From an uncultured Bacteroidia bacterium (GTDB taxonomy: Bacteria > Bacteroidota > Bacteroidia > Bacteroidales > UBA932): a stretch of DNA of 64,000 nt. Each line of letters starts with the position of its first letter. Positions within the stretch are counted from its first letter, which is position 1. The notes under the pieces were generated by a model. That model did no database searches. It worked only from the letters and a program-made list of their open reading frames with translations, and had not been told where the DNA came from. Location of the stretch: assembly GCA_902789395.1 (NCBI GenBank), contig CADANY010000004.1:62001-126000 (forward strand). The letters are read 5' to 3'. Made by a program: the position numbers and the translations under genes. Of this stretch, positions 1 through 64,000 are shown piece after piece.

Positions 1-1792
1 TCCAGTACGTGTCGTCATCGTTGAATACCTGGGCGACGAAACAATTCTTCAGCGTCGCATTTCCCTTGACCGTGAAAGTCAATGATCCGACATGCTGAGT
101 CGCCGTGTACCAGTTGAGAGGATAGTTGGTCTTGTAGTAGATATCATTGCCGTCGAATACGCGAAGTTGGAAATCAGATTCTTTCCGGGTTCCTTTGAAC
201 TGCCAGTCTTTGATGTGTGCCCCTTCGATCTGGTATACCGTATAGCCGGACGGCTCGCCGCTGACGGTGGAACTGCTATTGCTGGTCCACCAGGCTCCGC
301 AGGCCGAACCATGGATATGCTCATAGATGGGGAGACCGCCTTTCGCCTTGTGTGAGGACGTATAAATATAGTTCTGCGTATAGTGGGTGTGGCCGATCAT
401 CAGGTGGGCTTCCTTGAAATCTTCCATCAGTTTGAGCACATCCTGATAATGGTTGGCCGTGGAATTGCGGAAAGGAATATGGCAGCAGATGAAGATCATC
501 TTCTCTCCCTTGTCCGGGACGAGGGAAAGGTCTTTTTTCAGCCATTCGACCTGGGCGTTTGTGAATCCGCCGCTGTAGCTCCAGGTCTTTTTATTGCTTT
601 TGGACGATGACTTCTGACTGGTCGCAATGATATCGTCCATCGATACGATATGGACGTCTCCCCGGTTGAAGGAGTAATTGACTGGACCGAAATAGTCCTC
701 GAAGGTCGAAGTCGCGAGATAATCATCCATGGCATCGTCCGAGGTGTCCGGCTTGAGGGAGTCGTGGTCATGGTTTCCGATCGTCTGGAAAAACGGAATA
801 TACCAGCTGCCGGTCGAAACGGATGACATGCTCGACTTCATGGACGGCCACATGTCCGTACTGTCGAAAACGATATCGCCCAGGGTCATGGCATAGACAT
901 TTTTTTTGCTGGAGACGCACTGCCTGATATCGGGGATGGTTTCGGATCCGTACCGGCCGACATTGCTTGTGGTCGCACACTGGGGATCGCCGATCCCGAT
1001 AAAAGTCCAGGATGTCTCTTTCCCGCCCTCGAGCGGTTCAATGGAGAAATCTGTCCGGACCCGCCCTCCTTTTGGTGAAACGGCTTTGTAGAATAGAGGA
1101 ACGCTCGGGCCGGATCCGGTTGCAATCTTGTATTCTGAGGGAGTGGAATAAAAGACCATGCGGGTCAGGCTGTTGGACTTGAACTGGTAGACCCCGTTTT
1201 CGTCCGTCGTTACGCAATCGTAACCATCAGAAACGGTTACTCCCGGAATTCCTTTCCCTGTTTTCTTGTCCGTAATCAGGCCGACAAGGTCATTCCCTTC
1301 TTTTATCGCCGTCCCGTTGATCGTCTGCTCACCGCCGGAAGCCGGGCCGGAGGCGTTGAACCGTTCGACCCGTGAGAAACGGTATCCTTTGGCATTCGAG
1401 GTGCCTTTGTAATCGAACGTCATCTGGCCGGATTGGGATGAGACGAGCGTAAACGTACCGGGAATGGATTCAAACAGGTATTCCTTGTCCGTATATTTGG
1501 CAAAGTAGACCTTGTCATCCTGGCGGGAGAAAGAACTTTCCCCCGCATTGACCTGCCCGTTTTGGAATGAAGGAGCAGTGCCGGTGCACCTTCGGATCGT
1601 ATAATGGCCTTTCCCGTCGAAATCATAGATTAAGTCGGCGGTCCTTTCTTCCCATTCATTCCCGTTATTCTCTGCGGAAATGACCCAGGATCCATTGATC
1701 GAGACAGGAGAATAGGCATTCTCTATTTTTTTGCAAGAGAAAAAAGCCGCGAAGCACAATAGAGCGGCTATAAGTCGTGTTAAAGTCTTCAT
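1..1792 (-). CDS. Secreted calcineurin-like metallophosphoesterase lipoprotein (3' end beyond window)
   Basis: The frame is open from an ATG at 1792 to the left edge, about 597 codons, so the C-terminus is missing. The N-terminus is a lipoprotein signal (MKTLTRLIAALLCF, then lipobox FFSC, Cys near residue 20). About 110 residues follow that resemble a lipocalin-like beta domain. Next is a carboxypeptidase-regulatory-like fold (GIPGVTVSDGY) and a calcineurin phosphatase domain with metal-binding motifs GDPQC, GDIVFD, GNHDHD, CHIPF and GHTHY. The last part resembles the C-terminal domain of these Bacteroidetes phosphoesterases. The substrate is unknown; surface or periplasmic phosphate-ester cleavage is inferred. 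It is a paralogue of the gene at 3281-4912 but carries the extra N-terminal domain. Confidence 0.85.
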   Translation of the reverse strand, partial: MKTLTRLIAALLCFAAFFSCKKIENAYSPVSINGSWVISAENNGNEWEERTADLIYDFDGKGHYTIRRCTGTAPSFQNGQVNAGESSFSRQDDKVYFAKYTDKEYLFESIPGTFTLVSSQSGQMTFDYKGTSNAKGYRFSRVERFNASGPASGGEQTINGTAIKEGNDLVGLITDKKTGKGIPGVTVSDGYDCVTTDENGVYQFKSNSLTRMVFYSTPSEYKIATGSGPSVPLFYKAVSPKGGRVRTDFSIEPLEGGKETSWTFIGIGDPQCATTSNVGRYGSETIPDIRQCVSSKKNVYAMTLGDIVFDSTDMWPSMKSSMSSVSTGSWYIPFFQTIGNHDHDSLKPDTSDDAMDDYLATSTFEDYFGPVNYSFNRGDVHIVSMDDIIATSQKSSSKSNKKTWSYSGGFTNAQVEWLKKDLSLVPDKGEKMIFICCHIPFRNSTANHYQDVLKLMEDFKEAHLMIGHTHYTQNYIYTSSHKAKGGLPIYEHIHGSACGAWWTSNSSSTVSGEPSGYTVYQIEGAHIKDWQFKGTRKESDFQLRVFDGNDIYYKTNYPLNWYTATQHVGSLTFTVKGNATLKNCFVAQVFNDDDTYW

Positions 1793-1796
1793 ATTA

Positions 1797-1804
1797 CAAA
1801 AATA
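1797..1804 (-). promoter_or_regulatory. -7 promoter box of the phosphoesterase gene
   Basis: On the minus strand this reads TATTTTTG, a match to the Bacteroidetes TAnnTTTG box. Only four bases separate its final G from the ATG at 1792, so transcription should start at or next to the start codon. No clear TTTG -33 box is seen. Confidence 0.5.
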
Positions 1805-1861
1805 GTGTTTTTTTTCGGTCTCCTGAACCATTCCGAGGCAGATTCTTTCGTGAAAATAATG

Positions 1862-1869
1862 TATCTTTG
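1862..1869 (+). promoter_or_regulatory. -7 promoter box of the pseudouridine synthase gene
   Basis: TATCTTTG matches TAnnTTTG and ends seven bases before the ATG at 1877, predicting a leader of only a few bases. This supports starting the protein at 1877 rather than at the upstream in-frame ATG at 1805, which would lie before the promoter. No good -33 box is seen. Confidence 0.5.
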
Positions 1870-1876
1870 TTGTACG

Positions 1877-2614
1877 ATGATTTACAGAACGCTTTCGCCG
1901 GCGGAGTACGCCGATATTTCTTCCCGGATCCTCTATGAGGACAACCATCTTCTCGTTTTCAACAAGCGGGCGGGCGAGATTGTTCAGGGTGACAAGACCG
2001 GAGATGAGCCGCTTTCAGAGACCCTCAAGGCTTTCATTGCACAGCGGGACGGGAAACCCGGTCAGGTCTTTATGGGCGTTCCGCATCGTCTGGACCGGCC
2101 GGTCAGCGGCGTAACGGTCTTTGCCAAGACCTCGAAGGCGCTGGAGCGAATGTCCGAACTGTTCCGGCAGGGCAGTGCCCATAAGATTTATTGGGCGCTG
2201 AGCGGGAATGTGCCTCCGAAAGAAACGGATTCATTGGAGGATTGGCTCGTCAGGAATGAGAAGGCCAACAAGTCCGTTATCGTTCGTCCCCGGGCGGACG
2301 GATCCCTTCCGAAAGAGGCCAAACTCGCCAAACTGATCTATCGGCATATCGGTGATACGGATAGATATCATCTTATTGAAGTCCAGCTCCTTACCGGACG
2401 CCATCATCAGATTCGCTGCCAGCTCTCCGGTATCGGTTGCCCGATCAAGGGTGACCTCAAGTACGGGGCGCCCCGTTCCAATCCGGACGGAGGCATCAGC
2501 CTCCATGCCCGCAGCATTTCCTTTGTCCATCCTGTCCGGAAAGAAGAAATGACGGTTACCGCACCGCTCCCTCCTTCCTGGAAAGGCCTGGAATCCTTTG
2601 ACATTTCCCTTTGA
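1877..2614 (+). CDS. RluA/RluD-family pseudouridine synthase
   Basis: This is a 245-residue protein starting MIYRTLSPAEY. It holds the RluA-family catalytic motif PHRLDRPVSGV, whose Asp is the nucleophile, and the later family motif LLTGRHHQIRCQLSGIG. It probably isomerises a uridine in rRNA or tRNA. It lacks an N-terminal S4 RNA-binding domain, as short members of the family do. The start at 1877 was chosen because the upstream ATG at 1805 precedes the -7 box and adds 24 residues without family similarity. The epimerase gene starts one base after its stop, so the two are probably co-transcribed. The exact RNA target cannot be told from the sequence. Confidence 0.88.
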   Translation: MIYRTLSPAEYADISSRILYEDNHLLVFNKRAGEIVQGDKTGDEPLSETLKAFIAQRDGKPGQVFMGVPHRLDRPVSGVTVFAKTSKALERMSELFRQGSAHKIYWALSGNVPPKETDSLEDWLVRNEKANKSVIVRPRADGSLPKEAKLAKLIYRHIGDTDRYHLIEVQLLTGRHHQIRCQLSGIGCPIKGDLKYGAPRSNPDGGISLHARSISFVHPVRKEEMTVTAPLPPSWKGLESFDISL

Positions 2615-2615
2615 T

Positions 2616-3284
2616 ATGAATAAGATTTCCGTTTCAGTTATGTGCTCGGATCTCCTGAATCTGGAGAAAGACATCCGGATTCTCGAGCAGCTGGGCGTTG
2701 ATATGCTCCATGTCGATGTCATGGATGCTCATTTTGTCCCGAACCTTACTTTCGGGCCGGATTTCATCAAGGCCATGCAGCAGAAGACGGATCTTCCGCT
2801 GGACTGCCATTTTATGGTCACGGATCCCTTCCTGATGTTCGGCAAGCTTACCCTCCGTCCCCAGGATCTCTTTACAGCCCATGTCGAGCTGAAAGACGTC
2901 GATTACCGGGATCTTTCGGAAAAGGTCCATCAAACAGGCGCCCGGTTCGGACTCGCCGTCAATCCGTTGACTCCGGTTACTGAGCTGGAACCGCATCTTC
3001 CTTATATCGACACGGTTACCCTGATGCTGGTCCATCCCGGATTTGCCGGAGCGAAAATGGTTGAGGGAATCATGGACAAGGTAGGGGAGTGCCGCCGTTT
3101 CCTGGATGGACACGGATACCCCGGCATTGATATTTCCGTCGACGGGAGCGTCAGTGCCGAGCGGGCTGCCTATATGGCCGGGCTCGGAGCAAGCATCTTC
3201 GTCGGAGGCACGGCCGGCATCTACAGGAAAGGAATGGACCTCAAAGAAACGATTCCCTATTTCAGAAAATCTATCACACTATGA
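2616..3284 (+). CDS. Ribulose-phosphate 3-epimerase family, AlsE-like
   Basis: A 222-residue TIM-barrel epimerase of the RPE family. It has the metal-site segment HVDVMDAHFVPN, a second His in LDCHFMVT, HPGFAG in the phosphate-binding region, and the late Asp in ISVDGS. As I recall E. coli AlsE (allulose-6-phosphate 3-epimerase), its SxMCxDLL opening, PLDCH and DPGFAG segments fit this protein better than canonical Rpe does. Ribulose-5-phosphate epimerisation is still possible. The start at 2616 gives MNKISVSV, the usual beginning; an in-frame ATG at 2598 would overlap the previous gene. The stop overlaps the next start (ATGA). Confidence 0.82.
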   Translation: MNKISVSVMCSDLLNLEKDIRILEQLGVDMLHVDVMDAHFVPNLTFGPDFIKAMQQKTDLPLDCHFMVTDPFLMFGKLTLRPQDLFTAHVELKDVDYRDLSEKVHQTGARFGLAVNPLTPVTELEPHLPYIDTVTLMLVHPGFAGAKMVEGIMDKVGECRRFLDGHGYPGIDISVDGSVSAERAAYMAGLGASIFVGGTAGIYRKGMDLKETIPYFRKSITL

Positions 3285-4912
3285 GAAAAATACTATTTTT
3301 CCTTCTCTTTTCGTGCCTGACGCTGGGTGCAAGCGCTGAAAAAATCAACGGGACCCGTCTTGCCAAAGGGAATGATATTGCCGGCGTTATCACAGACAGC
3401 CGGACTGGAAAGGGCATTCCCGGGGTCGCCGTTTCAGACGGCTATACCTATACCGTAACGGACCGGCACGGCGTCTATCAGATGAAGGCCGATCCGCGCT
3501 GCCGGACCGTCTTTTATTCGACCCCGTCCGGGTATGAGATCGCCCTGGACGAAAAGAGCCACATGCCGTCCTTTTATGCCCCGCATACGCCCGGAGCGGC
3601 TTTCGAGCGTCACGATTTTGTCCTCACGCCCCTGGACCGGGACGAAACGGATTTTACCGTGTTCATGCTGGCCGACCCGCAGTGCCAGCTCAAAAGCGAT
3701 GTGGAACGGTTCCGGACCGAGACGATGCCGGATCTGCAGGCCCATATCAATGGGGGAATCGCCAGCGGCGAGTTCAAGAACATCTATGCCCTGACCCTCG
3801 GGGATATCATCTATGACGATCAGAACGACTGGGTCCCGATGAAAGAGATCATGTCCAACGTCCGGATCAATGACCAGGACGGGTATCTTCCTATCTTTCA
3901 GGTTATCGGCAACCATGACCACTATAACGCCTATACGGGCGATTATGACTGTACGTCGAACTTTGTCCGGCATTTCGGCCCGACCGACTACAGTTTCGAC
4001 CGCGGGAAAGTCCATTTCGTCGTGATGGACAATGTCTACTACCTCGATCAGGGGACGGTGCCCGAGAAGGGTTTCACAAAGGTCAAATATACCGGCGGAT
4101 TTACGCCCGAGCAGGTCGAGTGGCTCCGGGAGGACCTTTCTCTCGTATCCGGGAAGGAGGATAAGATGGTGATCCTTTGTGTCCATATCCCCATGCGGGG
4201 CGCTTCCGGGAAGGAAGGGGAGTCCGGCTATAATTTCCAGGAAGTCCTGTCAGAACTTACCCCGTTCAAGGAAGCCCATGTCATGATCGGCCATACCCAC
4301 TATCCCGAGATGTATTTCCATGACAAGCATCTGACCGCCGGCGGGACGCCTGTCATGGAACATATCCATGGGGCGATCTGCGGGGCATGGTGGCATTCCA
4401 ATACCTGTGTCGACGGTACGCCGCTCGGTTATGCATACTATCAGGTTCGGGGAACGCAGCTCTACGACTGGCAGGCGAAATTCACACATCAGCCGAAGTC
4501 GCACCAGATGCGGGTCTATGACGGGAATGCTTCCTATACCGGGACGAAAGGAGTTGTCTATCAGTGGGAAGAAGATCTGAAGGACTGTTTTATCGCGACT
4601 GTCTGGTATGACGATGACCGGAACTGGAAAGTTGAACTTGAGATGGGCGGGAAAGTCTATCCGATGAAACGCGTGACCCGGCGCCAGCGGGACTGGTATG
4701 CTTATTCTTTCTTCATCAACGAGAACGGACGTGGTGAAAAAAATGCTGCCTATCACCATACCAGCAAGCATTTCTGGACTGTCTCCATTCCGGGCGTGAA
4801 GCCTTCCGATGCAACCGGATGGGTTATCAGGGCTACACAGGTCATCCCCGGTTCAGGTGTTGTCCACACCTATACCGCCGACCGGATAGAGAGCGGATAC
4901 AAGGATTTATAG
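3281..4912 (+). CDS. Secreted calcineurin-like phosphoesterase
   Basis: A 543-residue protein with a signal peptide (MRKILFFLLFSCLTLGASA). It has a regulatory-like N-domain (GIPGVAVSDGY), the metallophosphatase core (ADPQC, GDIIYDD, GNHDHY, CVHIPM, GHTHYPE) and the family's C-terminal beta domain. Metal-binding Asp, His and Asn residues all appear present, so it should be active on an unknown phosphate ester or diester outside the cytoplasm. It starts within the stop of the AlsE-like gene (ATGA), which suggests translational coupling. It is a paralogue of the gene at 1-1792, with the same domain order but without the lipocalin-like segment and the lipobox. Confidence 0.87.
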   Translation: MRKILFFLLFSCLTLGASAEKINGTRLAKGNDIAGVITDSRTGKGIPGVAVSDGYTYTVTDRHGVYQMKADPRCRTVFYSTPSGYEIALDEKSHMPSFYAPHTPGAAFERHDFVLTPLDRDETDFTVFMLADPQCQLKSDVERFRTETMPDLQAHINGGIASGEFKNIYALTLGDIIYDDQNDWVPMKEIMSNVRINDQDGYLPIFQVIGNHDHYNAYTGDYDCTSNFVRHFGPTDYSFDRGKVHFVVMDNVYYLDQGTVPEKGFTKVKYTGGFTPEQVEWLREDLSLVSGKEDKMVILCVHIPMRGASGKEGESGYNFQEVLSELTPFKEAHVMIGHTHYPEMYFHDKHLTAGGTPVMEHIHGAICGAWWHSNTCVDGTPLGYAYYQVRGTQLYDWQAKFTHQPKSHQMRVYDGNASYTGTKGVVYQWEEDLKDCFIATVWYDDDRNWKVELEMGGKVYPMKRVTRRQRDWYAYSFFINENGRGEKNAAYHHTSKHFWTVSIPGVKPSDATGWVIRATQVIPGSGVVHTYTADRIESGYKDL

Positions 4913-4915
4913 CGA

Positions 4916-5479
4916 CTACCGGTCGAGGGCGAGGTTCATACCGATCCCTCCATAGATAGCGTAACGGGTGGCTGCCACGTGGATGGTGAGCCACTTGAAC
5001 GGTTTTATGGCGATTCCTCCGCCGTAGTTGAAGTGGCGCCCCGTCCAGGTCTTGGTATACTTGTTCACCCTTGTCAGAGTGAAAGTGTCCGTGTCATAAT
5101 CATAGCGGTACTTGGTCCCGTCGGTTATTCCGGTACTCGTTTCGCTGTATCCGGCGATAGGGTAAATGCTCAGGAACCGGAAGAGAGGAATCTGGTATCC
5201 GATATTGACGGAAAAAGCCTTTTTGTCATCCCAAAGTCGTTCTTCTTCCTCATGGGCATACTTCGGCCCGTAGGTAATATAATCTACGGACAGTCCCAAC
5301 AGGGTTACGTTGAATCCGATCCCCGGACTCTGCTGCGCGGTCTTGAATCCGACAACCCCTCCGAGGACGGCTACGGAGTTCGCGTTTCTGTTGATTGAAA
5401 AATCCGGTGTCCCGGCCGCTGCTGCAGCGGGCAGGCACGCCATCAGGACTGATAATAGGAGTCTTTGTGTCAATCTCAT
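4916..5479 (-). CDS. Small outer-membrane beta-barrel-like protein
   Basis: A 187-residue protein with a clear signal peptide (MRLTQRLLLSVLMACLPAAA). After it come alternating hydrophobic and polar strands rich in Gly, Tyr and aromatic residues (VAVLGGVVGF, FSVNIGYQIPLF, YPIAGYSE, HFNYGGGIAI), ending GGIGMNLALDR. This pattern fits a small 8-strand outer-membrane barrel or porin-like protein. No named family was recognised. Its 3' end lies three bases from the convergent phosphoesterase gene. No good promoter was seen immediately upstream, and the tRNA-Asp terminator precedes it. Confidence 0.6.
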   Translation of the reverse strand: MRLTQRLLLSVLMACLPAAAAAGTPDFSINRNANSVAVLGGVVGFKTAQQSPGIGFNVTLLGLSVDYITYGPKYAHEEEERLWDDKKAFSVNIGYQIPLFRFLSIYPIAGYSETSTGITDGTKYRYDYDTDTFTLTRVNKYTKTWTGRHFNYGGGIAIKPFKWLTIHVAATRYAIYGGIGMNLALDR

Positions 5480-5491
5480 GGTAATATAAAC

Positions 5492-5526
5492 AAAAACGCC
5501 TCGCAGATAGCTGCAGAGGCGTTTTC
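5492..5526 (-). terminator. Rho-independent terminator after tRNA-Asp
   Basis: AAAACGCCTC at 5493-5502 pairs with GAGGCGTTTT at 5516-5525, with an inner GCAG/CTGC stem in the loop and one bulged base. On the minus strand it lies three bases past the 3' end of tRNA-Asp and ends in a T-run. Confidence 0.75.
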
Positions 5527-5528
5527 AG

Positions 5529-5603
5529 CGGTGCGGACGAGGCTCGAACTCGCGACCCCCGGCGTGACAGGCCGGTATTCTAACCAAACTGAACTACCGC
5601 ACC
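5529..5603 (-). tRNA. tRNA-Asp (GTC)
   Basis: On the minus strand the acceptor GGTGCGG (from 5603) pairs with CCGCACC, followed by a G discriminator at 5529. The D-arm contains AGTTTGGTTAGAAT, the anticodon loop is CTGTCAC with anticodon GTC, and the T-arm contains GAGTTCGAGCCTC. CCA is not encoded. A promoter lies about 40 bases upstream and a terminator directly downstream, so it appears to be a single-gene unit. Confidence 0.93.
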
Positions 5604-5642
5604 AGATTTTAAAGAACGTTGCTTCCTTTCGGAAAGCGGATA

Positions 5643-5673
5643 CAAAGATACGGCTTTTTTTTGAATCTGCAAG
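5643..5673 (-). promoter_or_regulatory. Promoter of tRNA-Asp
   Basis: On the minus strand TATCTTTG (5650-5643) is a -7 box and CTTG (5673-5670) sits 19 bases upstream, one base off the TTTG consensus. It is the only good promoter between the tRNA and the GH88 gene. Confidence 0.5.
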
Positions 5674-5691
5674 TCCTGCAGGAAAAAATCT

Positions 5692-6864
5692 TTAAAGTTT
5701 TCCTTCCAGCCGGAGTAAAGCCTCGAGGAAATAGTAATCCGCATAGGTCAGCGGAACGTCTACTTCACTCTTCCCCGGGAGGGAACCTACGCTGTGTTTG
5801 AGCAGGAAATGGCAATTCTCTCCGGGTTCGGCCAGGTAGTCGGGTCCGGCCAATGTACGGACTTGTTTCCGGGCGGTGGCGAGATACTTTTTCGCCGCAT
5901 TCCGGTCTGCCGTGAGGCGGGACAGTTCGATAAGGGCGGAGGCCATGATTGCTCCTGCAGATGCATCCCGGAGTGCGTCCGGAATCTCCGGAGCGTCGAA
6001 ATCCCAGTAGGGGATCCCGTCCGAGGGAAGGCGCCCGATCAGATAGGATGCGATATGCTCGGCCTGGTCGAGATAAGCTTTTTCCCCGCTCTCCCGGTAC
6101 ATCATTGTATACCCATAGAGTCCCCATGCCTGTCCGCGGGCCCAGGCTGAGTCGTCCGAGTAGCCCTGGTGGGTGCATTTCATCCGGACGCTTCCGTCTT
6201 CGGGATCATAATCGACGACATGCCAGGTCGAGTAGTCATCCCGGAAATGATTCTTTATCGTCGTATTGGCATGGGTAAGGGCGATGTCCCGCAGCGAATC
6301 GACACCGCAGAGTTTATGGGCTTCCATCAGCAGTTCGAGGTTCATCATATTGTCGATGATGACCGGGAAGAGCCACTTTTTTCTCTTGGCAGAGAAATTC
6401 CAGCTCCGGGTCGCTCCTACATTCGGATTGAAGCGGGTGGCAAGGGCATGGGCGGCATCGATGATCGGTTGTCTCCAGGTTGTATCTCCCGTGATCCGGA
6501 AGGCATTTCCGTAGCTGCAGTTGGTCACGAAACCTATGTCATGGCTCCGGGCTTTCTGGGTTTCGGCATAGACTTTCCGGGTGTTTTTCTCTGCCATTGC
6601 GCGGATATTTCCGTCTCCGGTCCGGAGATAGATATACCAGAGGCTGCCGGGATAGAAACCGGCGCACCACCACGTGGGATTGGATGTCCGCAGCGTGTCG
6701 GCTTCGATCGTACGGGGCAGCGTCGTTTCGCTCAGGGACGCTTCCATATCGGCGTATTGGCGGGCCGCAACGGCGAATACCCGGTCGGTCAGTGCTTTTT
6801 CGGATTCCTGACAGGAAAGGAGGGCGGCTACGGCCGTAGCGAGGAGCAGTAAATATTTTTTCAT
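5692..6864 (-). CDS. GH88 unsaturated glucuronyl hydrolase, lipoprotein
   Basis: A 390-residue protein with a lipoprotein signal (lipobox ALLSC, Cys near residue 18). The family-88 alpha/alpha-toroid is recognisable from NPTWWCAGFYPGSLWY, MMNLELLMEA, HQGYSDDSAWARGQAW and YWDFDAPEIPDALRDAS. Enzymes of this family remove unsaturated glucuronic or galacturonic acid from oligosaccharides made by polysaccharide lyases, through vinyl-ether hydration. The product would feed the KduI/KduD pathway encoded at 54.9-56.7 kb, although this gene is unlinked to that locus. A -7 box lies 25 bases upstream of the start. The exact substrate (glycosaminoglycan, gellan-type or pectin fragment) is not clear. Confidence 0.88.
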   Translation of the reverse strand: MKKYLLLLATAVAALLSCQESEKALTDRVFAVAARQYADMEASLSETTLPRTIEADTLRTSNPTWWCAGFYPGSLWYIYLRTGDGNIRAMAEKNTRKVYAETQKARSHDIGFVTNCSYGNAFRITGDTTWRQPIIDAAHALATRFNPNVGATRSWNFSAKRKKWLFPVIIDNMMNLELLMEAHKLCGVDSLRDIALTHANTTIKNHFRDDYSTWHVVDYDPEDGSVRMKCTHQGYSDDSAWARGQAWGLYGYTMMYRESGEKAYLDQAEHIASYLIGRLPSDGIPYWDFDAPEIPDALRDASAGAIMASALIELSRLTADRNAAKKYLATARKQVRTLAGPDYLAEPGENCHFLLKHSVGSLPGKSEVDVPLTYADYYFLEALLRLEGKL

Positions 6865-6889
6865 GGTTACCGATTTTGGAACATTGACC

Positions 6890-6897
6890 CAAATATA
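6890..6897 (-). promoter_or_regulatory. -7 promoter box of the GH88 gene
   Basis: The minus strand reads TATATTTG, matching TAnnTTTG, about 25 bases before the ATG at 6864. It is back-to-back with the uvrA box at 6910. Confidence 0.45.
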
Positions 6898-6909
6898 ATG
6901 AAAAATGTG

Positions 6910-6917
6910 TAAATTTG
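6910..6917 (+). promoter_or_regulatory. -7 promoter box of uvrA
   Basis: TAAATTTG matches TAnnTTTG and lies 25 bases before the ATG at 6943. No TTTG at the usual -33 distance is evident. Confidence 0.45.
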
Positions 6918-6942
6918 CAGACTTTTCCCAAAGAAAGCTTGT

Positions 6943-9738
6943 ATGCCTCAGGAAGGAAACATCGTTATCAGGGGTGCCAAAGTCAACAACCTCAAGGATA
7001 TTACCGTAGAGATTCCGCGAAACCGTTTCGTGGTCATTACCGGCATATCCGGGAGCGGCAAATCATCCCTGGCATTCGATACCCTTTTCGCCGAAGGGCA
7101 GCGTCGTTTTGCCGAAAGCCTTTCTTCCTATGCCCGGCAATTCCTCGGCCGGATGTCCAAGCCGGATGTCGAGTCGATAGACGGTATTCCGCCGGCCATT
7201 GCAATCGAGCAGAAGGTCAATACGAGAAATCCCCGTTCTACGGTAGCGACAACGACGGAAATCTATGATTATCTGCGTATTCTCTTCGCACGGATCGGCA
7301 AGACATATTCCCCCGTCTCCGGAAAAGAAGTCCGGGTCGATTCCGTAGGGGATGTCATGGATTTCATTACGTCGTCTCCCGGCACGGTTTATATCCTTTC
7401 GGATATCGGCTGGAACACCCGTGACGATAAGGTCGAACTGATGCTCTCACTCAAGGAAGAGGGATACAGCCGTCTTTTTGATCCTTCGGAAGGAATTACC
7501 TACCGGATTGAAGAGGTTTTGCAGATGGACGGGAACTATCCCGGACTCCTCTGTCTCATGATCGACCGGGCGAAAATCGGAGATACGCCGGATATGGATC
7601 TGAGGACCCGCCTCCACAGTTCGGTCGAGACCGCTTTCTCCCGCGGTGACGGACGGCTCTCCGTCTGGAAAGACGGGACCCTGGAACCGTTCAGTACCCG
7701 GATGGAAGCGGACGGTATGGTCTTTCGCGAGCCGGATGAATATCTTTTCAGTTTCAACAGCCCGCTCGGCGCCTGTCCGGTCTGCGGCGGTTTGGGAAAG
7801 ATCATCGGCATCAGCGAGGATCTCGTCATTCCGGACAAAACCAAGAGTATATATGACGGCGCAATCGCCTGCTGGCGCGGGGAAAAGATGGGCTGGTTCA
7901 AGGACCATCTGATCCAGGTCGCCGGCCGTTATGGGATTCCGGTATTCGAGCCGTATTGCAACCTGTCTTCCGAGGTCAAAGAGGTGATCTGGAATGGTCA
8001 CAGCGTTGAGGGAGATGAGGATTCCATCATCGGAATCAATGAATTCTTCCATTGGGTCGAGGCCAACCGCTATAAGATCCAGTATAAATATATGCTGAGC
8101 CGTTATTCCGGGCGGACCGTCTGCCATGCGTGCGGCGGAAGCCGGCTCCGGAAGGAGGCCCTGTATGTGCGGGTCGGGGGGAAGACGATCCACGACTTGC
8201 TCCGGATGAATATCGATGAGTTGCTTGCTTTCTTTGAGGAAGCGCCGCTGACCGATTATCAGCGGAAGGTCGCAGACAAGGCGATCGGGGAGATTACCTC
8301 GCGGCTTCGTTATATCAAGGATGTCGGTCTTTCCTACCTGACGCTGGACCGTCCCTGCAATACCCTTTCCGGCGGAGAGAGCCAGCGGATCAATCTCGTG
8401 ACGGCACTCGGCAGTTCCCTGGTCGGGTCCATGTATATCCTCGATGAGCCGTCGATCGGGCTCCATCCGCGGGATACCGACCGGCTGATCGCCGTATTGC
8501 GGCGGCTGCGGGATATCGGGAATACGGTCATTGTCGTGGAACACGATGAGGAAATCATCCGTGCCGCGGACCTGCTGATCGATATGGGCCCGAAGGCAGG
8601 AGGGGAGGGCGGACGCATCGTATTCCAGGGTACGATCGGAGACGGCCAGGCTCCAGGCGAGTCCCTGACGCTTCGCTATCTTTCCGGAGAGAAAGAACGT
8701 TACCGCCGTGAAAAGAGGACATGGAACTATTCCATTACCGTCGAAGGGGCCATGGAACATAACCTGAAAGGGGGCGATGTCCGTTTCCCCCTCGGGGTTC
8801 TGACCGTTGTCTCCGGAGTCAGCGGGAGCGGCAAGTCTTCCCTGGTCGGCGATATCCTGTATCCTGCCCTGAACCGTCGGATCAATGAGACGGGAGATCT
8901 GCCCGGCCTGTTCAGGGGCCTGGGCGGCAATGTCGACCGGATTACCCGGGTCGAGTTCGTCGACCAGAACCCGATCGGAAAGAGTTCCCGCTCCAATGCC
9001 GTTACGTACCTGAAGGTCTATGATGACATCCGTAAACTTCTTTCCTCGCAGCAATATGCGAAGATCAACGGTTATACGCCGTCCTTCTTCTCTTTCAATC
9101 AGGACGGCGGCCGGTGTCCGGAATGCCAGGGAGACGGTTTCGTGAAAATCGGGATGCAGTTCATGGCGGACGTAACGATGGTCTGCGAAGCATGCGGGGG
9201 AAAACGGTTTAAACCCGACATCCTGGAAGTGCGTTACCAGGGGAAGAATATCGATGATATCCTGAACATGAGCGTTGAAGAGGCGATCGCTTTCTTCTCC
9301 GCCCAGAAGGAAGAGGAAGCCCGTACGATCGCTGCGAAACTGCAGCCGCTCGTAGATGTCGGACTCTCCTATATTAAGCTCGGGCAGCCTTCCAGCTCCC
9401 TTTCCGGCGGAGAGAGCCAGCGTATCAAACTGGCGTATTTCCTCTCAATCGGCGATGACCGTCCGAGAAAGGACCGGATTCTCTTTATTTTCGACGAGCC
9501 GACGACCGGACTCCATTTCCATGATGTCGAGAAACTGCTCAAGGCTTTCGATGTGCTCCTCGCCAAGGGGCATTCCCTGGTTGTCGTCGAGCATAACCTG
9601 GACGTGATCCGGAATGCAGACTGGGTGATCGAACTTGGCCCCGATGCCGGTGACCGGGGTGGAGAGGTCGTCTTCGAAGGGACGCCGGAAGACCTGGCTG
9701 TGCGCGGAGATACGTTTACGGCACAATATCTGAAGTAA
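6943..9738 (+). CDS. uvrA: Excinuclease ABC subunit A
   Basis: A 931-residue UvrA with two ABC ATPase halves. The first has Walker A GISGSGKSS near residue 35 and signature LSGGESQRI; the second has GVSGSGKSS and LSGGESQRIK. Each half carries a zinc site (CPVCGG with CHACGG, and CPECQG with CEACGG), and Walker B segments read ILDEPSIGL and IFDEPTTGL. It is the damage-recognition ATPase of nucleotide excision repair and works in the cytoplasm with UvrB. Length and motif order are normal. It stands alone, divergent from the GH88 gene, and the next gene begins 10 bases after its stop, although that gene is functionally unrelated. Confidence 0.97.
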   Translation: MPQEGNIVIRGAKVNNLKDITVEIPRNRFVVITGISGSGKSSLAFDTLFAEGQRRFAESLSSYARQFLGRMSKPDVESIDGIPPAIAIEQKVNTRNPRSTVATTTEIYDYLRILFARIGKTYSPVSGKEVRVDSVGDVMDFITSSPGTVYILSDIGWNTRDDKVELMLSLKEEGYSRLFDPSEGITYRIEEVLQMDGNYPGLLCLMIDRAKIGDTPDMDLRTRLHSSVETAFSRGDGRLSVWKDGTLEPFSTRMEADGMVFREPDEYLFSFNSPLGACPVCGGLGKIIGISEDLVIPDKTKSIYDGAIACWRGEKMGWFKDHLIQVAGRYGIPVFEPYCNLSSEVKEVIWNGHSVEGDEDSIIGINEFFHWVEANRYKIQYKYMLSRYSGRTVCHACGGSRLRKEALYVRVGGKTIHDLLRMNIDELLAFFEEAPLTDYQRKVADKAIGEITSRLRYIKDVGLSYLTLDRPCNTLSGGESQRINLVTALGSSLVGSMYILDEPSIGLHPRDTDRLIAVLRRLRDIGNTVIVVEHDEEIIRAADLLIDMGPKAGGEGGRIVFQGTIGDGQAPGESLTLRYLSGEKERYRREKRTWNYSITVEGAMEHNLKGGDVRFPLGVLTVVSGVSGSGKSSLVGDILYPALNRRINETGDLPGLFRGLGGNVDRITRVEFVDQNPIGKSSRSNAVTYLKVYDDIRKLLSSQQYAKINGYTPSFFSFNQDGGRCPECQGDGFVKIGMQFMADVTMVCEACGGKRFKPDILEVRYQGKNIDDILNMSVEEAIAFFSAQKEEEARTIAAKLQPLVDVGLSYIKLGQPSSSLSGGESQRIKLAYFLSIGDDRPRKDRILFIFDEPTTGLHFHDVEKLLKAFDVLLAKGHSLVVVEHNLDVIRNADWVIELGPDAGDRGGEVVFEGTPEDLAVRGDTFTAQYLK

Positions 9739-9748
9739 GCACGGCGGA

Positions 9749-10624
9749 ATGGATGCGGTGATTACATATGTTGACGGACTTGATCCCCTCTGGCAGAAAG
9801 ATTATCTGGACAGTATGGGCGGTTCGGCTATGGCCAAACGTTTCCGGGATTGGGGTACGCTGAAGTATCTGCTCCGCGGAATCGAGGTCCATCTTCCTTT
9901 CGTACAGAATGTCTGGCTGGTCGTCTCACGGGACAGCCAGGTCCCTGAATGGGTCTCGGAGAATCTGAAGATTGTCTGCCATAAGGATATCATTCCGGAT
10001 CGTTTCCTTCCCGTTTTCAACAGTACGGCCATTGAGATGTTCCTGCACCGGATTCCGGGCCTGGACGAGCATTTCCTCTATTTCAACGATGATATGTTCC
10101 CGGTCCGCGACTGTAGGGAAGAATCCTTCTATATGGACGGGAAATGTGCCATGGGCTTTTCCAGAAGCCTGTTCTACGCCAATCTCTACAAGAAGCAGTC
10201 CCGCAATTCCGATGTCCTCTCCCGGAAAGCCCTCGGACGTCGTCCCGGGCTTACCTTCATGCGGCCGCAGCATACCTGCTCTCCGATGATCCGGAGTGCA
10301 TCTGAGGCACTATACCGGAAAGTTGAAAAGGAAATCCTGGATTCTGTTACCCGCATCCGGGAGCCGAAGAACCTGAACCAGTATCTCTTCCTGGATTATC
10401 TGTATTACTCCGGGCAGGCCGTCAACCGTCGTCTTTCCAATAAGCACTTATCCCTTGCTACCGCCTCTATCGATCAGATTTGTTCTTTCCTGGCAAATCC
10501 GACCTGCGATCTGGTGTGCATCAATGATGTCCATATGGACGAGGCGAAGTTCCAGACATACCGTAAACGGATGCTGGAGGCGTTTGAGAAGGCTTTTCCC
10601 CGGAAATCCCGTTTCGAATTATAG
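9749..10624 (+). CDS. Stealth-family sugar-phosphate transferase
   Basis: A 291-residue protein with the Stealth conserved regions in order. CR1 is DAVITYVDGLDPLW at the N-terminus. CR2 spans the RDWGTLKYLLRGIE, PVFNSTAIEMF and YFNDDMF segments. A CR3-like part contains HTCSPM, and a short CR4-like part reads CINDVHMD. Family members transfer hexose-1-phosphate or similar groups from nucleotide sugars to build capsule or surface glycans with phosphodiester links, and are related to the eukaryotic GlcNAc-phosphotransferase. It runs on from uvrA but converges, with a six-base overlap, on the operon holding LicD and cytidylyltransferase genes. A shared surface-glycan role is therefore likely but inferred. 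Confidence 0.85.
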   Translation: MDAVITYVDGLDPLWQKDYLDSMGGSAMAKRFRDWGTLKYLLRGIEVHLPFVQNVWLVVSRDSQVPEWVSENLKIVCHKDIIPDRFLPVFNSTAIEMFLHRIPGLDEHFLYFNDDMFPVRDCREESFYMDGKCAMGFSRSLFYANLYKKQSRNSDVLSRKALGRRPGLTFMRPQHTCSPMIRSASEALYRKVEKEILDSVTRIREPKNLNQYLFLDYLYYSGQAVNRRLSNKHLSLATASIDQICSFLANPTCDLVCINDVHMDEAKFQTYRKRMLEAFEKAFPRKSRFEL

Positions 10625-11695
10625 CAGGTTGCGGAAAAGATCGTCCCACTGCTGCATGATCTTTTCGATGCGGAAATCCTCTGCCTTTGCACGCGCGGCC
10701 AGGCCGAGCGGCCGGCGGGGCATTTCAATGACCCGGCAGATCGCTTCCGAGAGTGCTTCGGTATCCCCGCAGCGGACCAGGAAACCATCCTTCCCGTCCA
10801 CAATCAGTTCCGACGGCCCGCTGGAGCAGTCATAGCTGACCATCGGTACGCCGCAGGACGCCGCTTCCAGCAGAATCATCGGAAAACCTTCGAACCGGGA
10901 GCTCATGACAAGGCAGGAATGTCCCATCAATTCTTCCCGGATCCGGTCAGAATGGCCGCGGAGCCGGACCTTTCCGTCCAATCCCGCCTGATGGATCTGG
11001 GAGGAGAGTTTTTCCTTTTCGGCTCCGTCCCCGAAGATATCGAGTGTCCAGCCGGGGTGGCGGCTGTCTACCTTTTTCCAGGCACTGATCAGGTCTGAAA
11101 AATTTTTCTGAGGCTCCAGCCGGCCTGCCGCCATGCACGAACGGTTTTCCAGTGCCGCGCAGTCCTCCGGGATAAAAGTCAGTGGATTATAGATTTGCTG
11201 CGTTCGGGGTACGCATTGGATCCAGCGGGCCTGATCTTCTTTTGTCAGTACGATGAATGCCTTGAAACGGGCCGCTGCTTTTTCGAGTCCGCGCGTCCGC
11301 ATCGCGGCATAGAGGTTCTTTCCGTACTTCAGGCGGAACTTGTCATGTGAGAAATGGAATTCCGCCACTTTGATGCTTCCGTCCCTGCATTTCGGAAGGA
11401 CGAAAAGGTCGTTCCCTCCGACTGAAACCGCAATATCGGGATGAATCTGTTCCAAAGCCCTGTCCAGCGATCGGCGGAGCCGTCCGAGATTGATCAGCAG
11501 GCGGTCATTGATGCCTAGGTCCTTCCGTTTAATCTTTTCACTGAGCGGGAATGCCGGGGCCCTCCCTTTCATCCTTCCCGTTATGATCCAAACCTCGTAT
11601 CCCATCTGCTCCGCAAAGTAGTTGGCCTTGACGGTCAGCACCCTTTCGATGCCGCCGCAGTTGTTGAGGGAATGGATGATATAGGCAATTCTCAT
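10619..11695 (-). CDS. Family 4-type glycosyltransferase
   Basis: A 358-residue GT-B glycosyltransferase. It begins MRIAYIIHSLNNCGGIERV, the glycine-rich acceptor-side loop of this family. The donor-binding half has AGRLEPQKNFSDLI and the EX7E-type region SSRFEGFPMILLEAASCGVP. It should act in the cytoplasm on a lipid-linked surface glycan; sugar specificity cannot be read. It is the last gene of a six-gene leftward operon, starting inside the licD-like stop by a four-base overlap. Its own 3' end overlaps that of the Stealth gene by six bases. Confidence 0.88.
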   Translation of the reverse strand: MRIAYIIHSLNNCGGIERVLTVKANYFAEQMGYEVWIITGRMKGRAPAFPLSEKIKRKDLGINDRLLINLGRLRRSLDRALEQIHPDIAVSVGGNDLFVLPKCRDGSIKVAEFHFSHDKFRLKYGKNLYAAMRTRGLEKAAARFKAFIVLTKEDQARWIQCVPRTQQIYNPLTFIPEDCAALENRSCMAAGRLEPQKNFSDLISAWKKVDSRHPGWTLDIFGDGAEKEKLSSQIHQAGLDGKVRLRGHSDRIREELMGHSCLVMSSRFEGFPMILLEAASCGVPMVSYDCSSGPSELIVDGKDGFLVRCGDTEALSEAICRVIEMPRRPLGLAARAKAEDFRIEKIMQQWDDLFRNLL

Positions 11696-12492
11696 TTTAC
11701 GTATACTTCGAGTCCATGGTCGATCCGTCCATGGCCCTTCGGGGGCGTCATATAATCATTGTACTGCTGCCGGAGGAAGGTGTCCCAGTCGGATATGCCC
11801 AGAAAGGATTCTCCTTCAAAGGGGAGTTCGGTATAATAACGGAACATTTCGGCGGGATAGATTTCCATATCACGCATCCCGCCGGAGATCGGACCGCCGT
11901 AGGCGCTTTGCTCCAGCGGGCGGGATGTCAGGGTCTCTTCGCAGGTCCGGAACCACCAGGCGGTACTGTGGGAGTGGGCCTGGATCATCGGAATCAGCGG
12001 GTTATGGAACGATAAAGGGAACCAGGGCTTCTGGCTGAACAGGATCCTGTGCCTCAGACGCGCGCAGCGGCGGGAGAACCGGCAGGCGTCACAATAATCA
12101 TTTCCGGCTCCGTCGACGGGAAAGATGTCGAGATTCAGTCCGAAAGAGAAGATGCCCTTTCTTTTCTTCTCGATGCTGACCGTCCAAGTGTCTTCGACCT
12201 TGGCGAACGCATTGATGAAACGGTCCTGCCCGTTATCGGTATTGTAGAGGACGCGGTAACGGTGACCTTCCCGGTTATAGGTCCGGATGAAAACGTTGAA
12301 GTCTTCCCGGGGCATCATCAGGTCCGCATCATCGTCCCATGGGATGAACCCCTTGTGGCGTACGGCACCGAGCAGGGTCCCGTATGCGAGCGAGTAGCGG
12401 AGTCCGTTATCACGGCAGAACCGGTCGACATCCTTAAGAATGCCGAGAAGGTAGGTGTGAATTCCGGACAGATCCAATCGTTCCATATTCAT
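11692..12492 (-). CDS. LicD-family phosphotransferase
   Basis: A 266-residue LicD protein. The N-terminal nucleotidyltransferase-like motif GTLLGAVRHKGFIPWDDD near residue 38 carries the metal-binding Asp residues. Cysteines near residues 130-145 (DYCDACRF, RRCARL) could bind zinc. Known LicD proteins transfer a phospho-alcohol such as phosphocholine from a CDP-activated donor to a glycan. The gene directly upstream encodes a cytidylyltransferase fusion that could supply such a donor. It overlaps that gene by one base (TAATG) and the glycosyltransferase by four. Confidence 0.88.
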   Translation of the reverse strand: MNMERLDLSGIHTYLLGILKDVDRFCRDNGLRYSLAYGTLLGAVRHKGFIPWDDDADLMMPREDFNVFIRTYNREGHRYRVLYNTDNGQDRFINAFAKVEDTWTVSIEKKRKGIFSFGLNLDIFPVDGAGNDYCDACRFSRRCARLRHRILFSQKPWFPLSFHNPLIPMIQAHSHSTAWWFRTCEETLTSRPLEQSAYGGPISGGMRDMEIYPAEMFRYYTELPFEGESFLGISDWDTFLRQQYNDYMTPPKGHGRIDHGLEVYVK

Positions 12493-13826
12493 TAAATCCT
12501 GAATACATTGATTTCTTGCAAGTATCGCTCCTGGACTTCCGCCATCTTTAATATTTCATCCCGGGTCAGTTTGGGATAGCTTCCCTGCAGGATGGCGGAG
12601 GCGAATTCCTTGATCTCATAGCGGAGCCCTTCTCCGGCGAAGGGATAGAAGTACTTTTTATTCTGGTTCTGATCTTCGAACCGGATCTCGAAATAGTCGG
12701 TTCTCCACCAGGGCGCAGGTACGTAGGCGTATCCCTTGGTCCCGGAGATAACGAGATTCCCTTCCGATTTGACACCGAGACCGACCTGGAATGAGGCAAC
12801 GGCATGGTCGTAACGGAAAACGGCCTTGGTGAAAATGTCCACCCCGTTCCTCATCTTCGAATAAAAGTTGATATTCTTGAAATCGGTCCCGAGGAATTTG
12901 AAAATCGGAAGAAGGGGGAAGCACGCATTCTCGTTCATGCTGCCTCCGAAGCGTGTGCTGTCAAGTTTTTCAGACGTCTCATCGGTAAGGGTCGTTACGG
13001 ATGCGCTGACGTCGGCAACCTCCCCGATCACCCCGGATTTCAGCAGGGAAACCAGATGGCGGAAGGCTGGGCAGAAGGCCGTTTTGTGGGCAGGCATGAG
13101 AATACGGCCTGCTTTGTCGGCTAGGGAGAAAAGATCGGCGGCCTCTTGCCTTCGGAATACCAGCGGCGTCTCGCACAAGACGTGCTTTCCGGCCTCGAGG
13201 GCTGCCTTGGCATAGGTGTAGTGGGTATAATGCGGAGAAGCGATGTAAACGGCATTGCATGCCGCCAACAGTTCTTCAACCGATCCGGCGGCCCGCTGGA
13301 TCCCATTTTTCTCACAGAAAGACTGACACTCGGAGAAATCCGGATTGTAGGCAGCGGTAATTTCTACATTGTCGACAAAGGCGGCTTCGGGGATGAAACG
13401 GCTGGCGATACTGCCGGTCCCGATGATCCCGATGCGCACGGAAGGGCGCTCCTCCCGGAGCAAGGTGCTGGAAATCCCTTCCGTCCTGGGAAGATAGACA
13501 ACTTCGCAATACTCTTTCAGATAGTCGAAATAGCCTTCCCAGTCGGATCCGATGGCAAAGATGTCAATGCCGTATTTCTGGATGTCGTCAATTTTCTGGC
13601 CGCGGTATTCCTCAATGATGATCTGGTCAGCGTAGCCGGTCGATTTGACCGCCTCGATGCGTTCCATGACATTGTCGCTCGTGTTCATCTTCCCCCGCTC
13701 CAGGTCGAAATGATCCGTTGTTACCCCGACGATCAGGTAATCGCCGAGGGCCTTTGCCCTGCGGAGCAGGTTGACATGGCCTTCGTGAAGCAGGTCGAAC
13801 GTCCCGTATGTAATTACCTTTTTCAT
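12492..13826 (-). CDS. Fusion: TagD-like cytidylyltransferase + Gfo/Idh/MocA oxidoreductase
   Basis: A 444-residue two-domain protein. Residues 1-128 match the glycerol-3-phosphate cytidylyltransferase (TagD/GCT) family, with YGTFDLLHEGHVNLL (HxGH near 14-17) and RTEGISSTLL. From about residue 130 a Rossmann oxidoreductase begins (RIGIIGTGSIASRF) and continues with the typical Gfo/Idh/MocA fold. The usual EKP motif reads CETP, so the conserved Lys is replaced. A likely role is making a CDP-activated polyol or related alcohol from a phosphorylated keto compound, analogous to other reductase-cytidylyltransferase pairs; this is inference. The start at 13826 gives MKKVITYG, the family start, with an ATGA overlap. 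The upstream in-frame ATG at 14042 lies inside the previous gene. Confidence 0.85.
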   Translation of the reverse strand: MKKVITYGTFDLLHEGHVNLLRRAKALGDYLIVGVTTDHFDLERGKMNTSDNVMERIEAVKSTGYADQIIIEEYRGQKIDDIQKYGIDIFAIGSDWEGYFDYLKEYCEVVYLPRTEGISSTLLREERPSVRIGIIGTGSIASRFIPEAAFVDNVEITAAYNPDFSECQSFCEKNGIQRAAGSVEELLAACNAVYIASPHYTHYTYAKAALEAGKHVLCETPLVFRRQEAADLFSLADKAGRILMPAHKTAFCPAFRHLVSLLKSGVIGEVADVSASVTTLTDETSEKLDSTRFGGSMNENACFPLLPIFKFLGTDFKNINFYSKMRNGVDIFTKAVFRYDHAVASFQVGLGVKSEGNLVISGTKGYAYVPAPWWRTDYFEIRFEDQNQNKKYFYPFAGEGLRYEIKEFASAILQGSYPKLTRDEILKMAEVQERYLQEINVFRI

Positions 13827-14908
13827 GCGTGCACCTCCAGTTGATGGATCCGTTCCGCCAGTTCCCGGAGGTCCCGGTCTGACTGGAGGCCCATATGGGA
13901 AACCCGGTAGAAGCCGGGCCGGGAACCTGGCATGATGAAGGTTTGGAACTGATCGATCAGGCCGCGGAAGACCTTCCGTTCCCCATCGCCGGTCTGGAAG
14001 CCGGTAATCGCGGAGGAGGGGACTTCCGCCGGAATGCCCCATCCGTATTCTTTACATAAAGCGCGGAAGACGCGGCAGCGGTGCCGGACCTCGGCTATAT
14101 TCAGGTCAGGGCCGCCTTGCTCCTGCAGTTGCAGGAGACGCTCATGGAGCTGGAGATACAATGTCGTGGCAGGGGAGAATGGCGTCTGCCCCCGTCTGAG
14201 ATTGGAGAAATTTTCTTCGAAATCCCAGTAATAGCCCCGGTGAGCGAATGGGTAGTTGTCGAGCTTTCTGCTGAAAAACAGAATCGACAGTCCCGGAGGT
14301 ATATTCAGGCCTTTCTGCGTGCTGGTAATGCAGATGTCGAGATCCAGCCGGTCCATATCCAACTCTTCAGCCAGGAAAGAACTGATGACATCCGCAACGA
14401 CGGATACGTCCCAGCGGTGGCAGATCGCGGAAATCCTTTCCAGGTCGAAGAGAGCGCCGGAGGAAGTCTCATGGTGCTGGCACAAAAGCGTATCGGGCCG
14501 TTCCAGGCGGATTCTGTTTTCGAGTTCGTCGTAATCGATATCCCTGGCGAAGGGTACCTCGAAATGGACGACCGGGACATCGTAGTACCGGCATAGGTCG
14601 TACCACCGGTGACCGAACGATCCGCCGTCGATCACGAGGGCTTTCCTGCGGGTAGAGACGTAGTTCTCGACGACGGCGCTCATGGCCCCAGTCCCGGAAC
14701 CCGTATAGATAATGCAGCGGCCTCCGGTGCAATGGATCAGATCCAGCAGGATCCGTTCCGACTCCAGATTGATGTCGGAAAATTCCTGGGTCCTCATATA
14801 GGGGATCGGTTCCGATCCGATCGCCATGATGCGGGGGTCGATATCGCCTGGAAAAACGTAAGATCTCATCATTCCTGTTTTTGGGTTGCAAAAATAGGAA
14901 ATAATCAT
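13823..14908 (-). CDS. Class V aminotransferase (PhnW/serine-glyoxylate type)
   Basis: A 361-residue PLP enzyme of fold type I, class V. It shows YTGSGTGAMSAVVEN in the phosphate-binding region, VVADVISSF with the PLP-contacting Asp, and the Schiff-base Lys in STQKGLNIPPG. Nearest relatives by motif are 2-aminoethylphosphonate-pyruvate and alanine-glyoxylate transaminases. In this operon it may aminate, or make the amino donor for, the group that the neighbouring cytidylyltransferase activates; that is inference. An internal Met (MMRSYVFPGDIDP, codons 13-14) is an alternative start closer to family length. It overlaps the upstream fimbrillin-like gene by one base and the fusion gene by four. 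Confidence 0.82.
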   Translation of the reverse strand: MIISYFCNPKTGMMRSYVFPGDIDPRIMAIGSEPIPYMRTQEFSDINLESERILLDLIHCTGGRCIIYTGSGTGAMSAVVENYVSTRRKALVIDGGSFGHRWYDLCRYYDVPVVHFEVPFARDIDYDELENRIRLERPDTLLCQHHETSSGALFDLERISAICHRWDVSVVADVISSFLAEELDMDRLDLDICITSTQKGLNIPPGLSILFFSRKLDNYPFAHRGYYWDFEENFSNLRRGQTPFSPATTLYLQLHERLLQLQEQGGPDLNIAEVRHRCRVFRALCKEYGWGIPAEVPSSAITGFQTGDGERKVFRGLIDQFQTFIMPGSRPGFYRVSHMGLQSDRDLRELAERIHQLEVHA

Positions 14909-16134
14909 TACAAATTGAATACTACCATTGCGAGCGTATCTTTTCCGACCGGCGGACCCGCCTTGAAATAAACCAAGGCCGTTCCGGCTTTTCTGGGCGT
15001 CAGGACAATTCCTTTCCCATCGACATCTATTTGGTAATCATAGACTTCTGAAACAGATTCGGTGTCGTCATACGCCAGGGGATCGATTTCGACGGGAGCA
15101 TTTTCCGGCCATATCTCACACCAGAGGTGAAAGGGCTTTTTTTCATATATTTTATTGAATGCGGCAGGATGCAGGTCGAAAAATGTTTCCCCCTCCGGTT
15201 CGAGGCGGCTCCGGTCGATCCGCCATCCGTCGCCGTCCAGCCCGTCTCCGACAGGACGGACGGTATATCGGTACCATGTATTCCTGCGAAGGTCGAAGTC
15301 TCTGTCTTCCGGTCCGCAGAAGAACCGGTAGATCAGGTATTCTCCCGGGGGGGAATGGAACATGTCGGAATGGTACTCAATTTCCAGCTCTATGTAGGAG
15401 CAGAGGCCGGACCGTTCCGTGCCCTGGAGGTTCTCCAGCAGGTACAGATCCGATTCCATGCTGAGTTCCCCCGACAAATTCCGGTTCAGTGCGTCCGTCT
15501 CCCGCCCTTCCCTTGAAAAACCATTCAGGAACAGATCGTCTTCCTTTTCCGCCCGGCTCTCCCCGAAAAGGAGAGCCGAAGAAGGACAGGCTCCGATCCG
15601 TACCCGGTGGACCCGCATCCGGACATCCTTCCTTAGTGCGGAGCGGTCGAGACGAAGCGTTATCTTGGCCATCAGTCTTTCCAGCGGAACGGTCAGCGTA
15701 CCGCCGTGATCGGACGGTCTGACCCGGAGAAGACATCCCGTCATCGGCATGCCCTTCCCGTATTCATCGGGATAGGTAAAATGGTACCGGAAAGAAAGCA
15801 GTTCATCCAGGTTCTTGATGCGGGGATCATAACCCAGATTGGCACACACGTAGATACTGTATCGTCCTTCCTCGAAGAGGCGGGTTCGGAAGACCGCATC
15901 GTCCCCTTCTTTTTCCAATCTCCGGCTGGGGATGAATCGTTTTTCTTCCAGCTGACCGGATTCGCTGAATATAAATACATTAAGGTCACTGATCAGCGTC
16001 TCGTCCGGATTCTGTGCCCGCGTCCGGGGCGGAAGGGTTGCACGGATCTGGACATCCGTCCCGAAGGGGACAGCCGTACAGGAGGGCAGAAGCGCCAAAA
16101 GAAAGAGTAGGAATCGGGTCGGTCTCATCTTCAA
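14908..16134 (-). CDS. Fimbrillin-like lipoprotein (second of pair)
   Basis: A 408-residue protein with a lipoprotein signal (lipobox LLPSC, Cys near residue 19). The body resembles Bacteroidetes fimbrillin/Mfa-type or DUF4906 proteins: an early SDLNVFIFSESGQLEEK strand, a YVCANLG segment, the LMAKITLRLD strand, and Ig-like beta domains to the end, closing with TALVYFKAG. Such proteins are pilus subunits, anchors or tip adhesins exported as lipoproteins. It sits second in the six-gene operon, overlapping the first fimbrillin-like gene by four bases and the aminotransferase by one. Whether it polymerises or only anchors cannot be told. Confidence 0.65.
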   Translation of the reverse strand: MKMRPTRFLLFLLALLPSCTAVPFGTDVQIRATLPPRTRAQNPDETLISDLNVFIFSESGQLEEKRFIPSRRLEKEGDDAVFRTRLFEEGRYSIYVCANLGYDPRIKNLDELLSFRYHFTYPDEYGKGMPMTGCLLRVRPSDHGGTLTVPLERLMAKITLRLDRSALRKDVRMRVHRVRIGACPSSALLFGESRAEKEDDLFLNGFSREGRETDALNRNLSGELSMESDLYLLENLQGTERSGLCSYIELEIEYHSDMFHSPPGEYLIYRFFCGPEDRDFDLRRNTWYRYTVRPVGDGLDGDGWRIDRSRLEPEGETFFDLHPAAFNKIYEKKPFHLWCEIWPENAPVEIDPLAYDDTESVSEVYDYQIDVDGKGIVLTPRKAGTALVYFKAGPPVGKDTLAMVVFNL

Positions 16135-17177
16135 TAAGTTTCTGTTTGATAATCCGTTTCACGCCATGGAACCAGGCTGCTGCGGAACTGGATCATCCCA
16201 CTGTCCGCCAGGGTGTCCGGATCGGGGGTTCCCCGCCGGGTTATGACAAAGTCGAAGATATGTTCCGTCCCCGATTCCAGCGGTCCCAGCGAAACCGCGT
16301 AGTAGCAGGTCTCACCTTCCAGCTCTCCTTCTATAACAAGCCGCGTCCACCGGTTGGCGAGATCTTCTTCCTCTCCGCTGTTCGGGTAGCAATACAAGGT
16401 CATACCCGGATTTATCACGGCCTCTCCGACAGGATCTTCCAGGCTGCGGCAGATCATCTCCGGAAATTTCAGCCGTCCCATATCGTTTTCCGAAAGCCTG
16501 CCTGCATTGATCCATTCTCCATCCCCCTTCCCTCCGAAAAGGGGCGTCGACGCTTTTGCATAAGTCAGATAGATCCGGACTTTTTTCAGTGCCGCCCCTT
16601 CGTAAGGCCGGCCGTGAAAGTCGCAGCACAGGGAATGGATCCTGATGCAGACGAGAAGAGGCGTAAGTGATACCTCGCATTGCGACTCGCTCCCTGCCCG
16701 GACGACGGTCGTCCCTGTCATAATGGGAGCAGAGGGCCGTTCATCCCCGAATCGGACGCATTGGGCGGACAAATTTCGGAAGGAGAGGATTTCGGTCCAT
16801 GGATAATCCGTCTCCGCCCGGTTGGCGATAAGGGCGATCCGGCGCTCTCCGGTCGTCGATCCGGCATGCAGGAGGACCGCAGGGGATTCAAAGGCGCTGA
16901 AATGCTGGTAAGCATCCAGTTTCTGTGGCTCTTCGGCATAAAAAAAGAACAAATCCATGCCCCCTACGGTTGTTTTTTCAGCTTTCGTTATATATATTTG
17001 CGTTTCCGTTCGTTCCGGAACGGGTTTTTCGGAAGGAGAACACGAGAAGACAAAGGCCGGAACGATTGAAAGCAACCAAACAGAACGTAAGGCGGGAAGT
17101 TCGAGAGAATCATAGTAAGTCAGGCGGTTGGACCGGCCTTTTCTTCTCGTAGTGCAGATATGGAATCTTTCGGACAT
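16131..17177 (-). CDS. Fimbrillin-like lipoprotein (first gene of operon)
   Basis: A 348-residue protein. A long basic N-region (residues 1-28) precedes a hydrophobic stretch and lipobox (VWLLSIVPAFVFSC, Cys near residue 46). The mature part is beta-rich with GGMDLFFFYAEE, GERRIALIANRAE, LTPLLVCIRIHSL and a C-terminal SSLVPWRET, which recalls FimA/Mfa fimbrillins and their associated anchor proteins. Similarity is by pattern only. It heads the operon behind a -7 box at 17197-17204. The unusually long n-region may mean the true start is a downstream non-ATG codon. Confidence 0.58.
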   Translation of the reverse strand: MSERFHICTTRRKGRSNRLTYYDSLELPALRSVWLLSIVPAFVFSCSPSEKPVPERTETQIYITKAEKTTVGGMDLFFFYAEEPQKLDAYQHFSAFESPAVLLHAGSTTGERRIALIANRAETDYPWTEILSFRNLSAQCVRFGDERPSAPIMTGTTVVRAGSESQCEVSLTPLLVCIRIHSLCCDFHGRPYEGAALKKVRIYLTYAKASTPLFGGKGDGEWINAGRLSENDMGRLKFPEMICRSLEDPVGEAVINPGMTLYCYPNSGEEEDLANRWTRLVIEGELEGETCYYAVSLGPLESGTEHIFDFVITRRGTPDPDTLADSGMIQFRSSLVPWRETDYQTETY

Positions 17178-17196
17178 GACAATGCGGTTTTTTCTG

Positions 17197-17204
17197 CAAA
17201 GCTA
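17197..17204 (-). promoter_or_regulatory. -7 promoter box of the fimbrillin/LicD operon
   Basis: The minus strand reads TAGCTTTG (TAnnTTTG) ending 19 bases before the ATG at 17177. No TTTG at the -33 distance is seen, so strength is uncertain. It is the only such box found upstream of the six overlapping genes. Confidence 0.4.
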
Positions 17205-17332
17205 CGCTTGGAAGAAGGTGAAAAAGCGGCCGGGAAGGAATTACGAGGCAGTTTTTTCTGTTTTTTATCCTTATTTTCTGTTTTTGATACGGAAAGAGTT
17301 AGAACCAGTGTGTTTCAATATTTGTTTTTTGT

Positions 17333-17989
17333 ATGAATTTATCCAGATGGCTCCGTTCCCTGTCCAGTCCCAAAGGGGATCTGGTCCCTATTTTTGCCCG
17401 TCAATCGGCGTATTTGGTCCAGTCTTCCACCGCCCTTGAGAAAATGACCGTCAGTACCGATCCGCTCGAATGGCACCGGTATGAGAAGGAGATCAAGTCT
17501 TATGAGGTCCAGGGAGATGCTCTCTTGACAGAATTCCAGGAACAGATCCTGGGGCGGCTGATCGGGACGGTAAACCGGGTGGAACTCCAGAATGTCGCGA
17601 TGTCGATGGATGATTTTCTCGATGTCATCAAGGATGCCTCAAAGGCAGTCCTGATCTATCATCCGAAAAAGATTGACTCGACCCTGCAGGATCTCTCACA
17701 GATAATCAAGGCCGAAGCAGAGGCTGTCCGGACCCTGGTGCCGATGCTTTGGGATATCAAGCATAAGTTCTCCGAAATCCAGCTGCAGTGCGACCGGATT
17801 ACAGAATTGGAGCACTCTGCAGACGAACTGTATGAAGAGTATGTAGGCTATATTTTTACCAATGAGCCGGATCTCCGCGAGATGACGAAGTACAAGAATC
17901 TGGCGGAACTCTTTGAAAAAGCGACGGACTCGGGCAAAAGAATCGCTGACAACGTCCGCCGGATGCTGCTGAAATACAATATGGAATAA
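17333..17989 (+). CDS. DUF47 (PhoU-like) protein
   Basis: A 218-residue, almost wholly helical protein of the DUF47/TIGR00153 family, distant relatives of PhoU. Characteristic acidic metal-binding helices include the segments EIKSYEVQGDALLTEF, RITELEHSADELYEEY and FEKATDSGKRIADNV. Family members usually pair with PiT-type phosphate permeases and are thought to regulate phosphate uptake. Here no permease is adjacent: the next gene is a convergent ROK regulator and the upstream operon is divergent. The start at 17333 gives MNLSRWLRSL, a normal beginning. Confidence 0.85.
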   Translation: MNLSRWLRSLSSPKGDLVPIFARQSAYLVQSSTALEKMTVSTDPLEWHRYEKEIKSYEVQGDALLTEFQEQILGRLIGTVNRVELQNVAMSMDDFLDVIKDASKAVLIYHPKKIDSTLQDLSQIIKAEAEAVRTLVPMLWDIKHKFSEIQLQCDRITELEHSADELYEEYVGYIFTNEPDLREMTKYKNLAELFEKATDSGKRIADNVRRMLLKYNME

Positions 17990-17999
17990 AGGATTCCCG

Positions 18000-19202
18000 T
18001 CAGAGAACTCCCAGAAGTTTGCTCCGGGAGAGCATGCAGGCGCCGATCGGAGCTGCTTCCCGTCCCAGTTTGGAGAATTTGATCGAGGTGTCTTTGCCGA
18101 CGAAATTCTGGGCATATTTCTTGACGGCACTGCGGACCGGCAGCATCAGGTAATCGCCGGCGACAGCCATCTTACCGCCGATGACGACCAGTTCCGGATT
18201 GAAAATATTGATCAGTCCGGCAATGCCGCGTCCGAGCGTATCTCCCACTTCTTCCACGATTTCGATTGCCAGGACATCTTCCTCGTGGATCGCCTTATAG
18301 ATATCGTTGATCGTAATCTTTTCCCCATTCTTGAACCGGGCGGACAGGGAGGAAGCCCTGCCGTTGCGCAATTCTTCGAGCACCATACGGTGCAGGGCGG
18401 AACCCGAAGCCCCCGTTTCCAGGCATCCCCGTTTACCGCAGCGGCAGATTGTATCATTGTTGAGGAGGGGTACGTGGCCGATTTCACCGGAGAAACCGGA
18501 CTTCCCATAGTAAAGCCTACCGTCCATGATGATCCCCATCCCGAGTCCCCAGCTGATATTTACGAACAGCACATTTTTCTCTTTCTTGACGACGCCGGAG
18601 AGGTACTCCCCGTAAGTCATGGCACGGGAATCGTTCTCGACGGTAACCGGCAGATCGAGGTCTTCGGAAAGAATGCTGCTGATCGTCATTCCTTCCGGGA
18701 AGTTGTATGAGAAACTTTCGCCGGTCGTCGGATTGACGCGCCCGGTAATACTGATCCCCATTCCGAGAACCTTCTCCCATTCCAGCCCGTTTACCTCGAA
18801 ATAAGTCTTGACGGAACGGCCGATCTTCCGTACGCTTTCTTCAGAGTGCTCGAAGACGAAGGGATGATTATCCTGGAATGAAACCAGGTTTCCCTTGAAG
18901 TCGGTAACGGCGAGTCCGACATGGGAGTGGCGGATGTCGAGTCCGACGAAGTAGCCGGCGGAGGGGTTCAGACCGTAGATGCTGGGCCGACGGCCACCGG
19001 AGGTGCCGTGCTTGCCCAGGTCGACCATGAATCCGTCGTCCATCAGTTCCGTAATCAGTTTCGTTACGGTAGGGACACTGGCATTCAGTTCTTTGCTCAA
19101 TCCTGCAATGCTATACTCTCCCGAGTTGATGCAAAGGCGCAGGATTGTTTTCTTCATCAGGATATTCTTATTCTCTTTTTGGGCCAGGAAAGTTTCGCGC
19201 AT
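18000..19202 (-). CDS. ROK-family transcriptional repressor (NagC/XylR type)
   Basis: A 400-residue protein. The first ~75 residues form a winged-helix DNA-binding domain (IAGLSKELNASVPTVTKLI). A ROK domain follows with FVGLDIRHSHVGLAV, NISWGLGMGI, GEIGHV and the zinc-binding CRCGKRGCLE cluster. It probably represses sugar-use genes and is released by a sugar or sugar phosphate; the effector is not known. No sugar-use genes are adjacent, so its targets may lie elsewhere. It converges with the DUF47 gene and is divergent from the HAMP-trkH operon across a 191-base AT-rich intergenic region. Confidence 0.88.
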   Translation of the reverse strand: MRETFLAQKENKNILMKKTILRLCINSGEYSIAGLSKELNASVPTVTKLITELMDDGFMVDLGKHGTSGGRRPSIYGLNPSAGYFVGLDIRHSHVGLAVTDFKGNLVSFQDNHPFVFEHSEESVRKIGRSVKTYFEVNGLEWEKVLGMGISITGRVNPTTGESFSYNFPEGMTISSILSEDLDLPVTVENDSRAMTYGEYLSGVVKKEKNVLFVNISWGLGMGIIMDGRLYYGKSGFSGEIGHVPLLNNDTICRCGKRGCLETGASGSALHRMVLEELRNGRASSLSARFKNGEKITINDIYKAIHEEDVLAIEIVEEVGDTLGRGIAGLINIFNPELVVIGGKMAVAGDYLMLPVRSAVKKYAQNFVGKDTSIKFSKLGREAAPIGACMLSRSKLLGVL

Positions 19203-19361
19203 GGGTGGGCTGTTTTATTTAGTGTTCGCGAATTTACAAACAATTATATTAAATATCAAACTGTTTTCAAAGAAAATTAAAAAATTATTTCCTGATTTGC
19301 TAATTTGTCATAATCTTTCTCACGCGGTCGGAACAGAAATAGACATTCAGTGAAAAATATT

Positions 19362-19369
19362 TATATTTG
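19362..19369 (+). promoter_or_regulatory. -7 promoter box of the HAMP-trkH operon
   Basis: TATATTTG matches TAnnTTTG and ends 24 bases before the ATG at 19394. The rest of the 19203-19393 intergenic region is AT-rich, and no other structured element was recognised in it. Confidence 0.45.
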
Positions 19370-19393
19370 TAAAATGTTATAGAAGATAACGGA

Positions 19394-20227
19394 ATGTTTA
19401 CAAGAATAAGAAACCGGCTGGGTGGCATCCACCTCTCGCTCAAGATGAAGCTGAGCCTCGGTCTCAGTGCGATCGCCGTCGTGCTGCTGATATCGAGTAT
19501 CATCTCGATTCTTGAGTACCGGAAGATGAGCAATTATGTCTCCGAACTGATTGCTGACAATATCAATAGCATCAATGTTGCGCAGAAGCTTGCCAATGTG
19601 GTAGACTCCTATAATCTGGATATTCTGACGGTGATCGGGGATGAGTCGGTTTCCAGCCTGCCCGATTTCGACCAGAAAAGATTTGTCGCCTCCTGCGACT
19701 CTCTCAAGAGCGTCATGACGGAAAAACGGCTGACCCCGCTCGCCGACTCCGTACTGTATTCCTATTCTGCCTATATGCTGACGTCGTTGGAACTGAACGA
19801 AGTCCTGCTGTCCGATTTTATCGATTCGCGGACTTGGTATTTCGAACGGCTCCAGCCGGTATTCGGCCGCCTGAGCGCAGATATTGACAAGCTGAGCCTC
19901 GCGATCTATAATGATTTGAAGAAGAATTCGGCCACTTTCGAACGTGGTTTCTACCGGAGCATCATTCCCGGGATGGTTGCGGTCCTCGTGGGGATCCTGC
20001 TGGTTTTCCTGCTCCTCTTTTTCATTATGGTCTACTATGTAAAGCCTCTTTACAAGATGCTTGACGGGATAGACAATTATCTGTCTTATAACCGGAAGTA
20101 CAATTATACCTTTGACGGCGACGACCAGCTTTCCGAATTGAATGCCGGAATTTCCGAGCTGATTGACGAAAACAGGCAGCTACGGCGCCGGATTAAAGAT
20201 CTGAAAAACGCTCAGGATGAATCTTAA
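19394..20227 (+). CDS. Two-TM membrane protein with HAMP-like domain
   Basis: A 277-residue inner-membrane protein. TM1 lies near residues 19-42 (LGLSAIAVVLLISSIISIL) and TM2 near residues 195-218 (VAVLVGILLVFLLLFFIMVYY). Between them is a helical extracytoplasmic region of about 150 residues like a four-helix-bundle sensor. After TM2 is a HAMP-like segment (VKPLYKMLDGIDNYL) and a C-terminal coiled coil, with no kinase or methyl-accepting domain. It overlaps trkH by 11 bases, so a role as regulator or partner of potassium uptake is possible but inferred. Confidence 0.7.
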   Translation: MFTRIRNRLGGIHLSLKMKLSLGLSAIAVVLLISSIISILEYRKMSNYVSELIADNINSINVAQKLANVVDSYNLDILTVIGDESVSSLPDFDQKRFVASCDSLKSVMTEKRLTPLADSVLYSYSAYMLTSLELNEVLLSDFIDSRTWYFERLQPVFGRLSADIDKLSLAIYNDLKKNSATFERGFYRSIIPGMVAVLVGILLVFLLLFFIMVYYVKPLYKMLDGIDNYLSYNRKYNYTFDGDDQLSELNAGISELIDENRQLRRRIKDLKNAQDES

Positions 20228-21671
20228 GGTTATTTCGCGGAATGTCGGCTTGGCCCTTCTGGTCAGTGCCCTGTTCATGCTGCTGTCCGTCTTCGTTTCG
20301 GTAGCGCATGGCAATGACAGTGCCCTGGCCGCCCTGCTGATCAGTTTTTCGATAACCTTTACCGTCGGTATCTTCCCCTTTATCTTCGTCCGTAAGGCCC
20401 CGGCGATCTCCCTGAAAGACGGGTATATGATCATTTTCCTGTCATGGACCCTGTCTTTTATTTTCGGAATGCTTCCCTATGCCCTTTGGGGCGGCCCGTT
20501 TACGGTCGCGAACGCCTGGTTCGAGAGCGTGTCCGGTTTTACGACGACCGGGGCGACCATTCTGGAAGATGTGGAGGCCCTGCCCCCCAGTCTGCTTTTC
20601 TGGCGTTCTTCAACCCACTTTATCGGCGGTCTGGGAGTCGTGGTTTTCCTTCTTCTGATCATCCCTTCTTCCAGTCCGGTCAAGTTCCGTCTGACGAGCA
20701 TGGAACTTTCCTCCCTGACCAAAGATGGTTACAAAACCCGCTCGAACAAGATTATCTTTATCTTCACGTCGGTCTATCTGGGCATCTTCGTGGCTTCTTT
20801 CCTCTGTTATCTGATCGCCGGAATGAGCCCCTTCGATGCCGTCAATCATGCGTTCAGCGTCAGTGCAACGGGAGGCTTCAGTACGAAGAACCTGTCTATC
20901 GGAGCTTTCAATTCCGTGGCCGTCGACTTGATCACGATAGTCTTCATGTTCCTTTCTTCGATCCATTTCGGCCTGATCTATATCGTCATCGTACAGCATA
21001 CTTTGAAACCGCTCCGCAATCCGGTCCTGGTTTTCTATGTCGTGACCTTGGTCCTCATCTCGATCGCTTCCGGCATATCCCTGAAACTGCAGAGTCCGGA
21101 CTTGTCGGTCGGAACGGCTTTCCTGCAGAGTACCTTCCATGTCGTCAGTTATGCGTCGACGACCGGTTTCGCTATCGGAGATAATTCGACCTGGCCGATG
21201 CTGCCCAGTTTCCTTCTGCTGGTCGTCAGTATGTTCTGCGGCTGTGCCGGGTCGACGACCGGCGGTCTCAAGATCGACCGGGCCGTTGTGCTGGGCAAGG
21301 CGACGGAACGGAATGTCCGGAAGATCCTCTCGCCGTCATCTGTCTCTGAAATCCGTTTCGGCGACCAGATCCTGCGCGAAGAGGATGTCTATCCGCACAT
21401 ACTCTATATCGCCCTTTATTTCCTCGTCATGGGACTATCCGTCATTGTCTGCCTGATGACCGGGGACCCCAATGGTCATGCCTTCACGGGGACCATTTCT
21501 TCCCTGGGTACGGTCGGCCCTTCCCTCGGGACCATCGGATCCCTGGGGAATTATAACGCGGAACCGGTCTCCATGAAATTGATTTTTACCCTGGACATGT
21601 TCCTCGGCCGTGTCGAAATCTTCCCGGTTTTCGCCGTGATCAGCATGATGTTCCACCGGAGCCGGAAATAA
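20217..21671 (+). CDS. trkH: TrkH-family potassium uptake protein
   Basis: A 484-residue integral membrane protein of the Trk/Ktr/HKT superfamily. It has the repeated pore-loop elements SVSGFTTTGATIL, SVSATGGFSTKN, STTGFAIGD and SLGTVGPSLGTIG, each with a selectivity-filter glycine. It forms the K+-translocating dimer in the inner membrane. The usual partner TrkA (a cytoplasmic NAD-binding gating protein) is not in this window. It is expressed with the HAMP protein upstream, and the helicase gene starts two bases after its stop. Confidence 0.92.
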   Translation: MNLKVISRNVGLALLVSALFMLLSVFVSVAHGNDSALAALLISFSITFTVGIFPFIFVRKAPAISLKDGYMIIFLSWTLSFIFGMLPYALWGGPFTVANAWFESVSGFTTTGATILEDVEALPPSLLFWRSSTHFIGGLGVVVFLLLIIPSSSPVKFRLTSMELSSLTKDGYKTRSNKIIFIFTSVYLGIFVASFLCYLIAGMSPFDAVNHAFSVSATGGFSTKNLSIGAFNSVAVDLITIVFMFLSSIHFGLIYIVIVQHTLKPLRNPVLVFYVVTLVLISIASGISLKLQSPDLSVGTAFLQSTFHVVSYASTTGFAIGDNSTWPMLPSFLLLVVSMFCGCAGSTTGGLKIDRAVVLGKATERNVRKILSPSSVSEIRFGDQILREEDVYPHILYIALYFLVMGLSVIVCLMTGDPNGHAFTGTISSLGTVGPSLGTIGSLGNYNAEPVSMKLIFTLDMFLGRVEIFPVFAVISMMFHRSRK

Positions 21672-21672
21672 T

Positions 21673-23115
21673 ATGGACCGAGCCGAATTCCTATACGGTT
21701 CCTTCCTGAAGAACCTTTCCCATGAAGCAACTTCCTGCCAGGACCGCCTGTTCCGGGAGACGGCCGCGTTCCTTACCGGGGACGACGCCGATATCCTGAT
21801 CGTGAACGGGTATGCGGGAACAGGAAAGACGACGGCTGTTTCGGCTGTGATCCGTACGATGCGCTCCCTCCAGACCCCTTGCGTCCTTCTGGCGCCGACC
21901 GGCCGTTCCGCCAAGGTCCTTTCCTCTTATACGGGCCTTCCCGCCTTTACGGTCCATAAGCATATCTATCGGCAGAAATCCCATGGGGATGACGGTTTCG
22001 GACAATTCGGACTGGGCTTCAATAAGGCGAAGAATACGTTGTTTATCGTAGATGAGGTCTCCCTGCTCACGATTGAAGACCGGTCGCAGGGCGCCATCTT
22101 CGGAAATGGCAACGTGCTGGGGGATCTGATCCAGTTCGTCCGGTCCGGCGCGGAATGCCGGCTGATCCTGATCGGAGATTCCGCCCAGCTCCCACCCATC
22201 GGACTGGATGCCTCTCCGGCACTGTCACAGGAATACATGGACGGAGAATTCGGGGGCGTCCGGTATACGACCCTGACGACGGTTGTCCGCCAGCAGAAAG
22301 AAAGTGGGATCCTGCGCAATGCGACCCGGCTCAGGTCCATCCTGGAGGATCCGCTCTTCGAAGATATGGCCCTGGAGGATCTGGGGCTCTGTGTGGAGGG
22401 GTTCGACGATGTCTGCCGGATCGGGGGAGGAGAACTTCTCGAAGCTCTTTCCGATGCCTATTCCCGGTATGGAGAGGACGAAACGATCGTGCTTTGCCGC
22501 TCGAACAAACGCGCCATCCGCTATAATGCGGGCATCCGTGCCCAGGTCCAGTACAAGGAAGACCGGCTCGTACGGGGAGACAAACTGATGATCGTCAAGA
22601 ACTGCTATCACTTTGTCGATGACGTCGAGGGTCTGGATTATATCGCGAATGGAGATATTGCAAAGCTTCTTAGAATCAGTCATTTCGAGGAACGGTACGG
22701 TCTGAATTTCGCCGATGCCCGGCTCTCGCTTCCGGATTACGGAGACCAGGAAATGACGGCCAAGGTCCTTCTGGATACCTTGGAGTCCGAAAGCCCGTCC
22801 CTTACCTATGAGCTCGCCCACCAGCTCTATCAGGGGGTCGATGCGGATTATTCCCATATTTCCTCGAAAAAGAAGCGGTATGAGGCGGTTCGGGAGGATC
22901 CGTATTTCAATGCGCTCCAGCTGAAATATGCCAATGCCATCACCTGTCATAAATCGCAGGGTGGACAGTGGAAATGTGTATTCATCGACAATGCTTTCTG
23001 GCAGGATTTCCTGGTTGCCGATGATTTGAAATGGTTATATACGGCGTTGACCCGCGCTGTTGAAAAAGTATATCTGGTCAATTTCAAAGATGCCTTATTC
23101 AAAACCGATGCGTAA
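21673..23115 (+). CDS. RecD-like/UvrD_C_2 superfamily 1 DNA helicase
   Basis: A 480-residue SF1 ATPase. Walker A is GYAGTGKTTAVS near residue 46, a Walker B-like segment reads FIVDEVSLL, motif III is LIGDSAQLPPIG, and the UvrD_C_2 motif is ITCHKSQGGQWKCVF followed by WLYTALTRAVEKVYLVN. It is close to exodeoxyribonuclease V alpha (RecD) and to stand-alone RecD-like helicases common in Bacteroidetes, and probably acts in replication-repair. It starts two bases after trkH and overlaps the next gene by eight bases, so it is in the same transcription unit although unrelated in function. Confidence 0.9.
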   Translation: MDRAEFLYGSFLKNLSHEATSCQDRLFRETAAFLTGDDADILIVNGYAGTGKTTAVSAVIRTMRSLQTPCVLLAPTGRSAKVLSSYTGLPAFTVHKHIYRQKSHGDDGFGQFGLGFNKAKNTLFIVDEVSLLTIEDRSQGAIFGNGNVLGDLIQFVRSGAECRLILIGDSAQLPPIGLDASPALSQEYMDGEFGGVRYTTLTTVVRQQKESGILRNATRLRSILEDPLFEDMALEDLGLCVEGFDDVCRIGGGELLEALSDAYSRYGEDETIVLCRSNKRAIRYNAGIRAQVQYKEDRLVRGDKLMIVKNCYHFVDDVEGLDYIANGDIAKLLRISHFEERYGLNFADARLSLPDYGDQEMTAKVLLDTLESESPSLTYELAHQLYQGVDADYSHISSKKKRYEAVREDPYFNALQLKYANAITCHKSQGGQWKCVFIDNAFWQDFLVADDLKWLYTALTRAVEKVYLVNFKDALFKTDA

Positions 23116-25156
23116 GAAACTTATCCTGCTGCTCGGCAGCTTTTATCTGTTCTGCACCGCTCTTCCGGCGCAGGAGATGTCCTTTTTCCCGCTCCGTTTC
23201 CAGTGGACGGGTGACCATGAACTCTATCTCTCAGACGGACGTCAGGCTGCCCGCCTGACCGCTGCTCCGGGACGTTGGAAGGTCAGCCCGGGCGAATTGA
23301 TGAAACCGCGCTACGCGTCATTCCCGATTCAGCCGGAAGGGGCTGTCAACCTGACGTATTCGCCGGATTCGACCCGCCTGGCCTATACGCGGGATAACGA
23401 TCTGTATGTGGTCGATATCGCTTCCGGAAAGGAAGCACGGCTGACAACGGACGGTTCTCCGGTGATTCTGAACGGCTATGCTTCCTGGGTCTATTATGAA
23501 GAGATCTTCGGGCGGGCTTCCCGGTATAAAGCGTTCTGGTGGAGTCCGGACAGCCGCTGCCTTGCCTATTATCGCTTCGACGATTCGGAAGTTCCGATGT
23601 TCCCGATCTATTCTCCCTTCGGCCAGGACGGCACCCTTCGGGAGACGCATTATCCGAAAGCCGGGGAGCGGAACCCGGAAGTCCGGATTGGTTTTGTCCA
23701 TGTCGATGAGATCCTTTCAGGAGGTCCTGCCCGGACGGTCTGGGCCGATTTCGATCCCTCCGAGGACCAGTATTTCGGAACGCCGTTCTGGAGCGACGAC
23801 TCCCGCAGTCTCTATGTCCCCCGGGAGCCCAGAATCCAGAATACGCTGGATCTGTATGCGGTATCCTCCGAGGACGGAACCAAGCGCTCCATCTACCATG
23901 AGTCCTATCCGACCTGGCTGGACTGGATCGAGGGCATGTTGTTCGGAAAAGACGGTCTCTATATGGTCCGCAGCTTCGAGACCGGCTGGGAGCAGATCTA
24001 TTTCCTCTCTTATGACGGGAAGACCCTCCGGCGTCTTACCGACGGACCGAACTGGAAGTCTACGCTGATCGGCCTCGGACCGGACGGGTCGGTCTATTTT
24101 ACCGCCCAGCGCGATTCCCGCGTCCGGAAGGCTTTCTACAAAGTTGACCGCACCGGTACGGTTACTGCGTTGACGGATCCGTCCCTGAATGTCGGTTCCG
24201 TTGCCCTCTCTCCCGATACAAAGTTCTTTGCGGCTTCTCTTTCTGCCCTGGATACCCCGACCCAGGTCTGGGTCTTCCAGACTGATAAAGCCGTGCGGGC
24301 CCGCAGCGAGAATCGTTTTGCGAAATATGGTTTCAAGTGTGCGCAGCTGGAAGCGGAATCCGAGATGATTCCCCAGCTCGTAACGATCGTTTCGGACGGG
24401 CTTGAACTGCCGGCGACCATCACTTATCCCTCCGGGTTCGATCCGTCCCGGAAATATCCGGTCCATGTCGACCTGTACGGGGGGCCGGATACCCCTCTGG
24501 TCTCCGATACCTGGGCACCGCGTTATGGACGGGACCGCTGGTTCTATGAGAACGGGATTATCCAGGTCGTTGCAGACTGCCGGGCGGCCGGCCACAACGG
24601 AAGGGAAGGGCTGGACCAGATCTACAAACACCTGAACGATCTGGAAGTCAAAGACTTCATTGCATGGGCCGACTATCTGAAATCCCTCCCGTATGTCAAG
24701 GGCGATAAAATCGGTGTTGAGGGCTTTTCTTTCGGAGGAACGATGACGACCATGCTTCTCTGTACGGCCCCGGACTCCTATCACTACGGCATCGCCGGCG
24801 GAGGCGTCTATGACTGGGCTCTTTACGATACGCATTATACCGAGCGCTTCATGTCGACTCCGCAGGACAATCCCGAGGGTTATGCCGCCTCAAAAGTCCT
24901 GTCCCATGCGGACCGATACCCTGTCCAGGCCGGATCGGCCGATGGGAGCGTGATGCTCAAGATTACCCATGGAACCGGTGATGACAACGTGCATTTCCAG
25001 AACACGCTCCAACTGATCGACGTGCTGCACAAGGGAGGGAAAGATTTCGATTTCATGATCTATCCGGACGGCATGCATGGATACCGCGGATATCAGGGGG
25101 CACATTTCCGTGCGGAAAACCAGGCCTTCTGGAAAAAATTCCTGCTGGAGGACTAA
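23108..25156 (+). CDS. Secreted S9 dipeptidyl peptidase IV-like protease
   Basis: A 682-residue protein with signal peptide MRKKLILLLGSFYLFCTALPAQ, an N-terminal DPP4 beta-propeller (WSPDSRCLAYYRFDDSEVP carries the typical family signature) and a C-terminal alpha/beta-hydrolase. The nucleophile motif is GFSFGG rather than the common GWSYGG. The TERFM segment and the late GMHGYRG, with the catalytic His, fit the family. It should release Xaa-Pro or similar dipeptides in the periplasm. The start at 23108 is chosen because it begins the signal peptide and overlaps the helicase stop by eight bases; the ATG at 23060 would add 16 unrelated residues. Confidence 0.92.
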   Translation: MRKKLILLLGSFYLFCTALPAQEMSFFPLRFQWTGDHELYLSDGRQAARLTAAPGRWKVSPGELMKPRYASFPIQPEGAVNLTYSPDSTRLAYTRDNDLYVVDIASGKEARLTTDGSPVILNGYASWVYYEEIFGRASRYKAFWWSPDSRCLAYYRFDDSEVPMFPIYSPFGQDGTLRETHYPKAGERNPEVRIGFVHVDEILSGGPARTVWADFDPSEDQYFGTPFWSDDSRSLYVPREPRIQNTLDLYAVSSEDGTKRSIYHESYPTWLDWIEGMLFGKDGLYMVRSFETGWEQIYFLSYDGKTLRRLTDGPNWKSTLIGLGPDGSVYFTAQRDSRVRKAFYKVDRTGTVTALTDPSLNVGSVALSPDTKFFAASLSALDTPTQVWVFQTDKAVRARSENRFAKYGFKCAQLEAESEMIPQLVTIVSDGLELPATITYPSGFDPSRKYPVHVDLYGGPDTPLVSDTWAPRYGRDRWFYENGIIQVVADCRAAGHNGREGLDQIYKHLNDLEVKDFIAWADYLKSLPYVKGDKIGVEGFSFGGTMTTMLLCTAPDSYHYGIAGGGVYDWALYDTHYTERFMSTPQDNPEGYAASKVLSHADRYPVQAGSADGSVMLKITHGTGDDNVHFQNTLQLIDVLHKGGKDFDFMIYPDGMHGYRGYQGAHFRAENQAFWKKFLLED

Positions 25157-26865
25157 TTGTTGTCCTTCGGTTTCTGCTCATCCGAACGCTCCGGCTCATC
25201 ACCGTGGGCGTTCTTGTATTTGAAACGCCGGATCTTTGAGGTCGCCGTCTTTTCGAATGGCTCCTTCATCGCGTCGACCTCTCCGATCTTGGAGTTTTTT
25301 CCGACGGTCTTGTTGACCCACTCCAGAACGGCTTTCTTGCGATTCTCCAGGTTCTCGAAGAATTTGTCTTCATCCGCCTGGTTCCAGTCGAGGACGTTGT
25401 CGTCGAACTTGACAAGGGCTACCAGTTTACCGTCCCGCTCAATGACGAGGGACTCGTTTACGCCCTCTATGTCATTGATGACCATTTCGATCTCTTCCGG
25501 ATAGATATTTTCGCCGGACGGACCGAGGATCGTATTGTTGAGACGCCCTTTGATGTAGTAGATTCCGTCTTTGTCACAGCAGGCGACATCGTTGGTGTGG
25601 AACCAGCCTTCATCGTCGAGGACCTGCATCGTCCGCTCGGGATCCTTGTAGTATCCGAGCATGACATTGTTACCCCGGCATACGATTTCGCCTTCCCCGG
25701 TTTCCGGATTCATGTTGTCGAGGCGGATATCGACCCCCCAGGTCGCATAGCCAATCGATCCGACGCGTTTCCTTTTGTTGACAAGGACGTTACAGACGAG
25801 CGGAGACGTCTCGGTCAGGCCGTAACCGACGGCGTAGGGGAAGTGGCAGTCTTTGAGGAATTGTTCCACCGTCGTGTCCATCTTGGCTCCGCCGACGCCG
25901 AAGAAGCGGATTTTTCCGCCAAAGGTCTTCCGGAGCTTGTTCCCGATCATCCAATGGAGGAGCCACGGCATGTTCTTATCTAACCAGGACAGGATGCGGC
26001 TCTTCCGGATTGTAGGAAAAACGCTATTTTTGATAACCTTCTCGATGACCAGCGGAACGGCCAGCATGATGGTCGGGCGGACCTTTTTCATGGCCGGAAT
26101 CAATACGGCAGGTGCCGCGGGCTTCTGGAGGTAATAAACACAGGCGCCGACGTAGAAGGAATAGACCGACGAAACCCCCATCTCGTAGGTATGGGCGATC
26201 GGAAGAATCGAGAGGAAGCGGTCTTTCTTGAAGCAAGGCTGGGCCTTGAAGGCCGCGACCAGATTGTGGCAGAGATTCCGGTGGGACAGCATGACGCCTT
26301 TCGCCTTTCCGGTGGTCCCTGAGGTGTAGATGATGGTCGCCAGATCGTCGGGCTGGGGCTCTTTCACCCATCCGTCACACTGGAAATCTTCCTTGTCTTT
26401 CTTGAGAAATTCGAAGGTCTCGATATCGATGACAAGGGTCATCCGGTTGAAACAATCTTCGCTGAGCTTGGAGCGAAGGCGCTTCGAGATAAAGATGACC
26501 TTCGATTCGGAATGGGTTAGGATATTCGTGACTTCGTTTTCCGAGCTGTCAGGCAGGATTGGAACGGCGATCCGTCCGAATGCCGTCGCACTGAAGAATG
26601 CGATAAGGTAATTCGGCATGTTCTGGGACAGGATGGCGACCTTGTCTCCGGCGCTGATGCCGAACCGGGACATGCGGGTTGAAAGCCGGTCGCATGTCTG
26701 TTTGAAAGATCCATAGGTATATGCCTGCCCGCCGTCGACAAACTGAGTTGCCTGACGCTTCCAGTATTTGCTGGTTGAATACTCGTAGACCTTGTACAGG
26801 GTTGTACAGTGCATCTCCCGGTATTTCAACTTCGCTTTGTAAGGACTTTTCATTCTTCTTGCCAT
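25153..26865 (-). CDS. AMP-binding long-chain acyl-CoA (or acyl-ACP) synthetase
   Basis: A 570-residue ANL-superfamily enzyme. The ATP-binding motif is YTSGTTGKAKGVMLSH and later motifs are GYGLTETSPL, DEGWFHTNDV and KGRLNNTILGPSGENIYPEEIE. It adenylates a fatty acid and transfers it to CoA or ACP. The C-terminal tail is rich in charged residues (DEPERSDEQKPKDNN). It follows an acyltransferase gene by nine bases, suggesting that the two recycle fatty acids into phospholipid. Its 3' end overlaps the DPP4 gene by four bases. Specificity for CoA versus ACP cannot be read. Confidence 0.9.
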   Translation of the reverse strand: MARRMKSPYKAKLKYREMHCTTLYKVYEYSTSKYWKRQATQFVDGGQAYTYGSFKQTCDRLSTRMSRFGISAGDKVAILSQNMPNYLIAFFSATAFGRIAVPILPDSSENEVTNILTHSESKVIFISKRLRSKLSEDCFNRMTLVIDIETFEFLKKDKEDFQCDGWVKEPQPDDLATIIYTSGTTGKAKGVMLSHRNLCHNLVAAFKAQPCFKKDRFLSILPIAHTYEMGVSSVYSFYVGACVYYLQKPAAPAVLIPAMKKVRPTIMLAVPLVIEKVIKNSVFPTIRKSRILSWLDKNMPWLLHWMIGNKLRKTFGGKIRFFGVGGAKMDTTVEQFLKDCHFPYAVGYGLTETSPLVCNVLVNKRKRVGSIGYATWGVDIRLDNMNPETGEGEIVCRGNNVMLGYYKDPERTMQVLDDEGWFHTNDVACCDKDGIYYIKGRLNNTILGPSGENIYPEEIEMVINDIEGVNESLVIERDGKLVALVKFDDNVLDWNQADEDKFFENLENRKKAVLEWVNKTVGKNSKIGEVDAMKEPFEKTATSKIRRFKYKNAHGDEPERSDEQKPKDNN

Positions 26866-26874
26866 ATCTCAGTT

Positions 26875-27453
26875 TTAGGTTGTGAATCCTTCTTTATTTT
26901 TCCCGACGAGTCCCATCGGTGCATAGTGGGCCTGGACATCCCGGATGTCGGTCTTCGCATCTTCCCGGAGGTCCCATCTTTCGCCGACCCCGATCCGTTT
27001 GCGTCCCCAGTCATAGTAACCGACATAGACCTGGGCGCCCGTCGCTTTTGCAATTGTATAGTAACCTGTCTTCCAGCGTTTTACGGCTTTTCGGGTGCCT
27101 TCAGGAGCGATGGCGAGATGGAACTCTTCTTCATCTTCCATCGCGTCGATGATGCTCTTGAGCATGGCTGTTGCGTTGTTCCGGTCAACGGGGACGGCCC
27201 CGCAGGCACGAAGCAGCGGACCGACCGGCCAGAAGAAAAATTCCTTCTTGATCATGATATGGGCCACCTTCCCGAACTGCGTATAGAAAAGATAGCAGAT
27301 CAGGAAATCCCAGACGGACGTATGCGGCACCCCGAGGACGATGGCTTTCTTTTCTTCCATCGGTCCGCTGTCGCTGGTCCATCCCATTTTTTTCAGCAGC
27401 CAGCCGCAGAACTTAGCCCATCGGGGACTGACGGTTCTTTTGATTTTTTCCAT
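26875..27453 (-). CDS. 1-acyl-sn-glycerol-3-phosphate acyltransferase-like (PlsC family)
   Basis: A 192-residue acyltransferase with the HX4D catalytic motif in GVPHTSVWDFL and the acceptor-binding motif IAPEGTRK. It probably acylates lysophosphatidate or a lysophospholipid at the inner membrane. It is shorter than classical PlsC (about 240 residues), like other small Bacteroidetes members. It lies between parE (four-base gap) and the acyl-CoA synthetase gene (nine-base gap), so all three are likely one transcript; with the latter it makes a plausible fatty-acid salvage pair. Confidence 0.88.
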   Translation of the reverse strand: MEKIKRTVSPRWAKFCGWLLKKMGWTSDSGPMEEKKAIVLGVPHTSVWDFLICYLFYTQFGKVAHIMIKKEFFFWPVGPLLRACGAVPVDRNNATAMLKSIIDAMEDEEEFHLAIAPEGTRKAVKRWKTGYYTIAKATGAQVYVGYYDWGRKRIGVGERWDLREDAKTDIRDVQAHYAPMGLVGKNKEGFTT

Positions 27454-27457
27454 TCGT

Positions 27458-29398
27458 TTAAATGTTTACGTCTTCTAGTTCTTCCTCGCTCCGGAGGTTC
27501 TCCATAATGAAATGCTGGCGTTCGCCCGTGTTGTCTCCCATGTAGAATTCCATGATATCCGGGATGGACTCTTCTTCCGCCAGTTTGACGGGATCGAGCC
27601 GCATGTTCTCCCCGATGAAATCCACGAATTCGCTGGAAGAGATCTCGCCGAGGCCTTTGAAACGGGTAATCTCGACGCCGGTCTTGAGCTTTTTGATGGC
27701 ATCCTCCTTCTCGTCGATGGAGTAGCAGTAGCGGGTTTCTTTCTTGTTGCGGACCCGGAAAAGGGGAGTCTGGAGAATATGGACATGCCCCCGTCGGATC
27801 AGGTCCGGATAGTACTTCATGAAGAAAGTCAGGACCAGCATCCTGATATGCATGCCGTCGTCATCGGCATCGGTCGCGACGATGATGTTGTTGTAGCGGA
27901 GGTTGTCGAGGTCGTCTTCGACGCCGAGAGCGGAGATCAGCAGGTTCAGTTCTTCGTTTTCGGCCACTTTCTTCCGGCTCTCCTTGTAGCAGTTGATCGG
28001 CTTGCCCCTCAGGCTGAACACGGCCTGGTTGTTGGCATTGCGGACCTTGGTGATCGTTCCGCTTGCAGAGTCGCCCTCTGTGATGAAGATGCTGGACTTC
28101 TCGCCCTCTTCCTCCTTGCCTTTCGGCAGTTTGTCGGAATAGTGGTAGCGGCAGTCGCGCAATTTCCGGTTGTAGACATTGGCCTTCTTGTTCCGCTCGC
28201 GGGTTTTTTTCTGGATTCCGGAAATCTCTTCGCGCTCCGCCTGGGAGGCCTTGATCTTTTCCTCGATGACAGGGACAATGTCCATATGCATGTGGAGGTA
28301 GTTGTCCAGGTTCTTCGTGACGAAATCGTTCACGAAACTCCGGATGGTCGGTCCGCGGTCGATCAGGGCCGCTCCGTCATCACCGCGCCGGACGGAACCG
28401 TCCTTGTTCTTCTCCTGCTTTTCCCACATGTAGGTCGAACCGAGCTTTGTTTTGGTCTGGCCTTCGAAAATCGGCTCCTGGATCTGGATCGAGATAGCCC
28501 CGACAACGCCTTGACGGACGTCTTCCGGTTTGTAGTCTTTCTTGAAGAAGTCCTTGAATGTCTTGGCGATCGCTTCCCGGTACGCCGCGAGATGCGTACC
28601 GCCGTCACGGGTATTCTGTCCGTTGACGAAGGTTGCGATATTCTCCCCGTAGCTGTTCCCGTGGGTCAGGACGATTTCGATGTCCTCTCCCTCAAGATGG
28701 ATCAGGGGATACAAAGGAGTCTCGGACATGTTCTCCGAAACAAGGTCCAGCAGACCGTTTTCAGATTTGTAGGGAACGCCGTTCAGGACCAGGGTGAGCC
28801 CTTTTTTGAGATAGGAGTAATTCTTGACCATGGACTCCACAAAGTCCATATTGAAGGCAAAATCGCCGAACATTTCATAGTCCGGGATAAAGCGGATGAA
28901 GGTTCCGTTCTTTTCTGAAGAGGCCCCGATGCCGCTGTCCTTGAGGATCCCCCGGGAGAAGAGGGCAAAGGAGTGCTGCCCGTCGCGGAAGGACTCGACA
29001 TAGAATTCGGAAGACATGGCGTTGACCGCTTTCGTTCCGACGCCGTTCATACCGACGGACTTCTTGAAATTGGTGTCGTCGAACTTTCCGCCGGTATTCA
29101 GCTTTGAGGTCGCATCGATCACTTTATTAAGGGGAATGCCGCGCCCGAAATCCCGGACGGTCACTTCCCGTCCCTCGATCGTTATGACAATCCGGTTCCC
29201 GAATCCCATCGAGAACTCATCGATAGAGTTGTCAATAATCTCTTTCAGAAGGACATAGATTCCGTCTCCCTGCCTGTCTCCATTCCCGAGACGGCCGATG
29301 TACATACCCGCTCTCCGCCGGATATGCTCGTTCCATTCCAGGGTCTGGATGCTTTCGTCATTGTAACTTGTATTCGTCTTCTGCTCAGCCATAGCCAT
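27458..29398 (-). CDS. parE: DNA topoisomerase IV subunit B
   Basis: A 646-residue GHKL-type topoisomerase subunit. The ATP site includes EIIDNSIDEF and RDFGRGIPL. The transducer and TOPRIM domains carry TEGDSASGTI and ATDADDDGMHI. Length and the absence of a long C-terminal insertion fit ParE of Bacteroidetes rather than GyrB. With ParC it decatenates chromosomes. No parC lies in the window; downstream genes are for lipid metabolism. A well-formed promoter (TTTG, 19 bases, TATTTTTG on the minus strand) lies just upstream, overlapping the 3' end of the exporter gene. Confidence 0.92.
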   Translation of the reverse strand: MAMAEQKTNTSYNDESIQTLEWNEHIRRRAGMYIGRLGNGDRQGDGIYVLLKEIIDNSIDEFSMGFGNRIVITIEGREVTVRDFGRGIPLNKVIDATSKLNTGGKFDDTNFKKSVGMNGVGTKAVNAMSSEFYVESFRDGQHSFALFSRGILKDSGIGASSEKNGTFIRFIPDYEMFGDFAFNMDFVESMVKNYSYLKKGLTLVLNGVPYKSENGLLDLVSENMSETPLYPLIHLEGEDIEIVLTHGNSYGENIATFVNGQNTRDGGTHLAAYREAIAKTFKDFFKKDYKPEDVRQGVVGAISIQIQEPIFEGQTKTKLGSTYMWEKQEKNKDGSVRRGDDGAALIDRGPTIRSFVNDFVTKNLDNYLHMHMDIVPVIEEKIKASQAEREEISGIQKKTRERNKKANVYNRKLRDCRYHYSDKLPKGKEEEGEKSSIFITEGDSASGTITKVRNANNQAVFSLRGKPINCYKESRKKVAENEELNLLISALGVEDDLDNLRYNNIIVATDADDDGMHIRMLVLTFFMKYYPDLIRRGHVHILQTPLFRVRNKKETRYCYSIDEKEDAIKKLKTGVEITRFKGLGEISSSEFVDFIGENMRLDPVKLAEEESIPDIMEFYMGDNTGERQHFIMENLRSEEELEDVNI

Positions 29399-29415
29399 TT
29401 TTCACCTATAAGATA

Positions 29416-29446
29416 CAAAAATAACAAATTTTGCCGAGATATCAAA
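29416..29446 (-). promoter_or_regulatory. Promoter of parE-plsC-fadD operon
   Basis: On the minus strand TTTG (29446-29443), a 19-base spacer and TATTTTTG (29423-29416) give a full Bacteroidetes consensus promoter. The -33 box overlaps the last codons of the ArsP_2 gene. The ATG is 17 bases downstream of the -7 box. Confidence 0.65.
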
Positions 29447-30311
29447 AGAGAAGCATTGCGAGGGGAATCAGGACGGCCGGGACGGCCTTCACCGCCTTGG
29501 CGAGGAAGAAGGCCTTGCGGGATTCCGCAAGAAGCGGAAGGGAGGCATGGCCGTCTTGGGAGATCGAATTGGCCAGCAGGACCGGGAAAGGGATGACGCC
29601 GCCGGCAAATAGGGTGACGAAGGCGATGTGGGGGCCCGATTCGGGAATGAACCCGACTGCCGTGGCGAAAAGGACCATCAGGACCGGGTTCTCCCCGATC
29701 CAGGTTTCAAGATCGAAATAATGGCTGAGGAGACCGAAGAGAAGCATGATCCCGAAGGTCCATCCGAAAATCCCCGGGAGGTGCTTCAGGATGATGTGGT
29801 GCCAGAGATGGTCCGTGAAAAACGCCCGGACGGATTCAGGCTTTTCCTCTTCCGCCTCTTCTTCGGCGCAGAAAGGTTCCCCGCATTTTTCCGTAGCGAG
29901 ATTCCGGCCGATGCCGAGACGGTCCGCCGCCCAGCCCAGAATCAGCCCGAGACCGAGCAGGATGCCGAGAAGGAGAAGCGCTTTCCGCGGAAACATGGCC
30001 AGCATCAGGAAGGCTTCGTCGCCTGCCGTCGCAACCATCATGGCCAGCAGGGCTCCGAAAGAGACCATCCTATGCGTATAGAGGGACACGGCCGCAAATC
30101 CTCCGGCACAGCCCGGGATGGATCCCAGAAGGGCAGAAAGGAGGATCTGGCCTCGTCCGCTGCGCTTGAGCCTCCGGAAGATACGCCCTCCGGAGAAAAC
30201 GTCGAAAGCTTCGACGAGCGACATCATCAAAAGAACCAGCAGGGTTACTTCCAGTGATTCTTTCAGGGTCTCGCCGAGGATTCCGGCTATGGGACGGAGG
30301 TCTCCGTTCAT
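29442..30311 (-). CDS. ArsP_2-family putative heavy-metal exporter
   Basis: A 289-residue polytopic membrane protein recognised as the 10-TM ArsP_2 (PF11449-type) family. It has the repeated intramembrane motifs GSIPGCAGGFA and GFIPESGPHIAF, plus TAGDEAFLML and SQDGHASLPLLAESRK. Between the two halves, near residues 145-165, is a hydrophilic loop with EKCGEPFCAEEEAEEE, a possible metal-binding patch. Family members are annotated as arsenic or manganese exporters without firm biochemistry. It starts inside the DUF1573 gene by a four-base overlap and is probably co-transcribed with it. Confidence 0.75.
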   Translation of the reverse strand: MNGDLRPIAGILGETLKESLEVTLLVLLMMSLVEAFDVFSGGRIFRRLKRSGRGQILLSALLGSIPGCAGGFAAVSLYTHRMVSFGALLAMMVATAGDEAFLMLAMFPRKALLLLGILLGLGLILGWAADRLGIGRNLATEKCGEPFCAEEEAEEEKPESVRAFFTDHLWHHIILKHLPGIFGWTFGIMLLFGLLSHYFDLETWIGENPVLMVLFATAVGFIPESGPHIAFVTLFAGGVIPFPVLLANSISQDGHASLPLLAESRKAFFLAKAVKAVPAVLIPLAMLLF

Positions 30312-31531
30312 TTTACTTCCCCGACGATAAACAGGTTCACGATGGGCCGCAGGGGAGAGTTCGTGATGAGGGTCAGGTAGACTGTCACCTCTCCCTCGGG
30401 AAGGTCGGCGGTATTGAGCCGGACCTTGAAAGAACCGCTCTCACCGGGCCCGAGATCCGGAACAGGGTCGATCGAGACCTTGTGGTCCGCTTCGATGCTG
30501 TGGCAGTGGAAGGTCGATTTGCCTTTGTTGGAGAGGTGGAAGGTCACTTCGCAGTCCTGTCCTTTCCCGACAATCCCGATGGAAGCCGTACTCTCGGTAA
30601 AGATCGGCTGGGAAGCGTTTTCTTTCTGCTCCCGGGTCCATGAGGAGAAATTCTCCTTTGTGATTGCCCAGAATGTGAGTTTTCCGTAGGATTTTCCGTC
30701 CATGACCGGGGTCGCCGTGTAGTCATGCCGGCCCCAGACGTTTTGGTCGGAACGGACTGTCGCACTGAGAGTTGCCGTTGATCCCGGCGGGATGGGATTC
30801 GGATCGATGGAAAGAGTCAACTGTTCGGATACGTCTTTGAAAGAAACGGTGAGAGGCGTTTTCCCGAGGTTTGCCACCGTCGTCTGCTCGCTTCTGGATT
30901 CGCCCTGCTCGAGGTTGCCGATCTTATATCGGTCCGACTTCAGACCGAGCATCCCATAGCGGACATTGCCGTAGAGTTCCTCCAGGGGCTGCTTACGGGC
31001 ATGGACCTGGCCCCGCAGATGCAGCAGGATCGGTTTCTTCTGGACAGAAAGCCAGACCGTGAGGTTCTTGTCGAAATAATTGGGCCCGTCTTCATTTTTA
31101 TAGGTCGCGGAAATCGTTCCGGTCTTTCCGGGCTGGATATCCTCCCGGGTCCATTCTGCATCCGTGCATCCGCAGGAAGTGACGACCTCCAGGATCGTAA
31201 CCGGCTCTTTTCCGGTATTTTTCAGGACAAAAGAGCAGGAAACGGGGCCGTCATCGACCAGGATGTCCCCGAAATCATGGACCGTATGGTCCCATTCGAT
31301 CGATTCCCCGGTTTTGACGGGTTCATTCGTTGAATGATCCGGCTCTTCGGCAACGAGGGGTGTTTCAACGATATCGGGAAGAGGAGAAGCGGCGCTTTCT
31401 GCAGCGACGGCCGTGTCCGGGGTCTCCTCCGCTACGGGAACCGGAACCGCCGCTCCCTTGGAGGAGCGTCGCCCCGTGCAGGATGGCATAAGTATTGCTA
31501 CGGTCGCGATGACCAGAATAAAACGTTTCAT
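30308..31531 (-). CDS. DUF1573 domain lipoprotein
   Basis: A 407-residue lipoprotein (lipobox LMPSC, Cys near residue 18) with a low-complexity Pro/Ala/Glu linker (about residues 25-75). A DUF1573 Ig-like domain follows, with HDFGDILVDDGPVSCSFVLKN and EVVTSCGCT. More beta-sandwich repeats extend to the C-terminus. DUF1573 proteins are common Bacteroidetes surface or periplasmic proteins of unknown function. The gene is divergent from ferredoxin. Its own promoter lies so close to the ATG that the transcript should be leaderless. It overlaps the ArsP_2 gene downstream by four bases. Confidence 0.82.
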   Translation of the reverse strand: MKRFILVIATVAILMPSCTGRRSSKGAAVPVPVAEETPDTAVAAESAASPLPDIVETPLVAEEPDHSTNEPVKTGESIEWDHTVHDFGDILVDDGPVSCSFVLKNTGKEPVTILEVVTSCGCTDAEWTREDIQPGKTGTISATYKNEDGPNYFDKNLTVWLSVQKKPILLHLRGQVHARKQPLEELYGNVRYGMLGLKSDRYKIGNLEQGESRSEQTTVANLGKTPLTVSFKDVSEQLTLSIDPNPIPPGSTATLSATVRSDQNVWGRHDYTATPVMDGKSYGKLTFWAITKENFSSWTREQKENASQPIFTESTASIGIVGKGQDCEVTFHLSNKGKSTFHCHSIEADHKVSIDPVPDLGPGESGSFKVRLNTADLPEGEVTVYLTLITNSPLRPIVNLFIVGEVK

Positions 31532-31535
31532 GAGG

Positions 31536-31566
31536 CAAAGTTAGTTCCGATTGTTTGAAAATCAAA
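31536..31566 (-). promoter_or_regulatory. Promoter of the DUF1573-ArsP_2 operon
   Basis: On the minus strand TTTG (31566-31563), a 19-base spacer and TAACTTTG (31543-31536) form a consensus promoter. The ATG at 31531 begins only four bases after the -7 box, so transcription should start at about the start codon. It overlaps the opposed ferredoxin promoter. Confidence 0.65.
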
Positions 31567-31583
31567 TAAAATACCTAAATTTG
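31554..31583 (+). promoter_or_regulatory. Promoter of the ferredoxin-lysR operon
   Basis: TTTG (31554-31557), an 18-base spacer and TAAATTTG (31576-31583). The ferredoxin ATG at 31625 is 41 bases downstream. It overlaps the divergent DUF1573 promoter, so use of the two may be mutually exclusive. Confidence 0.6.
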
Positions 31584-31624
31584 CGGACTGGAACTAAAAT
31601 TTATAACAATAAATAAGGATAGAA

Positions 31625-31798
31625 ATGGCTTACAAAATTGATGAGAATACCTGCATTGCATGCGGTACCTGCATCGGAGAGTGCCCGCAGGGTGCGATCT
31701 CCGAGGGAGATTTCTATGTAATCGATCCGGCTGTCTGCATCGGTTGCGGAACCTGCGCGGACGTTTGCCCGATGGGCGCTATCGCTCCTGAGGAGTAA
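31625..31798 (+). CDS. 2[4Fe-4S] ferredoxin
   Basis: A 57-residue protein starting MAYKIDENT with two complete clostridial-type cluster motifs, CIACGTCIGECP and CIGCGTCADVCP. It is a low-potential electron carrier, and its natural partner here would be the pyruvate:ferredoxin oxidoreductase at 33.7-37.2 kb. It has its own consensus promoter, and the LysR gene follows after seven bases. Length and motif spacing are normal. Confidence 0.95.
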   Translation: MAYKIDENTCIACGTCIGECPQGAISEGDFYVIDPAVCIGCGTCADVCPMGAIAPEE

Positions 31799-31805
31799 TT
31801 CACCC

Positions 31806-32597
31806 ATGCTGGAAGATACCCGGCTTAAGATTTTTATGGCGGTCGCGGATGAAGGAAGCTTCACCCGCGCCGCTTATTTAATGGGTATTACCCAGCCGGC
31901 CGTCAGCCAGAATATCGCTGAACTTGAGCGGGAAACGGGACGGATACTCTTCGAGAGGGGAAAGGGAGCCGTTACCCTGACTCCGGACGGTGAGCGCTTC
32001 CGTGTCCATGCCGATCGCATTCTTCGGGAGCACGCCGCTCTCGACACGGCTTTTTCCGTCGCGTCCCTTCCGGCCGTTTCCATCGCGGCTACACCCTATC
32101 TTCTTCATTCCTATATCCCGTCCCTGCTGGACCGTTTGGCCTCCCGTCTGCCGATGCGCATAACCGTCCGTACGCAGCCGGAGGGAATGCAGGATCCCGG
32201 CGATGCAGACCTTTCTTTCTACTCCGCTCCTTACCGGGATGCCCTGGACTTCGGTTCCGTTTCTCTTGAGCCCGTCCGTTCCGTCTGCCTGACAGCGGAG
32301 CCGGACCTTTCCCTTTCTTCTGCTCCGGTACTTCTCTGGTCGCCGCTGCGGGAGAGCTGCGATTCCGGTATCCTCGGGCGCGTTATCATGGAATCGGACG
32401 ATCCTTCCTTTCTTCTGGAGCATCTCCGGAAAACAGCCGGAGCCGTAGCTCTGCTGCCATCCATTCCGGATACGTACGGTTTCCGGACACTTCCCCCACC
32501 TTCTTCCTTACCGGTACTCGAAATCCGCTGCCGGATAAACGAAAAGTTCGCCCGGACGGAGCCAGGCGAACTCATCAGAAGCCTTCTTACGGAATAA
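31806..32597 (+). CDS. LysR-family transcriptional regulator
   Basis: A 263-residue protein. The N-terminal winged helix-turn-helix is clear (FMAVADEGSFTRAAYLMGITQPAVSQNI), followed by a linker helix and a periplasmic-binding-protein-like effector domain. The effector domain is shorter than in typical LysR proteins (about 290-300 residues), and its divergent sequence gives no hint of ligand. It lies seven bases behind the ferredoxin gene, so is probably co-transcribed and may sense redox or carbon state; that is inference. It converges on the esterase gene with one base between stops. Confidence 0.87.
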   Translation: MLEDTRLKIFMAVADEGSFTRAAYLMGITQPAVSQNIAELERETGRILFERGKGAVTLTPDGERFRVHADRILREHAALDTAFSVASLPAVSIAATPYLLHSYIPSLLDRLASRLPMRITVRTQPEGMQDPGDADLSFYSAPYRDALDFGSVSLEPVRSVCLTAEPDLSLSSAPVLLWSPLRESCDSGILGRVIMESDDPSFLLEHLRKTAGAVALLPSIPDTYGFRTLPPPSSLPVLEIRCRINEKFARTEPGELIRSLLTE

Positions 32598-32598
32598 T

Positions 32599-33630
32599 CT
32601 ATTTCATCCGCTGTCTTTCCAGGAAGTTTTCGAGGCTGTCGAAGAAGTCCTGCCGGCAGTATTCGATTTTGTCTTTTCCGAATTCCTTGGTGGTAAATCC
32701 CCATCCGTGGCCGCCGGTCGGCCAGATATGCATTTCAGCAGGAACCTGGTTTTCCAGGAGCGCCTTGTACATCAGGATACTGTTGATTGCCGGGACGGTC
32801 TTGTCATCCGTGCAAAGGGCGATATACGTCTCCGGTGTAGAGGAGGTTACGTTCAGATGCAGGGAGTACTTGCGGGCAAGGTCGTGGTTGCGTCGCATTC
32901 CTTCCCGCAGTTCAGCCCGGTATTCATCCAGGGATTTTCCGTCGCGGACGGCGACTTCTTCTTCCTTGCCGATGAGGTTGACCCGGGTGCCCCGGTGGGT
33001 ATCCTGCTCGAGGTTGATGACCGGGTAGATCAGGACTGCGAAGTCGGGCTTGGTCGCATCGTCAACATACATCGTCTCGGTCGTTGCTGCCAGGTGGCCG
33101 CCGGCTGAAAAGCCCATGACACCGATCTGGCTGACCTTCCACTGGGCTGCATGTTCCCGGCAGTAACGGAAGGTATTCTGGACGTCATCGAGCGGGACGG
33201 TGAAATGAGAGTTCGGCATCCTGTATTTGACTACGGCGACTGTAATATTCCGCTCCAGCATCCATTTCGCGACATACAGGCCTTCGTTCCAGGAAGACGT
33301 ATACTTGTAGCCGCCGCCAGGGCAAACGATAACCATCTGGCCGTTCGGCTTTTTCGGGAAGTAGAGGTCGAAGCGGGCAAGGTCGGAAATATGGCCGAGG
33401 TTGCCGGTTTCGGAAATTTCCTCCGGTCCGGAGAAACCGTTGGCTTCTTTCATCTGGAAATGGGCGTAAATGCTCTTTTTGCCCTGGACCGGATCGACCG
33501 TATTGCCCTTGTCCGAAGAGGCATAAAGGTAGACCGTCTCGTCCGGACGGAGTTTGGAACCGGGCTTTTGGGCCGCAGCGGCGATGCCAATCGTGGCGAG
33601 GGCCGCCAAAAGGATCAGTTTCGTTTTCAT
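32599..33630 (-). CDS. Secreted alpha/beta-hydrolase, carbohydrate-esterase-like
   Basis: A 343-residue protein with signal peptide MKTKLILLAALATIGIAAAA. The oxyanion region reads VCPGGGYKYTSSWNEG, the nucleophile elbow GFSAGG, and the late His is in GGHGWGF, giving a complete BD-FAE/acetyl-esterase-type hydrolase. Such enzymes in Bacteroidales usually remove acetyl or aryl esters from plant polysaccharide fragments. It lies downstream of nifJ beyond a terminator hairpin; no strong promoter of its own was seen, only a near-match to the -7 box inside that hairpin region. Confidence 0.82.
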   Translation of the reverse strand: MKTKLILLAALATIGIAAAAQKPGSKLRPDETVYLYASSDKGNTVDPVQGKKSIYAHFQMKEANGFSGPEEISETGNLGHISDLARFDLYFPKKPNGQMVIVCPGGGYKYTSSWNEGLYVAKWMLERNITVAVVKYRMPNSHFTVPLDDVQNTFRYCREHAAQWKVSQIGVMGFSAGGHLAATTETMYVDDATKPDFAVLIYPVINLEQDTHRGTRVNLIGKEEEVAVRDGKSLDEYRAELREGMRRNHDLARKYSLHLNVTSSTPETYIALCTDDKTVPAINSILMYKALLENQVPAEMHIWPTGGHGWGFTTKEFGKDKIEYCRQDFFDSLENFLERQRMK

Positions 33631-33649
33631 GGTATCGTGTCTTGATAAA

Positions 33650-33677
33650 GAGAGAGAGGCGTGGATACCTCTCTCTC
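33650..33677 (-). terminator. Hairpin terminator after nifJ
   Basis: A perfect 10-base stem (GAGAGAGAGG at 33650-33659 with CCTCTCTCTC at 33668-33677) with an 8-base loop, 10 bases past the nifJ stop on the minus strand, followed by a short T-rich stretch. The T-run is weak, so it may be leaky and allow read-through into the esterase gene. Confidence 0.55.
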
Positions 33678-33687
33678 AAATTAAAAC

Positions 33688-36600
33688 TTATTTGCCGGCG
33701 AGGCGCTTGTAAGTCTCGAGGCGGATCTTCGCGAACTCTTCGGTCTTGTCGAGCAACTCCTGTGCCCTGTCGGGGAAGAGCTTATAGAGGGAAGCGAAGC
33801 GGACCTCACCCTTGAGGAAGTCCTGGAACTTCGTCCAGTCAGGCTCCTTGGAGTCGAGCGAGAACGGGTTCTTGTCCGTTCCTTCGAGAGCCGGATTATA
33901 GCGGTAGAGATGCCAGTAACCGCAGTCGACGGCGAGTTTCTCTTCCTTCTGGCTCAGGCCCATGCCCGCCTTCAAACCATGGTTGATACACGGGGAGTAG
34001 GCGATGATCAGGGACGGTCCGTCATAAGCTTCGGCTTCCTTGATCGCATTGAAGTACTGGGCCGGGCTGGCGCCCATCGCAACCTGTGCGACATAGACGT
34101 AGCCATAGCTCATCGCCATCATACCGAGGTCTTTCTTGCGGATCTTCTTGCCGGAAGCGGCGAACTTGGCGATCGCTCCGGCCGGAGTGGCCTTGGAGGA
34201 CTGACCGCCGGTGTTGGAATAGACCTCCGTATCCAGTACGAGGACGTTTACGTTCTCTCCGCTGGCGAGGACATGGTCCAGACCGCCGAAACCGATATCG
34301 TAGGAGGCTCCGTCACCACCGAAGATCCACTGGCTGCGGGCAGGAATGAAGTGCTTGTACTCGCGGAGTTTGGCGTAGACCTCGCAGTCGCACTCGCCGA
34401 GGATCGGTTCGAGCTTGTCAGCAACCTCGCGGGTGATCTTGGCGTCGTTGCGGTTGTCAAGCCAGAGGCGGAAGAGTTCCTTCGCTGCATCCGAAGCGCA
34501 ATCGCAGGCGAGGCCTTTCTCCATCGTCAGGGCGACGGTCTCGCGGGCCCTGTCGGAACCGAGTTTCATACCGAGACCGAACTCGCAGAAGTCCTCGAAG
34601 AGGGAATTGGCCCATGCCGGTCCATGACCCTGGGCGTCCGTGCAGTACGGAGAAGCCGGGAAGGAGGCACCGTAGATCGAAGAGCAACCGGTCGCATTCG
34701 CGATCATCATATGGTCGCCGAAGAGCTGGGTGATGGTCTTGATGTTCGGGGTCTCGCCGCAGCCGGCGCAGGCACCGGAGAACTCGAAGAGCGGCTGTGC
34801 GAACTGGGAGTTCTTCAGGTTGGCGAACTTGTTGACGACATCGCTGCGGTAGCCGATCTTCTTGTGGAGATAGTCAAAGTATTCCTGTTCGTCCTTGTGG
34901 TCGATATAGGAAACCATCTTGAGGGCCTTCTCCGGCTTGGCAAGACAGACGTCTACGCAGTTGCCGCAACCTGTACAGTCATCGACGGAAACGGCGAGGG
35001 CGTATTTGTACTCTTTCAGGACAGCCTTGCCCTGGGCCGTCTTGAGGCCTTCGGGAGCGTTCGCAGCCTCTTCGTCGGTAAGAAGGAACGGACGGATGGC
35101 AGCATGAGGGCAGACGAAGGCGCAGGTGTTGCACTGGATACACTTCTCTGCATCCCAGCTCGGGACGTTGACGGCCACTCCGCGCTTTTCATAAGCGGCG
35201 GTTCCGGCAGGCATCGTTCCGTCTGCATACGGGAAGAGTGCGCTGACCGGGAGGGTGTCGCCGGCCTGGGCGTTGACGATATCAGCGACGTCCTTGACGA
35301 AAGCCGGAGCCAGGCGGTTCTTGCCCGGAGTCTCGAATTTCGCTGTAATCTCAGCCCACTCGGCGGGAACATGGATTTCGGTATACTCACCGCCACGGTC
35401 GACGGCGGCGTAGTTCATATTGACGACGTTTTCGCCCTTCTTTCCGTAGCTCTTGACGATAGCATCCTTCATATACTTGACGGCGTCCTCGTAAGGAATG
35501 ATGCCGGTGATCTTGAAGAAAGCGCTCTGGAGAATCGTATTCGTGCGGTTGCCGAGTCCGATTTCGGCAGCGATCTTGGTCGCGTTGATGATGAAGACGC
35601 GGATGTGCTTGCGTCCGATGATGCCCTTGACGTTATCAGGAATGTTCTTGATCGTCTCTTCTTCGTCCCAAAGGCTGTTCAGAAGGAGGGTGCCGCCTTC
35701 CTTGATGCCCTTCAGTACGTCATACTTGCGGAGATAGGAAGGAACGTGGCAGGCGACGAAGTCAGGCGTGTTGACCAGATACGGCGCCTTGATCGGCTGA
35801 TCGCCGAAACGGAGGTGAGAACAGGTATAGCCGCCGGACTTCTTGGAATCGTAGTCGAAGTATGCCTGGCAGTATTTCTCGGTATGGGAACCGATGATCT
35901 TGATGGTGTTCTTGTTGGCACCGACGGTTCCGTCGCTGCCGAGTCCGTAGAACTTGCATTCGGTCGTTCCGGGCTTGACGATGGAGATTTCGCTCTTGAT
36001 CGGGAGGGACTTGAAGGTAACGTCGTCGACGATGCCGATGGTGAAACCGGCCTTGGGCTCCTTCATCTCAAGGTTGTCATAGACGGCGATGATCTGGGCC
36101 GGCGTGGTATCCTTGGAAGAAAGGCCGTAGCGGCCGCCGAAGATTTGGACGTTGTCCTTGCCCTGGAAAAGGGTCTTGACATCCTGGAAGAGAGGCTCTC
36201 CGAGGGCACCGGGCTCTTTCGTACGGTCGAGAACGGCGATGCGGCGGACACTCTTCGGAAGGACGCTGAAGAAGTATTTCTCGGAGAACGGACGGTAGAG
36301 ATGGACGGTAACGAGACCGTATTTGCGGCCGCGGGTCGCGAGATAATCAATCGTTTCCTTGATGGTTTCGGTTACGGAGCCCATCGCAACGATGATCTTC
36401 TCGGCCGTCGGGTCGCCGTAATATTCGAAGGGACGGTAGCAGCGGCCGGTCAGCTCGCTGATTTCGCCCATGTAGCGGGCAACAATGTCCGGAACTGCCT
36501 CATAGTACTGGTTGCGGGTCTCGGCAGCCTGGAAATAGACGTCTCCGTTCTGGGCGGTACCGCGGGTGACGGGAGCGTCCGGGTTGAGGGCCTTGGCGCG

Positions 36601-37215
36601 GAATGCGGCGAGTGCCTTGGTGGAAACCATGTCGCGGAGCTTGTCCTCGTCGAGGGCCTCGATCTTCTGGATTTCATGGGATGTACGGAATCCATCGAAG
36701 AAATGGAGGAACGGAATGCTCGACTTGATGGCGGACAGGTGGGCGACGGCTGCGATATCCTGGGCTTCCTGGACTGAGCCGGAGGCGATCATCGCGAATC
36801 CCGTCTGGCGGCAGGCCATGACGTCCTGGTGATCGCCGAAGATCGAGAGGGCGTGGGATGCCAGGGCGCGGGCCGATACATGGAAAACGGTCGGGAGCAT
36901 CTCGCCGGCGATTTTGTACATATTCGGAATCATCAGGAGAAGCCCCTGGGAAGCCGTGAAGGTCGAGGTCAGGACACCCGCCTGGAGGGAACCGTGAACG
37001 GCACCGGAGGCGCCTCCCTCACTCTGCATTTCAGTCACTTTGACCGTTTCGCCCCAAAGGTTCTTCTTTCCGTGGGCGGCCCATTCGTCGATGTTCTCGG
37101 CCATGGTGGAGGAAGGCGTGATAGGGTAGATAGCGGCATGCTCGCTGAACAGATAAGCGATGTTGGAAGCCGCGTAGTTACCGTCACAGGTAATGAATTT
37201 CTTTTCGTTAGCCAT
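33688..37215 (-). CDS. nifJ: Pyruvate:ferredoxin (flavodoxin) oxidoreductase
   Basis: A 1175-residue single-chain PFOR. Domain I has YPITPSSTMAENIDEWA for pyruvate and TPP contact. A ferredoxin-like insert carries two 4Fe-4S motifs (CIQCNTCAFVCP and CTGCGNCVDVCLAKP). The proximal-cluster CAGCGE follows, and the TPP-binding domain has GGDGASYDIGFGGLDH with EVYSNTGGQ. It decarboxylates pyruvate to acetyl-CoA, CO2 and reduced ferredoxin, a central anaerobic reaction. It lies 27 bases behind fabD with no promoter between, so the two are likely co-transcribed. Confidence 0.97.
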   Translation of the reverse strand: MANEKKFITCDGNYAASNIAYLFSEHAAIYPITPSSTMAENIDEWAAHGKKNLWGETVKVTEMQSEGGASGAVHGSLQAGVLTSTFTASQGLLLMIPNMYKIAGEMLPTVFHVSARALASHALSIFGDHQDVMACRQTGFAMIASGSVQEAQDIAAVAHLSAIKSSIPFLHFFDGFRTSHEIQKIEALDEDKLRDMVSTKALAAFRAKALNPDAPVTRGTAQNGDVYFQAAETRNQYYEAVPDIVARYMGEISELTGRCYRPFEYYGDPTAEKIIVAMGSVTETIKETIDYLATRGRKYGLVTVHLYRPFSEKYFFSVLPKSVRRIAVLDRTKEPGALGEPLFQDVKTLFQGKDNVQIFGGRYGLSSKDTTPAQIIAVYDNLEMKEPKAGFTIGIVDDVTFKSLPIKSEISIVKPGTTECKFYGLGSDGTVGANKNTIKIIGSHTEKYCQAYFDYDSKKSGGYTCSHLRFGDQPIKAPYLVNTPDFVACHVPSYLRKYDVLKGIKEGGTLLLNSLWDEEETIKNIPDNVKGIIGRKHIRVFIINATKIAAEIGLGNRTNTILQSAFFKITGIIPYEDAVKYMKDAIVKSYGKKGENVVNMNYAAVDRGGEYTEIHVPAEWAEITAKFETPGKNRLAPAFVKDVADIVNAQAGDTLPVSALFPYADGTMPAGTAAYEKRGVAVNVPSWDAEKCIQCNTCAFVCPHAAIRPFLLTDEEAANAPEGLKTAQGKAVLKEYKYALAVSVDDCTGCGNCVDVCLAKPEKALKMVSYIDHKDEQEYFDYLHKKIGYRSDVVNKFANLKNSQFAQPLFEFSGACAGCGETPNIKTITQLFGDHMMIANATGCSSIYGASFPASPYCTDAQGHGPAWANSLFEDFCEFGLGMKLGSDRARETVALTMEKGLACDCASDAAKELFRLWLDNRNDAKITREVADKLEPILGECDCEVYAKLREYKHFIPARSQWIFGGDGASYDIGFGGLDHVLASGENVNVLVLDTEVYSNTGGQSSKATPAGAIAKFAASGKKIRKKDLGMMAMSYGYVYVAQVAMGASPAQYFNAIKEAEAYDGPSLIIAYSPCINHGLKAGMGLSQKEEKLAVDCGYWHLYRYNPALEGTDKNPFSLDSKEPDWTKFQDFLKGEVRFASLYKLFPDRAQELLDKTEEFAKIRLETYKRLAGK

Positions 37216-37242
37216 AAAAAAAATTATTAATGTTGTTATTAA

Positions 37243-38127
37243 TTATTCGGATAGTCCTTCGATGGTGACACTTCCTCCGGAAATCCGCTTGACGAGCCCC
37301 TGAAGGACGGTTCCAGGACCGATTTCGAGGAATTCGCCGGCCCCGTCCGCAATCATGTTCCGGACGGTCTGTGTCCAAAGGACGGGAGAGGTCAGCTGGA
37401 GGAGGAGGTTATGCTTGATTGTAGCCGGGTCCTTGGTCGGAGCGGCCGTCACATTCTGGTAGACCGGGCAGGAGGGGGCAAGGAAAGGCGTCTGTTCGAT
37501 GGCCTTTCCGAGTTCGACCCGTGCGGGCTCCATGAGCGGGGAGTGGAAGGCGCCGCTGACGCTCAGCGGGAGGGCTCGCTTGGCACCGGCTTCTTTCAGT
37601 TTCGCGCAGGCTTCTTCGACGGCCGGGCGCTCGCCGGAGATGACAACTTGGCCATCGCTGTTGTAATTGGCAGGGATGACGATTCCGCCGCAGCCCTGAC
37701 AGATCAGTTCGACCGTGTCGTCGGGAAGACCGATGATAGCGGCCATGGTTCCGGGGACTTTCTCGCAGCATTTCTGCATGGCGGATGCGCGGATGGCGAC
37801 AAGCCTGAGGGCATCTTCGAAAGACATGGCTCCGGCGACCGCCAGTGCGGAAAACTCGCCGAGACTGTGTCCCGCTACCATATCCGGCTGCCCGATGCCC
37901 CTGCAAAGGGCGAGAACGACACTGTGCAGGAAAACGGCAGGCTGGGTAACCTTCGTCTCCTTCAGGTCCTCGGCGGTTCCGTCGAACATCACGTCCGTAA
38001 TGCGGAACCCGAGGATGTCGTTGGCCTGCTCCAGCAGGGAGCGGCCTCTCTCGGAAGTTTCATATATGGACTTGGCCATTCCCGGGAACTGGGATCCCTG
38101 GCCGGGGAATATATAAGCTTTCGCCAT
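37243..38127 (-). CDS. fabD: Malonyl-CoA:ACP transacylase
   Basis: A 294-residue FabD. Motifs are FPGQGSQFPGM at the N-terminus, the nucleophile GHSLGEFSAL (Ser near residue 90), the conserved Arg-containing region around residue 115 (LVAIRASAMQ), and the catalytic His in SGAFHSPLM. It transfers malonyl from CoA to ACP for fatty-acid synthesis. A promoter with -7 box TATCTTTG lies 21 bases before the ATG. It is followed at 27 bases by nifJ, an arrangement joining acetyl-CoA production to an early fatty-acid step. Confidence 0.96.
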   Translation of the reverse strand: MAKAYIFPGQGSQFPGMAKSIYETSERGRSLLEQANDILGFRITDVMFDGTAEDLKETKVTQPAVFLHSVVLALCRGIGQPDMVAGHSLGEFSALAVAGAMSFEDALRLVAIRASAMQKCCEKVPGTMAAIIGLPDDTVELICQGCGGIVIPANYNSDGQVVISGERPAVEEACAKLKEAGAKRALPLSVSGAFHSPLMEPARVELGKAIEQTPFLAPSCPVYQNVTAAPTKDPATIKHNLLLQLTSPVLWTQTVRNMIADGAGEFLEIGPGTVLQGLVKRISGGSVTIEGLSE

Positions 38128-38148
38128 AAATACGTTTCAATATTCTTA

Positions 38149-38180
38149 CAAAGATAATGAATTATACGCACTTTTCCAAG
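38149..38180 (-). promoter_or_regulatory. Promoter of fabD-nifJ
   Basis: On the minus strand TATCTTTG (38156-38149) is the -7 box, with CTTG (38180-38177) 20 bases upstream, one base off TTTG. The remaining intergenic stretch to the pckA terminator shows only a weak 6-base hairpin (38259-38276). Confidence 0.5.
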
Positions 38181-38295
38181 GAAAGCGACTTTTCTTGCAT
38201 TTTAACGGCAGATACCGTACCTTTAGCCCCAAATGAATTCTCCGAAAGGCAGAGAGCGTATCCGTTTATTCGGATAATAGTAGCGCTCAGATTCT

Positions 38296-38334
38296 AAAAA
38301 AAGATGCCTGGCTCAATTGCCAGGCATCTTTTTT
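38296..38334 (-). terminator. Bidirectional terminator after pckA
   Basis: A 16-base perfect stem (A-run, GATGCCTGGC at 38303-38312, loop TCAATT, GCCAGGCATC at 38319-38328, T-run). It lies about 20 bases past the pckA stop on the minus strand and is flanked by A and T tracts, so it could stop transcription in either direction. Confidence 0.88.
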
Positions 38335-38354
38335 CAATCAATTGAGATACGATC

Positions 38355-39971
38355 CTAGAGCTGCGGGCCAGCCTTGACGAGGGCCTTTCCGGCGCGGTTG
38401 GATTCGTATTTGTGGAAGTTCTTGATGAAACGTCCGGCGAGATCCTTTGCCTTGTCGTCCCAGTCTTTCGCGTTCTTATAGGTGTCGCGCGGATCGAGGA
38501 TGCCGGTGTCGACGCCTTCGAGGACGGTCGGAACTTCGAAATTGAAGTAAGGGATCATCTTGGTCGGAGCCTTGTCGATCGAACCGTTGAGGATCGCGTC
38601 GATGATGCCGCGGGTGTCACGGATGGAGATACGCTTTCCGGTACCGTTCCAGCCGGTATTGACGAGGTAAGCCTTGGCGCCGCTCTTCTTCATCTTCTTG
38701 ACGAGTTCCTCGGCGTACTTGGTCGGATGGAGCTCAAGGAAGGCCTGGCCGAAGCAGGCGGAGAAGGTCGGAGTCGGCTCGGTGATACCGCGTTCCGTAC
38801 CGGCAAGTTTGGCCGTGAAACCGGAGAGGAAGTAATACTTCGTCTGCTCAGGGGTCAGGATGCTTACCGGAGGAAGGACACCGAATGCATCGGCGCTGAG
38901 GAAGATAACCTGCTTCGCTGCGGGTCCGTGGCTTTCCGGACGGACGATCTTCTCAATATGATAGATCGGATAGCTGACGCGGGTATTCTCGGTGACGGAC
39001 TTGTCATTGAAATCAATCTTGCCGTTGGCATCGACGGTTACGTTCTCAAGGAGAGCGTCGCGGTGGATGGCGTTGTAGATATCCGGCTCAGATTCCTTGT
39101 CGAGTTTGATGACCTTGGCATAGCAGCCGCCTTCGAAGTTGAAGACGCCCTTGTTGTCCCAGCCGTGCTCGTCGTCGCCGATGAGGAGACGCTTCGGATC
39201 CGTGGAGAGGGTCGTCTTGCCGGTTCCGGAGAGACCGAAGAAGATAGCGGTATTCTCACCGTTCATGTCCGTGTTGGCGGAGCAGTGCATCGCGGCGATG
39301 CCCTTGAGCGGGAGGTAGTAGTTCATCATGGAGAACATACCCTTCTTCATCTCACCGCCGTACCAGGTGTTGAGGATAACCTGTTCGCGGGAGGTAACGT
39401 TGAAGGCAACGCAGGTGTCGCTGCGGAGGCCGAGTTCGGCATAGTTGTCGACTTTGGCCTTGGAGGCGCAGTATACGACGAAATCAGGCTCCTGGTCGAA
39501 TTCCTTCTGGTTCTTCGGACGGATGAACATGTTGGTGACGAAGTGGGCCTGCCATGCAACTTCCATGATGAAACGGACCTTCATGCGGGTATCAGCGTGG
39601 GTTCCGCAGAAACCGTCGACGACGAACAGACGCTTGCCGCTGAGCTGCTTCTGGGCAAGTTTCTTGACCTCTTTCCAGGTCTTCTCGGTCATTTTGTGGT
39701 TGTCGTTCGGATATTCTTCCGTTGTCCACCAGATCTCTCCGGGAGCGCCTTCCTTGGTCGTTTTGTCATAGACGATGTATTTGTCTTTCGGGGAGCGGCC
39801 GGTATAGATGCCGGTCATTACGTTGATCGCGCCGAGCTCGGTTACCTGGCCTTTGTCGTAGCCTTCGAGACCGGGTTTCGTCTCCTCGTTGTAAAGAACT
39901 TCGTAGGTCGGGTTGTAGAGGATTTCCTTCACGCCCTTGATTCCGTACTTGGTCAAATCGATGTTTGCCAT
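38355..39971 (-). CDS. pckA: Phosphoenolpyruvate carboxykinase (ATP)
   Basis: A 538-residue ATP-type PEPCK. The P-loop is [11 protein letters not shown]. The substrate/metal region includes [10 protein letters not shown]-like residues ([17 protein letters not shown]) and the kinase-2 motif LIGDDEHGW. It interconverts oxaloacetate and PEP with CO2; in succinate-producing Bacteroidales it usually runs toward oxaloacetate, fixing CO2 and making ATP. It is a single-gene unit with a promoter upstream (40028-40059) and a strong terminator downstream. Confidence 0.97.
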
Positions 39972-40027
39972 GATGTGTGATTTATTTAAAAAGTTTGACT
40001 AAAATATCATTCTTCTAAAAAGCGGTG

Positions 40028-40059
40028 CAAAAATACTGAATTATTGCTACTTTTGCAAT
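40028..40059 (-). promoter_or_regulatory. Promoter of pckA
   Basis: The minus strand reads TATTTTTG (40035-40028) with ATTG (40059-40056) 20 bases upstream, one base off TTTG. The leader to the ATG at 39971 would be about 55 bases. Confidence 0.5.
40048..40055 (+). promoter_or_regulatory. -7 promoter box likely serving recQ
   Basis: TACTTTTG matches TAnnTTTG. The leader to the recQ ATG at 40173 would be about 115 bases and would begin at the edge of an inverted repeat (40060-40091). It overlaps the pckA promoter on the other strand. Confidence 0.4.
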
Positions 40060-40091
40060 CATAAAAAATAGGGATTTCCCATTTTTTTATG
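40060..40091. repeat. Inverted repeat in the recQ 5' region
   Basis: CATAAAAAATAGGG (40060-40073) and CCCATTTTTTTATG (40078-40091) pair over 12 of 14 positions around a 4-base loop. It starts where transcription from the recQ -7 box should begin. It could be a regulator site or an attenuator; the sequence does not decide. Confidence 0.45.
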
Positions 40092-40172
40092 ATCGCGGAA
40101 TCTGCTGCAAATTACTTGCCACCGGAATCCTGCCGGAAGCAAATTTTTTAAATTTTTGAAAAACAATGTCAA

Positions 40173-42050
40173 ATGACGCCGAATGAGGTCCTGAAGCACT
40201 ATTGGGGGTATGAGCGTTTCCGGCCGATGCAGGAAGAAATCATCGCGGAAGCCTTGTCCGGGAAGGATCTTCTCGCCATCCTCCCGACAGGAGGCGGGAA
40301 GTCCGTATGCTTCCAGGTGCCGTCCCTGCTCCGCGATGGGATTACGCTGGTCATTACCCCGCTCATCGCCCTGATGCGGGATCAGGTGAGGAACCTCTCG
40401 CAGCGGGGGATCCGGGCGCTTTGTGTCCATGCCGGGATGTCCCGGAAAGAAGTGGACCTTGCCCTGAACAATGCGGCTTACGGCGATTATAAATTCCTCT
40501 ATCTTTCTCCGGAGCGTCTGTCGACCCCTCTTTTCCTGAATTATATCCGGGTGATGAAAGTTGCCTATCTGGTTGTCGACGAGGCGCATTGTATTTCTCA
40601 GTGGGGCTATGATTTCCGGCCGGATTATCTTCGGATCGGAGAACTCCGGAAAGTTGTTGACGCGCCGCTGCTTGCCTTGACGGCGACGGCTACGCCGGTT
40701 GTGGCGGAGGATATCATGGACCGGCTGGGATTCCGGGAGAAGAATCTGCTCCGAAGCGGTTTCGAGCGTCCGAACCTTTCCTATATCGTCCGGGAGTGCG
40801 AGGATAAGAACGGCCAGCTCCTTTCCGTTTTCAACGGCGTCCCCGGTACGGGAATCGTGTACGTGAGAAACCGGAAAAAGACGGAAGAGCTGTCGGCCTT
40901 CCTGACCTCCGCCGGTTTTTCCTCATCCTTCTACCATGCCGGGCTTTCGGCGGATGTCCGTTCCTCCCGCCAGGAAGACTGGATTTCCGGAAAGACGCGG
41001 ATCATGGTCTGTACCAATGCTTTCGGGATGGGAATCGACAAGCCGGACGTGCGGACCGTGGTCCATTACGACCTCCCCGACTCGCCGGAGGCGTATTTCC
41101 AGGAGGCGGGCCGCGGCGGCCGGGACGGAAAACGCAGTTATGCCGTTCTTTTATGGAACGGAACGGATCTGAAACGGCTCAATCAGATTGAATCGGTCTC
41201 GTTCCCTTCCCTGGAGTATATAGAAGACATCTATCAGAAGATGCACCTTTTCTTCGAGATCCCTTATGACACCGGGACCGGCCGTCAGCTGAAACTGGAT
41301 TTCGGGGCCTTCTGCCGCCGGTTCAACCTGCAGGAATCGCCTGCTTTCCATGCCATCCGCTATATCGGCCAGGAGGGTCACTGGACCTTTACCGAGGACC
41401 TGGATATCAAGACGCGGGTCCAGATTATCGTCGACAGACGGGTGCTCTACGAAGTTGAACTTCCGGATCCGAAAATGCCGGTCGTCCTGGAGATCCTGAT
41501 GCGGCGCTATACGGGGCTCTTCTCTTTTCCCGTTCCGGTTGAGGAGGATTACGTCGCCGAGCGGGCCGGCCTTTCGATCCCTGCCCTCCGGCAGGTCCTG
41601 TACAATCTCGCCCTGGAGCATCTCATCAAGTATATTCCCGCCGACCGGGCGGATGTTGTCTATCTCCATCATGACCGCCTCCGGCCGGGCAATGTCCAAC
41701 TTTCCCCGAAACGGCATGCCATGCTGCGGGATGCCTATCGGGCCCGGAAGGAAGCGATGGTCTCGTATGTGACGGAAGATGAAGAGTGTCGGGAGCGCTT
41801 CCTGCTGCGGTATTTCGGCCAGGAGTCGGGTTCGGACTGCGGGCACTGCGACGTCTGCCGGAGCCGGGTCCGCACCCGGAAAGAGACGGAAGAGCGCATC
41901 GTCGCCTGGGTCCATGGAAAGGGAGGAGCCTATACCCTTCGTGACCTGACCGCAACCTTCGGGAATCCCGCGGCGGAAAACGATTCGGACTTTCTCCGGA
42001 TCCTCCGCGAACTGATCGACCGCGGAGCCGTCCCGCCCTATTCCGACTGA
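40173..42050 (+). CDS. recQ: ATP-dependent DNA helicase RecQ
   Basis: A 625-residue SF2 helicase. Walker A is LPTGGGKSVCFQ, the DEAH box VVDEAHCISQWG, motif VI EAGRGGRDGK, and the zinc-binding part has CRERFLLRYF with CGHCDVCR. A winged-helix RQC-like region follows; no clear HRDC domain is present, as in many short Bacteroidetes RecQ proteins. It unwinds 3'-tailed DNA in recombination and replication repair. The long leader has an inverted repeat. A structured repeat element follows its stop by 12 bases and probably ends the transcript. Confidence 0.95.
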   Translation: MTPNEVLKHYWGYERFRPMQEEIIAEALSGKDLLAILPTGGGKSVCFQVPSLLRDGITLVITPLIALMRDQVRNLSQRGIRALCVHAGMSRKEVDLALNNAAYGDYKFLYLSPERLSTPLFLNYIRVMKVAYLVVDEAHCISQWGYDFRPDYLRIGELRKVVDAPLLALTATATPVVAEDIMDRLGFREKNLLRSGFERPNLSYIVRECEDKNGQLLSVFNGVPGTGIVYVRNRKKTEELSAFLTSAGFSSSFYHAGLSADVRSSRQEDWISGKTRIMVCTNAFGMGIDKPDVRTVVHYDLPDSPEAYFQEAGRGGRDGKRSYAVLLWNGTDLKRLNQIESVSFPSLEYIEDIYQKMHLFFEIPYDTGTGRQLKLDFGAFCRRFNLQESPAFHAIRYIGQEGHWTFTEDLDIKTRVQIIVDRRVLYEVELPDPKMPVVLEILMRRYTGLFSFPVPVEEDYVAERAGLSIPALRQVLYNLALEHLIKYIPADRADVVYLHHDRLRPGNVQLSPKRHAMLRDAYRARKEAMVSYVTEDEECRERFLLRYFGQESGSDCGHCDVCRSRVRTRKETEERIVAWVHGKGGAYTLRDLTATFGNPAAENDSDFLRILRELIDRGAVPPYSD

Positions 42051-42062
42051 TCTCTCTTTCTA

Positions 42063-42175
42063 CCGGATAAGGGTATCCCCTCTGAAACCTATGCCACCCT
42101 CGGCACTATAAGAGGGAGGGGCCCTTTAGGGAAGGGCCGCGAAGCGGCGGTTTCAGAGGGGATACCCTTATCCGG
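42063..42175 (+). repeat. Structured intergenic repeat, copy 1
   Basis: A 113-base element between convergent recQ and the glycerophosphodiesterase gene. The ends form a perfect 26-base inverted repeat (42063-42088 with 42150-42175; CCGGATAAGGGTATCCCC begins it). The 61-base interior (42089-42149) folds into three hairpins: TGCC/GGCA, GGCCCTT/AAGGGCC and CCGC/GCGG. The interior is 55/61 identical to the reverse complement of 53990-54050, while the outer stems have different sequences. It probably acts at least as a bidirectional terminator. No coding capacity was seen. Confidence 0.85.
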
Positions 42176-42189
42176 GATGGAACGGGAGC

Positions 42190-42990
42190 TTAGTTGCGGA
42201 GTTCGCGCTCGCCGAGGATCTGCCGGACGAGTTCGGGCTCATTGGTCGTAATGCAGTCGACGCCGCAATCAATCATCGCCCGGATATCCTCTTCCTTATT
42301 GACCGTCCAGACGTTGACGCTCATCCCGAGATCGTGGGCCTCCTTGACCCATTCCGGGTGGGCATAGAAATGCTTCATGTGGTAGTCGATACCATTGATG
42401 CCCATCTTTTTCAGTTCTGCCGGAGCGATATCTCCGTTGAGATACTGGTTCGTAAAGCCGGGAGCTTTCGTTACCAGGGTCTGGCAGATATGGAGGCTGA
42501 AAGAAATGAAAATGCATCGTTCAGGAATGAAAAGACCCCTTTTCTGAAGGGCGGCGATGACCTTGTCGGTCATCTCGTCTTCGCGCTCAGGGCTGTATTG
42601 TTTTTTCAACTCGACGACAAGGACGGTCTTGTCATTGAGCTTACCCTGGTCAAGGTAAGCGTCGATCGTAGGGATCGCTTCGCCGTCCTGAAGCCGGAAA
42701 GCAGCGAATGCGCTGAGTGGATTCGTCTGGATATCAATGCCTTCATGCGAACGGTCATGATGGACAAGGACCTGTCCGTCACTGGTCAGGTGAAGGTCGA
42801 ACTCACTGCCCCAAAGGCCCATATCCTGGGCTTTCTTGAGCGCAGCGAGGGAATTTTGCGCTCCGTTCGCTTCTTCGGACTGCCATACGCCGCGGTGGGC
42901 GGTGATGGCGACTTTATGCTGGGCGGAAACACAGGTACATGCGGCGAGAAGAGCTGCCGTAAAGATCATTTTTCTGAATGTGGTCGACAT
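42190..42990 (-). CDS. Secreted glycerophosphodiester phosphodiesterase
   Basis: A 266-residue GDPD-family protein with a signal peptide (MIFTAALLAACTCVSAQ region). Catalytic features are ITAHRGVW with the HRG motif, EFDLHLTSDGQVLVHHD with acidic metal ligands and His, and a C-terminal VWTVNKEEDI typical of the family. It should hydrolyse glycerophosphodiesters from phospholipid headgroups or teichoic-like polymers to glycerol-3-phosphate and an alcohol in the periplasm. A -7 box lies at 43012-43019. Confidence 0.92.
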   Translation of the reverse strand: MSTTFRKMIFTAALLAACTCVSAQHKVAITAHRGVWQSEEANGAQNSLAALKKAQDMGLWGSEFDLHLTSDGQVLVHHDRSHEGIDIQTNPLSAFAAFRLQDGEAIPTIDAYLDQGKLNDKTVLVVELKKQYSPEREDEMTDKVIAALQKRGLFIPERCIFISFSLHICQTLVTKAPGFTNQYLNGDIAPAELKKMGINGIDYHMKHFYAHPEWVKEAHDLGMSVNVWTVNKEEDIRAMIDCGVDCITTNEPELVRQILGERELRN

Positions 42991-43011
42991 ATTGGTTGTG
43001 TTTTGTTTTTA

Positions 43012-43019
43012 CAAAATTA
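43012..43019 (-). promoter_or_regulatory. -7 promoter box of the glycerophosphodiesterase gene
   Basis: The minus strand reads TAATTTTG (TAnnTTTG), 21 bases before the ATG at 42990. No good -33 box is visible. Confidence 0.4.
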
Positions 43020-43170
43020 AGAAATTTGTGTGAAAATCCTTCCGTTTTGCCTATTTTTACAAAACCTAAATCACGTATTGCATGAATCATCTTACCCGGA
43101 TCCTGGCCGCTCTTGCGTCGGCCGTCTCGCTTTTCGCATGTTCGGAGAGTGACAATTCAATGAAAAGTAG

Positions 43171-43178
43171 TAACTTTG
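43171..43178 (+). promoter_or_regulatory. -7 promoter box inside the upstream part of the pgi frame
   Basis: TAACTTTG matches TAnnTTTG and ends 32 bases before the ATG at 43211. It lies downstream of the in-frame ATG at 43082, which argues that the enzyme starts at 43211. No clear -33 box. Confidence 0.45.
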
Positions 43179-43210
43179 CAGACTTGTTTGAAAATGTAGA
43201 TACAACAAAT

Positions 43211-44551
43211 ATGGTTAAAGTAGATGTTAAGGGCTGCGCATCCTTCGTTGATGCCGCCCAGTATGAAAAGTATGTCGGGAAAGCCCTCACGGCTTTTGAT
43301 ACCCTTGTCTCCGGAACCGGAGAGGGGAATGATTTCCTGGGGTGGAAAACCCTTCCCACCGAAACGGATGAAAACCTGATCGCAGCATGTGAGGCTGTCC
43401 GTGACGACTGGAAAAACAGAAAGGTAGACCTTGTCGTCGTCATCGGTATCGGCGGATCCTATCTCGGAGCCCGATGCGCCATCGAAGCGCTCAGCCACAA
43501 TTTCGCCAAGCAGCTCAAGGATAAGGGTGATGCTCCTGAGGTGGTCTTTGCCGGCAACAATCTTTCCGAGGAATATGTCAGCGAACTGATGGACCTTGTC
43601 GCTGAGCGGAATGCGGCATGTGTCGTGATTTCCAAGTCCGGCACGACGACCGAACCTGCTGTGGCTTTCCGTATCGTCAAGGCTTATCTGGAAGAAAAAT
43701 ACGGCCGGGATGAAGCGGCTGCACGTATCGTCGCCATTACCGATGCGAAGAAAGGTGCCCTCAAGACCCTGGCGACCCAGGAAGGTTACCGCACGTTTGT
43801 CGTTCCGGACAATGTCGGCGGCCGTTTCTCCGTCCTGACTCCGGTCGGTCTCCTGCCGATCGTCCTGGCCGGTTTCGATGTCAGGGCCATGCTTGCAGGG
43901 GCTGCTGAAATGGAAAAATCACTCTCCGTCCGCAGCGAAAAGAATCCGGCTGTCGTGTATGCGGCCATGCGGAACCTCCTCTACAGCGAGTATGGAAAGA
44001 AGGTTGAAGTCCTTGTCAGTTATAATCCGAAGTTCCAGTATCTCGGAGAGTGGTGGAAGCAGCTCTACGGCGAATCCGAGGGCAAGGATAAGAAGGGCAT
44101 CTTCCCGGCTTCCGTCATCTGCACGACCGACCTGCATTCGATGGGACAGTTCATCCAGGACGGCGACCGCGTTATGTTCGAGACCGTCGTCAATATCGAA
44201 AAAAGCAACCGCAGCGTCGTAATCGGAACCGATCCCCAGAATCTCGACCAGCTGAATTACCTGGCCGGATCCCATGTCGAGCATTGCAACGCGATGGCCC
44301 AGCTCGGGACGAAGCTTGCCCATATCGACGGCGGCGTTCCCCAGCTGGAGGTCAGTATCGAGAAGATTGATGAGAAGAATCTCGGCGGTCTCTTCTATTT
44401 CTTTGAGTATGCGTGCGGTATCAGCGCGTATGTCTTGGGAGTCAATCCGTTCAACCAGCCTGGCGTCGAGGCTTATAAGAAGAACATGTTCGCTCTTCTG
44501 AACAAGCCCGGATACGAGGCGGAAAGCGCTGCGATCCAGGCCCGGCTCTAA
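43211..44551 (+). CDS. pgi: Glucose-6-phosphate isomerase
   Basis: From 43211 (MVKVDVKGC) the protein is 446 residues, the usual size of the short bacterial PGI type. Motifs include GIGGSYLGARCAIEAL, SKSGTTTEP, GGRFSVLTPVGLLP and the late Lys region FEYACGISAY...NPFNQPGVE. It interconverts glucose-6-phosphate and fructose-6-phosphate in the cytoplasm. The frame stays open upstream to an ATG at 43082, and those 43 extra codons look like a lipoprotein signal (ALASAVSLFACSESD). I prefer 43211 because a -7 box lies between the two starts and the enzyme homology begins there. The sulfatase-maturase gene follows after one base. Confidence 0.93.
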   Translation: MVKVDVKGCASFVDAAQYEKYVGKALTAFDTLVSGTGEGNDFLGWKTLPTETDENLIAACEAVRDDWKNRKVDLVVVIGIGGSYLGARCAIEALSHNFAKQLKDKGDAPEVVFAGNNLSEEYVSELMDLVAERNAACVVISKSGTTTEPAVAFRIVKAYLEEKYGRDEAAARIVAITDAKKGALKTLATQEGYRTFVVPDNVGGRFSVLTPVGLLPIVLAGFDVRAMLAGAAEMEKSLSVRSEKNPAVVYAAMRNLLYSEYGKKVEVLVSYNPKFQYLGEWWKQLYGESEGKDKKGIFPASVICTTDLHSMGQFIQDGDRVMFETVVNIEKSNRSVVIGTDPQNLDQLNYLAGSHVEHCNAMAQLGTKLAHIDGGVPQLEVSIEKIDEKNLGGLFYFFEYACGISAYVLGVNPFNQPGVEAYKKNMFALLNKPGYEAESAAIQARL

Positions 44552-44552
44552 T

Positions 44553-45836
44553 ATGAGGAATGATACTTTTTCCAGCACCCTGTCCCTGCAGGATGCCATG
44601 AGGATCAGCGGCCCGCTTGCCTTCAACATCATGTTGAAGCCGGCGGGTTCGCTTTGCAATCTCGACTGCAATTACTGCTATTATCTCGACAAGGCCGAAA
44701 TTTACGGCGGGCGGGAGCCCGTCATGTCGGAAGAGATGCTGGAAAAAGTGGTCCGGGAGTATATCCTGGCCAATGATGTCCCCGAAGTAACCTTCAACTG
44801 GCATGGCGGCGAGCCGCTCGTGCTGGGTCTTGATTTCTATCGGAAGGCGATGGAATTTGAGGAAAAGTATGCCGACGGGAAAATCATCCATAATACCCTC
44901 CAGACGAACGGAACCCTGTTGGACCGAAACTGGACCGAGTTTTTCAGGAAATACAATTTCCTGGTAGGAATCTCGCTGGACGGGCCGAAAGATGTCCATG
45001 ACCGCTACCGCAAGGACAAGGGCGGACAGCCGACTTTCGACAAGGTCCTCCGCGGGGTCGGCCTTCTGTATAGCGGGGGGGTGGAGTTCAATACGATGTC
45101 GACTGTGAACAAGGCCTCCGAAGGACGGGGATTGGAAGTCTATCAGTTTCTGAAGTCCATCGGCAGCAGGTATATGCAGTTCATGCCGGTCGTCGAGCAT
45201 GTGAAGTATCCCCGCAGCGCCGCCGGAAAGCCCGTCAAGGGTGCACGCCCGTTTATCGTGGACCCGAAAGAGCCCGATGCGATGATCGCTCCCTGGTCCG
45301 TTTCAGATATCGGATTCGGAAAGTTCCTGTGCGATATCTTCGATTATTGGGTGCGGAATGATGTCGGCCGGTATTATGTGAATCAGTTTGACGCGACCCT
45401 CGCCAACTGGTACGGAACCCAGCCGGGGACCTGCGTTTACGCCCAGACGTGCGGCGGGAATGCGGTTATCGAACACAATGGCGACCTGTATCCCTGTGAC
45501 CATTTCGTCTATGGGAAATACCTGCTCGGTAATATTGCGGAGCATCCGATCAAGGAGATGATGACTTCCGATGCCCAGATCAAATTCGGGATCGACAAAC
45601 GGAATACGCTCCCGGGACGCTGCCGCCGCTGCGAATGGGCGTTTGCCTGCAACGGGGAGTGTCCCAAACACCGTTTCAATACGACCGAGGCGGGGGAGAC
45701 GGGATTGAATGCCCTCTGTGCGGGATATCGTAAATTCTTTTCCCATGTCGCTCCGTACATGGATTTCATGAAGGACCTGCTCAACAAGGAAGAAGCTCCC
45801 GCCGGGGTCATCCCCTGGGCGCGCCTCAGGAAATAA
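44553..45836 (+). CDS. Anaerobic sulfatase-maturating enzyme (radical SAM/SPASM)
   Basis: A 427-residue radical-SAM protein. The CX3CX2C motif is CNLDCNYC within FNIMLKPAGSLCNLDCNYCY, typical of anSME. Two auxiliary-cluster SPASM regions follow with CVYAQTCGGN, YPCDHF and CRRCEWAFACNGECPKHRF. It oxidises a Cys or Ser of type I sulfatases to formylglycine. No sulfatase gene lies in this window, so its clients are elsewhere. The start at 44553 is one base after pgi; a second Met at 44598 (MRISGPLAF) is possible and closer to the conserved region. Confidence 0.88.
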   Translation: MRNDTFSSTLSLQDAMRISGPLAFNIMLKPAGSLCNLDCNYCYYLDKAEIYGGREPVMSEEMLEKVVREYILANDVPEVTFNWHGGEPLVLGLDFYRKAMEFEEKYADGKIIHNTLQTNGTLLDRNWTEFFRKYNFLVGISLDGPKDVHDRYRKDKGGQPTFDKVLRGVGLLYSGGVEFNTMSTVNKASEGRGLEVYQFLKSIGSRYMQFMPVVEHVKYPRSAAGKPVKGARPFIVDPKEPDAMIAPWSVSDIGFGKFLCDIFDYWVRNDVGRYYVNQFDATLANWYGTQPGTCVYAQTCGGNAVIEHNGDLYPCDHFVYGKYLLGNIAEHPIKEMMTSDAQIKFGIDKRNTLPGRCRRCEWAFACNGECPKHRFNTTEAGETGLNALCAGYRKFFSHVAPYMDFMKDLLNKEEAPAGVIPWARLRK

Positions 45837-45849
45837 ACCAGGCTTCGTC

Positions 45850-46470
45850 TCAGTCGGATACTTTTTCGAGGAGTTGCGGAGGAATATAGGATGTGGCGAC
45901 GGCGATGAACCCTTCAATGGCGACAAGAAGCCTCCGGTCGCGGCGTATCCGCTTGATATATCCTTCCGCTCCTTTCAGCGGCCCGGCCTTGACCCGGACC
46001 TTATCCCCCTGCGCGTAGCGGGTAATGCTTTCATCGCTGAAGAACTCCAGGTTCTCGTCTCCCGAAGCGGTTACGAGACGGAACATGTCCATCTGCCGGT
46101 CCGGAATGACGGACGGTTTTTTCCGGTCCGCCGTTTTGTAGATAAAGCCTCTGTCGTAAAGGATGGATTCGATCCACGGAAGACTCTCATCGGGGCAGCG
46201 GACGAAAAGCAGGGATGCGACAATCGTCACACGCTTATAGATCTTCGGGCCGGCCTGCTCGTACCGGCGGTCGTTCCGGGATTCGTCCGGTGTCGCAAGC
46301 CGTTTCCGGATCCGGTGGAATTCGTCTCCCTTGAGCTCATCTTTCCGTACCGGAATATAGGTTTCAAGTCCGGCACGAATTAATTCGTCTTCGATTTCGA
46401 AGACTTTGTTATAGAATACTTTAAGGGCGTACCAGCGGAGCTGGACCTCATTATCGTCCATTATTTCCAC
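45850..46470 (-). CDS. UpxY/NusG-like transcription antiterminator
   Basis: A 206-residue NusG paralogue. The NGN domain opens WYALKVFYNKVFEIEDEL and includes VTIVASLLFVRC. The C-terminal KOW domain reads GDKVRVKAGPLKGAEGYI and ends in the SYIPPQLLEKV tail. In Bacteroides, UpxY proteins prevent early termination inside capsule operons and are the first gene of such loci. Here it is last behind a DUF4886 gene, which it overlaps by 10 bases, and no capsule genes are nearby, so it either acts in trans or has another target. Confidence 0.82.
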   Translation of the reverse strand: MEIMDDNEVQLRWYALKVFYNKVFEIEDELIRAGLETYIPVRKDELKGDEFHRIRKRLATPDESRNDRRYEQAGPKIYKRVTIVASLLFVRCPDESLPWIESILYDRGFIYKTADRKKPSVIPDRQMDMFRLVTASGDENLEFFSDESITRYAQGDKVRVKAGPLKGAEGYIKRIRRDRRLLVAIEGFIAVATSYIPPQLLEKVSD

Positions 46471-47336
46471 CTGTTTTCCCTGACGGTTTTGACGGCGATG
46501 CGCTGGAGTCTCCGGGCAGTCTTTGCATCGATCTCGTATTCGGTCTCCTGCATCCGGAACGGATTCCCCATGACGCCTTTCCCGATGATCGGGCGGATCA
46601 AGGCTTCAAACCAGGTACAGGCGGCAAGGTAGCGGGTATAGCCTTTGTTGAGGTGGTATCCGTCCCGCGTCAGATCCTTTCCGTCGAAGATGACATGGCT
46701 CCAGCGGGCGTTCTGGACCGCTGTCCCGGACGGGATGACGGTCGCAAAATCAAAGCGCCCGCAGAGATTGTCGGTACATTCGAGGATCTTATTGTACATA
46801 ATCATCTGGTTGTTCCCGTAGGTAGGGTAGGCCCGGTGGGTTGAACTGCGGGAATAGGCCCATGTCTGGTGCCATACGAGCACGACATCGGGATTGGAGC
46901 AATGCTTGCGGATAATGCCGGCAAGACGTTCTGTCCATGGATCATAGGAATCCGGGACCCCGCAGAGGGGAGAGCTCTGCTGCATCGTGATGATATCCCA
47001 GGGCTCATCTTCGATCCCATCCAGGATGGTCGCCTGTTTGGAAACCGTGACCCATTCGTTCCCTGTTGACTTGTAGTACTTGTAATTGGGCGTCCTGTTC
47101 TCATATTCCCGGCAGTGGCGCTCCAGGTTGCAACCACCGATGAAAAGACGGGCGACGATTACATTATGGATGCCGGCTCCTTCCAACAGATCGGGCAGCC
47201 AGGTCGTGGCATCATCTGAAAAACTGTTGCCGACAGCGAGAATCCGAAGCGTGTCAGGATGATTGGGAAGTTCTGCGGCCTGCAGGGCGGTGGAACACAG
47301 GATCAGAGCCAGTGAAAGGAGACGAAGGAATTTCAT
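46461..47336 (-). CDS. Secreted DUF4886 (SGNH-like) protein
   Basis: A 291-residue protein with signal peptide MKFLRLLSLALILCSTALQA. The mature part starts LRILAVGNSFSDDATTWLP, whose GNSFS is the SGNH-type nucleophile block of DUF4886. Later blocks include IITMQQSSPLCG and a C-terminal DGYHLNKGYTRYLAA with an Asp and His suited to a catalytic pair. It is probably an esterase or acyl-hydrolase on glycans in the periplasm. The start at 47336 was chosen for the signal peptide and the promoter just before it; the frame is open further upstream but that part precedes the promoter. Confidence 0.83.
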   Translation of the reverse strand: MKFLRLLSLALILCSTALQAAELPNHPDTLRILAVGNSFSDDATTWLPDLLEGAGIHNVIVARLFIGGCNLERHCREYENRTPNYKYYKSTGNEWVTVSKQATILDGIEDEPWDIITMQQSSPLCGVPDSYDPWTERLAGIIRKHCSNPDVVLVWHQTWAYSRSSTHRAYPTYGNNQMIMYNKILECTDNLCGRFDFATVIPSGTAVQNARWSHVIFDGKDLTRDGYHLNKGYTRYLAACTWFEALIRPIIGKGVMGNPFRMQETEYEIDAKTARRLQRIAVKTVRENRWK

Positions 47337-47357
47337 GATAACATGGTTTTTTACATG

Positions 47358-47365
47358 CAAAAATA
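47358..47365 (-). promoter_or_regulatory. -7 promoter box of the DUF4886-upxY operon
   Basis: The minus strand reads TATTTTTG (TAnnTTTG), 21 bases before the ATG at 47336. No obvious -33 box. Confidence 0.45.
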
Positions 47366-47375
47366 GGAAAATATA

Positions 47376-47407
47376 TTTGCATTCACCCTTCGAAAATGAT
47401 ATTTTTG
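47376..47407 (+). promoter_or_regulatory. Promoter of the kinase-like gene
   Basis: TTTG (47376-47379), a 20-base spacer and TATTTTTG (47400-47407) form a full consensus promoter. The ATG at 47422 gives a leader of roughly 10 bases. Confidence 0.65.
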
Positions 47408-47421
47408 TAAGAAAACGGAGT

Positions 47422-48519
47422 ATGATGAAATCACAGGAAGAACTCTTCTCCATTGTCGGCCGATTCGCCGTCAAAGGACATGTTCGCAGCGTCGAACCGC
47501 TGGGAAACGGACTGATCAACGATACCTTCAAGGTTTGCATGGACGGAGACGAACAGTATGTCCTCCAGCGGATCAATCATTTGATCTTTACCGACGTCGA
47601 TCTTCTCCAGCATAACATTGAGGTCGTAACCGCCCACCTCCGCAGGAAACTCGAGTCGGCCGGCGAGGCGGATATAGACAGGAAGGTCCTTCGTTTCATC
47701 CCGCTTTCCGACAGCCCGAAGACTTATCTCAAGGACGGGGATGCGTATTGGCGGATATCCGTATTCATTCCGGACGCCTATACGTATGAGACGGTCGATC
47801 CGGAGTTTTCCTACTATGCGGGGAAGGCTTTCGGCCGTTTCGAGGCTGACCTCGCCGATCTGGACGAGCCGCTCGGAGAAACCATCCCGGATTTCCATAA
47901 CATGGAACTGCGGGACAGGCAGCTCAAGGAGGCGATCGCTGCGGATCCGGTCGGAAGGATGTCCGACCCTGAAGTCCGGGAGATCGCGGAGTACCTGGCG
48001 GCCTATTCCCATCAGATGTGCAAGGCGGAACGGATGTATCGCGAAGGAACGCTTCCGAAACGCATCTGCCACTGCGATACCAAGGTCAATAATATGATGT
48101 TCGACGCGGACGGCAACGTGCTTTGCGTCATCGATCTGGATACGGTCATGCCGAGTTTCGTATTCTCCGATTTCGGTGATTTTCTCCGGACGGCGGCCAA
48201 TACGGCGCCTGAGGATGAGCCCGATACGGATAAAATCGCTTTCAGGATGGATATTTTCAAGGCTTTTGCCAAGGGTTATATCGAATCGACATCCGTCTTC
48301 CTCACCCCTGTCGAGCGGGAAAACCTGCCGTATGCCGCGTGTCTGTTCCCCTATATGCAGGCGGTCCGTTTCTTCGCCGATTATATCAACGGGGATACCT
48401 ATTACAAGATCAAGTATCCGGAACATAACCTCGTCCGGACCCGTGCACAGATCAAATTGTTCAAAGAGGCGCTCTCCAAAACCGGAGAGATGAAATCTTA
48501 TCTGGACTCGCTCGACTGA
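47422..48519 (+). CDS. Aminoglycoside-phosphotransferase-fold sugar kinase-like protein
   Basis: A 365-residue protein of the APH/choline-kinase fold. N-lobe GNGLINDTFKV is a nucleotide-binding loop. The catalytic loop is ICHCDTKVNNMMF (HxDxxxxN) and the metal-binding motif VIDLDTVMPSFVFSDFGDF. Relatives in Bacteroidales and bifidobacteria include N-acetylhexosamine 1-kinases, so an amino-sugar kinase is a reasonable guess, not proven. The start at 47422 (MMKSQEEL) fits the promoter spacing; an in-frame ATG lies earlier at 47263 but before the promoter. Its 3' end overlaps the P1 peptidase gene by 22 bases. Confidence 0.82.
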   Translation: MMKSQEELFSIVGRFAVKGHVRSVEPLGNGLINDTFKVCMDGDEQYVLQRINHLIFTDVDLLQHNIEVVTAHLRRKLESAGEADIDRKVLRFIPLSDSPKTYLKDGDAYWRISVFIPDAYTYETVDPEFSYYAGKAFGRFEADLADLDEPLGETIPDFHNMELRDRQLKEAIAADPVGRMSDPEVREIAEYLAAYSHQMCKAERMYREGTLPKRICHCDTKVNNMMFDADGNVLCVIDLDTVMPSFVFSDFGDFLRTAANTAPEDEPDTDKIAFRMDIFKAFAKGYIESTSVFLTPVERENLPYAACLFPYMQAVRFFADYINGDTYYKIKYPEHNLVRTRAQIKLFKEALSKTGEMKSYLDSLD

Positions 48520-49640
48520 GACCGCAGGATTTCCTTTGCAACGGCGTCGCGGTCGAGGGCCGGCACGGTCCGACCGCCTATTCCGGTCATCGTTTCTGCC
48601 GCGAATAGGGAATTCCATAGCGCTTCTTCGGTCGCTTCGATGGTCGCCATGAAAAGTCCCGACATGTCGTCATTTTGCAGCAGGGTCGGCGTATAACGCG
48701 GTTTTGCTTCGATGAGGTTCTCCGGACTGACGGAAAAAGCGATTACATAATCTCCGCTTCCGTTCGAGGCGATGCCGCCGGTTTTGGCCAGCCCCATGAT
48801 CGCCCGTTTGGCCATTCTTTCGAGGTTTCGGGCATCGACGGGTGCATCCGTCGCCACTACGATCATGCAGGATCCGTCCGTATCGTGAAGGATCTGATCC
48901 CGGTACGGATAGTGTCCGCTCCGTTTTCCGACGGGGTAGCCGTCGATTTCCAGCGTACCTCCATAATTGCTTTGTACGAGGACGCCGACGGTATAACCGC
49001 CCATGGACACGGGAAGGACCCGTGAAGAGGTCCCGATCCCGCCTTTAAGTCCGAAAGCGACGGTGCCAGTCCCCGCGCCGACATTCCCTTCCGCTACCGG
49101 TCCGCTCCGGGCATTCCGGATGGCGCTGAGAACATCCCCCTTCGTGACATAGCGTGCGCGGATGTTGTTGAGTCCTCCGTCATTTGTCTCCCCGACAACG
49201 ACGTTGACCGATCCGACGGACTCATTCCCGGGTTGCGACAGGGTATATTCAATGCCGCCGATGATCCCTTCTGCGACGTTGAGGGTGTTGGTCAGGATAA
49301 TCGGAGCTTCGATATTGCCCAGTTCCATTACCTGGGTCCCCCCGGCCAGTTTCCCGAATCCGTTGCCGACGTAAATGGCGGCAGGAACCTTTTTCCGGAA
49401 GAGATTCCCGTCGTGGGGCAGAATGGCCGTGACACCGGTCCGCATATCATCCCCTTCGATTTTCGTGACCTGCCCGACCTTGACGCCGGGAACGTCCGTG
49501 ATCGCATTCTCCTTACCTGGGGAGAGGACGCCGGGGGTGATGCCGTAGTCCCGGAGCCGCTTCTGGGCGGATACGGGCAGGAATACCGTCAGCAGGAGAA
49601 CTGCCGCGGTGATGCGGGGGAGAGCCTTGCTTCTTTTCAT
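48498..49640 (-). CDS. P1-family (DmpA/BapA-type) aminopeptidase, secreted
   Basis: A 380-residue protein. The signal peptide is in MKRSKALPRITAAVLLLTVFLPVSAQ. The family hallmarks are NAITDVPGVKVGQVT, GNGFGKLAGGTQV and the self-processing site region GLKGGIGTSSRVLP, where an internal Ser becomes the N-terminal nucleophile after cleavage. Such enzymes remove N-terminal D-, L- or beta-amino acids from small peptides. The start at 49640 overlaps the stop of the CNNM/CBS gene (ATGA), and an upstream Met would add 21 unrelated residues. Its 3' end overlaps the kinase-like gene by 22 bases. Confidence 0.9.
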   Translation of the reverse strand: MKRSKALPRITAAVLLLTVFLPVSAQKRLRDYGITPGVLSPGKENAITDVPGVKVGQVTKIEGDDMRTGVTAILPHDGNLFRKKVPAAIYVGNGFGKLAGGTQVMELGNIEAPIILTNTLNVAEGIIGGIEYTLSQPGNESVGSVNVVVGETNDGGLNNIRARYVTKGDVLSAIRNARSGPVAEGNVGAGTGTVAFGLKGGIGTSSRVLPVSMGGYTVGVLVQSNYGGTLEIDGYPVGKRSGHYPYRDQILHDTDGSCMIVVATDAPVDARNLERMAKRAIMGLAKTGGIASNGSGDYVIAFSVSPENLIEAKPRYTPTLLQNDDMSGLFMATIEATEEALWNSLFAAETMTGIGGRTVPALDRDAVAKEILRSQSSESR

Positions 49641-50704
49641 GATTCGGGGTCGTCCTCGTCGGGGAGGTCGATCTGCTTGTATTGGTTCTTGCGTTTCAAC
49701 CACCGGTCACGGGCGTACTGCTGCATGTCCGTAATGGTGTCGTTCTCATCGATGATTTCCATCCCGAGGATGGTCTCGATAATGTCTTCGAGGGTGATAA
49801 TACCCTGGAAAGCACCGTAATCGTCGATGATGAGTGCGATCTGGTCCTTGGATTTGAGGAGGGATTCCCAGATGTCGCTGACAGAGGTCTCTTCATTGAA
49901 TGCAGCGATCGGGCGTTTGATCGAAGAAAGCCGGGTATCGAACTTATCCTCGGCAAGGAGTTCCAGGGCATCGTACCGGAGGATGTATCCGGTGATGAAC
50001 TCAGGGGATTCCCCATAAACCGGGATCCGCGAATTGTGAGAAAGTTCATCCGCTCTGTAAAAGCGTTTCAGGGTCATGCTTTCCGGAGCGATGGCCGCCA
50101 CTACGCGCGGTGTCATCACATCGTAAGCCTTGATGTCGTCCAGTTTCATGATATTCTGGATGACCTTGTTCTCATTGTCGTCCAGGACACCTTCCTCTTC
50201 TCCGATATTGGCCATGGCAGAAACTTCCTCGCGGCTGATCGTCGTATCGGGCTCATCGGCGGAAACGGCATGGCTCAGCAGTTTCACAAGCCACACGACC
50301 GGATAGAGGAGATAAATCAGGGCGTTCATGATCACGGCGAGCCAGAGCATCCCTTTCCAGTGGGAGGTTCCGATGCTCTTGGGAATAATCTCCGAGAAAA
50401 CGAGGATCAGGATCGTCATGATGGCGGAAACGAGTCCGAACCATTCGTTGCCGAACAGGAGGGTCGCCTGCCGGCCTACGCCGGCGGCGCCGATCGTATT
50501 GGCAATGGTATTGAGAGACAGGATGGCCGCAAGGGGGCGGTCCGTATCTGTCTTCATCTTCATGAAGAGTGAGGCATGCTTATCCCCTTCGTCTTCCCGC
50601 ATTGTGATATACGAAATCGGAGTCGTCATCAGGACAGATTCCAACAACGAACACAAGAACGATACGCCCATCGCTCCGAGAAGAAATATGAGAAGAGTTC
50701 CCAT
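49637..50704 (-). CDS. CNNM/CorC-type DUF21-CBS membrane protein
   Basis: A 355-residue inner-membrane protein. The DUF21 domain (residues 1-150) has about four hydrophobic segments and the conserved ILVFSEIIPKSIG. A short acidic helix follows, then paired CBS domains (VMTPRVVAAIAPES onward, and IDDYGAFQGIITLEDI). The family is linked to Mg2+ or other divalent-cation efflux in CorC/CNNM proteins, but a C-terminal transporter-associated domain is absent or very short here. It overlaps the P1 peptidase gene by four bases. A promoter with -7 box TATCTTTG lies 20 bases upstream. Confidence 0.88.
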   Translation of the reverse strand: MGTLLIFLLGAMGVSFLCSLLESVLMTTPISYITMREDEGDKHASLFMKMKTDTDRPLAAILSLNTIANTIGAAGVGRQATLLFGNEWFGLVSAIMTILILVFSEIIPKSIGTSHWKGMLWLAVIMNALIYLLYPVVWLVKLLSHAVSADEPDTTISREEVSAMANIGEEEGVLDDNENKVIQNIMKLDDIKAYDVMTPRVVAAIAPESMTLKRFYRADELSHNSRIPVYGESPEFITGYILRYDALELLAEDKFDTRLSSIKRPIAAFNEETSVSDIWESLLKSKDQIALIIDDYGAFQGIITLEDIIETILGMEIIDENDTITDMQQYARDRWLKRKNQYKQIDLPDEDDPES

Positions 50705-50723
50705 CAGTCTGCCATATAGACTA

Positions 50724-50754
50724 CAAAGATACGATTATTTCCTTATCCGTCAAC
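50724..50754 (-). promoter_or_regulatory. Promoter of the CNNM/CBS-peptidase operon
   Basis: On the minus strand TATCTTTG (50731-50724) has GTTG (50754-50751) 19 bases upstream, one base off TTTG. The -33 box overlaps the end of the antiporter gene. Confidence 0.5.
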
Positions 50755-52378
50755 CATTCAGGACATTTTCCCCGGTCCGGGTCATGTCGAAAAGGATCAG
50801 ACGGTCTCCGGCATAGAGGACGGTGTCTCCATTCGGAATGATGGATTCCTCCCCGCGTTGGATCATAACTACCAAACCGTTACCGGCATATTCGCTGAGT
50901 TTGTGGCCGTCCCGGCGGCTGCCCTTCTTGACCGTTTTCTCGACCAGATGGGTATTGTCGTCTTCGAAATGCTTCATGATGGAGATGACCTGATCCCCTT
51001 CCTGGAGAACGGTATGGCCGCGTGGCAGGATCCTGTCTTTCCCGCGCTTGACCATAACGATCAACATGCCTTCCGGGATATCGATATCTTTGATAGCTTT
51101 CCCGTTCCAAATACTGTCGGAACTGATATCGACGCGACCGAATTGCATTTCCGAATTTTCGTTGTAGTCATTGAATGTCTTCATGACATCATTCTTCGTG
51201 TCGATCATCCGCAAGCCCTTGGCGACCGAGGGGATCAGGGAACCCTGAATCAAAATGGAGATCAGAACAAGGCAGAAGACGATATTGAAAAAGTCATGTT
51301 GCAGGAATTCTATGCCGGCCGAAGCCATGATGGCGAATACGATAGAAGCCGCTCCCCGAAGACCGACGAATGAAATCAGCATTTGCTGCCGGAAGGGATA
51401 CTTCCTGAAAGGAGCGAGGATCGAGACGACGGCGGCAGGGCGAGCCAGGAATGTCAGGAATAAAAAGATGGCAATGGCGGGAAGAATTGACTTGGGTAAA
51501 TTGGAAGGGGAGGCCAGGAAGCCGAGGAGGAAGAAGATCAGCACTTGCATCAGGCCGGTAATCCCGTCAAAGAAATGGACCAGGTTTTTCTTATTCTTGA
51601 ATTCATGGTTGCCGAGGATGATCCCGACGATATAGGTGCTGAGGTATCCGTTTCCTCCGACCAGGTCCGGGAGCGCATAGGAAGCGATGGCGACGGCGAA
51701 GATGAACAGAGAGTCGAATCCGGATCCCCTGAAATGGATCTGGTCCAGTGCCATCGTGGCCAGTTTGGCGATGCCGAAGCCCCCGGCGAGACCGAAGGCG
51801 ATCTGGGCGATGACGGACCAGACGATATGGCCGGTGCTGGCCGTTCCGTTCATGACGGAAAGCATGATGGCGGTCAGCATATAGGAACAGGGGTCGTTGC
51901 TGCCGCTTTCAACTTCCAGCATCGGGGCGGTATTGTTCTTCAGGCCCAGTTTCTTCGCTCTCAATATAGAAAAGACGGAAGCCGCGTCCGTTGAACTGAT
52001 GACGGAGCCGAGCAGCAGGCTTTCGATCCATCCCCAACGAAGGACGTAGTGACAGAATACACCGACCAGTCCGGCCGTCAGAATGACACCGACCGAGGCG
52101 AGCAGGATGGATTCCCGGATGACCGGTTTGGCTGATTCCCACCGTGTCCCGAAACCACCGTAGAACATGATGAAGATCAAGGCGACGGTACAGGCTTCTT
52201 TCGCAAATTCCTGGTTATGGAAAGTAATGGGAGATATCGCATTGTTGCTGAAGACGAGTCCCAACAGGAGGAATGCCAGGAGGGTCGGAACGCCGATTCT
52301 CGATGAGACATTGTTGAGACCGATACAGGTCAGGATAACGAAGGCAATAAGGATCAGAAACAGGGTCGTCATGTCCAC
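50750..52378 (-). CDS. CPA1-type K+/H+ (or Na+/H+) antiporter with TrkA-C domains
   Basis: A 542-residue protein. The first ~390 residues hold about 12 TM helices of the CPA family, with SSTDAASVFSILR and EVESGSNDPCSY, the paired Asp region of the ion site. The cytoplasmic tail carries two TrkA-C (RCK C-terminal) domains (AIKDIDIPEGMLIVMVKRG and the later GLVVMIQRGEESIIPNGDTVLYAGDRLILF). This matches the CvrA/NhaP2-type K+/H+ antiporter family with ligand-gated tails. Function as K+ efflux for pH or osmotic control is inferred from family. Confidence 0.9.
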   Translation of the reverse strand: MDMTTLFLILIAFVILTCIGLNNVSSRIGVPTLLAFLLLGLVFSNNAISPITFHNQEFAKEACTVALIFIMFYGGFGTRWESAKPVIRESILLASVGVILTAGLVGVFCHYVLRWGWIESLLLGSVISSTDAASVFSILRAKKLGLKNNTAPMLEVESGSNDPCSYMLTAIMLSVMNGTASTGHIVWSVIAQIAFGLAGGFGIAKLATMALDQIHFRGSGFDSLFIFAVAIASYALPDLVGGNGYLSTYIVGIILGNHEFKNKKNLVHFFDGITGLMQVLIFFLLGFLASPSNLPKSILPAIAIFLFLTFLARPAAVVSILAPFRKYPFRQQMLISFVGLRGAASIVFAIMASAGIEFLQHDFFNIVFCLVLISILIQGSLIPSVAKGLRMIDTKNDVMKTFNDYNENSEMQFGRVDISSDSIWNGKAIKDIDIPEGMLIVMVKRGKDRILPRGHTVLQEGDQVISIMKHFEDDNTHLVEKTVKKGSRRDGHKLSEYAGNGLVVMIQRGEESIIPNGDTVLYAGDRLILFDMTRTGENVLNG

Positions 52379-52396
52379 ATGAGGGTTAATACCCTA

Positions 52397-52404
52397 CAAA
52401 TTTA
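52397..52404 (-). promoter_or_regulatory. -7 promoter box of the antiporter gene
   Basis: The minus strand reads TAAATTTG, 18 bases before the ATG at 52378. It is divergent from the flavoprotein promoter at 52416. Confidence 0.45.
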
Positions 52405-52415
52405 ACATTTTTTGT

Positions 52416-52423
52416 TAACTTTG
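52416..52423 (+). promoter_or_regulatory. -7 promoter box of the HI0933-like gene
   Basis: TAACTTTG matches TAnnTTTG and ends 25 bases before the ATG at 52449. Confidence 0.45.
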
Positions 52424-52448
52424 CGCGCAAAATGTAATCTTCAACGCA

Positions 52449-53954
52449 ATGAGATCGGATATTATAGTGATCGGAGGAGGCGCCGCTGGACTGCTGGCTG
52501 CCGTCGGTGCTGCGGAAACCCTTGCGCGGACTGAGAATGGAGGAACGGTGACCGTCCTCGAAAAAATGCCTAAAACCGGACGGAAAATCATGATTACCGG
52601 TAAGGGCCGGTGCAACTTCACGAACGTCAAGGACTGGGCCGGATTCTCGGATCATATCCGGACCGATGTGAATTTCGTCAGCCCGTCCTGGCATAATCTT
52701 CCTCCGGAGAAACTCATCGAGTTACTGCGGTCCAACGGCCTCCGTTCTGTCGTGGAGCGGGGGGACCGGGCATTCCCGCAGTCCCATAATGCAGGAGATG
52801 TTGTCGATACCCTTGTGAGAGCCTGCACCCTGCTCGGCGTGAAGATCGTTACAGGCTGCGAGGTGAAGACAATAGACAAAACGGCCCGCGGCTACTCTCT
52901 TGATTGTATCCGGACGACGGTCAAGGAGTTCCGCCAGCGAACGGACGACGACCGGGATTATGACCGGAGAAATGCGCCTGTCCGCAAGGAAACGACGATT
53001 GAACCGGAAGAGTATTCCTGTCGGAAACTGATTGTTGCTACGGGTGGTCTTTCTTATCCCGGGACCGGTTCGACCGGCGACGGATATATGTGGGCGGAGG
53101 AAATCGGCCATACGGTTACTCCCTGCTTCCCTTCATTGACGGCACTCGTTCCGGCCGGTTACAAATCTGAAAAGAATCCGCTCGCGGAAGAGATCAAGGT
53201 GGCCTTCCGCGGTCAGCGGAGAACGGTTTTCGGCAACCGCAGGGAAGCCCGGATCAATCCGCTTCCGTCTTATTACCCGAAGCTGCAGGGACACATCGAG
53301 CGGATTACCCCGATGTCTGAAATCGGAGAACTGTTCAACGGCAATGCTTTGGAAAATGTCCGGCTCACGCTTTATATTGACGGAAATGAAGCCCAAAGCG
53401 AGTTTGGAGATCTCGAGTTTACGGATGGAGGAATCGAAGGTCCGATCGGCTTCCAGGTAAGCCGGAAAGCGGTCAAGGCGATCATGAACGGATCCAAGGT
53501 TTCCGCCGTCCTCGACATGAAACCGGCTGTTGAGACTGAAAAACTCAGCGAGGATATCCACCAGAAATGGGAAGAAATCCTGGCGGATCCGAGAAGCAGC
53601 GGGCAGGATTTCAAGCGGCTTTTCCGTATTCTGCTCGGCAAACTGATCCCGTGGAACCTTACGCTCGCTTTTCTCAGGACGAATCCGAAAGTAAGTGTTG
53701 ATTCGCTGGCAGAGCGTCTGAAGAACTGGCGTTTTGAGATCGTTGGATTTGTCGGCTTTGAGCGTTCCGTTATTACCGCCGGTGGCATTTCGACGGATGA
53801 GGTGGTAGCAAAAACCCTCGAATCCAAGAAATCCGAGGGTCTGTATTTCTGTGGTGAGGTCCTTGATATGGATTCAGACACAGGCGGTTATAATCTCCAG
53901 ACAGCTTTTTGTACCGGCTATCTCGCCGGCATTTCCGCCGCCAAAGCCCTGTAA
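52449..53954 (+). CDS. HI0933-like (YhiN-type) FAD-dependent protein
   Basis: A 501-residue flavoprotein. The dinucleotide-binding motif is IIVIGGGAAGLLAAV near residues 5-19, followed by TGKGRCNFTN, typical of the HI0933/YhiN family, and LIVATGGLSYPGTGSTGDGY. The C-terminal GGISTDEV and LDMDSDTGGYNLQTAFCTG complete the family pattern. The enzyme activity of this family is not established. Compared with my recollection of the family, a highly charged stretch near residues 155-190 (EFRQRTDDDRDYDRRN) looks like an insertion, making it about 90 residues longer than many members. Confidence 0.9.
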   Translation: MRSDIIVIGGGAAGLLAAVGAAETLARTENGGTVTVLEKMPKTGRKIMITGKGRCNFTNVKDWAGFSDHIRTDVNFVSPSWHNLPPEKLIELLRSNGLRSVVERGDRAFPQSHNAGDVVDTLVRACTLLGVKIVTGCEVKTIDKTARGYSLDCIRTTVKEFRQRTDDDRDYDRRNAPVRKETTIEPEEYSCRKLIVATGGLSYPGTGSTGDGYMWAEEIGHTVTPCFPSLTALVPAGYKSEKNPLAEEIKVAFRGQRRTVFGNRREARINPLPSYYPKLQGHIERITPMSEIGELFNGNALENVRLTLYIDGNEAQSEFGDLEFTDGGIEGPIGFQVSRKAVKAIMNGSKVSAVLDMKPAVETEKLSEDIHQKWEEILADPRSSGQDFKRLFRILLGKLIPWNLTLAFLRTNPKVSVDSLAERLKNWRFEIVGFVGFERSVITAGGISTDEVVAKTLESKKSEGLYFCGEVLDMDSDTGGYNLQTAFCTGYLAGISAAKAL

Positions 53955-53965
53955 AACATTTTTCC

Positions 53966-54074
53966 CGTAGGGGGTGCTCCTCCTGAAACCGCCGCTTTGC
54001 GGCCCCTCCCCAAGGGGCCCCTCCCTCTGATAATGCCGAGGGTGGCATAGGTTTTAGGAGGAGCACCCCCTGCG
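53966..54074 (-). repeat. Structured intergenic repeat, copy 2
   Basis: A 109-base element between the convergent HI0933-like and DUF4861 genes. Outer stem 53966-53989 pairs with 54051-54074 over 24 positions, two of them G-T wobbles. Its sequence (CGTAGGGGGTGCTCC at the left) is unrelated to that of copy 1 except next to the core. The 61-base interior (53990-54050), read on the minus strand, is 55/61 identical to copy 1 and folds into the same three hairpins. One stem pair changes from T-A to C-G, a compensatory difference. It starts 11 bases past the HI0933-like stop and ends 11 bases before the DUF4861 stop. Confidence 0.85.
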
Positions 54075-54085
54075 GAAATAGGTAA

Positions 54086-54952
54086 CTACTGTGCTTTTAC
54101 GAGGGCGAACCAATCGGCAGAGGTCTTGAGGTCCGCTTTTGACCAGCAGGAGCCGAAGCTGTAGGCTACAGGCTGCCCGGAAGTGATGCGGCGGATCAGA
54201 AGGCCATGGTCAAGTTCCTCTGATACAATCACATCTTCTGCCCCCGGAAGTACGATGGCAACCCCGAGCATTCCGTCCTCCGGCTCGACGCTCTGGTCCG
54301 ATGCATGTTCCCAGATTGCATAGCGGTCGCTCTCGCAACACTCTTCCACAATCGTTTGCTGTGCTCCGTGCCGCTTGATCCCTGCCGCGATGGCAAGCGT
54401 GTCGGTTCCGGTAAAGGTATAGACATCCTCCACCTGCCCGAAATAAGAATCGGCGCAGATCGTCACCTTTTTATCTAGCGATACACGAATGCCTTCCGCC
54501 GCTTCCCATTCAGGATAATGCAATGCGAAGACAACCTTATCCGGCGTCGTCTCCAGCACTTCGCAGGACCGGTAGTTCGTAGCGGGATAGCAAAGCTTTC
54601 CGCCGATCATCGGAACGGAAGCGCCTCCGCCGAGGCTGACGGCTACCTTGTAGCAGTCCTTGCCGCCGTGGTCGTGATGGTAATAGGAACCGTCTTCCAT
54701 CGCACCGGCATACCAGGAGTCGGCAACGAGGGCTCCCGGAAGTTTGACCCAGATGTCCAGGCCCGGCGATGTCGGGTTCCCCTCAAGGGCTTTTCCATAG
54801 AAACGGCCGGCGATGAGGTTGTTCTCGAAAACGAAATCATCCGCCCGCTCGGGTACGGGCCGGGCCATGACTTTCTGTTCCTGCGTTTTCTGCCGGCAGG
54901 CTGTCAGGCCGGCGGCTGCGATGACAAGGATCGCGAGTAATACTCTTTTCAT
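54086..54952 (-). CDS. DUF4861 lipoprotein of the pectin locus
   Basis: A 288-residue protein with a lipobox (AAGLTAC, Cys near residue 19). The body matches DUF4861 proteins, with ADSWYAGAMEDGSYYHHDHGGKDCY and a beta-rich fold. DUF4861 proteins are repeatedly found next to uronate and rhamnogalacturonan catabolism genes in Bacteroidetes; some relatives carry glycan lyase or hydrolase annotations, but I cannot assign a reaction. It follows kduI by four bases and is last in the kduD-kduI operon. A structured repeat marks the operon end. Confidence 0.75.
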   Translation of the reverse strand: MKRVLLAILVIAAAGLTACRQKTQEQKVMARPVPERADDFVFENNLIAGRFYGKALEGNPTSPGLDIWVKLPGALVADSWYAGAMEDGSYYHHDHGGKDCYKVAVSLGGGASVPMIGGKLCYPATNYRSCEVLETTPDKVVFALHYPEWEAAEGIRVSLDKKVTICADSYFGQVEDVYTFTGTDTLAIAAGIKRHGAQQTIVEECCESDRYAIWEHASDQSVEPEDGMLGVAIVLPGAEDVIVSEELDHGLLIRRITSGQPVAYSFGSCWSKADLKTSADWFALVKAQ

Positions 54953-54956
54953 GGGG

Positions 54957-55799
54957 CTATCTTAAATCTTTCGTGGCGCACCAGTCCATATCGTTGTAGT
55001 CGTCGTTTTCTCCGCACATGCCCCAGATGAACGTGTAGTTCCGGGTTGCGCAGGCAGAGTGGATGCTCCACTGGGGAGAGATCACGGCTTGTTCGTTGTG
55101 CATCCAGATATGCCGGGTTTCCTGGGGCTCGCCCATGAAATGGCAGACGGCGGCGTCATCCGGTACCTCAAAATAGAAGTATACCTCCATGCGGCGGTCG
55201 TGGGTATGGGCAGGCATGGTATTCCAGGTGCTGCCGGGAGCCAGTTCGGTCATGCCCATCTGGAGCTGGCAGCAGGGAACGACTTCTTTGACCAACAGGC
55301 GGTTGATCGTCCGTTCATTGGACTCTTCGAGCGATCCGAGATGCATGACAACGGCGTCCTTCTTCGTCACTTTCTTGACTCCGGTCTCGCGGTGGGCGGT
55401 CGCCGAGCAGAAATAAAAGCGGGCGGGGGAGGCAGGATCATCACTGCGGAAGGTTACATGGCGGTTCCCACGTCCGATATAGAGGGCCTCCTTATAATCG
55501 AGGTGGTAGACTTCTTCTCCGACGACAACGCTGCCGGCACCCCCGACATTGATGATGCCGATTTCGCGCCGCTGCGTGAAATAATCGGCCCTGAGGATTT
55601 CAGGAGCGGAAAGAAGCAGATCCTCCCCGGCGGGGACGGCGCCCCCGGTGATGATCCTGTCGAACATTGAATAGACCATATTGATCTCATTCGGAACCAT
55701 TACATTCTCAACGAGATACTCCTTTCTGAGCCTGTCCGTATCGTAGTGCTTCGCATCGAGATTACCCGACGCCTGGCGTACTTGACAATTGATTTTCAT
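54957..55799 (-). CDS. kduI: 5-keto-4-deoxyuronate isomerase
   Basis: A 280-residue cupin enzyme matching KduI throughout. The N-terminal part has YLVENVMVPNEINMVYSMFDR; the metal site is in PAHTHDRRMEVYFYFE (His, His, Glu) with a further His in QWSIHSACATRNY. It converts 5-keto-4-deoxyuronate, from unsaturated galacturonate or glucuronate, to 2,5-diketo-3-deoxygluconate. It lies 45 bases after kduD in the same operon, and the pathway continues with KduD. Length is normal. Confidence 0.95.
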   Translation of the reverse strand: MKINCQVRQASGNLDAKHYDTDRLRKEYLVENVMVPNEINMVYSMFDRIITGGAVPAGEDLLLSAPEILRADYFTQRREIGIINVGGAGSVVVGEEVYHLDYKEALYIGRGNRHVTFRSDDPASPARFYFCSATAHRETGVKKVTKKDAVVMHLGSLEESNERTINRLLVKEVVPCCQLQMGMTELAPGSTWNTMPAHTHDRRMEVYFYFEVPDDAAVCHFMGEPQETRHIWMHNEQAVISPQWSIHSACATRNYTFIWGMCGENDDYNDMDWCATKDLR

Positions 55800-55820
55800 A
55801 ACAAAGGCATTCTTTATAAC

Positions 55821-55846
55821 GTCATTCTGAACGAAGTGAAGAATCT
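55821..55846. repeat. Dispersed-type short repeat (CATTCTGA...GAAGAATCT)
   Basis: Between kduI and kduD, overlapping the kduD stop by two bases, is GTCATTCTGAACGAAGTGAA followed by GAATCT. Its half GAACGAAGTGAAGAATCT matches 62449-62466 at 16 of 18 positions. The element is an imperfect palindrome (AGATTC/GAATCT-like ends). I recall similar motifs (CATTCTGAGCGAAGCGAAG) scattered through many bacterial genomes. Confidence 0.55.
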
Positions 55847-56648
55847 ACTTCGGCTGTTTTCCGATATATGCAAGGATACCGCCGTCCACATAGAGAATAT
55901 GGCCGTTTACGGCGTCGGAAGCGTGGGAAGCCAGGAAAACGGCCGGTCCGCCGAGTTCGGAAGGTTCGAGCCAGCGGCCTGCCGGCGTTTTGGCGCAGAT
56001 GAACAAATCGAAGGGATGGCGGCTGCCGTCAGGCTGTCTCTCGCGCAGGGGAGCGGTCTGGGGCGTCGCGATATAACCGGGGCCGATCCCATTGCACTGG
56101 ATGTTGTACTCGCCGTATTCGGAACAGATATTCCGTGTCAGCATTTTCAGGCCACCCTTTGCGGCAGCGTAGGCGGAGACCGTTTCCCGGCCGAGTTCAG
56201 ACATCATGGAGCAGATATTGATGATTTTTCCTTCGCGGCGTTCCATCATTTCCGGAAGTACGGCGGAGGAAACGATAAAGGGTGCCACCAGGTCCACGTC
56301 AATCACCTGCTGGAATTCCTCCCTCTTCATTTCATGCATCGGAATCCGCTTGATAATCCCGGCATTGTTGACGAGAATATCGATCTGTCCGACTTCCTGA
56401 TGGATCTTCTCCACAAGGGCCTTTACAGCCTTTTCATCGGTTACGTCACACACGTATCCGTGGACATTCGTGATGCCGGCTTCCCGGTAGTTGTTGAGTC
56501 CCCGTTCCAGGGCCGCTTCGTTGATGTCATTGAAAATGATGTTCTTGACGCCGGCGGCGACGAAAGCCTTGGCGATGTTGAAACCGATGCCGTAGGAAGC
56601 TCCGGTGATCCAGGCGTTTTTGCCTTCGAGAGAAAATAAATTAGCCAT
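55845..56648 (-). CDS. kduD: 2-dehydro-3-deoxy-D-gluconate 5-dehydrogenase
   Basis: A 267-residue short-chain dehydrogenase. The cofactor motif is TGASYGIGFNIAKAF near residues 16-30, NNAG is present, and the catalytic SxnYxxxK is in SELGRETVSAYAAAKGG. It reduces 2,5-diketo-3-deoxygluconate to KDG with NADH in pectin and glycosaminoglycan catabolism, after KduI. It heads a kduD-kduI-DUF4861 operon driven by a consensus promoter that abuts a CAAACGTTTG operator. SDR sequence alone would leave the substrate open, but the neighbouring kduI makes the call firm. Confidence 0.93.
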   Translation of the reverse strand: MANLFSLEGKNAWITGASYGIGFNIAKAFVAAGVKNIIFNDINEAALERGLNNYREAGITNVHGYVCDVTDEKAVKALVEKIHQEVGQIDILVNNAGIIKRIPMHEMKREEFQQVIDVDLVAPFIVSSAVLPEMMERREGKIINICSMMSELGRETVSAYAAAKGGLKMLTRNICSEYGEYNIQCNGIGPGYIATPQTAPLRERQPDGSRHPFDLFICAKTPAGRWLEPSELGGPAVFLASHASDAVNGHILYVDGGILAYIGKQPK

Positions 56649-56677
56649 ATCGTTTATGAGTTAGTTTCGTATCTTCG

Positions 56678-56708
56678 CAAAGATACAAACGTTTGCGCAG
56701 AAATCAAA
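56678..56708 (-). promoter_or_regulatory. Promoter of the kduD operon
   Basis: On the minus strand TTTG (56708-56705), a 19-base spacer and TATCTTTG (56685-56678). The operator CAAACGTTTG fills the ten bases directly upstream of the -7 box, so a bound regulator would block the promoter. Confidence 0.7.
56686..56695. promoter_or_regulatory. LacI-type operator, kduD side
   Basis: A perfect 10-base palindrome CAAACGTTTG, identical to that at 56781-56790, directly upstream of the kduD -7 box. CG-centred palindromes of this kind are typical LacI-family sites, and the LacI gene is adjacent. Confidence 0.7.
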
Positions 56709-56767
56709 TTAATTTTAAAGAATTTTACAAAAAAATTACAGGATTTTGGCGAAAAATTGAAAAAAAA

Positions 56768-56798
56768 TTTGGATTTTGTGCAAACGTTTGTATTTTTG
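56768..56798 (+). promoter_or_regulatory. Promoter of the LacI-pectinase operon
   Basis: TTTG (56768-56771), a 19-base spacer and TATTTTTG (56791-56798). The spacer ends with the operator CAAACGTTTG. The ATG at 56807 lies eight bases after the -7 box, so the leader is only a few bases. Confidence 0.7.
56781..56790. promoter_or_regulatory. LacI-type operator, regulator side
   Basis: The second CAAACGTTTG palindrome, directly upstream of the regulator's own -7 box. The distance between the two operator centres is 95 bases, about nine helical turns, so looping between the divergent promoters is possible. Confidence 0.7.
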
Positions 56799-56806
56799 CG
56801 GTTGGA

Positions 56807-57817
56807 ATGGTAACGATTTCTGACATCGCCAAAAAGCTCGGCATTACGCCGTCGACCGTATCCCGGGCTCTCTCGGGAAGTCCGAGAGTGAAAAATTCGA
56901 CCCGTGAGGCGGTTGAACGGATGGCAGAGCAATTGGGTTATGAACGCAATGAAGCCGCCTCCAGCCTGCGGAGGGGAAAGATCAATGCGGTCGGTATCGT
57001 CGTGCCGCGGATCAACCGCGCTTTCTTCAGCAATGTCATCGGAGGTGCAGAATCCGTTTTGGATGAACACGGTTACTCCGTCATTATCTGCCAGAGCCAC
57101 GAAAAGATCGAGGATGAGGTCAAAGCCCTCAAGATGCTCCGCAGCAACCGGGTCGCCGGAGTCCTTATATCCCATGCCATTCCGTCTGAAAATGGAAATC
57201 ATATCCTTGAAAATATCGATCCCAATGCGGTCCTTGTCCAGTTTGACCGTGTATTCAGTGACCTCCCAGGCCCACGGATCGTCAGCGAGAATTATAAGGG
57301 TGCCTATGAGGGGACCCGGCATTTGATCGAGAACGGTTACCGCCGGATCGGGAATATTGCAGGCTATCTTTCCTCGGAAGCGTATGTCCAGCGGCTTCAA
57401 GGATATAAGCAGGCGTTGCTCGATATGGGAATGGAAGTCGATGAAGAGATCATTTTCTATGATTCCATCGTCCGGGAAACCGGCTATCAGGCCGGAAAAC
57501 TGGCCATTGAGCGCGGTTGTGACGCCGTATACAGTGCCGGTGACTATTCTGCGCTCGGGGTCATCGATGCAGTCCGCGAGGCCGGACTGCGCATTCCCGA
57601 CGAATTCGGCATTGTCGGCACCGCCAATGAGCAGTTTACGGGCCTGATGACCCCCTCCCTGAGTTCGATGGCCCAGCATCCCTATGAAATGGGGCGACGT
57701 GCCGCCCAAGCGTTCCTGACCTCCCTCAAACCCGGCGCCCATGTCGGGGAAGTCTCGGTTCCTATGGAACTGATTATCCGCGAATCCTCATCCAGAAACC
57801 ATATCGGCATCTTATGA
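56807..57817 (+). CDS. LacI-family regulator of the pectin locus
   Basis: A 336-residue protein. The helix-turn-helix is at the very N-terminus (TISDIAKKLGITPSTVSRAL) with the hinge helix region EAASSLRRGK near residues 50-60. A periplasmic-binding-protein-like effector domain begins NAVGIVVPRINRAFF. It probably represses both this operon and kduD-kduI, with a pectin-derived intermediate such as KDG as inducer; that is inferred. The start at 56807 gives the normal LacI beginning and follows the promoter; the upstream ATG at 56693 would place 38 residues across the operator. It overlaps the esterase gene by four bases. Confidence 0.92.
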   Translation: MVTISDIAKKLGITPSTVSRALSGSPRVKNSTREAVERMAEQLGYERNEAASSLRRGKINAVGIVVPRINRAFFSNVIGGAESVLDEHGYSVIICQSHEKIEDEVKALKMLRSNRVAGVLISHAIPSENGNHILENIDPNAVLVQFDRVFSDLPGPRIVSENYKGAYEGTRHLIENGYRRIGNIAGYLSSEAYVQRLQGYKQALLDMGMEVDEEIIFYDSIVRETGYQAGKLAIERGCDAVYSAGDYSALGVIDAVREAGLRIPDEFGIVGTANEQFTGLMTPSLSSMAQHPYEMGRRAAQAFLTSLKPGAHVGEVSVPMELIIRESSSRNHIGIL

Positions 57818-59067
57818 AAAAAATGATTGTCTCCATCCTGTTGCTTTCGCTTCTACTGCCGCTTTCCGCCCAGAAGAGCGGGTTCAACTACGATGAGTCC
57901 AAGGTCCCTTCCTATTCGCTTCCGGATCTATTCGTGACGGAGAAGGGAAAACCGGTCCGAACGGCGCGCAGATGGGAGAGAATCCGCCGTCCCGAGATTC
58001 TGCATCTTTTCGAAACGCAGGTCTACGGGATTTCCCCGGCCGCACCGGCGGGGATGCATGCACGCGTCGAAAAAGTGGTGGAGGATGCGTTCGGGGGAGC
58101 CGGAACGCTCAAGGAAGTCACCTTGTTCCTCGACCCCGCGGAAACCTATCCGGTCCATCTCCTGATCGCCGTCCCTAAAAATGCCGCGGGACCTGTTCCG
58201 GCCTTTCTCGGAATGAATTTCTGGGGAAACCATACGACTACCGATGATCCCAATGTAACCATCCCGGACGGATGGAAAGGGGCCTACAGCGGAAAGGCAG
58301 TGACCGACCACCCCCGTGCGTTCAATGCCGAACGCTGGCCGTTCCAGTATATACTGGATCAGGGTTACGCTGTCGTAACATACTGCCGGGAAGATATCGA
58401 TCCGGATTTTGACGACGGGTTCCGAAACGGGGTCCACCGGCTTATGGACGGAGATACCCCGCGAACCGGGACTTCCTGGGGAACGATCGCTGCGTGGGCC
58501 TGGAGTCTCTCACGTGCACTCGACTATCTGAATGCGGATCCGGATATCGATGCCTCCCGGGTCGCCGTTTTCGGCCATTCCCGCCTCGGGAAGACCGCCC
58601 TCTGGGCCGGCGCGCAGGATCCGCGTTTCGCTCTTGTCATATCAAACTGCTCAGGCTGCGGCGGTGCGGCCCTTTCCAGAAGGTGCTTTGGGGAGACCGT
58701 CGGCCGGATCAATTCCAGTTTCCCGCACTGGTTCTGTTCGAATTTCCACCAATACAGTGACCATGAGGCGGACCTTCCGGTCGACCAGCATGAGCTGCTT
58801 GCCCTGATCGCCCCGCGTCCCCTCTATGTCGACAGCGCCAGCGAGGATCTCTGGGCTGACCCCCGCGGCGAGTACCTCTCTCTTTATGAGGCCTCAAAGG
58901 TCTATGCATTATATGGGTATGATACGCTGACGGACCCGGAGTCCCCGGAAATCGGGCATCCCGTCGTGCGCGGCCGGACCGGTTACCATATTCGGCAAGG
59001 CAAGCACAATATCCTCCTCTATGACTGGCAGCAATTCATTTCCTTTGCCGACCGTTTCCTTAAATGA
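57814..59067 (+). CDS. CE15-like (glucuronoyl/pectin methyl) esterase
   Basis: A 417-residue secreted alpha/beta-hydrolase with signal peptide MKKMIVSILLLSLLLPLSAQ. The nucleophile elbow is GHSRLGKTALW, typical of bacterial CE15 esterases, with the family segments FLGMNFWGNHT, GTIAAWAWSLSRALDYL and HELLALIAPRPLYV. CE15 enzymes cleave esters of glucuronic acid. In a pectin operon a methyl-galacturonate esterase role, like some Bacteroides relatives, is equally plausible. It starts inside the LacI stop by four bases and overlaps the GH28 gene by four. Confidence 0.8.
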   Translation: MKKMIVSILLLSLLLPLSAQKSGFNYDESKVPSYSLPDLFVTEKGKPVRTARRWERIRRPEILHLFETQVYGISPAAPAGMHARVEKVVEDAFGGAGTLKEVTLFLDPAETYPVHLLIAVPKNAAGPVPAFLGMNFWGNHTTTDDPNVTIPDGWKGAYSGKAVTDHPRAFNAERWPFQYILDQGYAVVTYCREDIDPDFDDGFRNGVHRLMDGDTPRTGTSWGTIAAWAWSLSRALDYLNADPDIDASRVAVFGHSRLGKTALWAGAQDPRFALVISNCSGCGGAALSRRCFGETVGRINSSFPHWFCSNFHQYSDHEADLPVDQHELLALIAPRPLYVDSASEDLWADPRGEYLSLYEASKVYALYGYDTLTDPESPEIGHPVVRGRTGYHIRQGKHNILLYDWQQFISFADRFLK

Positions 59068-60551
59068 CCAATCCCTACCGCATGAAGATACACTATAACC
59101 CATTCATCCTTTTTGCAGCCAGCTGTCTGCTCGCTCTCTCCTGTACCGGAAACGAGAGTGAGTTTGCTGCATTATATGAGGACCTTCCTTTTTCCATGCC
59201 GGTCGTTTCGCGGCCGGAGATCCCTTCCCGCCAGGTTGACATCCGTGATTTCGGCGGCGTCGGGGATGGACGGACGCTCAATACAGAGGCTTTCGGGAGG
59301 GCGTTAGCCGACCTCTCCGGCAAAGGCGGGGGCCATCTTATTGTCCCGGAGGGTATCTGGCTGACCGGTCCGATTTCGCTGGAAAGCCATATCGATCTCC
59401 ATGTCACCGAGAATGCCATTCTTGTCTTTTCTCCCGATCAGGATCTCTATCCGATCATTGATACCAACTTTGAGGGCCTCGACGTGCGCCGCTGCCTTTC
59501 TCCGATCAACGCCCAAGGGGCTGAACACATTTCTATCACGGGCGGCGGTATCATAGACGGAAGCGGCGAATATTGGCGGGAGGTCAAAAAACGCAAGGTC
59601 TCTTCCGACCAGTGGAAGGCGATCCTCGGCCGGGGCGGAATCCTCAGCGAAGACGGTTCCGTCTGGTATCCGGACGAGGGGTACATGAAAGCCCGCCTGA
59701 CGGCCGGATCCCTGAATTACCCGGACCCGTCGCTCGATGAACAGGAAATTAAGACCTTCCTCCGTCCTGTCATGGTCTCCCTCCGGGAATGCGACCATAT
59801 TCTGATTGAAGACTGCACCTTCCAGAATTCCCCTTGTTGGAATATCCATCCGATCTATTGCAAGAACATGATTATCAATCATATCACTGTTCGTAATCCG
59901 CATTATTCCGCGAACGGAGACGGGATTGACATCGATGCCTGCGAGAACGTTATCCTGACGAACTCATCCTTTGACGTCGGTGATGACGCCATCTGTATCA
60001 AATCCGGAAAAGACGCCGACGGACGCCGGCACGGGAAAGCCTGCCGCAACCTCCTGATCTCCGGCTGTACGGTCTATCACGGCCACGGCGGCTTTGTCAT
60101 CGGCAGTGAAATGAGCGGGGGAGTCGACCATATCCTCGTCGAAAAATGCCGTTTCATCGGGACCGACGTGGGACTTCGTTTCAAAAGTACCCGCGGACGG
60201 GGAGGGCTGGTCGAAAAGATCTGGTGCAGAGATATTTACATGAAAGATATCGTGACGTATGGCGTCATTTTCAACCTCTATTATGCCGGCGTTGCCGCGA
60301 CGGATATTAACGGTGAAACGAAAGAAGATATCCAGCCGGTTGACGAAACGACACCGGTATTCCGGGATGTAACCTTTGACCGGATCATCTGCGCCGGCGC
60401 CCGCCAGTCCGTCTATGTGAACGGTCTTCCTGAGATGCCTGTCCGCGGACTCCGGTTCAGGGATTGTACCTTCTCCTCCGAAAAGGAAAGAGAGGTCCAT
60501 TATGCCGAAGATCTTGTTTTTGAGAACATTACTGAAACAACGACCCGATGA
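59064..60551 (+). CDS. GH28 polygalacturonase, lipoprotein
   Basis: A 495-residue right-handed beta-helix enzyme. A lipobox lies near residue 27 (CLLALSC). Family-28 catalytic blocks are present: NSPCWNIHP, NGDGIDIDAC, GDDAICIKSGKD, GHGGFVIGSEMSGG and RFKSTRGRGG, which together supply the three Asp, the His and the RxK-type substrate-binding residues. It hydrolyses alpha-1,4-galacturonan or related pectin chains at the cell surface or in the periplasm. The start at 59064 gives the same four-base overlap as its neighbours; a Met at 59082 (MKIHYNPF) is also possible. Confidence 0.94.
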   Translation: MTNPYRMKIHYNPFILFAASCLLALSCTGNESEFAALYEDLPFSMPVVSRPEIPSRQVDIRDFGGVGDGRTLNTEAFGRALADLSGKGGGHLIVPEGIWLTGPISLESHIDLHVTENAILVFSPDQDLYPIIDTNFEGLDVRRCLSPINAQGAEHISITGGGIIDGSGEYWREVKKRKVSSDQWKAILGRGGILSEDGSVWYPDEGYMKARLTAGSLNYPDPSLDEQEIKTFLRPVMVSLRECDHILIEDCTFQNSPCWNIHPIYCKNMIINHITVRNPHYSANGDGIDIDACENVILTNSSFDVGDDAICIKSGKDADGRRHGKACRNLLISGCTVYHGHGGFVIGSEMSGGVDHILVEKCRFIGTDVGLRFKSTRGRGGLVEKIWCRDIYMKDIVTYGVIFNLYYAGVAATDINGETKEDIQPVDETTPVFRDVTFDRIICAGARQSVYVNGLPEMPVRGLRFRDCTFSSEKEREVHYAEDLVFENITETTTR

Positions 60552-62233
60552 GAAGATTCTTTTTTACGTTCCTGGCGCTTGCCGCCGTTCTTGTCTGCTC
60601 TTCCTCTACCATCCATCTGATGGGAGATTCCACCATGGCGGACAAAGACCTTTCCAACGGAAATCCTGAACGGGGCTGGGGCATGATGTTTCCGAACTTC
60701 GTCGAAGGGATGGAGGTGATCAACTATGCCCAGAACGGGCGGAGTACCAAGAGTTTCATCGACCGCGGTCTGTGGGATAAGGTCAAAGCGAACCTCAAAG
60801 CCGGCGACTGGGTCTTCATCCAGTTCGGCCACAATGACGCCAAGGAAAGCGACCCCGAGCGTTATGCCGCTCCTTTCGGAGCCTACCAGGACAATCTCCG
60901 ACTTTTTGTCCGCACGGCCCTTCAAGCAGGAGCCCATCCGGTTCTGCTGACCCCGGTTGCCCGTCGCTGGTTCAAGGACGGAAAACTGGACCGGAACTGC
61001 CATACGGATTATCCTGAGGCCATGAAACAGGTCGCTGCGGAATTCGGCATTCCGCTTCTGGACATGACGACGCGGACCCTGGATTGGATCGAAGGTCTCG
61101 GCGATGAGGCGTCCCGGCCTTATTTCATGCATCTCGAACCCGGTCGCTATGCCTGTGCCCCGGAAGGGAAGGTGGACAATACCCACACCAAAGCAGCCGG
61201 CGCCCGGAAGGTCGCGAAGCTGGTTTGCGACTGCATCCGGGAGCAGCTCCCCGAGATTGCGGAGCACCTGGTCTATTATGATATCGTCGTGGATCCGAAC
61301 GGCTTCGGGGATTATTTCACCATCCAGGAAGCCATCAATGCTGTCCCGGATTACAGCCATGAGGCGATTACGACGATACTTGTCAAGAAAGGCGTGTACC
61401 ATGAAATGGTTACGATCCCGCATAACAAATTCCGGATCCATATCAAAGGGCAGGGCGCAGAAGATACGATTCTGACTTACGGAAAATATGCGACACAGCC
61501 TTGGGAACTGAACGGCCTTCCGACCGGAACGTCAGGAAGTGCAACCCTTTATATGCACTCGAGCTATGTGACGATGGAAGATATGACCGTTGAGAACAGC
61601 GCCGGGGAAGGGAAGGCCATCGGCCAGGCGGTCGCTCTTTTTACCGACGGCGATTTCCTCTTCTTCAACCGCTGCCGTTTCATCGGCAACCAGGATACGG
61701 TCTATACCTACGGACGCTACGGAAAGGACGGCGGAGTCAAGCGCAACTACTTCCTCGACTGCTATATAGAAGGTACGACGGATTTTATTTTCGGACCCTC
61801 TGTCGCGTGGTTCGAAAACTGTCATATCCATTCGAAGAAAAACAGTTATGTGACAGCCGCCTCGACATTCGAAGGACAGAAGTGGGGGTATGTCTTCCAC
61901 AAGTGCCGTCTGACGGCCGCCCCCGGGATAGACAAGTGCTATCTCGGACGTCCCTGGGGCGCGTATGCCAAGACGGTTTTCATCGAGTGCGAACTTGGAT
62001 CCCATATCCTCCCCGACGGGTGGCATGACTGGGAGAAGCCTGGCAAACCCGATACGAAGAAGAATTCGTATTATGCTGAGTATAAGAACTATGGACCCGG
62101 TGCAGCTTCAAAGAAGGAGCGGGTGAAGTGGTCCCGGCAACTGACGGACCGGCAGGCAGCGGAATATACTTTTGAAAACGTGATGTACCAGAAACAGGAC
62201 GGCATCGTCTGGAATCCGTACGACAACCGATGA
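60548..62233 (+). CDS. Fusion pectin esterase: CE12-like acetylesterase + CE8 methylesterase
   Basis: A 561-residue secreted protein with two catalytic domains. After the signal peptide, residues 22-235 are an SGNH hydrolase of the rhamnogalacturonan-acetylesterase type (CE12): GDSTMAD with nucleophile Ser near residue 28, GQ-type block NYAQNGRSTKS, QFGHND, and the late DNTH. From about residue 245 a CE8 pectin methylesterase beta-helix follows, with AIGQAVALF, GNQDTVYTY, GTTDFIFG and YLGRPWGAYAKT. It should deacetylate and demethylate pectin, exposing it to the GH28 and PL1 enzymes. It overlaps both neighbours by four bases. Confidence 0.93.
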   Translation: MRRFFFTFLALAAVLVCSSSTIHLMGDSTMADKDLSNGNPERGWGMMFPNFVEGMEVINYAQNGRSTKSFIDRGLWDKVKANLKAGDWVFIQFGHNDAKESDPERYAAPFGAYQDNLRLFVRTALQAGAHPVLLTPVARRWFKDGKLDRNCHTDYPEAMKQVAAEFGIPLLDMTTRTLDWIEGLGDEASRPYFMHLEPGRYACAPEGKVDNTHTKAAGARKVAKLVCDCIREQLPEIAEHLVYYDIVVDPNGFGDYFTIQEAINAVPDYSHEAITTILVKKGVYHEMVTIPHNKFRIHIKGQGAEDTILTYGKYATQPWELNGLPTGTSGSATLYMHSSYVTMEDMTVENSAGEGKAIGQAVALFTDGDFLFFNRCRFIGNQDTVYTYGRYGKDGGVKRNYFLDCYIEGTTDFIFGPSVAWFENCHIHSKKNSYVTAASTFEGQKWGYVFHKCRLTAAPGIDKCYLGRPWGAYAKTVFIECELGSHILPDGWHDWEKPGKPDTKKNSYYAEYKNYGPGAASKKERVKWSRQLTDRQAAEYTFENVMYQKQDGIVWNPYDNR

Positions 62234-63426
62234 AAAAGGGATGGATCATAGCGGCCGTCGCCGCCCTTCTGGCTTCCTGTGCAGGGAAGCAGCCCCTCTC
62301 CGTCCGGCTTGTCCGGAGCGAAATCGCGCGGAATCCCGAAGCCTCCTGGATCGACGGCCAGGAAGGAAAACTCAAATGGAACTATACCACCGGCCTGGAA
62401 CTCAAGGCCTTCCTCGACGTCTATGACCGGTACGCAGCCGGTCTTTCCGAGCGAAGCGAAGAATCTCTCCTGGATTACGTTGACGCCTGGTATGATGCGA
62501 TCATCGACTCTACCGGCCTGATCTACAAATACAAAGTTTCGAATTATTCTACGGACCATATCTGTCCGGGCCGGACCCTTTTCCGCCTCTATGAACTGAC
62601 CGGGAAAGAGAAGTACCGTATGGCGATGGATACGCTTTACCATCAGATCCAGGGCCAGCCCCGCACTCCGGAAGGCGGTTTCTGGCACAAGAAGGTCTAT
62701 CCGCAGCAGATGTGGCTGGACGGACTTTACATGGCCCAGCCTTTCTATGCGGAGTATACCCTGCGTTTCGTCCCGGACAGCCTGCAGGCCCGGAATTTCG
62801 ATGATATCGTCCGTCAATTCAAAACGGTGGCGGAGCATACCTTCGATCCCGCGACCGGCCTGTACCGCCATGCCTGGGATTCTTCCCATGAAATGTTCTG
62901 GGCTAACTCCGAGACGGGGCAGTCCGACCATGCCTGGGGAAGGGCCCTCGGGTGGTATGCGATGGCCCTTGTCGATGTTCTGGAACTTCTTCCTGAAACG
63001 GTTTCCGGCCGCGGTGACCTTGTCCGGATCCTGCAGGGGATTTTCGACAAGCTTCCGGAATATGCCGATTCGGCCAGCGGGATGTGGTATCAGGTGCTGG
63101 ACAGCCCCGGAAGGGAAGGGAACTATGTCGAAGCGACCTGCAGCGCGATGTTCGTCTATTCGATGCTGAAAGGAATCCGCCTCGGTATCCTTGAAATCCC
63201 TCTGAAGACCGCCCGGGAAAAGTATGACGCTTTTGTCCGGACTTTTGTGACCCGGGACGGGGGTCTTGTCAGCCTGGAGCGCTGCTGCGAGGTGGCTGGT
63301 CTCGGCGGCAAGGACAACCGCCGGGGCGATTATGATTATTATATTAATGAACGCGTGCGTGCCAACGATCCGAAGGGCATCGGTCCCGCCATCTGGGCCG
63401 CACTTGAAATGGAAGCATGCAAATGA
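62230..63426 (+). CDS. GH105 unsaturated rhamnogalacturonyl hydrolase, lipoprotein
   Basis: A 398-residue protein with a lipobox (LLASC, Cys near residue 17). The GH105 toroid is recognised by TPEGGFWHKKVYPQQMWLDG, YRHAWDSSH, DHAWGRALGWYAMALVDVL and the late GTCSA-like EATCSAMFVYSM. It releases unsaturated galacturonate from rhamnogalacturonan or polygalacturonan oligomers produced by lyases; the product feeds KduI and KduD. A short dispersed repeat motif lies in frame at 62449-62467 and encodes ERSEES. It overlaps neighbouring genes by four bases on each side. Confidence 0.93.
   Translation: MKKGWIIAAVAALLASCAGKQPLSVRLVRSEIARNPEASWIDGQEGKLKWNYTTGLELKAFLDVYDRYAAGLSERSEESLLDYVDAWYDAIIDSTGLIYKYKVSNYSTDHICPGRTLFRLYELTGKEKYRMAMDTLYHQIQGQPRTPEGGFWHKKVYPQQMWLDGLYMAQPFYAEYTLRFVPDSLQARNFDDIVRQFKTVAEHTFDPATGLYRHAWDSSHEMFWANSETGQSDHAWGRALGWYAMALVDVLELLPETVSGRGDLVRILQGIFDKLPEYADSASGMWYQVLDSPGREGNYVEATCSAMFVYSMLKGIRLGILEIPLKTAREKYDAFVRTFVTRDGGLVSLERCCEVAGLGGKDNRRGDYDYYINERVRANDPKGIGPAIWAALEMEACK
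62449..62467 (+). repeat. Dispersed-type short repeat inside the GH105 gene
   Basis: GAGCGAAGCGAAGAATCTC lies within the coding region. Its first 18 bases match 55829-55846 at 16 positions. It encodes ERSEES in a surface-helix part of the protein (near residues 74-79). Confidence 0.5.
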
Positions 63427-64000
63427 GAAAGATGAGAAACATAAGCCTTCTGGCAGTTATCCTCGTTCTGGGCGTAGCCTGCGGGGAGAAGGAACCGGAT
63501 CCCGTGAAGCCTGTATCCCTCTCCGCTCCTGCCGGGGTCAAGCTGAACCGGCAGACTGACCACTCCCTGATTTTCCAATGGGATGCCGTCGAGAATGCGG
63601 AGGTCTATTCCTGGAAACTCCTTCAGGGATCGGCTGAAGTCCAGACCGGGCAGACCCGGAATACCAATGCCATCATCGATGCGCTGGTCAAGGGCACTAC
63701 GTACCAGTTTGCCGTCCGGGCCGAATCCGGAGAATCTGCTTCTGCGTGGTCGGCTTATGTTGAAGGAATTCCCGGCGGTGTTCCGGATACGCCGTCTCCG
63801 GGGACTGATCCTGATCCCCAGCCCGGAAAGGATCCTGTTACAGATGCGGTTTATGCCGGTTTCTCCATCCCTGAAGCCGAGGAAGACGGTACGCCGCGTG
63901 CTTTTCCGGGTGCAGAAGGCGGCGGCATGTACACGACCGGCGGCCGCGGAGGCAAGGTCCTCCATGTAACGACCCTGAATGATTCCGGTGAAGGTTCCCT
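63423..64000 (+). CDS. FN3-pectate lyase (PL1-like) lipoprotein, 5' part only
   Basis: The ATG at 63423 overlaps the GH105 stop (ATGA), and the frame stays open to the right edge (192 codons). The N-terminus has a lipobox (VILVLGVAC, Cys near residue 20). Residues about 34-120 form a fibronectin-type-III-like domain (SLIFQWDAVENAEVYSWKL and TTYQFAVRAES). A Pro/Asp-rich linker follows, then RAFPGAEGGGMYTTGGRGGK and VTTLNDSGEGSL, the characteristic opening of PL1 pectate lyases. It would cleave polygalacturonan by beta-elimination. The catalytic part lies beyond the window. Confidence 0.88.
   Translation, partial: MRKMRNISLLAVILVLGVACGEKEPDPVKPVSLSAPAGVKLNRQTDHSLIFQWDAVENAEVYSWKLLQGSAEVQTGQTRNTNAIIDALVKGTTYQFAVRAESGESASAWSAYVEGIPGGVPDTPSPGTDPDPQPGKDPVTDAVYAGFSIPEAEEDGTPRAFPGAEGGGMYTTGGRGGKVLHVTTLNDSGEGS

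Follow-up and report, generated by a model that had tools for sequence, protein, structure and literature searches.

The palindromic segment at position 42,063 of the window, by which we mean the whole 64,000-nt stretch of DNA that was analyzed, probably belongs to an interspersed palindromic element of about 115–170 bp that is a selfish repeat and not a dedicated terminator. The element is dispersed, occurs at homologous sites as one block or not at all, survives in frame inside genes, changes its two arms in pairs and inverts in place. The initial annotation had seen in two copies a selected structured element, perhaps a small mobile palindrome, and this description holds up: there are about 34 copies, the pairing is kept in nearly all of them, compensatory changes occur in the outer stem P1, the hairpins P3 and P4 and the pseudoknot, and whole copies come and go as blocks.

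Both window copies lie between converging genes, as was first noted, at the distances from the stop codons given in Table 1; the second corresponds to G000:C4:115963-116077 in the covariance-model search, G000 being the window's own genome (2.66 Mb). Their 61-base interiors are indeed identical at 55 of 61 positions, with six differences, and the T-A pair in the middle hairpin of copy 1 that becomes C-G in copy 2 is real, being read directly from both sequences. Some details required adjustment. The outer stem of copy 1 pairs perfectly as claimed, over 27 rather than 26 bp, and that of copy 2 comprises 26 bp with two mismatches. The three proposed hairpins can be recognized as units, which are better described as a pseudoknotted P2 plus the hairpins P3 and P4, all enclosed within P1. 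The predicted RNA fold is far more stable than that of dinucleotide shuffles (z −8.4 to −10.8, both strands), as is the DNA fold of copy 1 relative to its shuffles (z −10.6 to −12.0). In the window, Rfam gave no match to the element at gathering level, a tRNA being the sole hit, and at E up to 10 it gave chance-level matches far below thresholds.

Table 1. Positions in the window of the two element copies, their parts and the neighboring genes
Feature	Coordinates	Strand	Remarks
Copy 1, left arm of outer stem P1	42063..42089	+	27 nt, private to the site; perfect reverse complement of 42149-42175
Copy 1, conserved core	42090..42148	+	59 nt; core also in ~34 genome copies and in 192 copies over all loci examined
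P2 hairpin TGCC-ACCCTC-GGCA	42092..42105	+	Alignments A1/A2; subfamilies differ in the upper stem by paired changes
Pseudoknot strand CCCTC (P2 loop)	42097..42101	+	Pairs with 42112-42116; covaries over 192 copies
Pseudoknot partner GAGGG	42112..42116	+	Pairs with CCCTC 42097..42101
P3 hairpin CCC-N-GGG	42122..42131	+	Most variable part, often longer in other copies
P4 hairpin GCCGC-GAA-GCGGC	42136..42148	+	Two-sided changes at two pairs (alignment A2)
Copy 1, right arm of P1	42149..42175	+	Perfect complement of left arm
Copy 2, whole element	53965..54075	-	Arms 54050-54075 and 53965-53990; core 53991-54049
RecQ-type helicase gene	40173..42050	+	Pfam DEAD, Helicase_C, RecQ_Zn_bind; end 12 bp before copy 1
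Glycerophosphodiester phosphodiesterase gene	42190..42990	-	Pfam GDPD; end 14 bp after copy 1
HI0933-like flavoprotein gene	52449..53954	+	Pfam HI0933_like; end 10 bp before copy 2
DUF4861 gene	54086..54952	-	Pfam DUF4861; end 10 bp after copy 2

The unit is built in the order arm, pseudoknotted core, arm, with a total length of about 115–170 bp (mostly 115–160 bp for the G000 copies). Its core is nearly invariant in alignments, reading GCCACCCTCGGC...AGAGGGAGGGGCCC...GGGAGGGG, and can be summarized as an invariant GCCACCCTCGGC...AGAGGGAGGGG in an element of ~115 bp. Because both strands change together across 192 copies (CCCTC/GAGGG in 179, CCCGT/ACGGG in nine, CCCAT/ATGGG in two and unclear in two), the sequences support a pseudoknot between the P2 loop and the downstream strand. 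P3 is the most variable segment and is often a longer hairpin, and P4 changes in pairs. The outer stem P1 has a near-constant length (median 27–28 bp) and another sequence at nearly every site. In alignment A2 (18 copies) all 28 of 28 P1 pairs show two-sided changes, with 97.6% of cells paired, and for the whole structure the paired fraction is 98.3% versus 45–57% when the partners are slid, although these pairing counts, like the mismatch counts below, overstate the evidence since copies that are related do not count as independent. A2 was used for counting covariation because the MAFFT alignment A1 of all copies shifts the arms by one column where P2 is longer. Among 5057 P1 pairs, again from related copies, G.T mismatches on the core strand exceed A.C (121 versus 46, p=6e-9), and for this reason folding of the core strand seems to matter. 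Within G000 and its nearest relative found, G281, the two mismatches occur in P1 28 times each, as expected if orientation is often reset.

The arms have further properties of their own. They tend to self-fold (mean −7.2 versus −4.4 kcal/mol for shuffled arms; 21 of 77 at p<0.05), and in G000 copies they carry a purine run and then a pyrimidine run (A2 columns 5–12 and 16–22) whose bases differ per copy. Five copies at different sites (G000:C7:96568, G000:C17:18146, G000:C5:123944, G281:C7:6667 and G281:C20:22141) harbor a second hairpin, GGGGTCCCCGAGAATCTCTGATTCTTGGGGTGCTCT or near-identical, nested in the P3 loop; this nested hairpin may be mobile, because the copy matched to G000:C7:96568, G281:C20:292267, is without it.

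Searching the genome with the core reveals a family of about 34 copies and not two: a DNA search of G000 returns ~30 and the covariance model R2 returns 34, and R2 likewise finds 34 copies in G281 and 15–27 in five other species. Within the genus, which comprises rumen/gut Bacteroidales, 34 of 61 sampled genomes have matches. Across the order, matches at E<=1e-6 are confined to 3 of 294 genomes, namely G000, one from another genus of the family and one from another family, so that the repeat is nearly absent in the rest of the order and patchy even inside the genus. The records that match are MAGs of Bacteroidales from the rumen, omasum and gut, and every copy found is from this order. Carriage by phages was considered and rejected, as the core pattern had no match in IMG/VR. 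In G463, the carrier from another family, eight copies (L216, L219, L220, L222, L224, L226, L228 and L230) have one common arm pair (GAAGGAATATGCTTTGAAGACC and its partner) and also part of the outer flanks in common. This is recent local spread, unlike what is seen in the home genus, and it follows from the common arms that arms move with the core. Elsewhere, G000:C10:18315 and G000:C5:74835 possess nearly identical arms (AAAGGAGAGGAGTATCTCTCTGAAA) at unrelated sites, with cores that differ at several positions, and L109 and L365 are side-by-side composite copies with part of the arms and core in common, possibly tandem duplications or nested insertions.

Numerous copies reside inside protein-coding genes, where translation yields open frames across the element in rsmH, murE, ribF, truB, trmB, yggS and others, with the flanking domains of these named genes confirmed by Pfam. 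Choosing copies by the codon usage of both flanks alone, to avoid selecting on openness, we found 37 with coding sequence on both sides, 18 in plus and 19 in minus orientation; 35 are in frame and 33 also open, as compared to an unconstrained expectation of ~5.5 of 37, given that 44% of element frames are open. Sequence evidence of this kind argues that the intragenic insert is translated. In the rsmH of G000, 74 residues separate two conserved motifs versus 26 in typical genus members, and therefore the whole unit with both arms has been gained; a search with rsmH over 120 genomes gave matches mostly split at the insert position. The cores in yggS and truB have opposite orientations in different species, with an open frame either way, so that one DNA segment encodes two unrelated peptides. 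Translational skipping, which is mentioned for yeast mitochondrial palindromes (PMC6649704), was considered and is not needed, as the frames are kept and open. The rsmH loop of three other genomes (G147, G191 and G019; loci L236, L238 and L241) carries insertions different from that of G000, some of them palindromic with weak R2 matches and one reading ...RRSFADAQNDRMDG..., and this loop seems to be a repeated landing place for coding repeats.

Sites matched between species show how the element changes over time. Comparison of flanks between G000 and G281 identifies about two dozen shared sites, and at ~10 of 21 the flanks are collinear but enclose cores of opposite orientation. When all loci are taken together, orientation agrees in 47 matched pairs and is opposite in 47, counts whose pairs overlap in membership, are not independent and are in some cases distant. 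The clearest case is yggS, where L202 and L292 have flanks that are 88% identical and a core that is 100% identical over 107 nt (107/107) and inverted. Distinctive cores are common to both species, such as the unusual P3 CCCGGTCG[A/T]AAGACCGGG in G000:C12:3687 and G281:C27:147315 and the long private P3 in G000:C5:160602 and G281:C23:59671, which indicates turning in place rather than replacement. Misassembly is an unlikely cause of the inversions, judging from element length alone, because the element (115–170 bp) is about one short read long. The 61 matched pairs with alignable arms display 310 changes, made up of 248 paired double changes, 49 one-sided changes and 13 other double changes; therefore, the arms change readily, but together. 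At matched sites, including intergenic ones, conservation is much higher in the core than in the arms, a pattern that sits less easily with a selfish repeat and could point to a function at host level or to repeated replacement of the core.

Alleles without the element provide a complementary view. G281 is without it at several G000 sites. At G000:C17:18146 its allele consists of a 13-bp hairpin formed by the outer halves of the arms, its alleles at window copy 1, ribF and C13:49724 keep one arm-like piece, and its allele at C12:51606 has neither arm; an empty allele with neither arm is also seen when L342 is compared with L323. Some of those G281 alleles that retain an arm-like piece may have arisen by deletion and so need not represent ancestral empty sites. 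Divergence between filled and empty alleles is too great to place the ends of the insertion or a target-site duplication. The retained arm-like pieces also suggested that the arms might be inverted target duplications; as a general rule this was rejected, since other empty alleles lack both arms and rsmH gained the whole unit.

Given the position of both window copies, an elaborate bidirectional terminator or a 3′-end stabilizer, whose long stem would serve both genes by halting RNA polymerase or blocking 3′–5′ exonucleases, was a natural proposal, and it draws on the very stable fold. When further copies are tabulated, this position recurs in part: among the 34 G000 copies, whose placement is approximate as it derives from simple codon-usage gene calls, ~13 lie between convergent genes, mostly 4–20 bp from the stops, and no clear copy occupies a divergent, promoter-bearing gap, but six are inside genes and the rest are mostly in co-directional gaps. 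Neither window site has the T-run or U-tract of an intrinsic (Rho-independent) terminator. In the window 9 of 47 neighboring gene pairs are convergent, and the seven others abut or overlap (−22 to 13 bp) with no hairpin; hairpins are thus not general at convergent ends here. Considering also that most copies are not convergent, that many are in frame within open reading frames and that the core flips freely, with coding copies in either orientation, we regard this role as unlikely and do not retain the terminator proposed initially. Copies lying inside genes at random had been named in advance as evidence against the proposal. The intragenic location does tell against a terminator, yet these copies are non-random, the frame being kept. 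A variant in which the arms are terminators of the host, hairpins already in place whose loops received a 60-nt core, would account for the simple 13-bp hairpin of the G281 allele at G000:C17:18146. It is hard to reconcile with the near-constant arm length, with pairing that runs up to the core and no leftover loop, with the missing arms of other empty alleles (L342 versus L323; rsmH) or with the single arm pair of the eight G463 copies, and we consider it highly improbable.

The inversions raise another scenario, an active inverton whose core is flipped by a site-specific recombinase, thereby varying protein C-termini or loops. About half of the matched sites are inverted in place and the frames of yggS and truB are open in both orientations, as such a switch would predict; the arms, however, are private to each site and offer no common recombination site outside the core, there is no evidence of mixed orientation inside one genome, and flipping seems not to be fast, as the closest matched pair (94–96% flank identity) has an unchanged orientation. 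Passive small inversions between palindromic arms are moreover known elsewhere (PMC2903610), and a dedicated switch is, in our estimate, quite unlikely. The superior conservation of the core at matched intergenic sites, the covariation of the pseudoknot and the excess of G.T on the core strand could alternatively reflect an RNA, either the product of a structured RNA gene or a cis-regulatory element, that the host maintains at every site. The element, however, keeps to no particular strand relative to genes, has inserted into unrelated housekeeping genes, is patchy even in the genus and has no Rfam match, making this very unlikely. By eye, and in keeping with the lack of an Rfam hit, no conserved residues matching a hammerhead, HDV or twister-like ribozyme or an integron attC site were found, and these candidates were set aside.

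For the reading that we prefer, a selfish palindromic repeat, a plausible course of events can be outlined. The element may have spread with the help of a trans-acting enzyme that works on the folded strand of the core. Where copies broke genes or promoters they would be purged, leaving those at gene 3′ ends and in frame-compatible loops, and hairpin-templated strand switching in replication (quasi-palindrome correction) would keep the arms complementary and invert the center. Insertion was not caught in action, which weighs against a mobile element. An HUH/Y1 (RAYT-like) transposase is the best candidate mobilizer, by statistical association only: a Y1_Tnp domain is encoded in 32 of 34 element-bearing versus 14 of 27 element-free genomes of the genus (p=2e-4, kinship ignored) and, among the more complete ones, in 18 of 19 versus 5 of 13. 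The domain is present in G000, at C2:31156 and C10:44308, and had no match in the carriers G417 and G463, and no element copy was seen within ~1.5 kb of four Y1 loci (L378–L381). It is tempting, if rather doubtful, to go further and envision a new class of mobile palindromes in which the folded, pseudoknotted core strand is the substrate of an HUH (Y1) transposase or a related enzyme, the arms undergo continuous rewriting yet are held complementary by this same fold-back chemistry, and the center flips frequently enough for essential proteins to alternate between two peptide loops from opposite strands.

The initial annotation recognized no described family. This stands for the sequence, which has no Rfam match, and no Bacteroidales family of this sort turned up in a search of open-licence papers, but the kind is already known. 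In kind, the element comes closest to the Rickettsia palindromic elements (RPEs), which were reportedly described by Ogata and colleagues in 2000 and 2002 and which have counterparts in Wolbachia. RPEs are dispersed palindromes of about 100–150 bp that occupy gaps between genes and also sit in frame within unrelated ones, and whose mobilizer is not encoded (PMC10969869), and they are reported to lose repeat identity over time (PMC6649704). Our element resembles them as a palindrome of ~100–150 bp with many copies, in-frame insertion in unrelated proteins and a mobilizer that is not encoded, a likeness in description. Unlike the fading repeat identity of RPEs, its arms stay complementary while their sequence changes (248 of 310 changed pairs), and it further differs by its conserved pseudoknot core, its in-place inversion and its phylum, Bacteroidota.

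Other systems share individual traits. Like REP/BIME/REPIN sequences with their RAYTs, the element is a short palindrome that is found at the 3′ ends of genes and probably depends on an enzyme in trans for its movement, and Y1/HUH transposase genes are enriched in element-bearing genomes, if not matched in all of them; unlike REPs, its copies do not flank Y1 genes at the four loci. REPs are reported to measure 20–40 bp and to bear a GTAG or CGTC tag at one end (PMC3733652), and the element, at ~115 bp, has no such tagged hairpin. It departs from classical MITEs in having no fixed terminal inverted repeats across copies in the home genus, although the G463 copies do share arms. Inversion between inverted repeats, here seen between genomes, is shared with invertons. 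Nematomorph mitochondria contain perfect inverted repeats in coding genes that are kept perfect, possibly by the template switching that has been proposed, and are similar in this intragenic placement; they differ in being mitochondrial, with arms of up to 142 bp and no dispersed common core described (PMC6649704). In the chloroplast trnH-psbA spacer, a segment enclosed by palindromic arms frequently undergoes in-place inversion, including among members of one species (PMC2903610), an inversion of the kind seen for the core here; unlike the element, that spacer is a single non-coding region, not a dispersed repeat with a conserved core.

In-frame palindromic repeats in essential genes were already known from Rickettsiales. 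Now that they have been found in a gut/rumen genus that is large and free-living, their origin and spread can be tested across many species. The combination of a conserved pseudoknot, arms that change yet remain complementary, and inversion that keeps the frame on either strand offers natural replicates in which to study template switching, the maintenance of palindromes and the tolerance of proteins to peptide inserts.

Two additional features of the window deserve mention. An open reading frame at 55746-55900 begins ...NVILNEVKNLL..., a peptide that we take to be encoded by another dispersed repeat, one that is widespread in metagenome genomes. At 56676-56800, beside a LacI-type regulator gene, two copies of CAAACGTTTG are arranged in a 24-bp inverted repeat, 77 bp apart, and are probably operators of that regulator.
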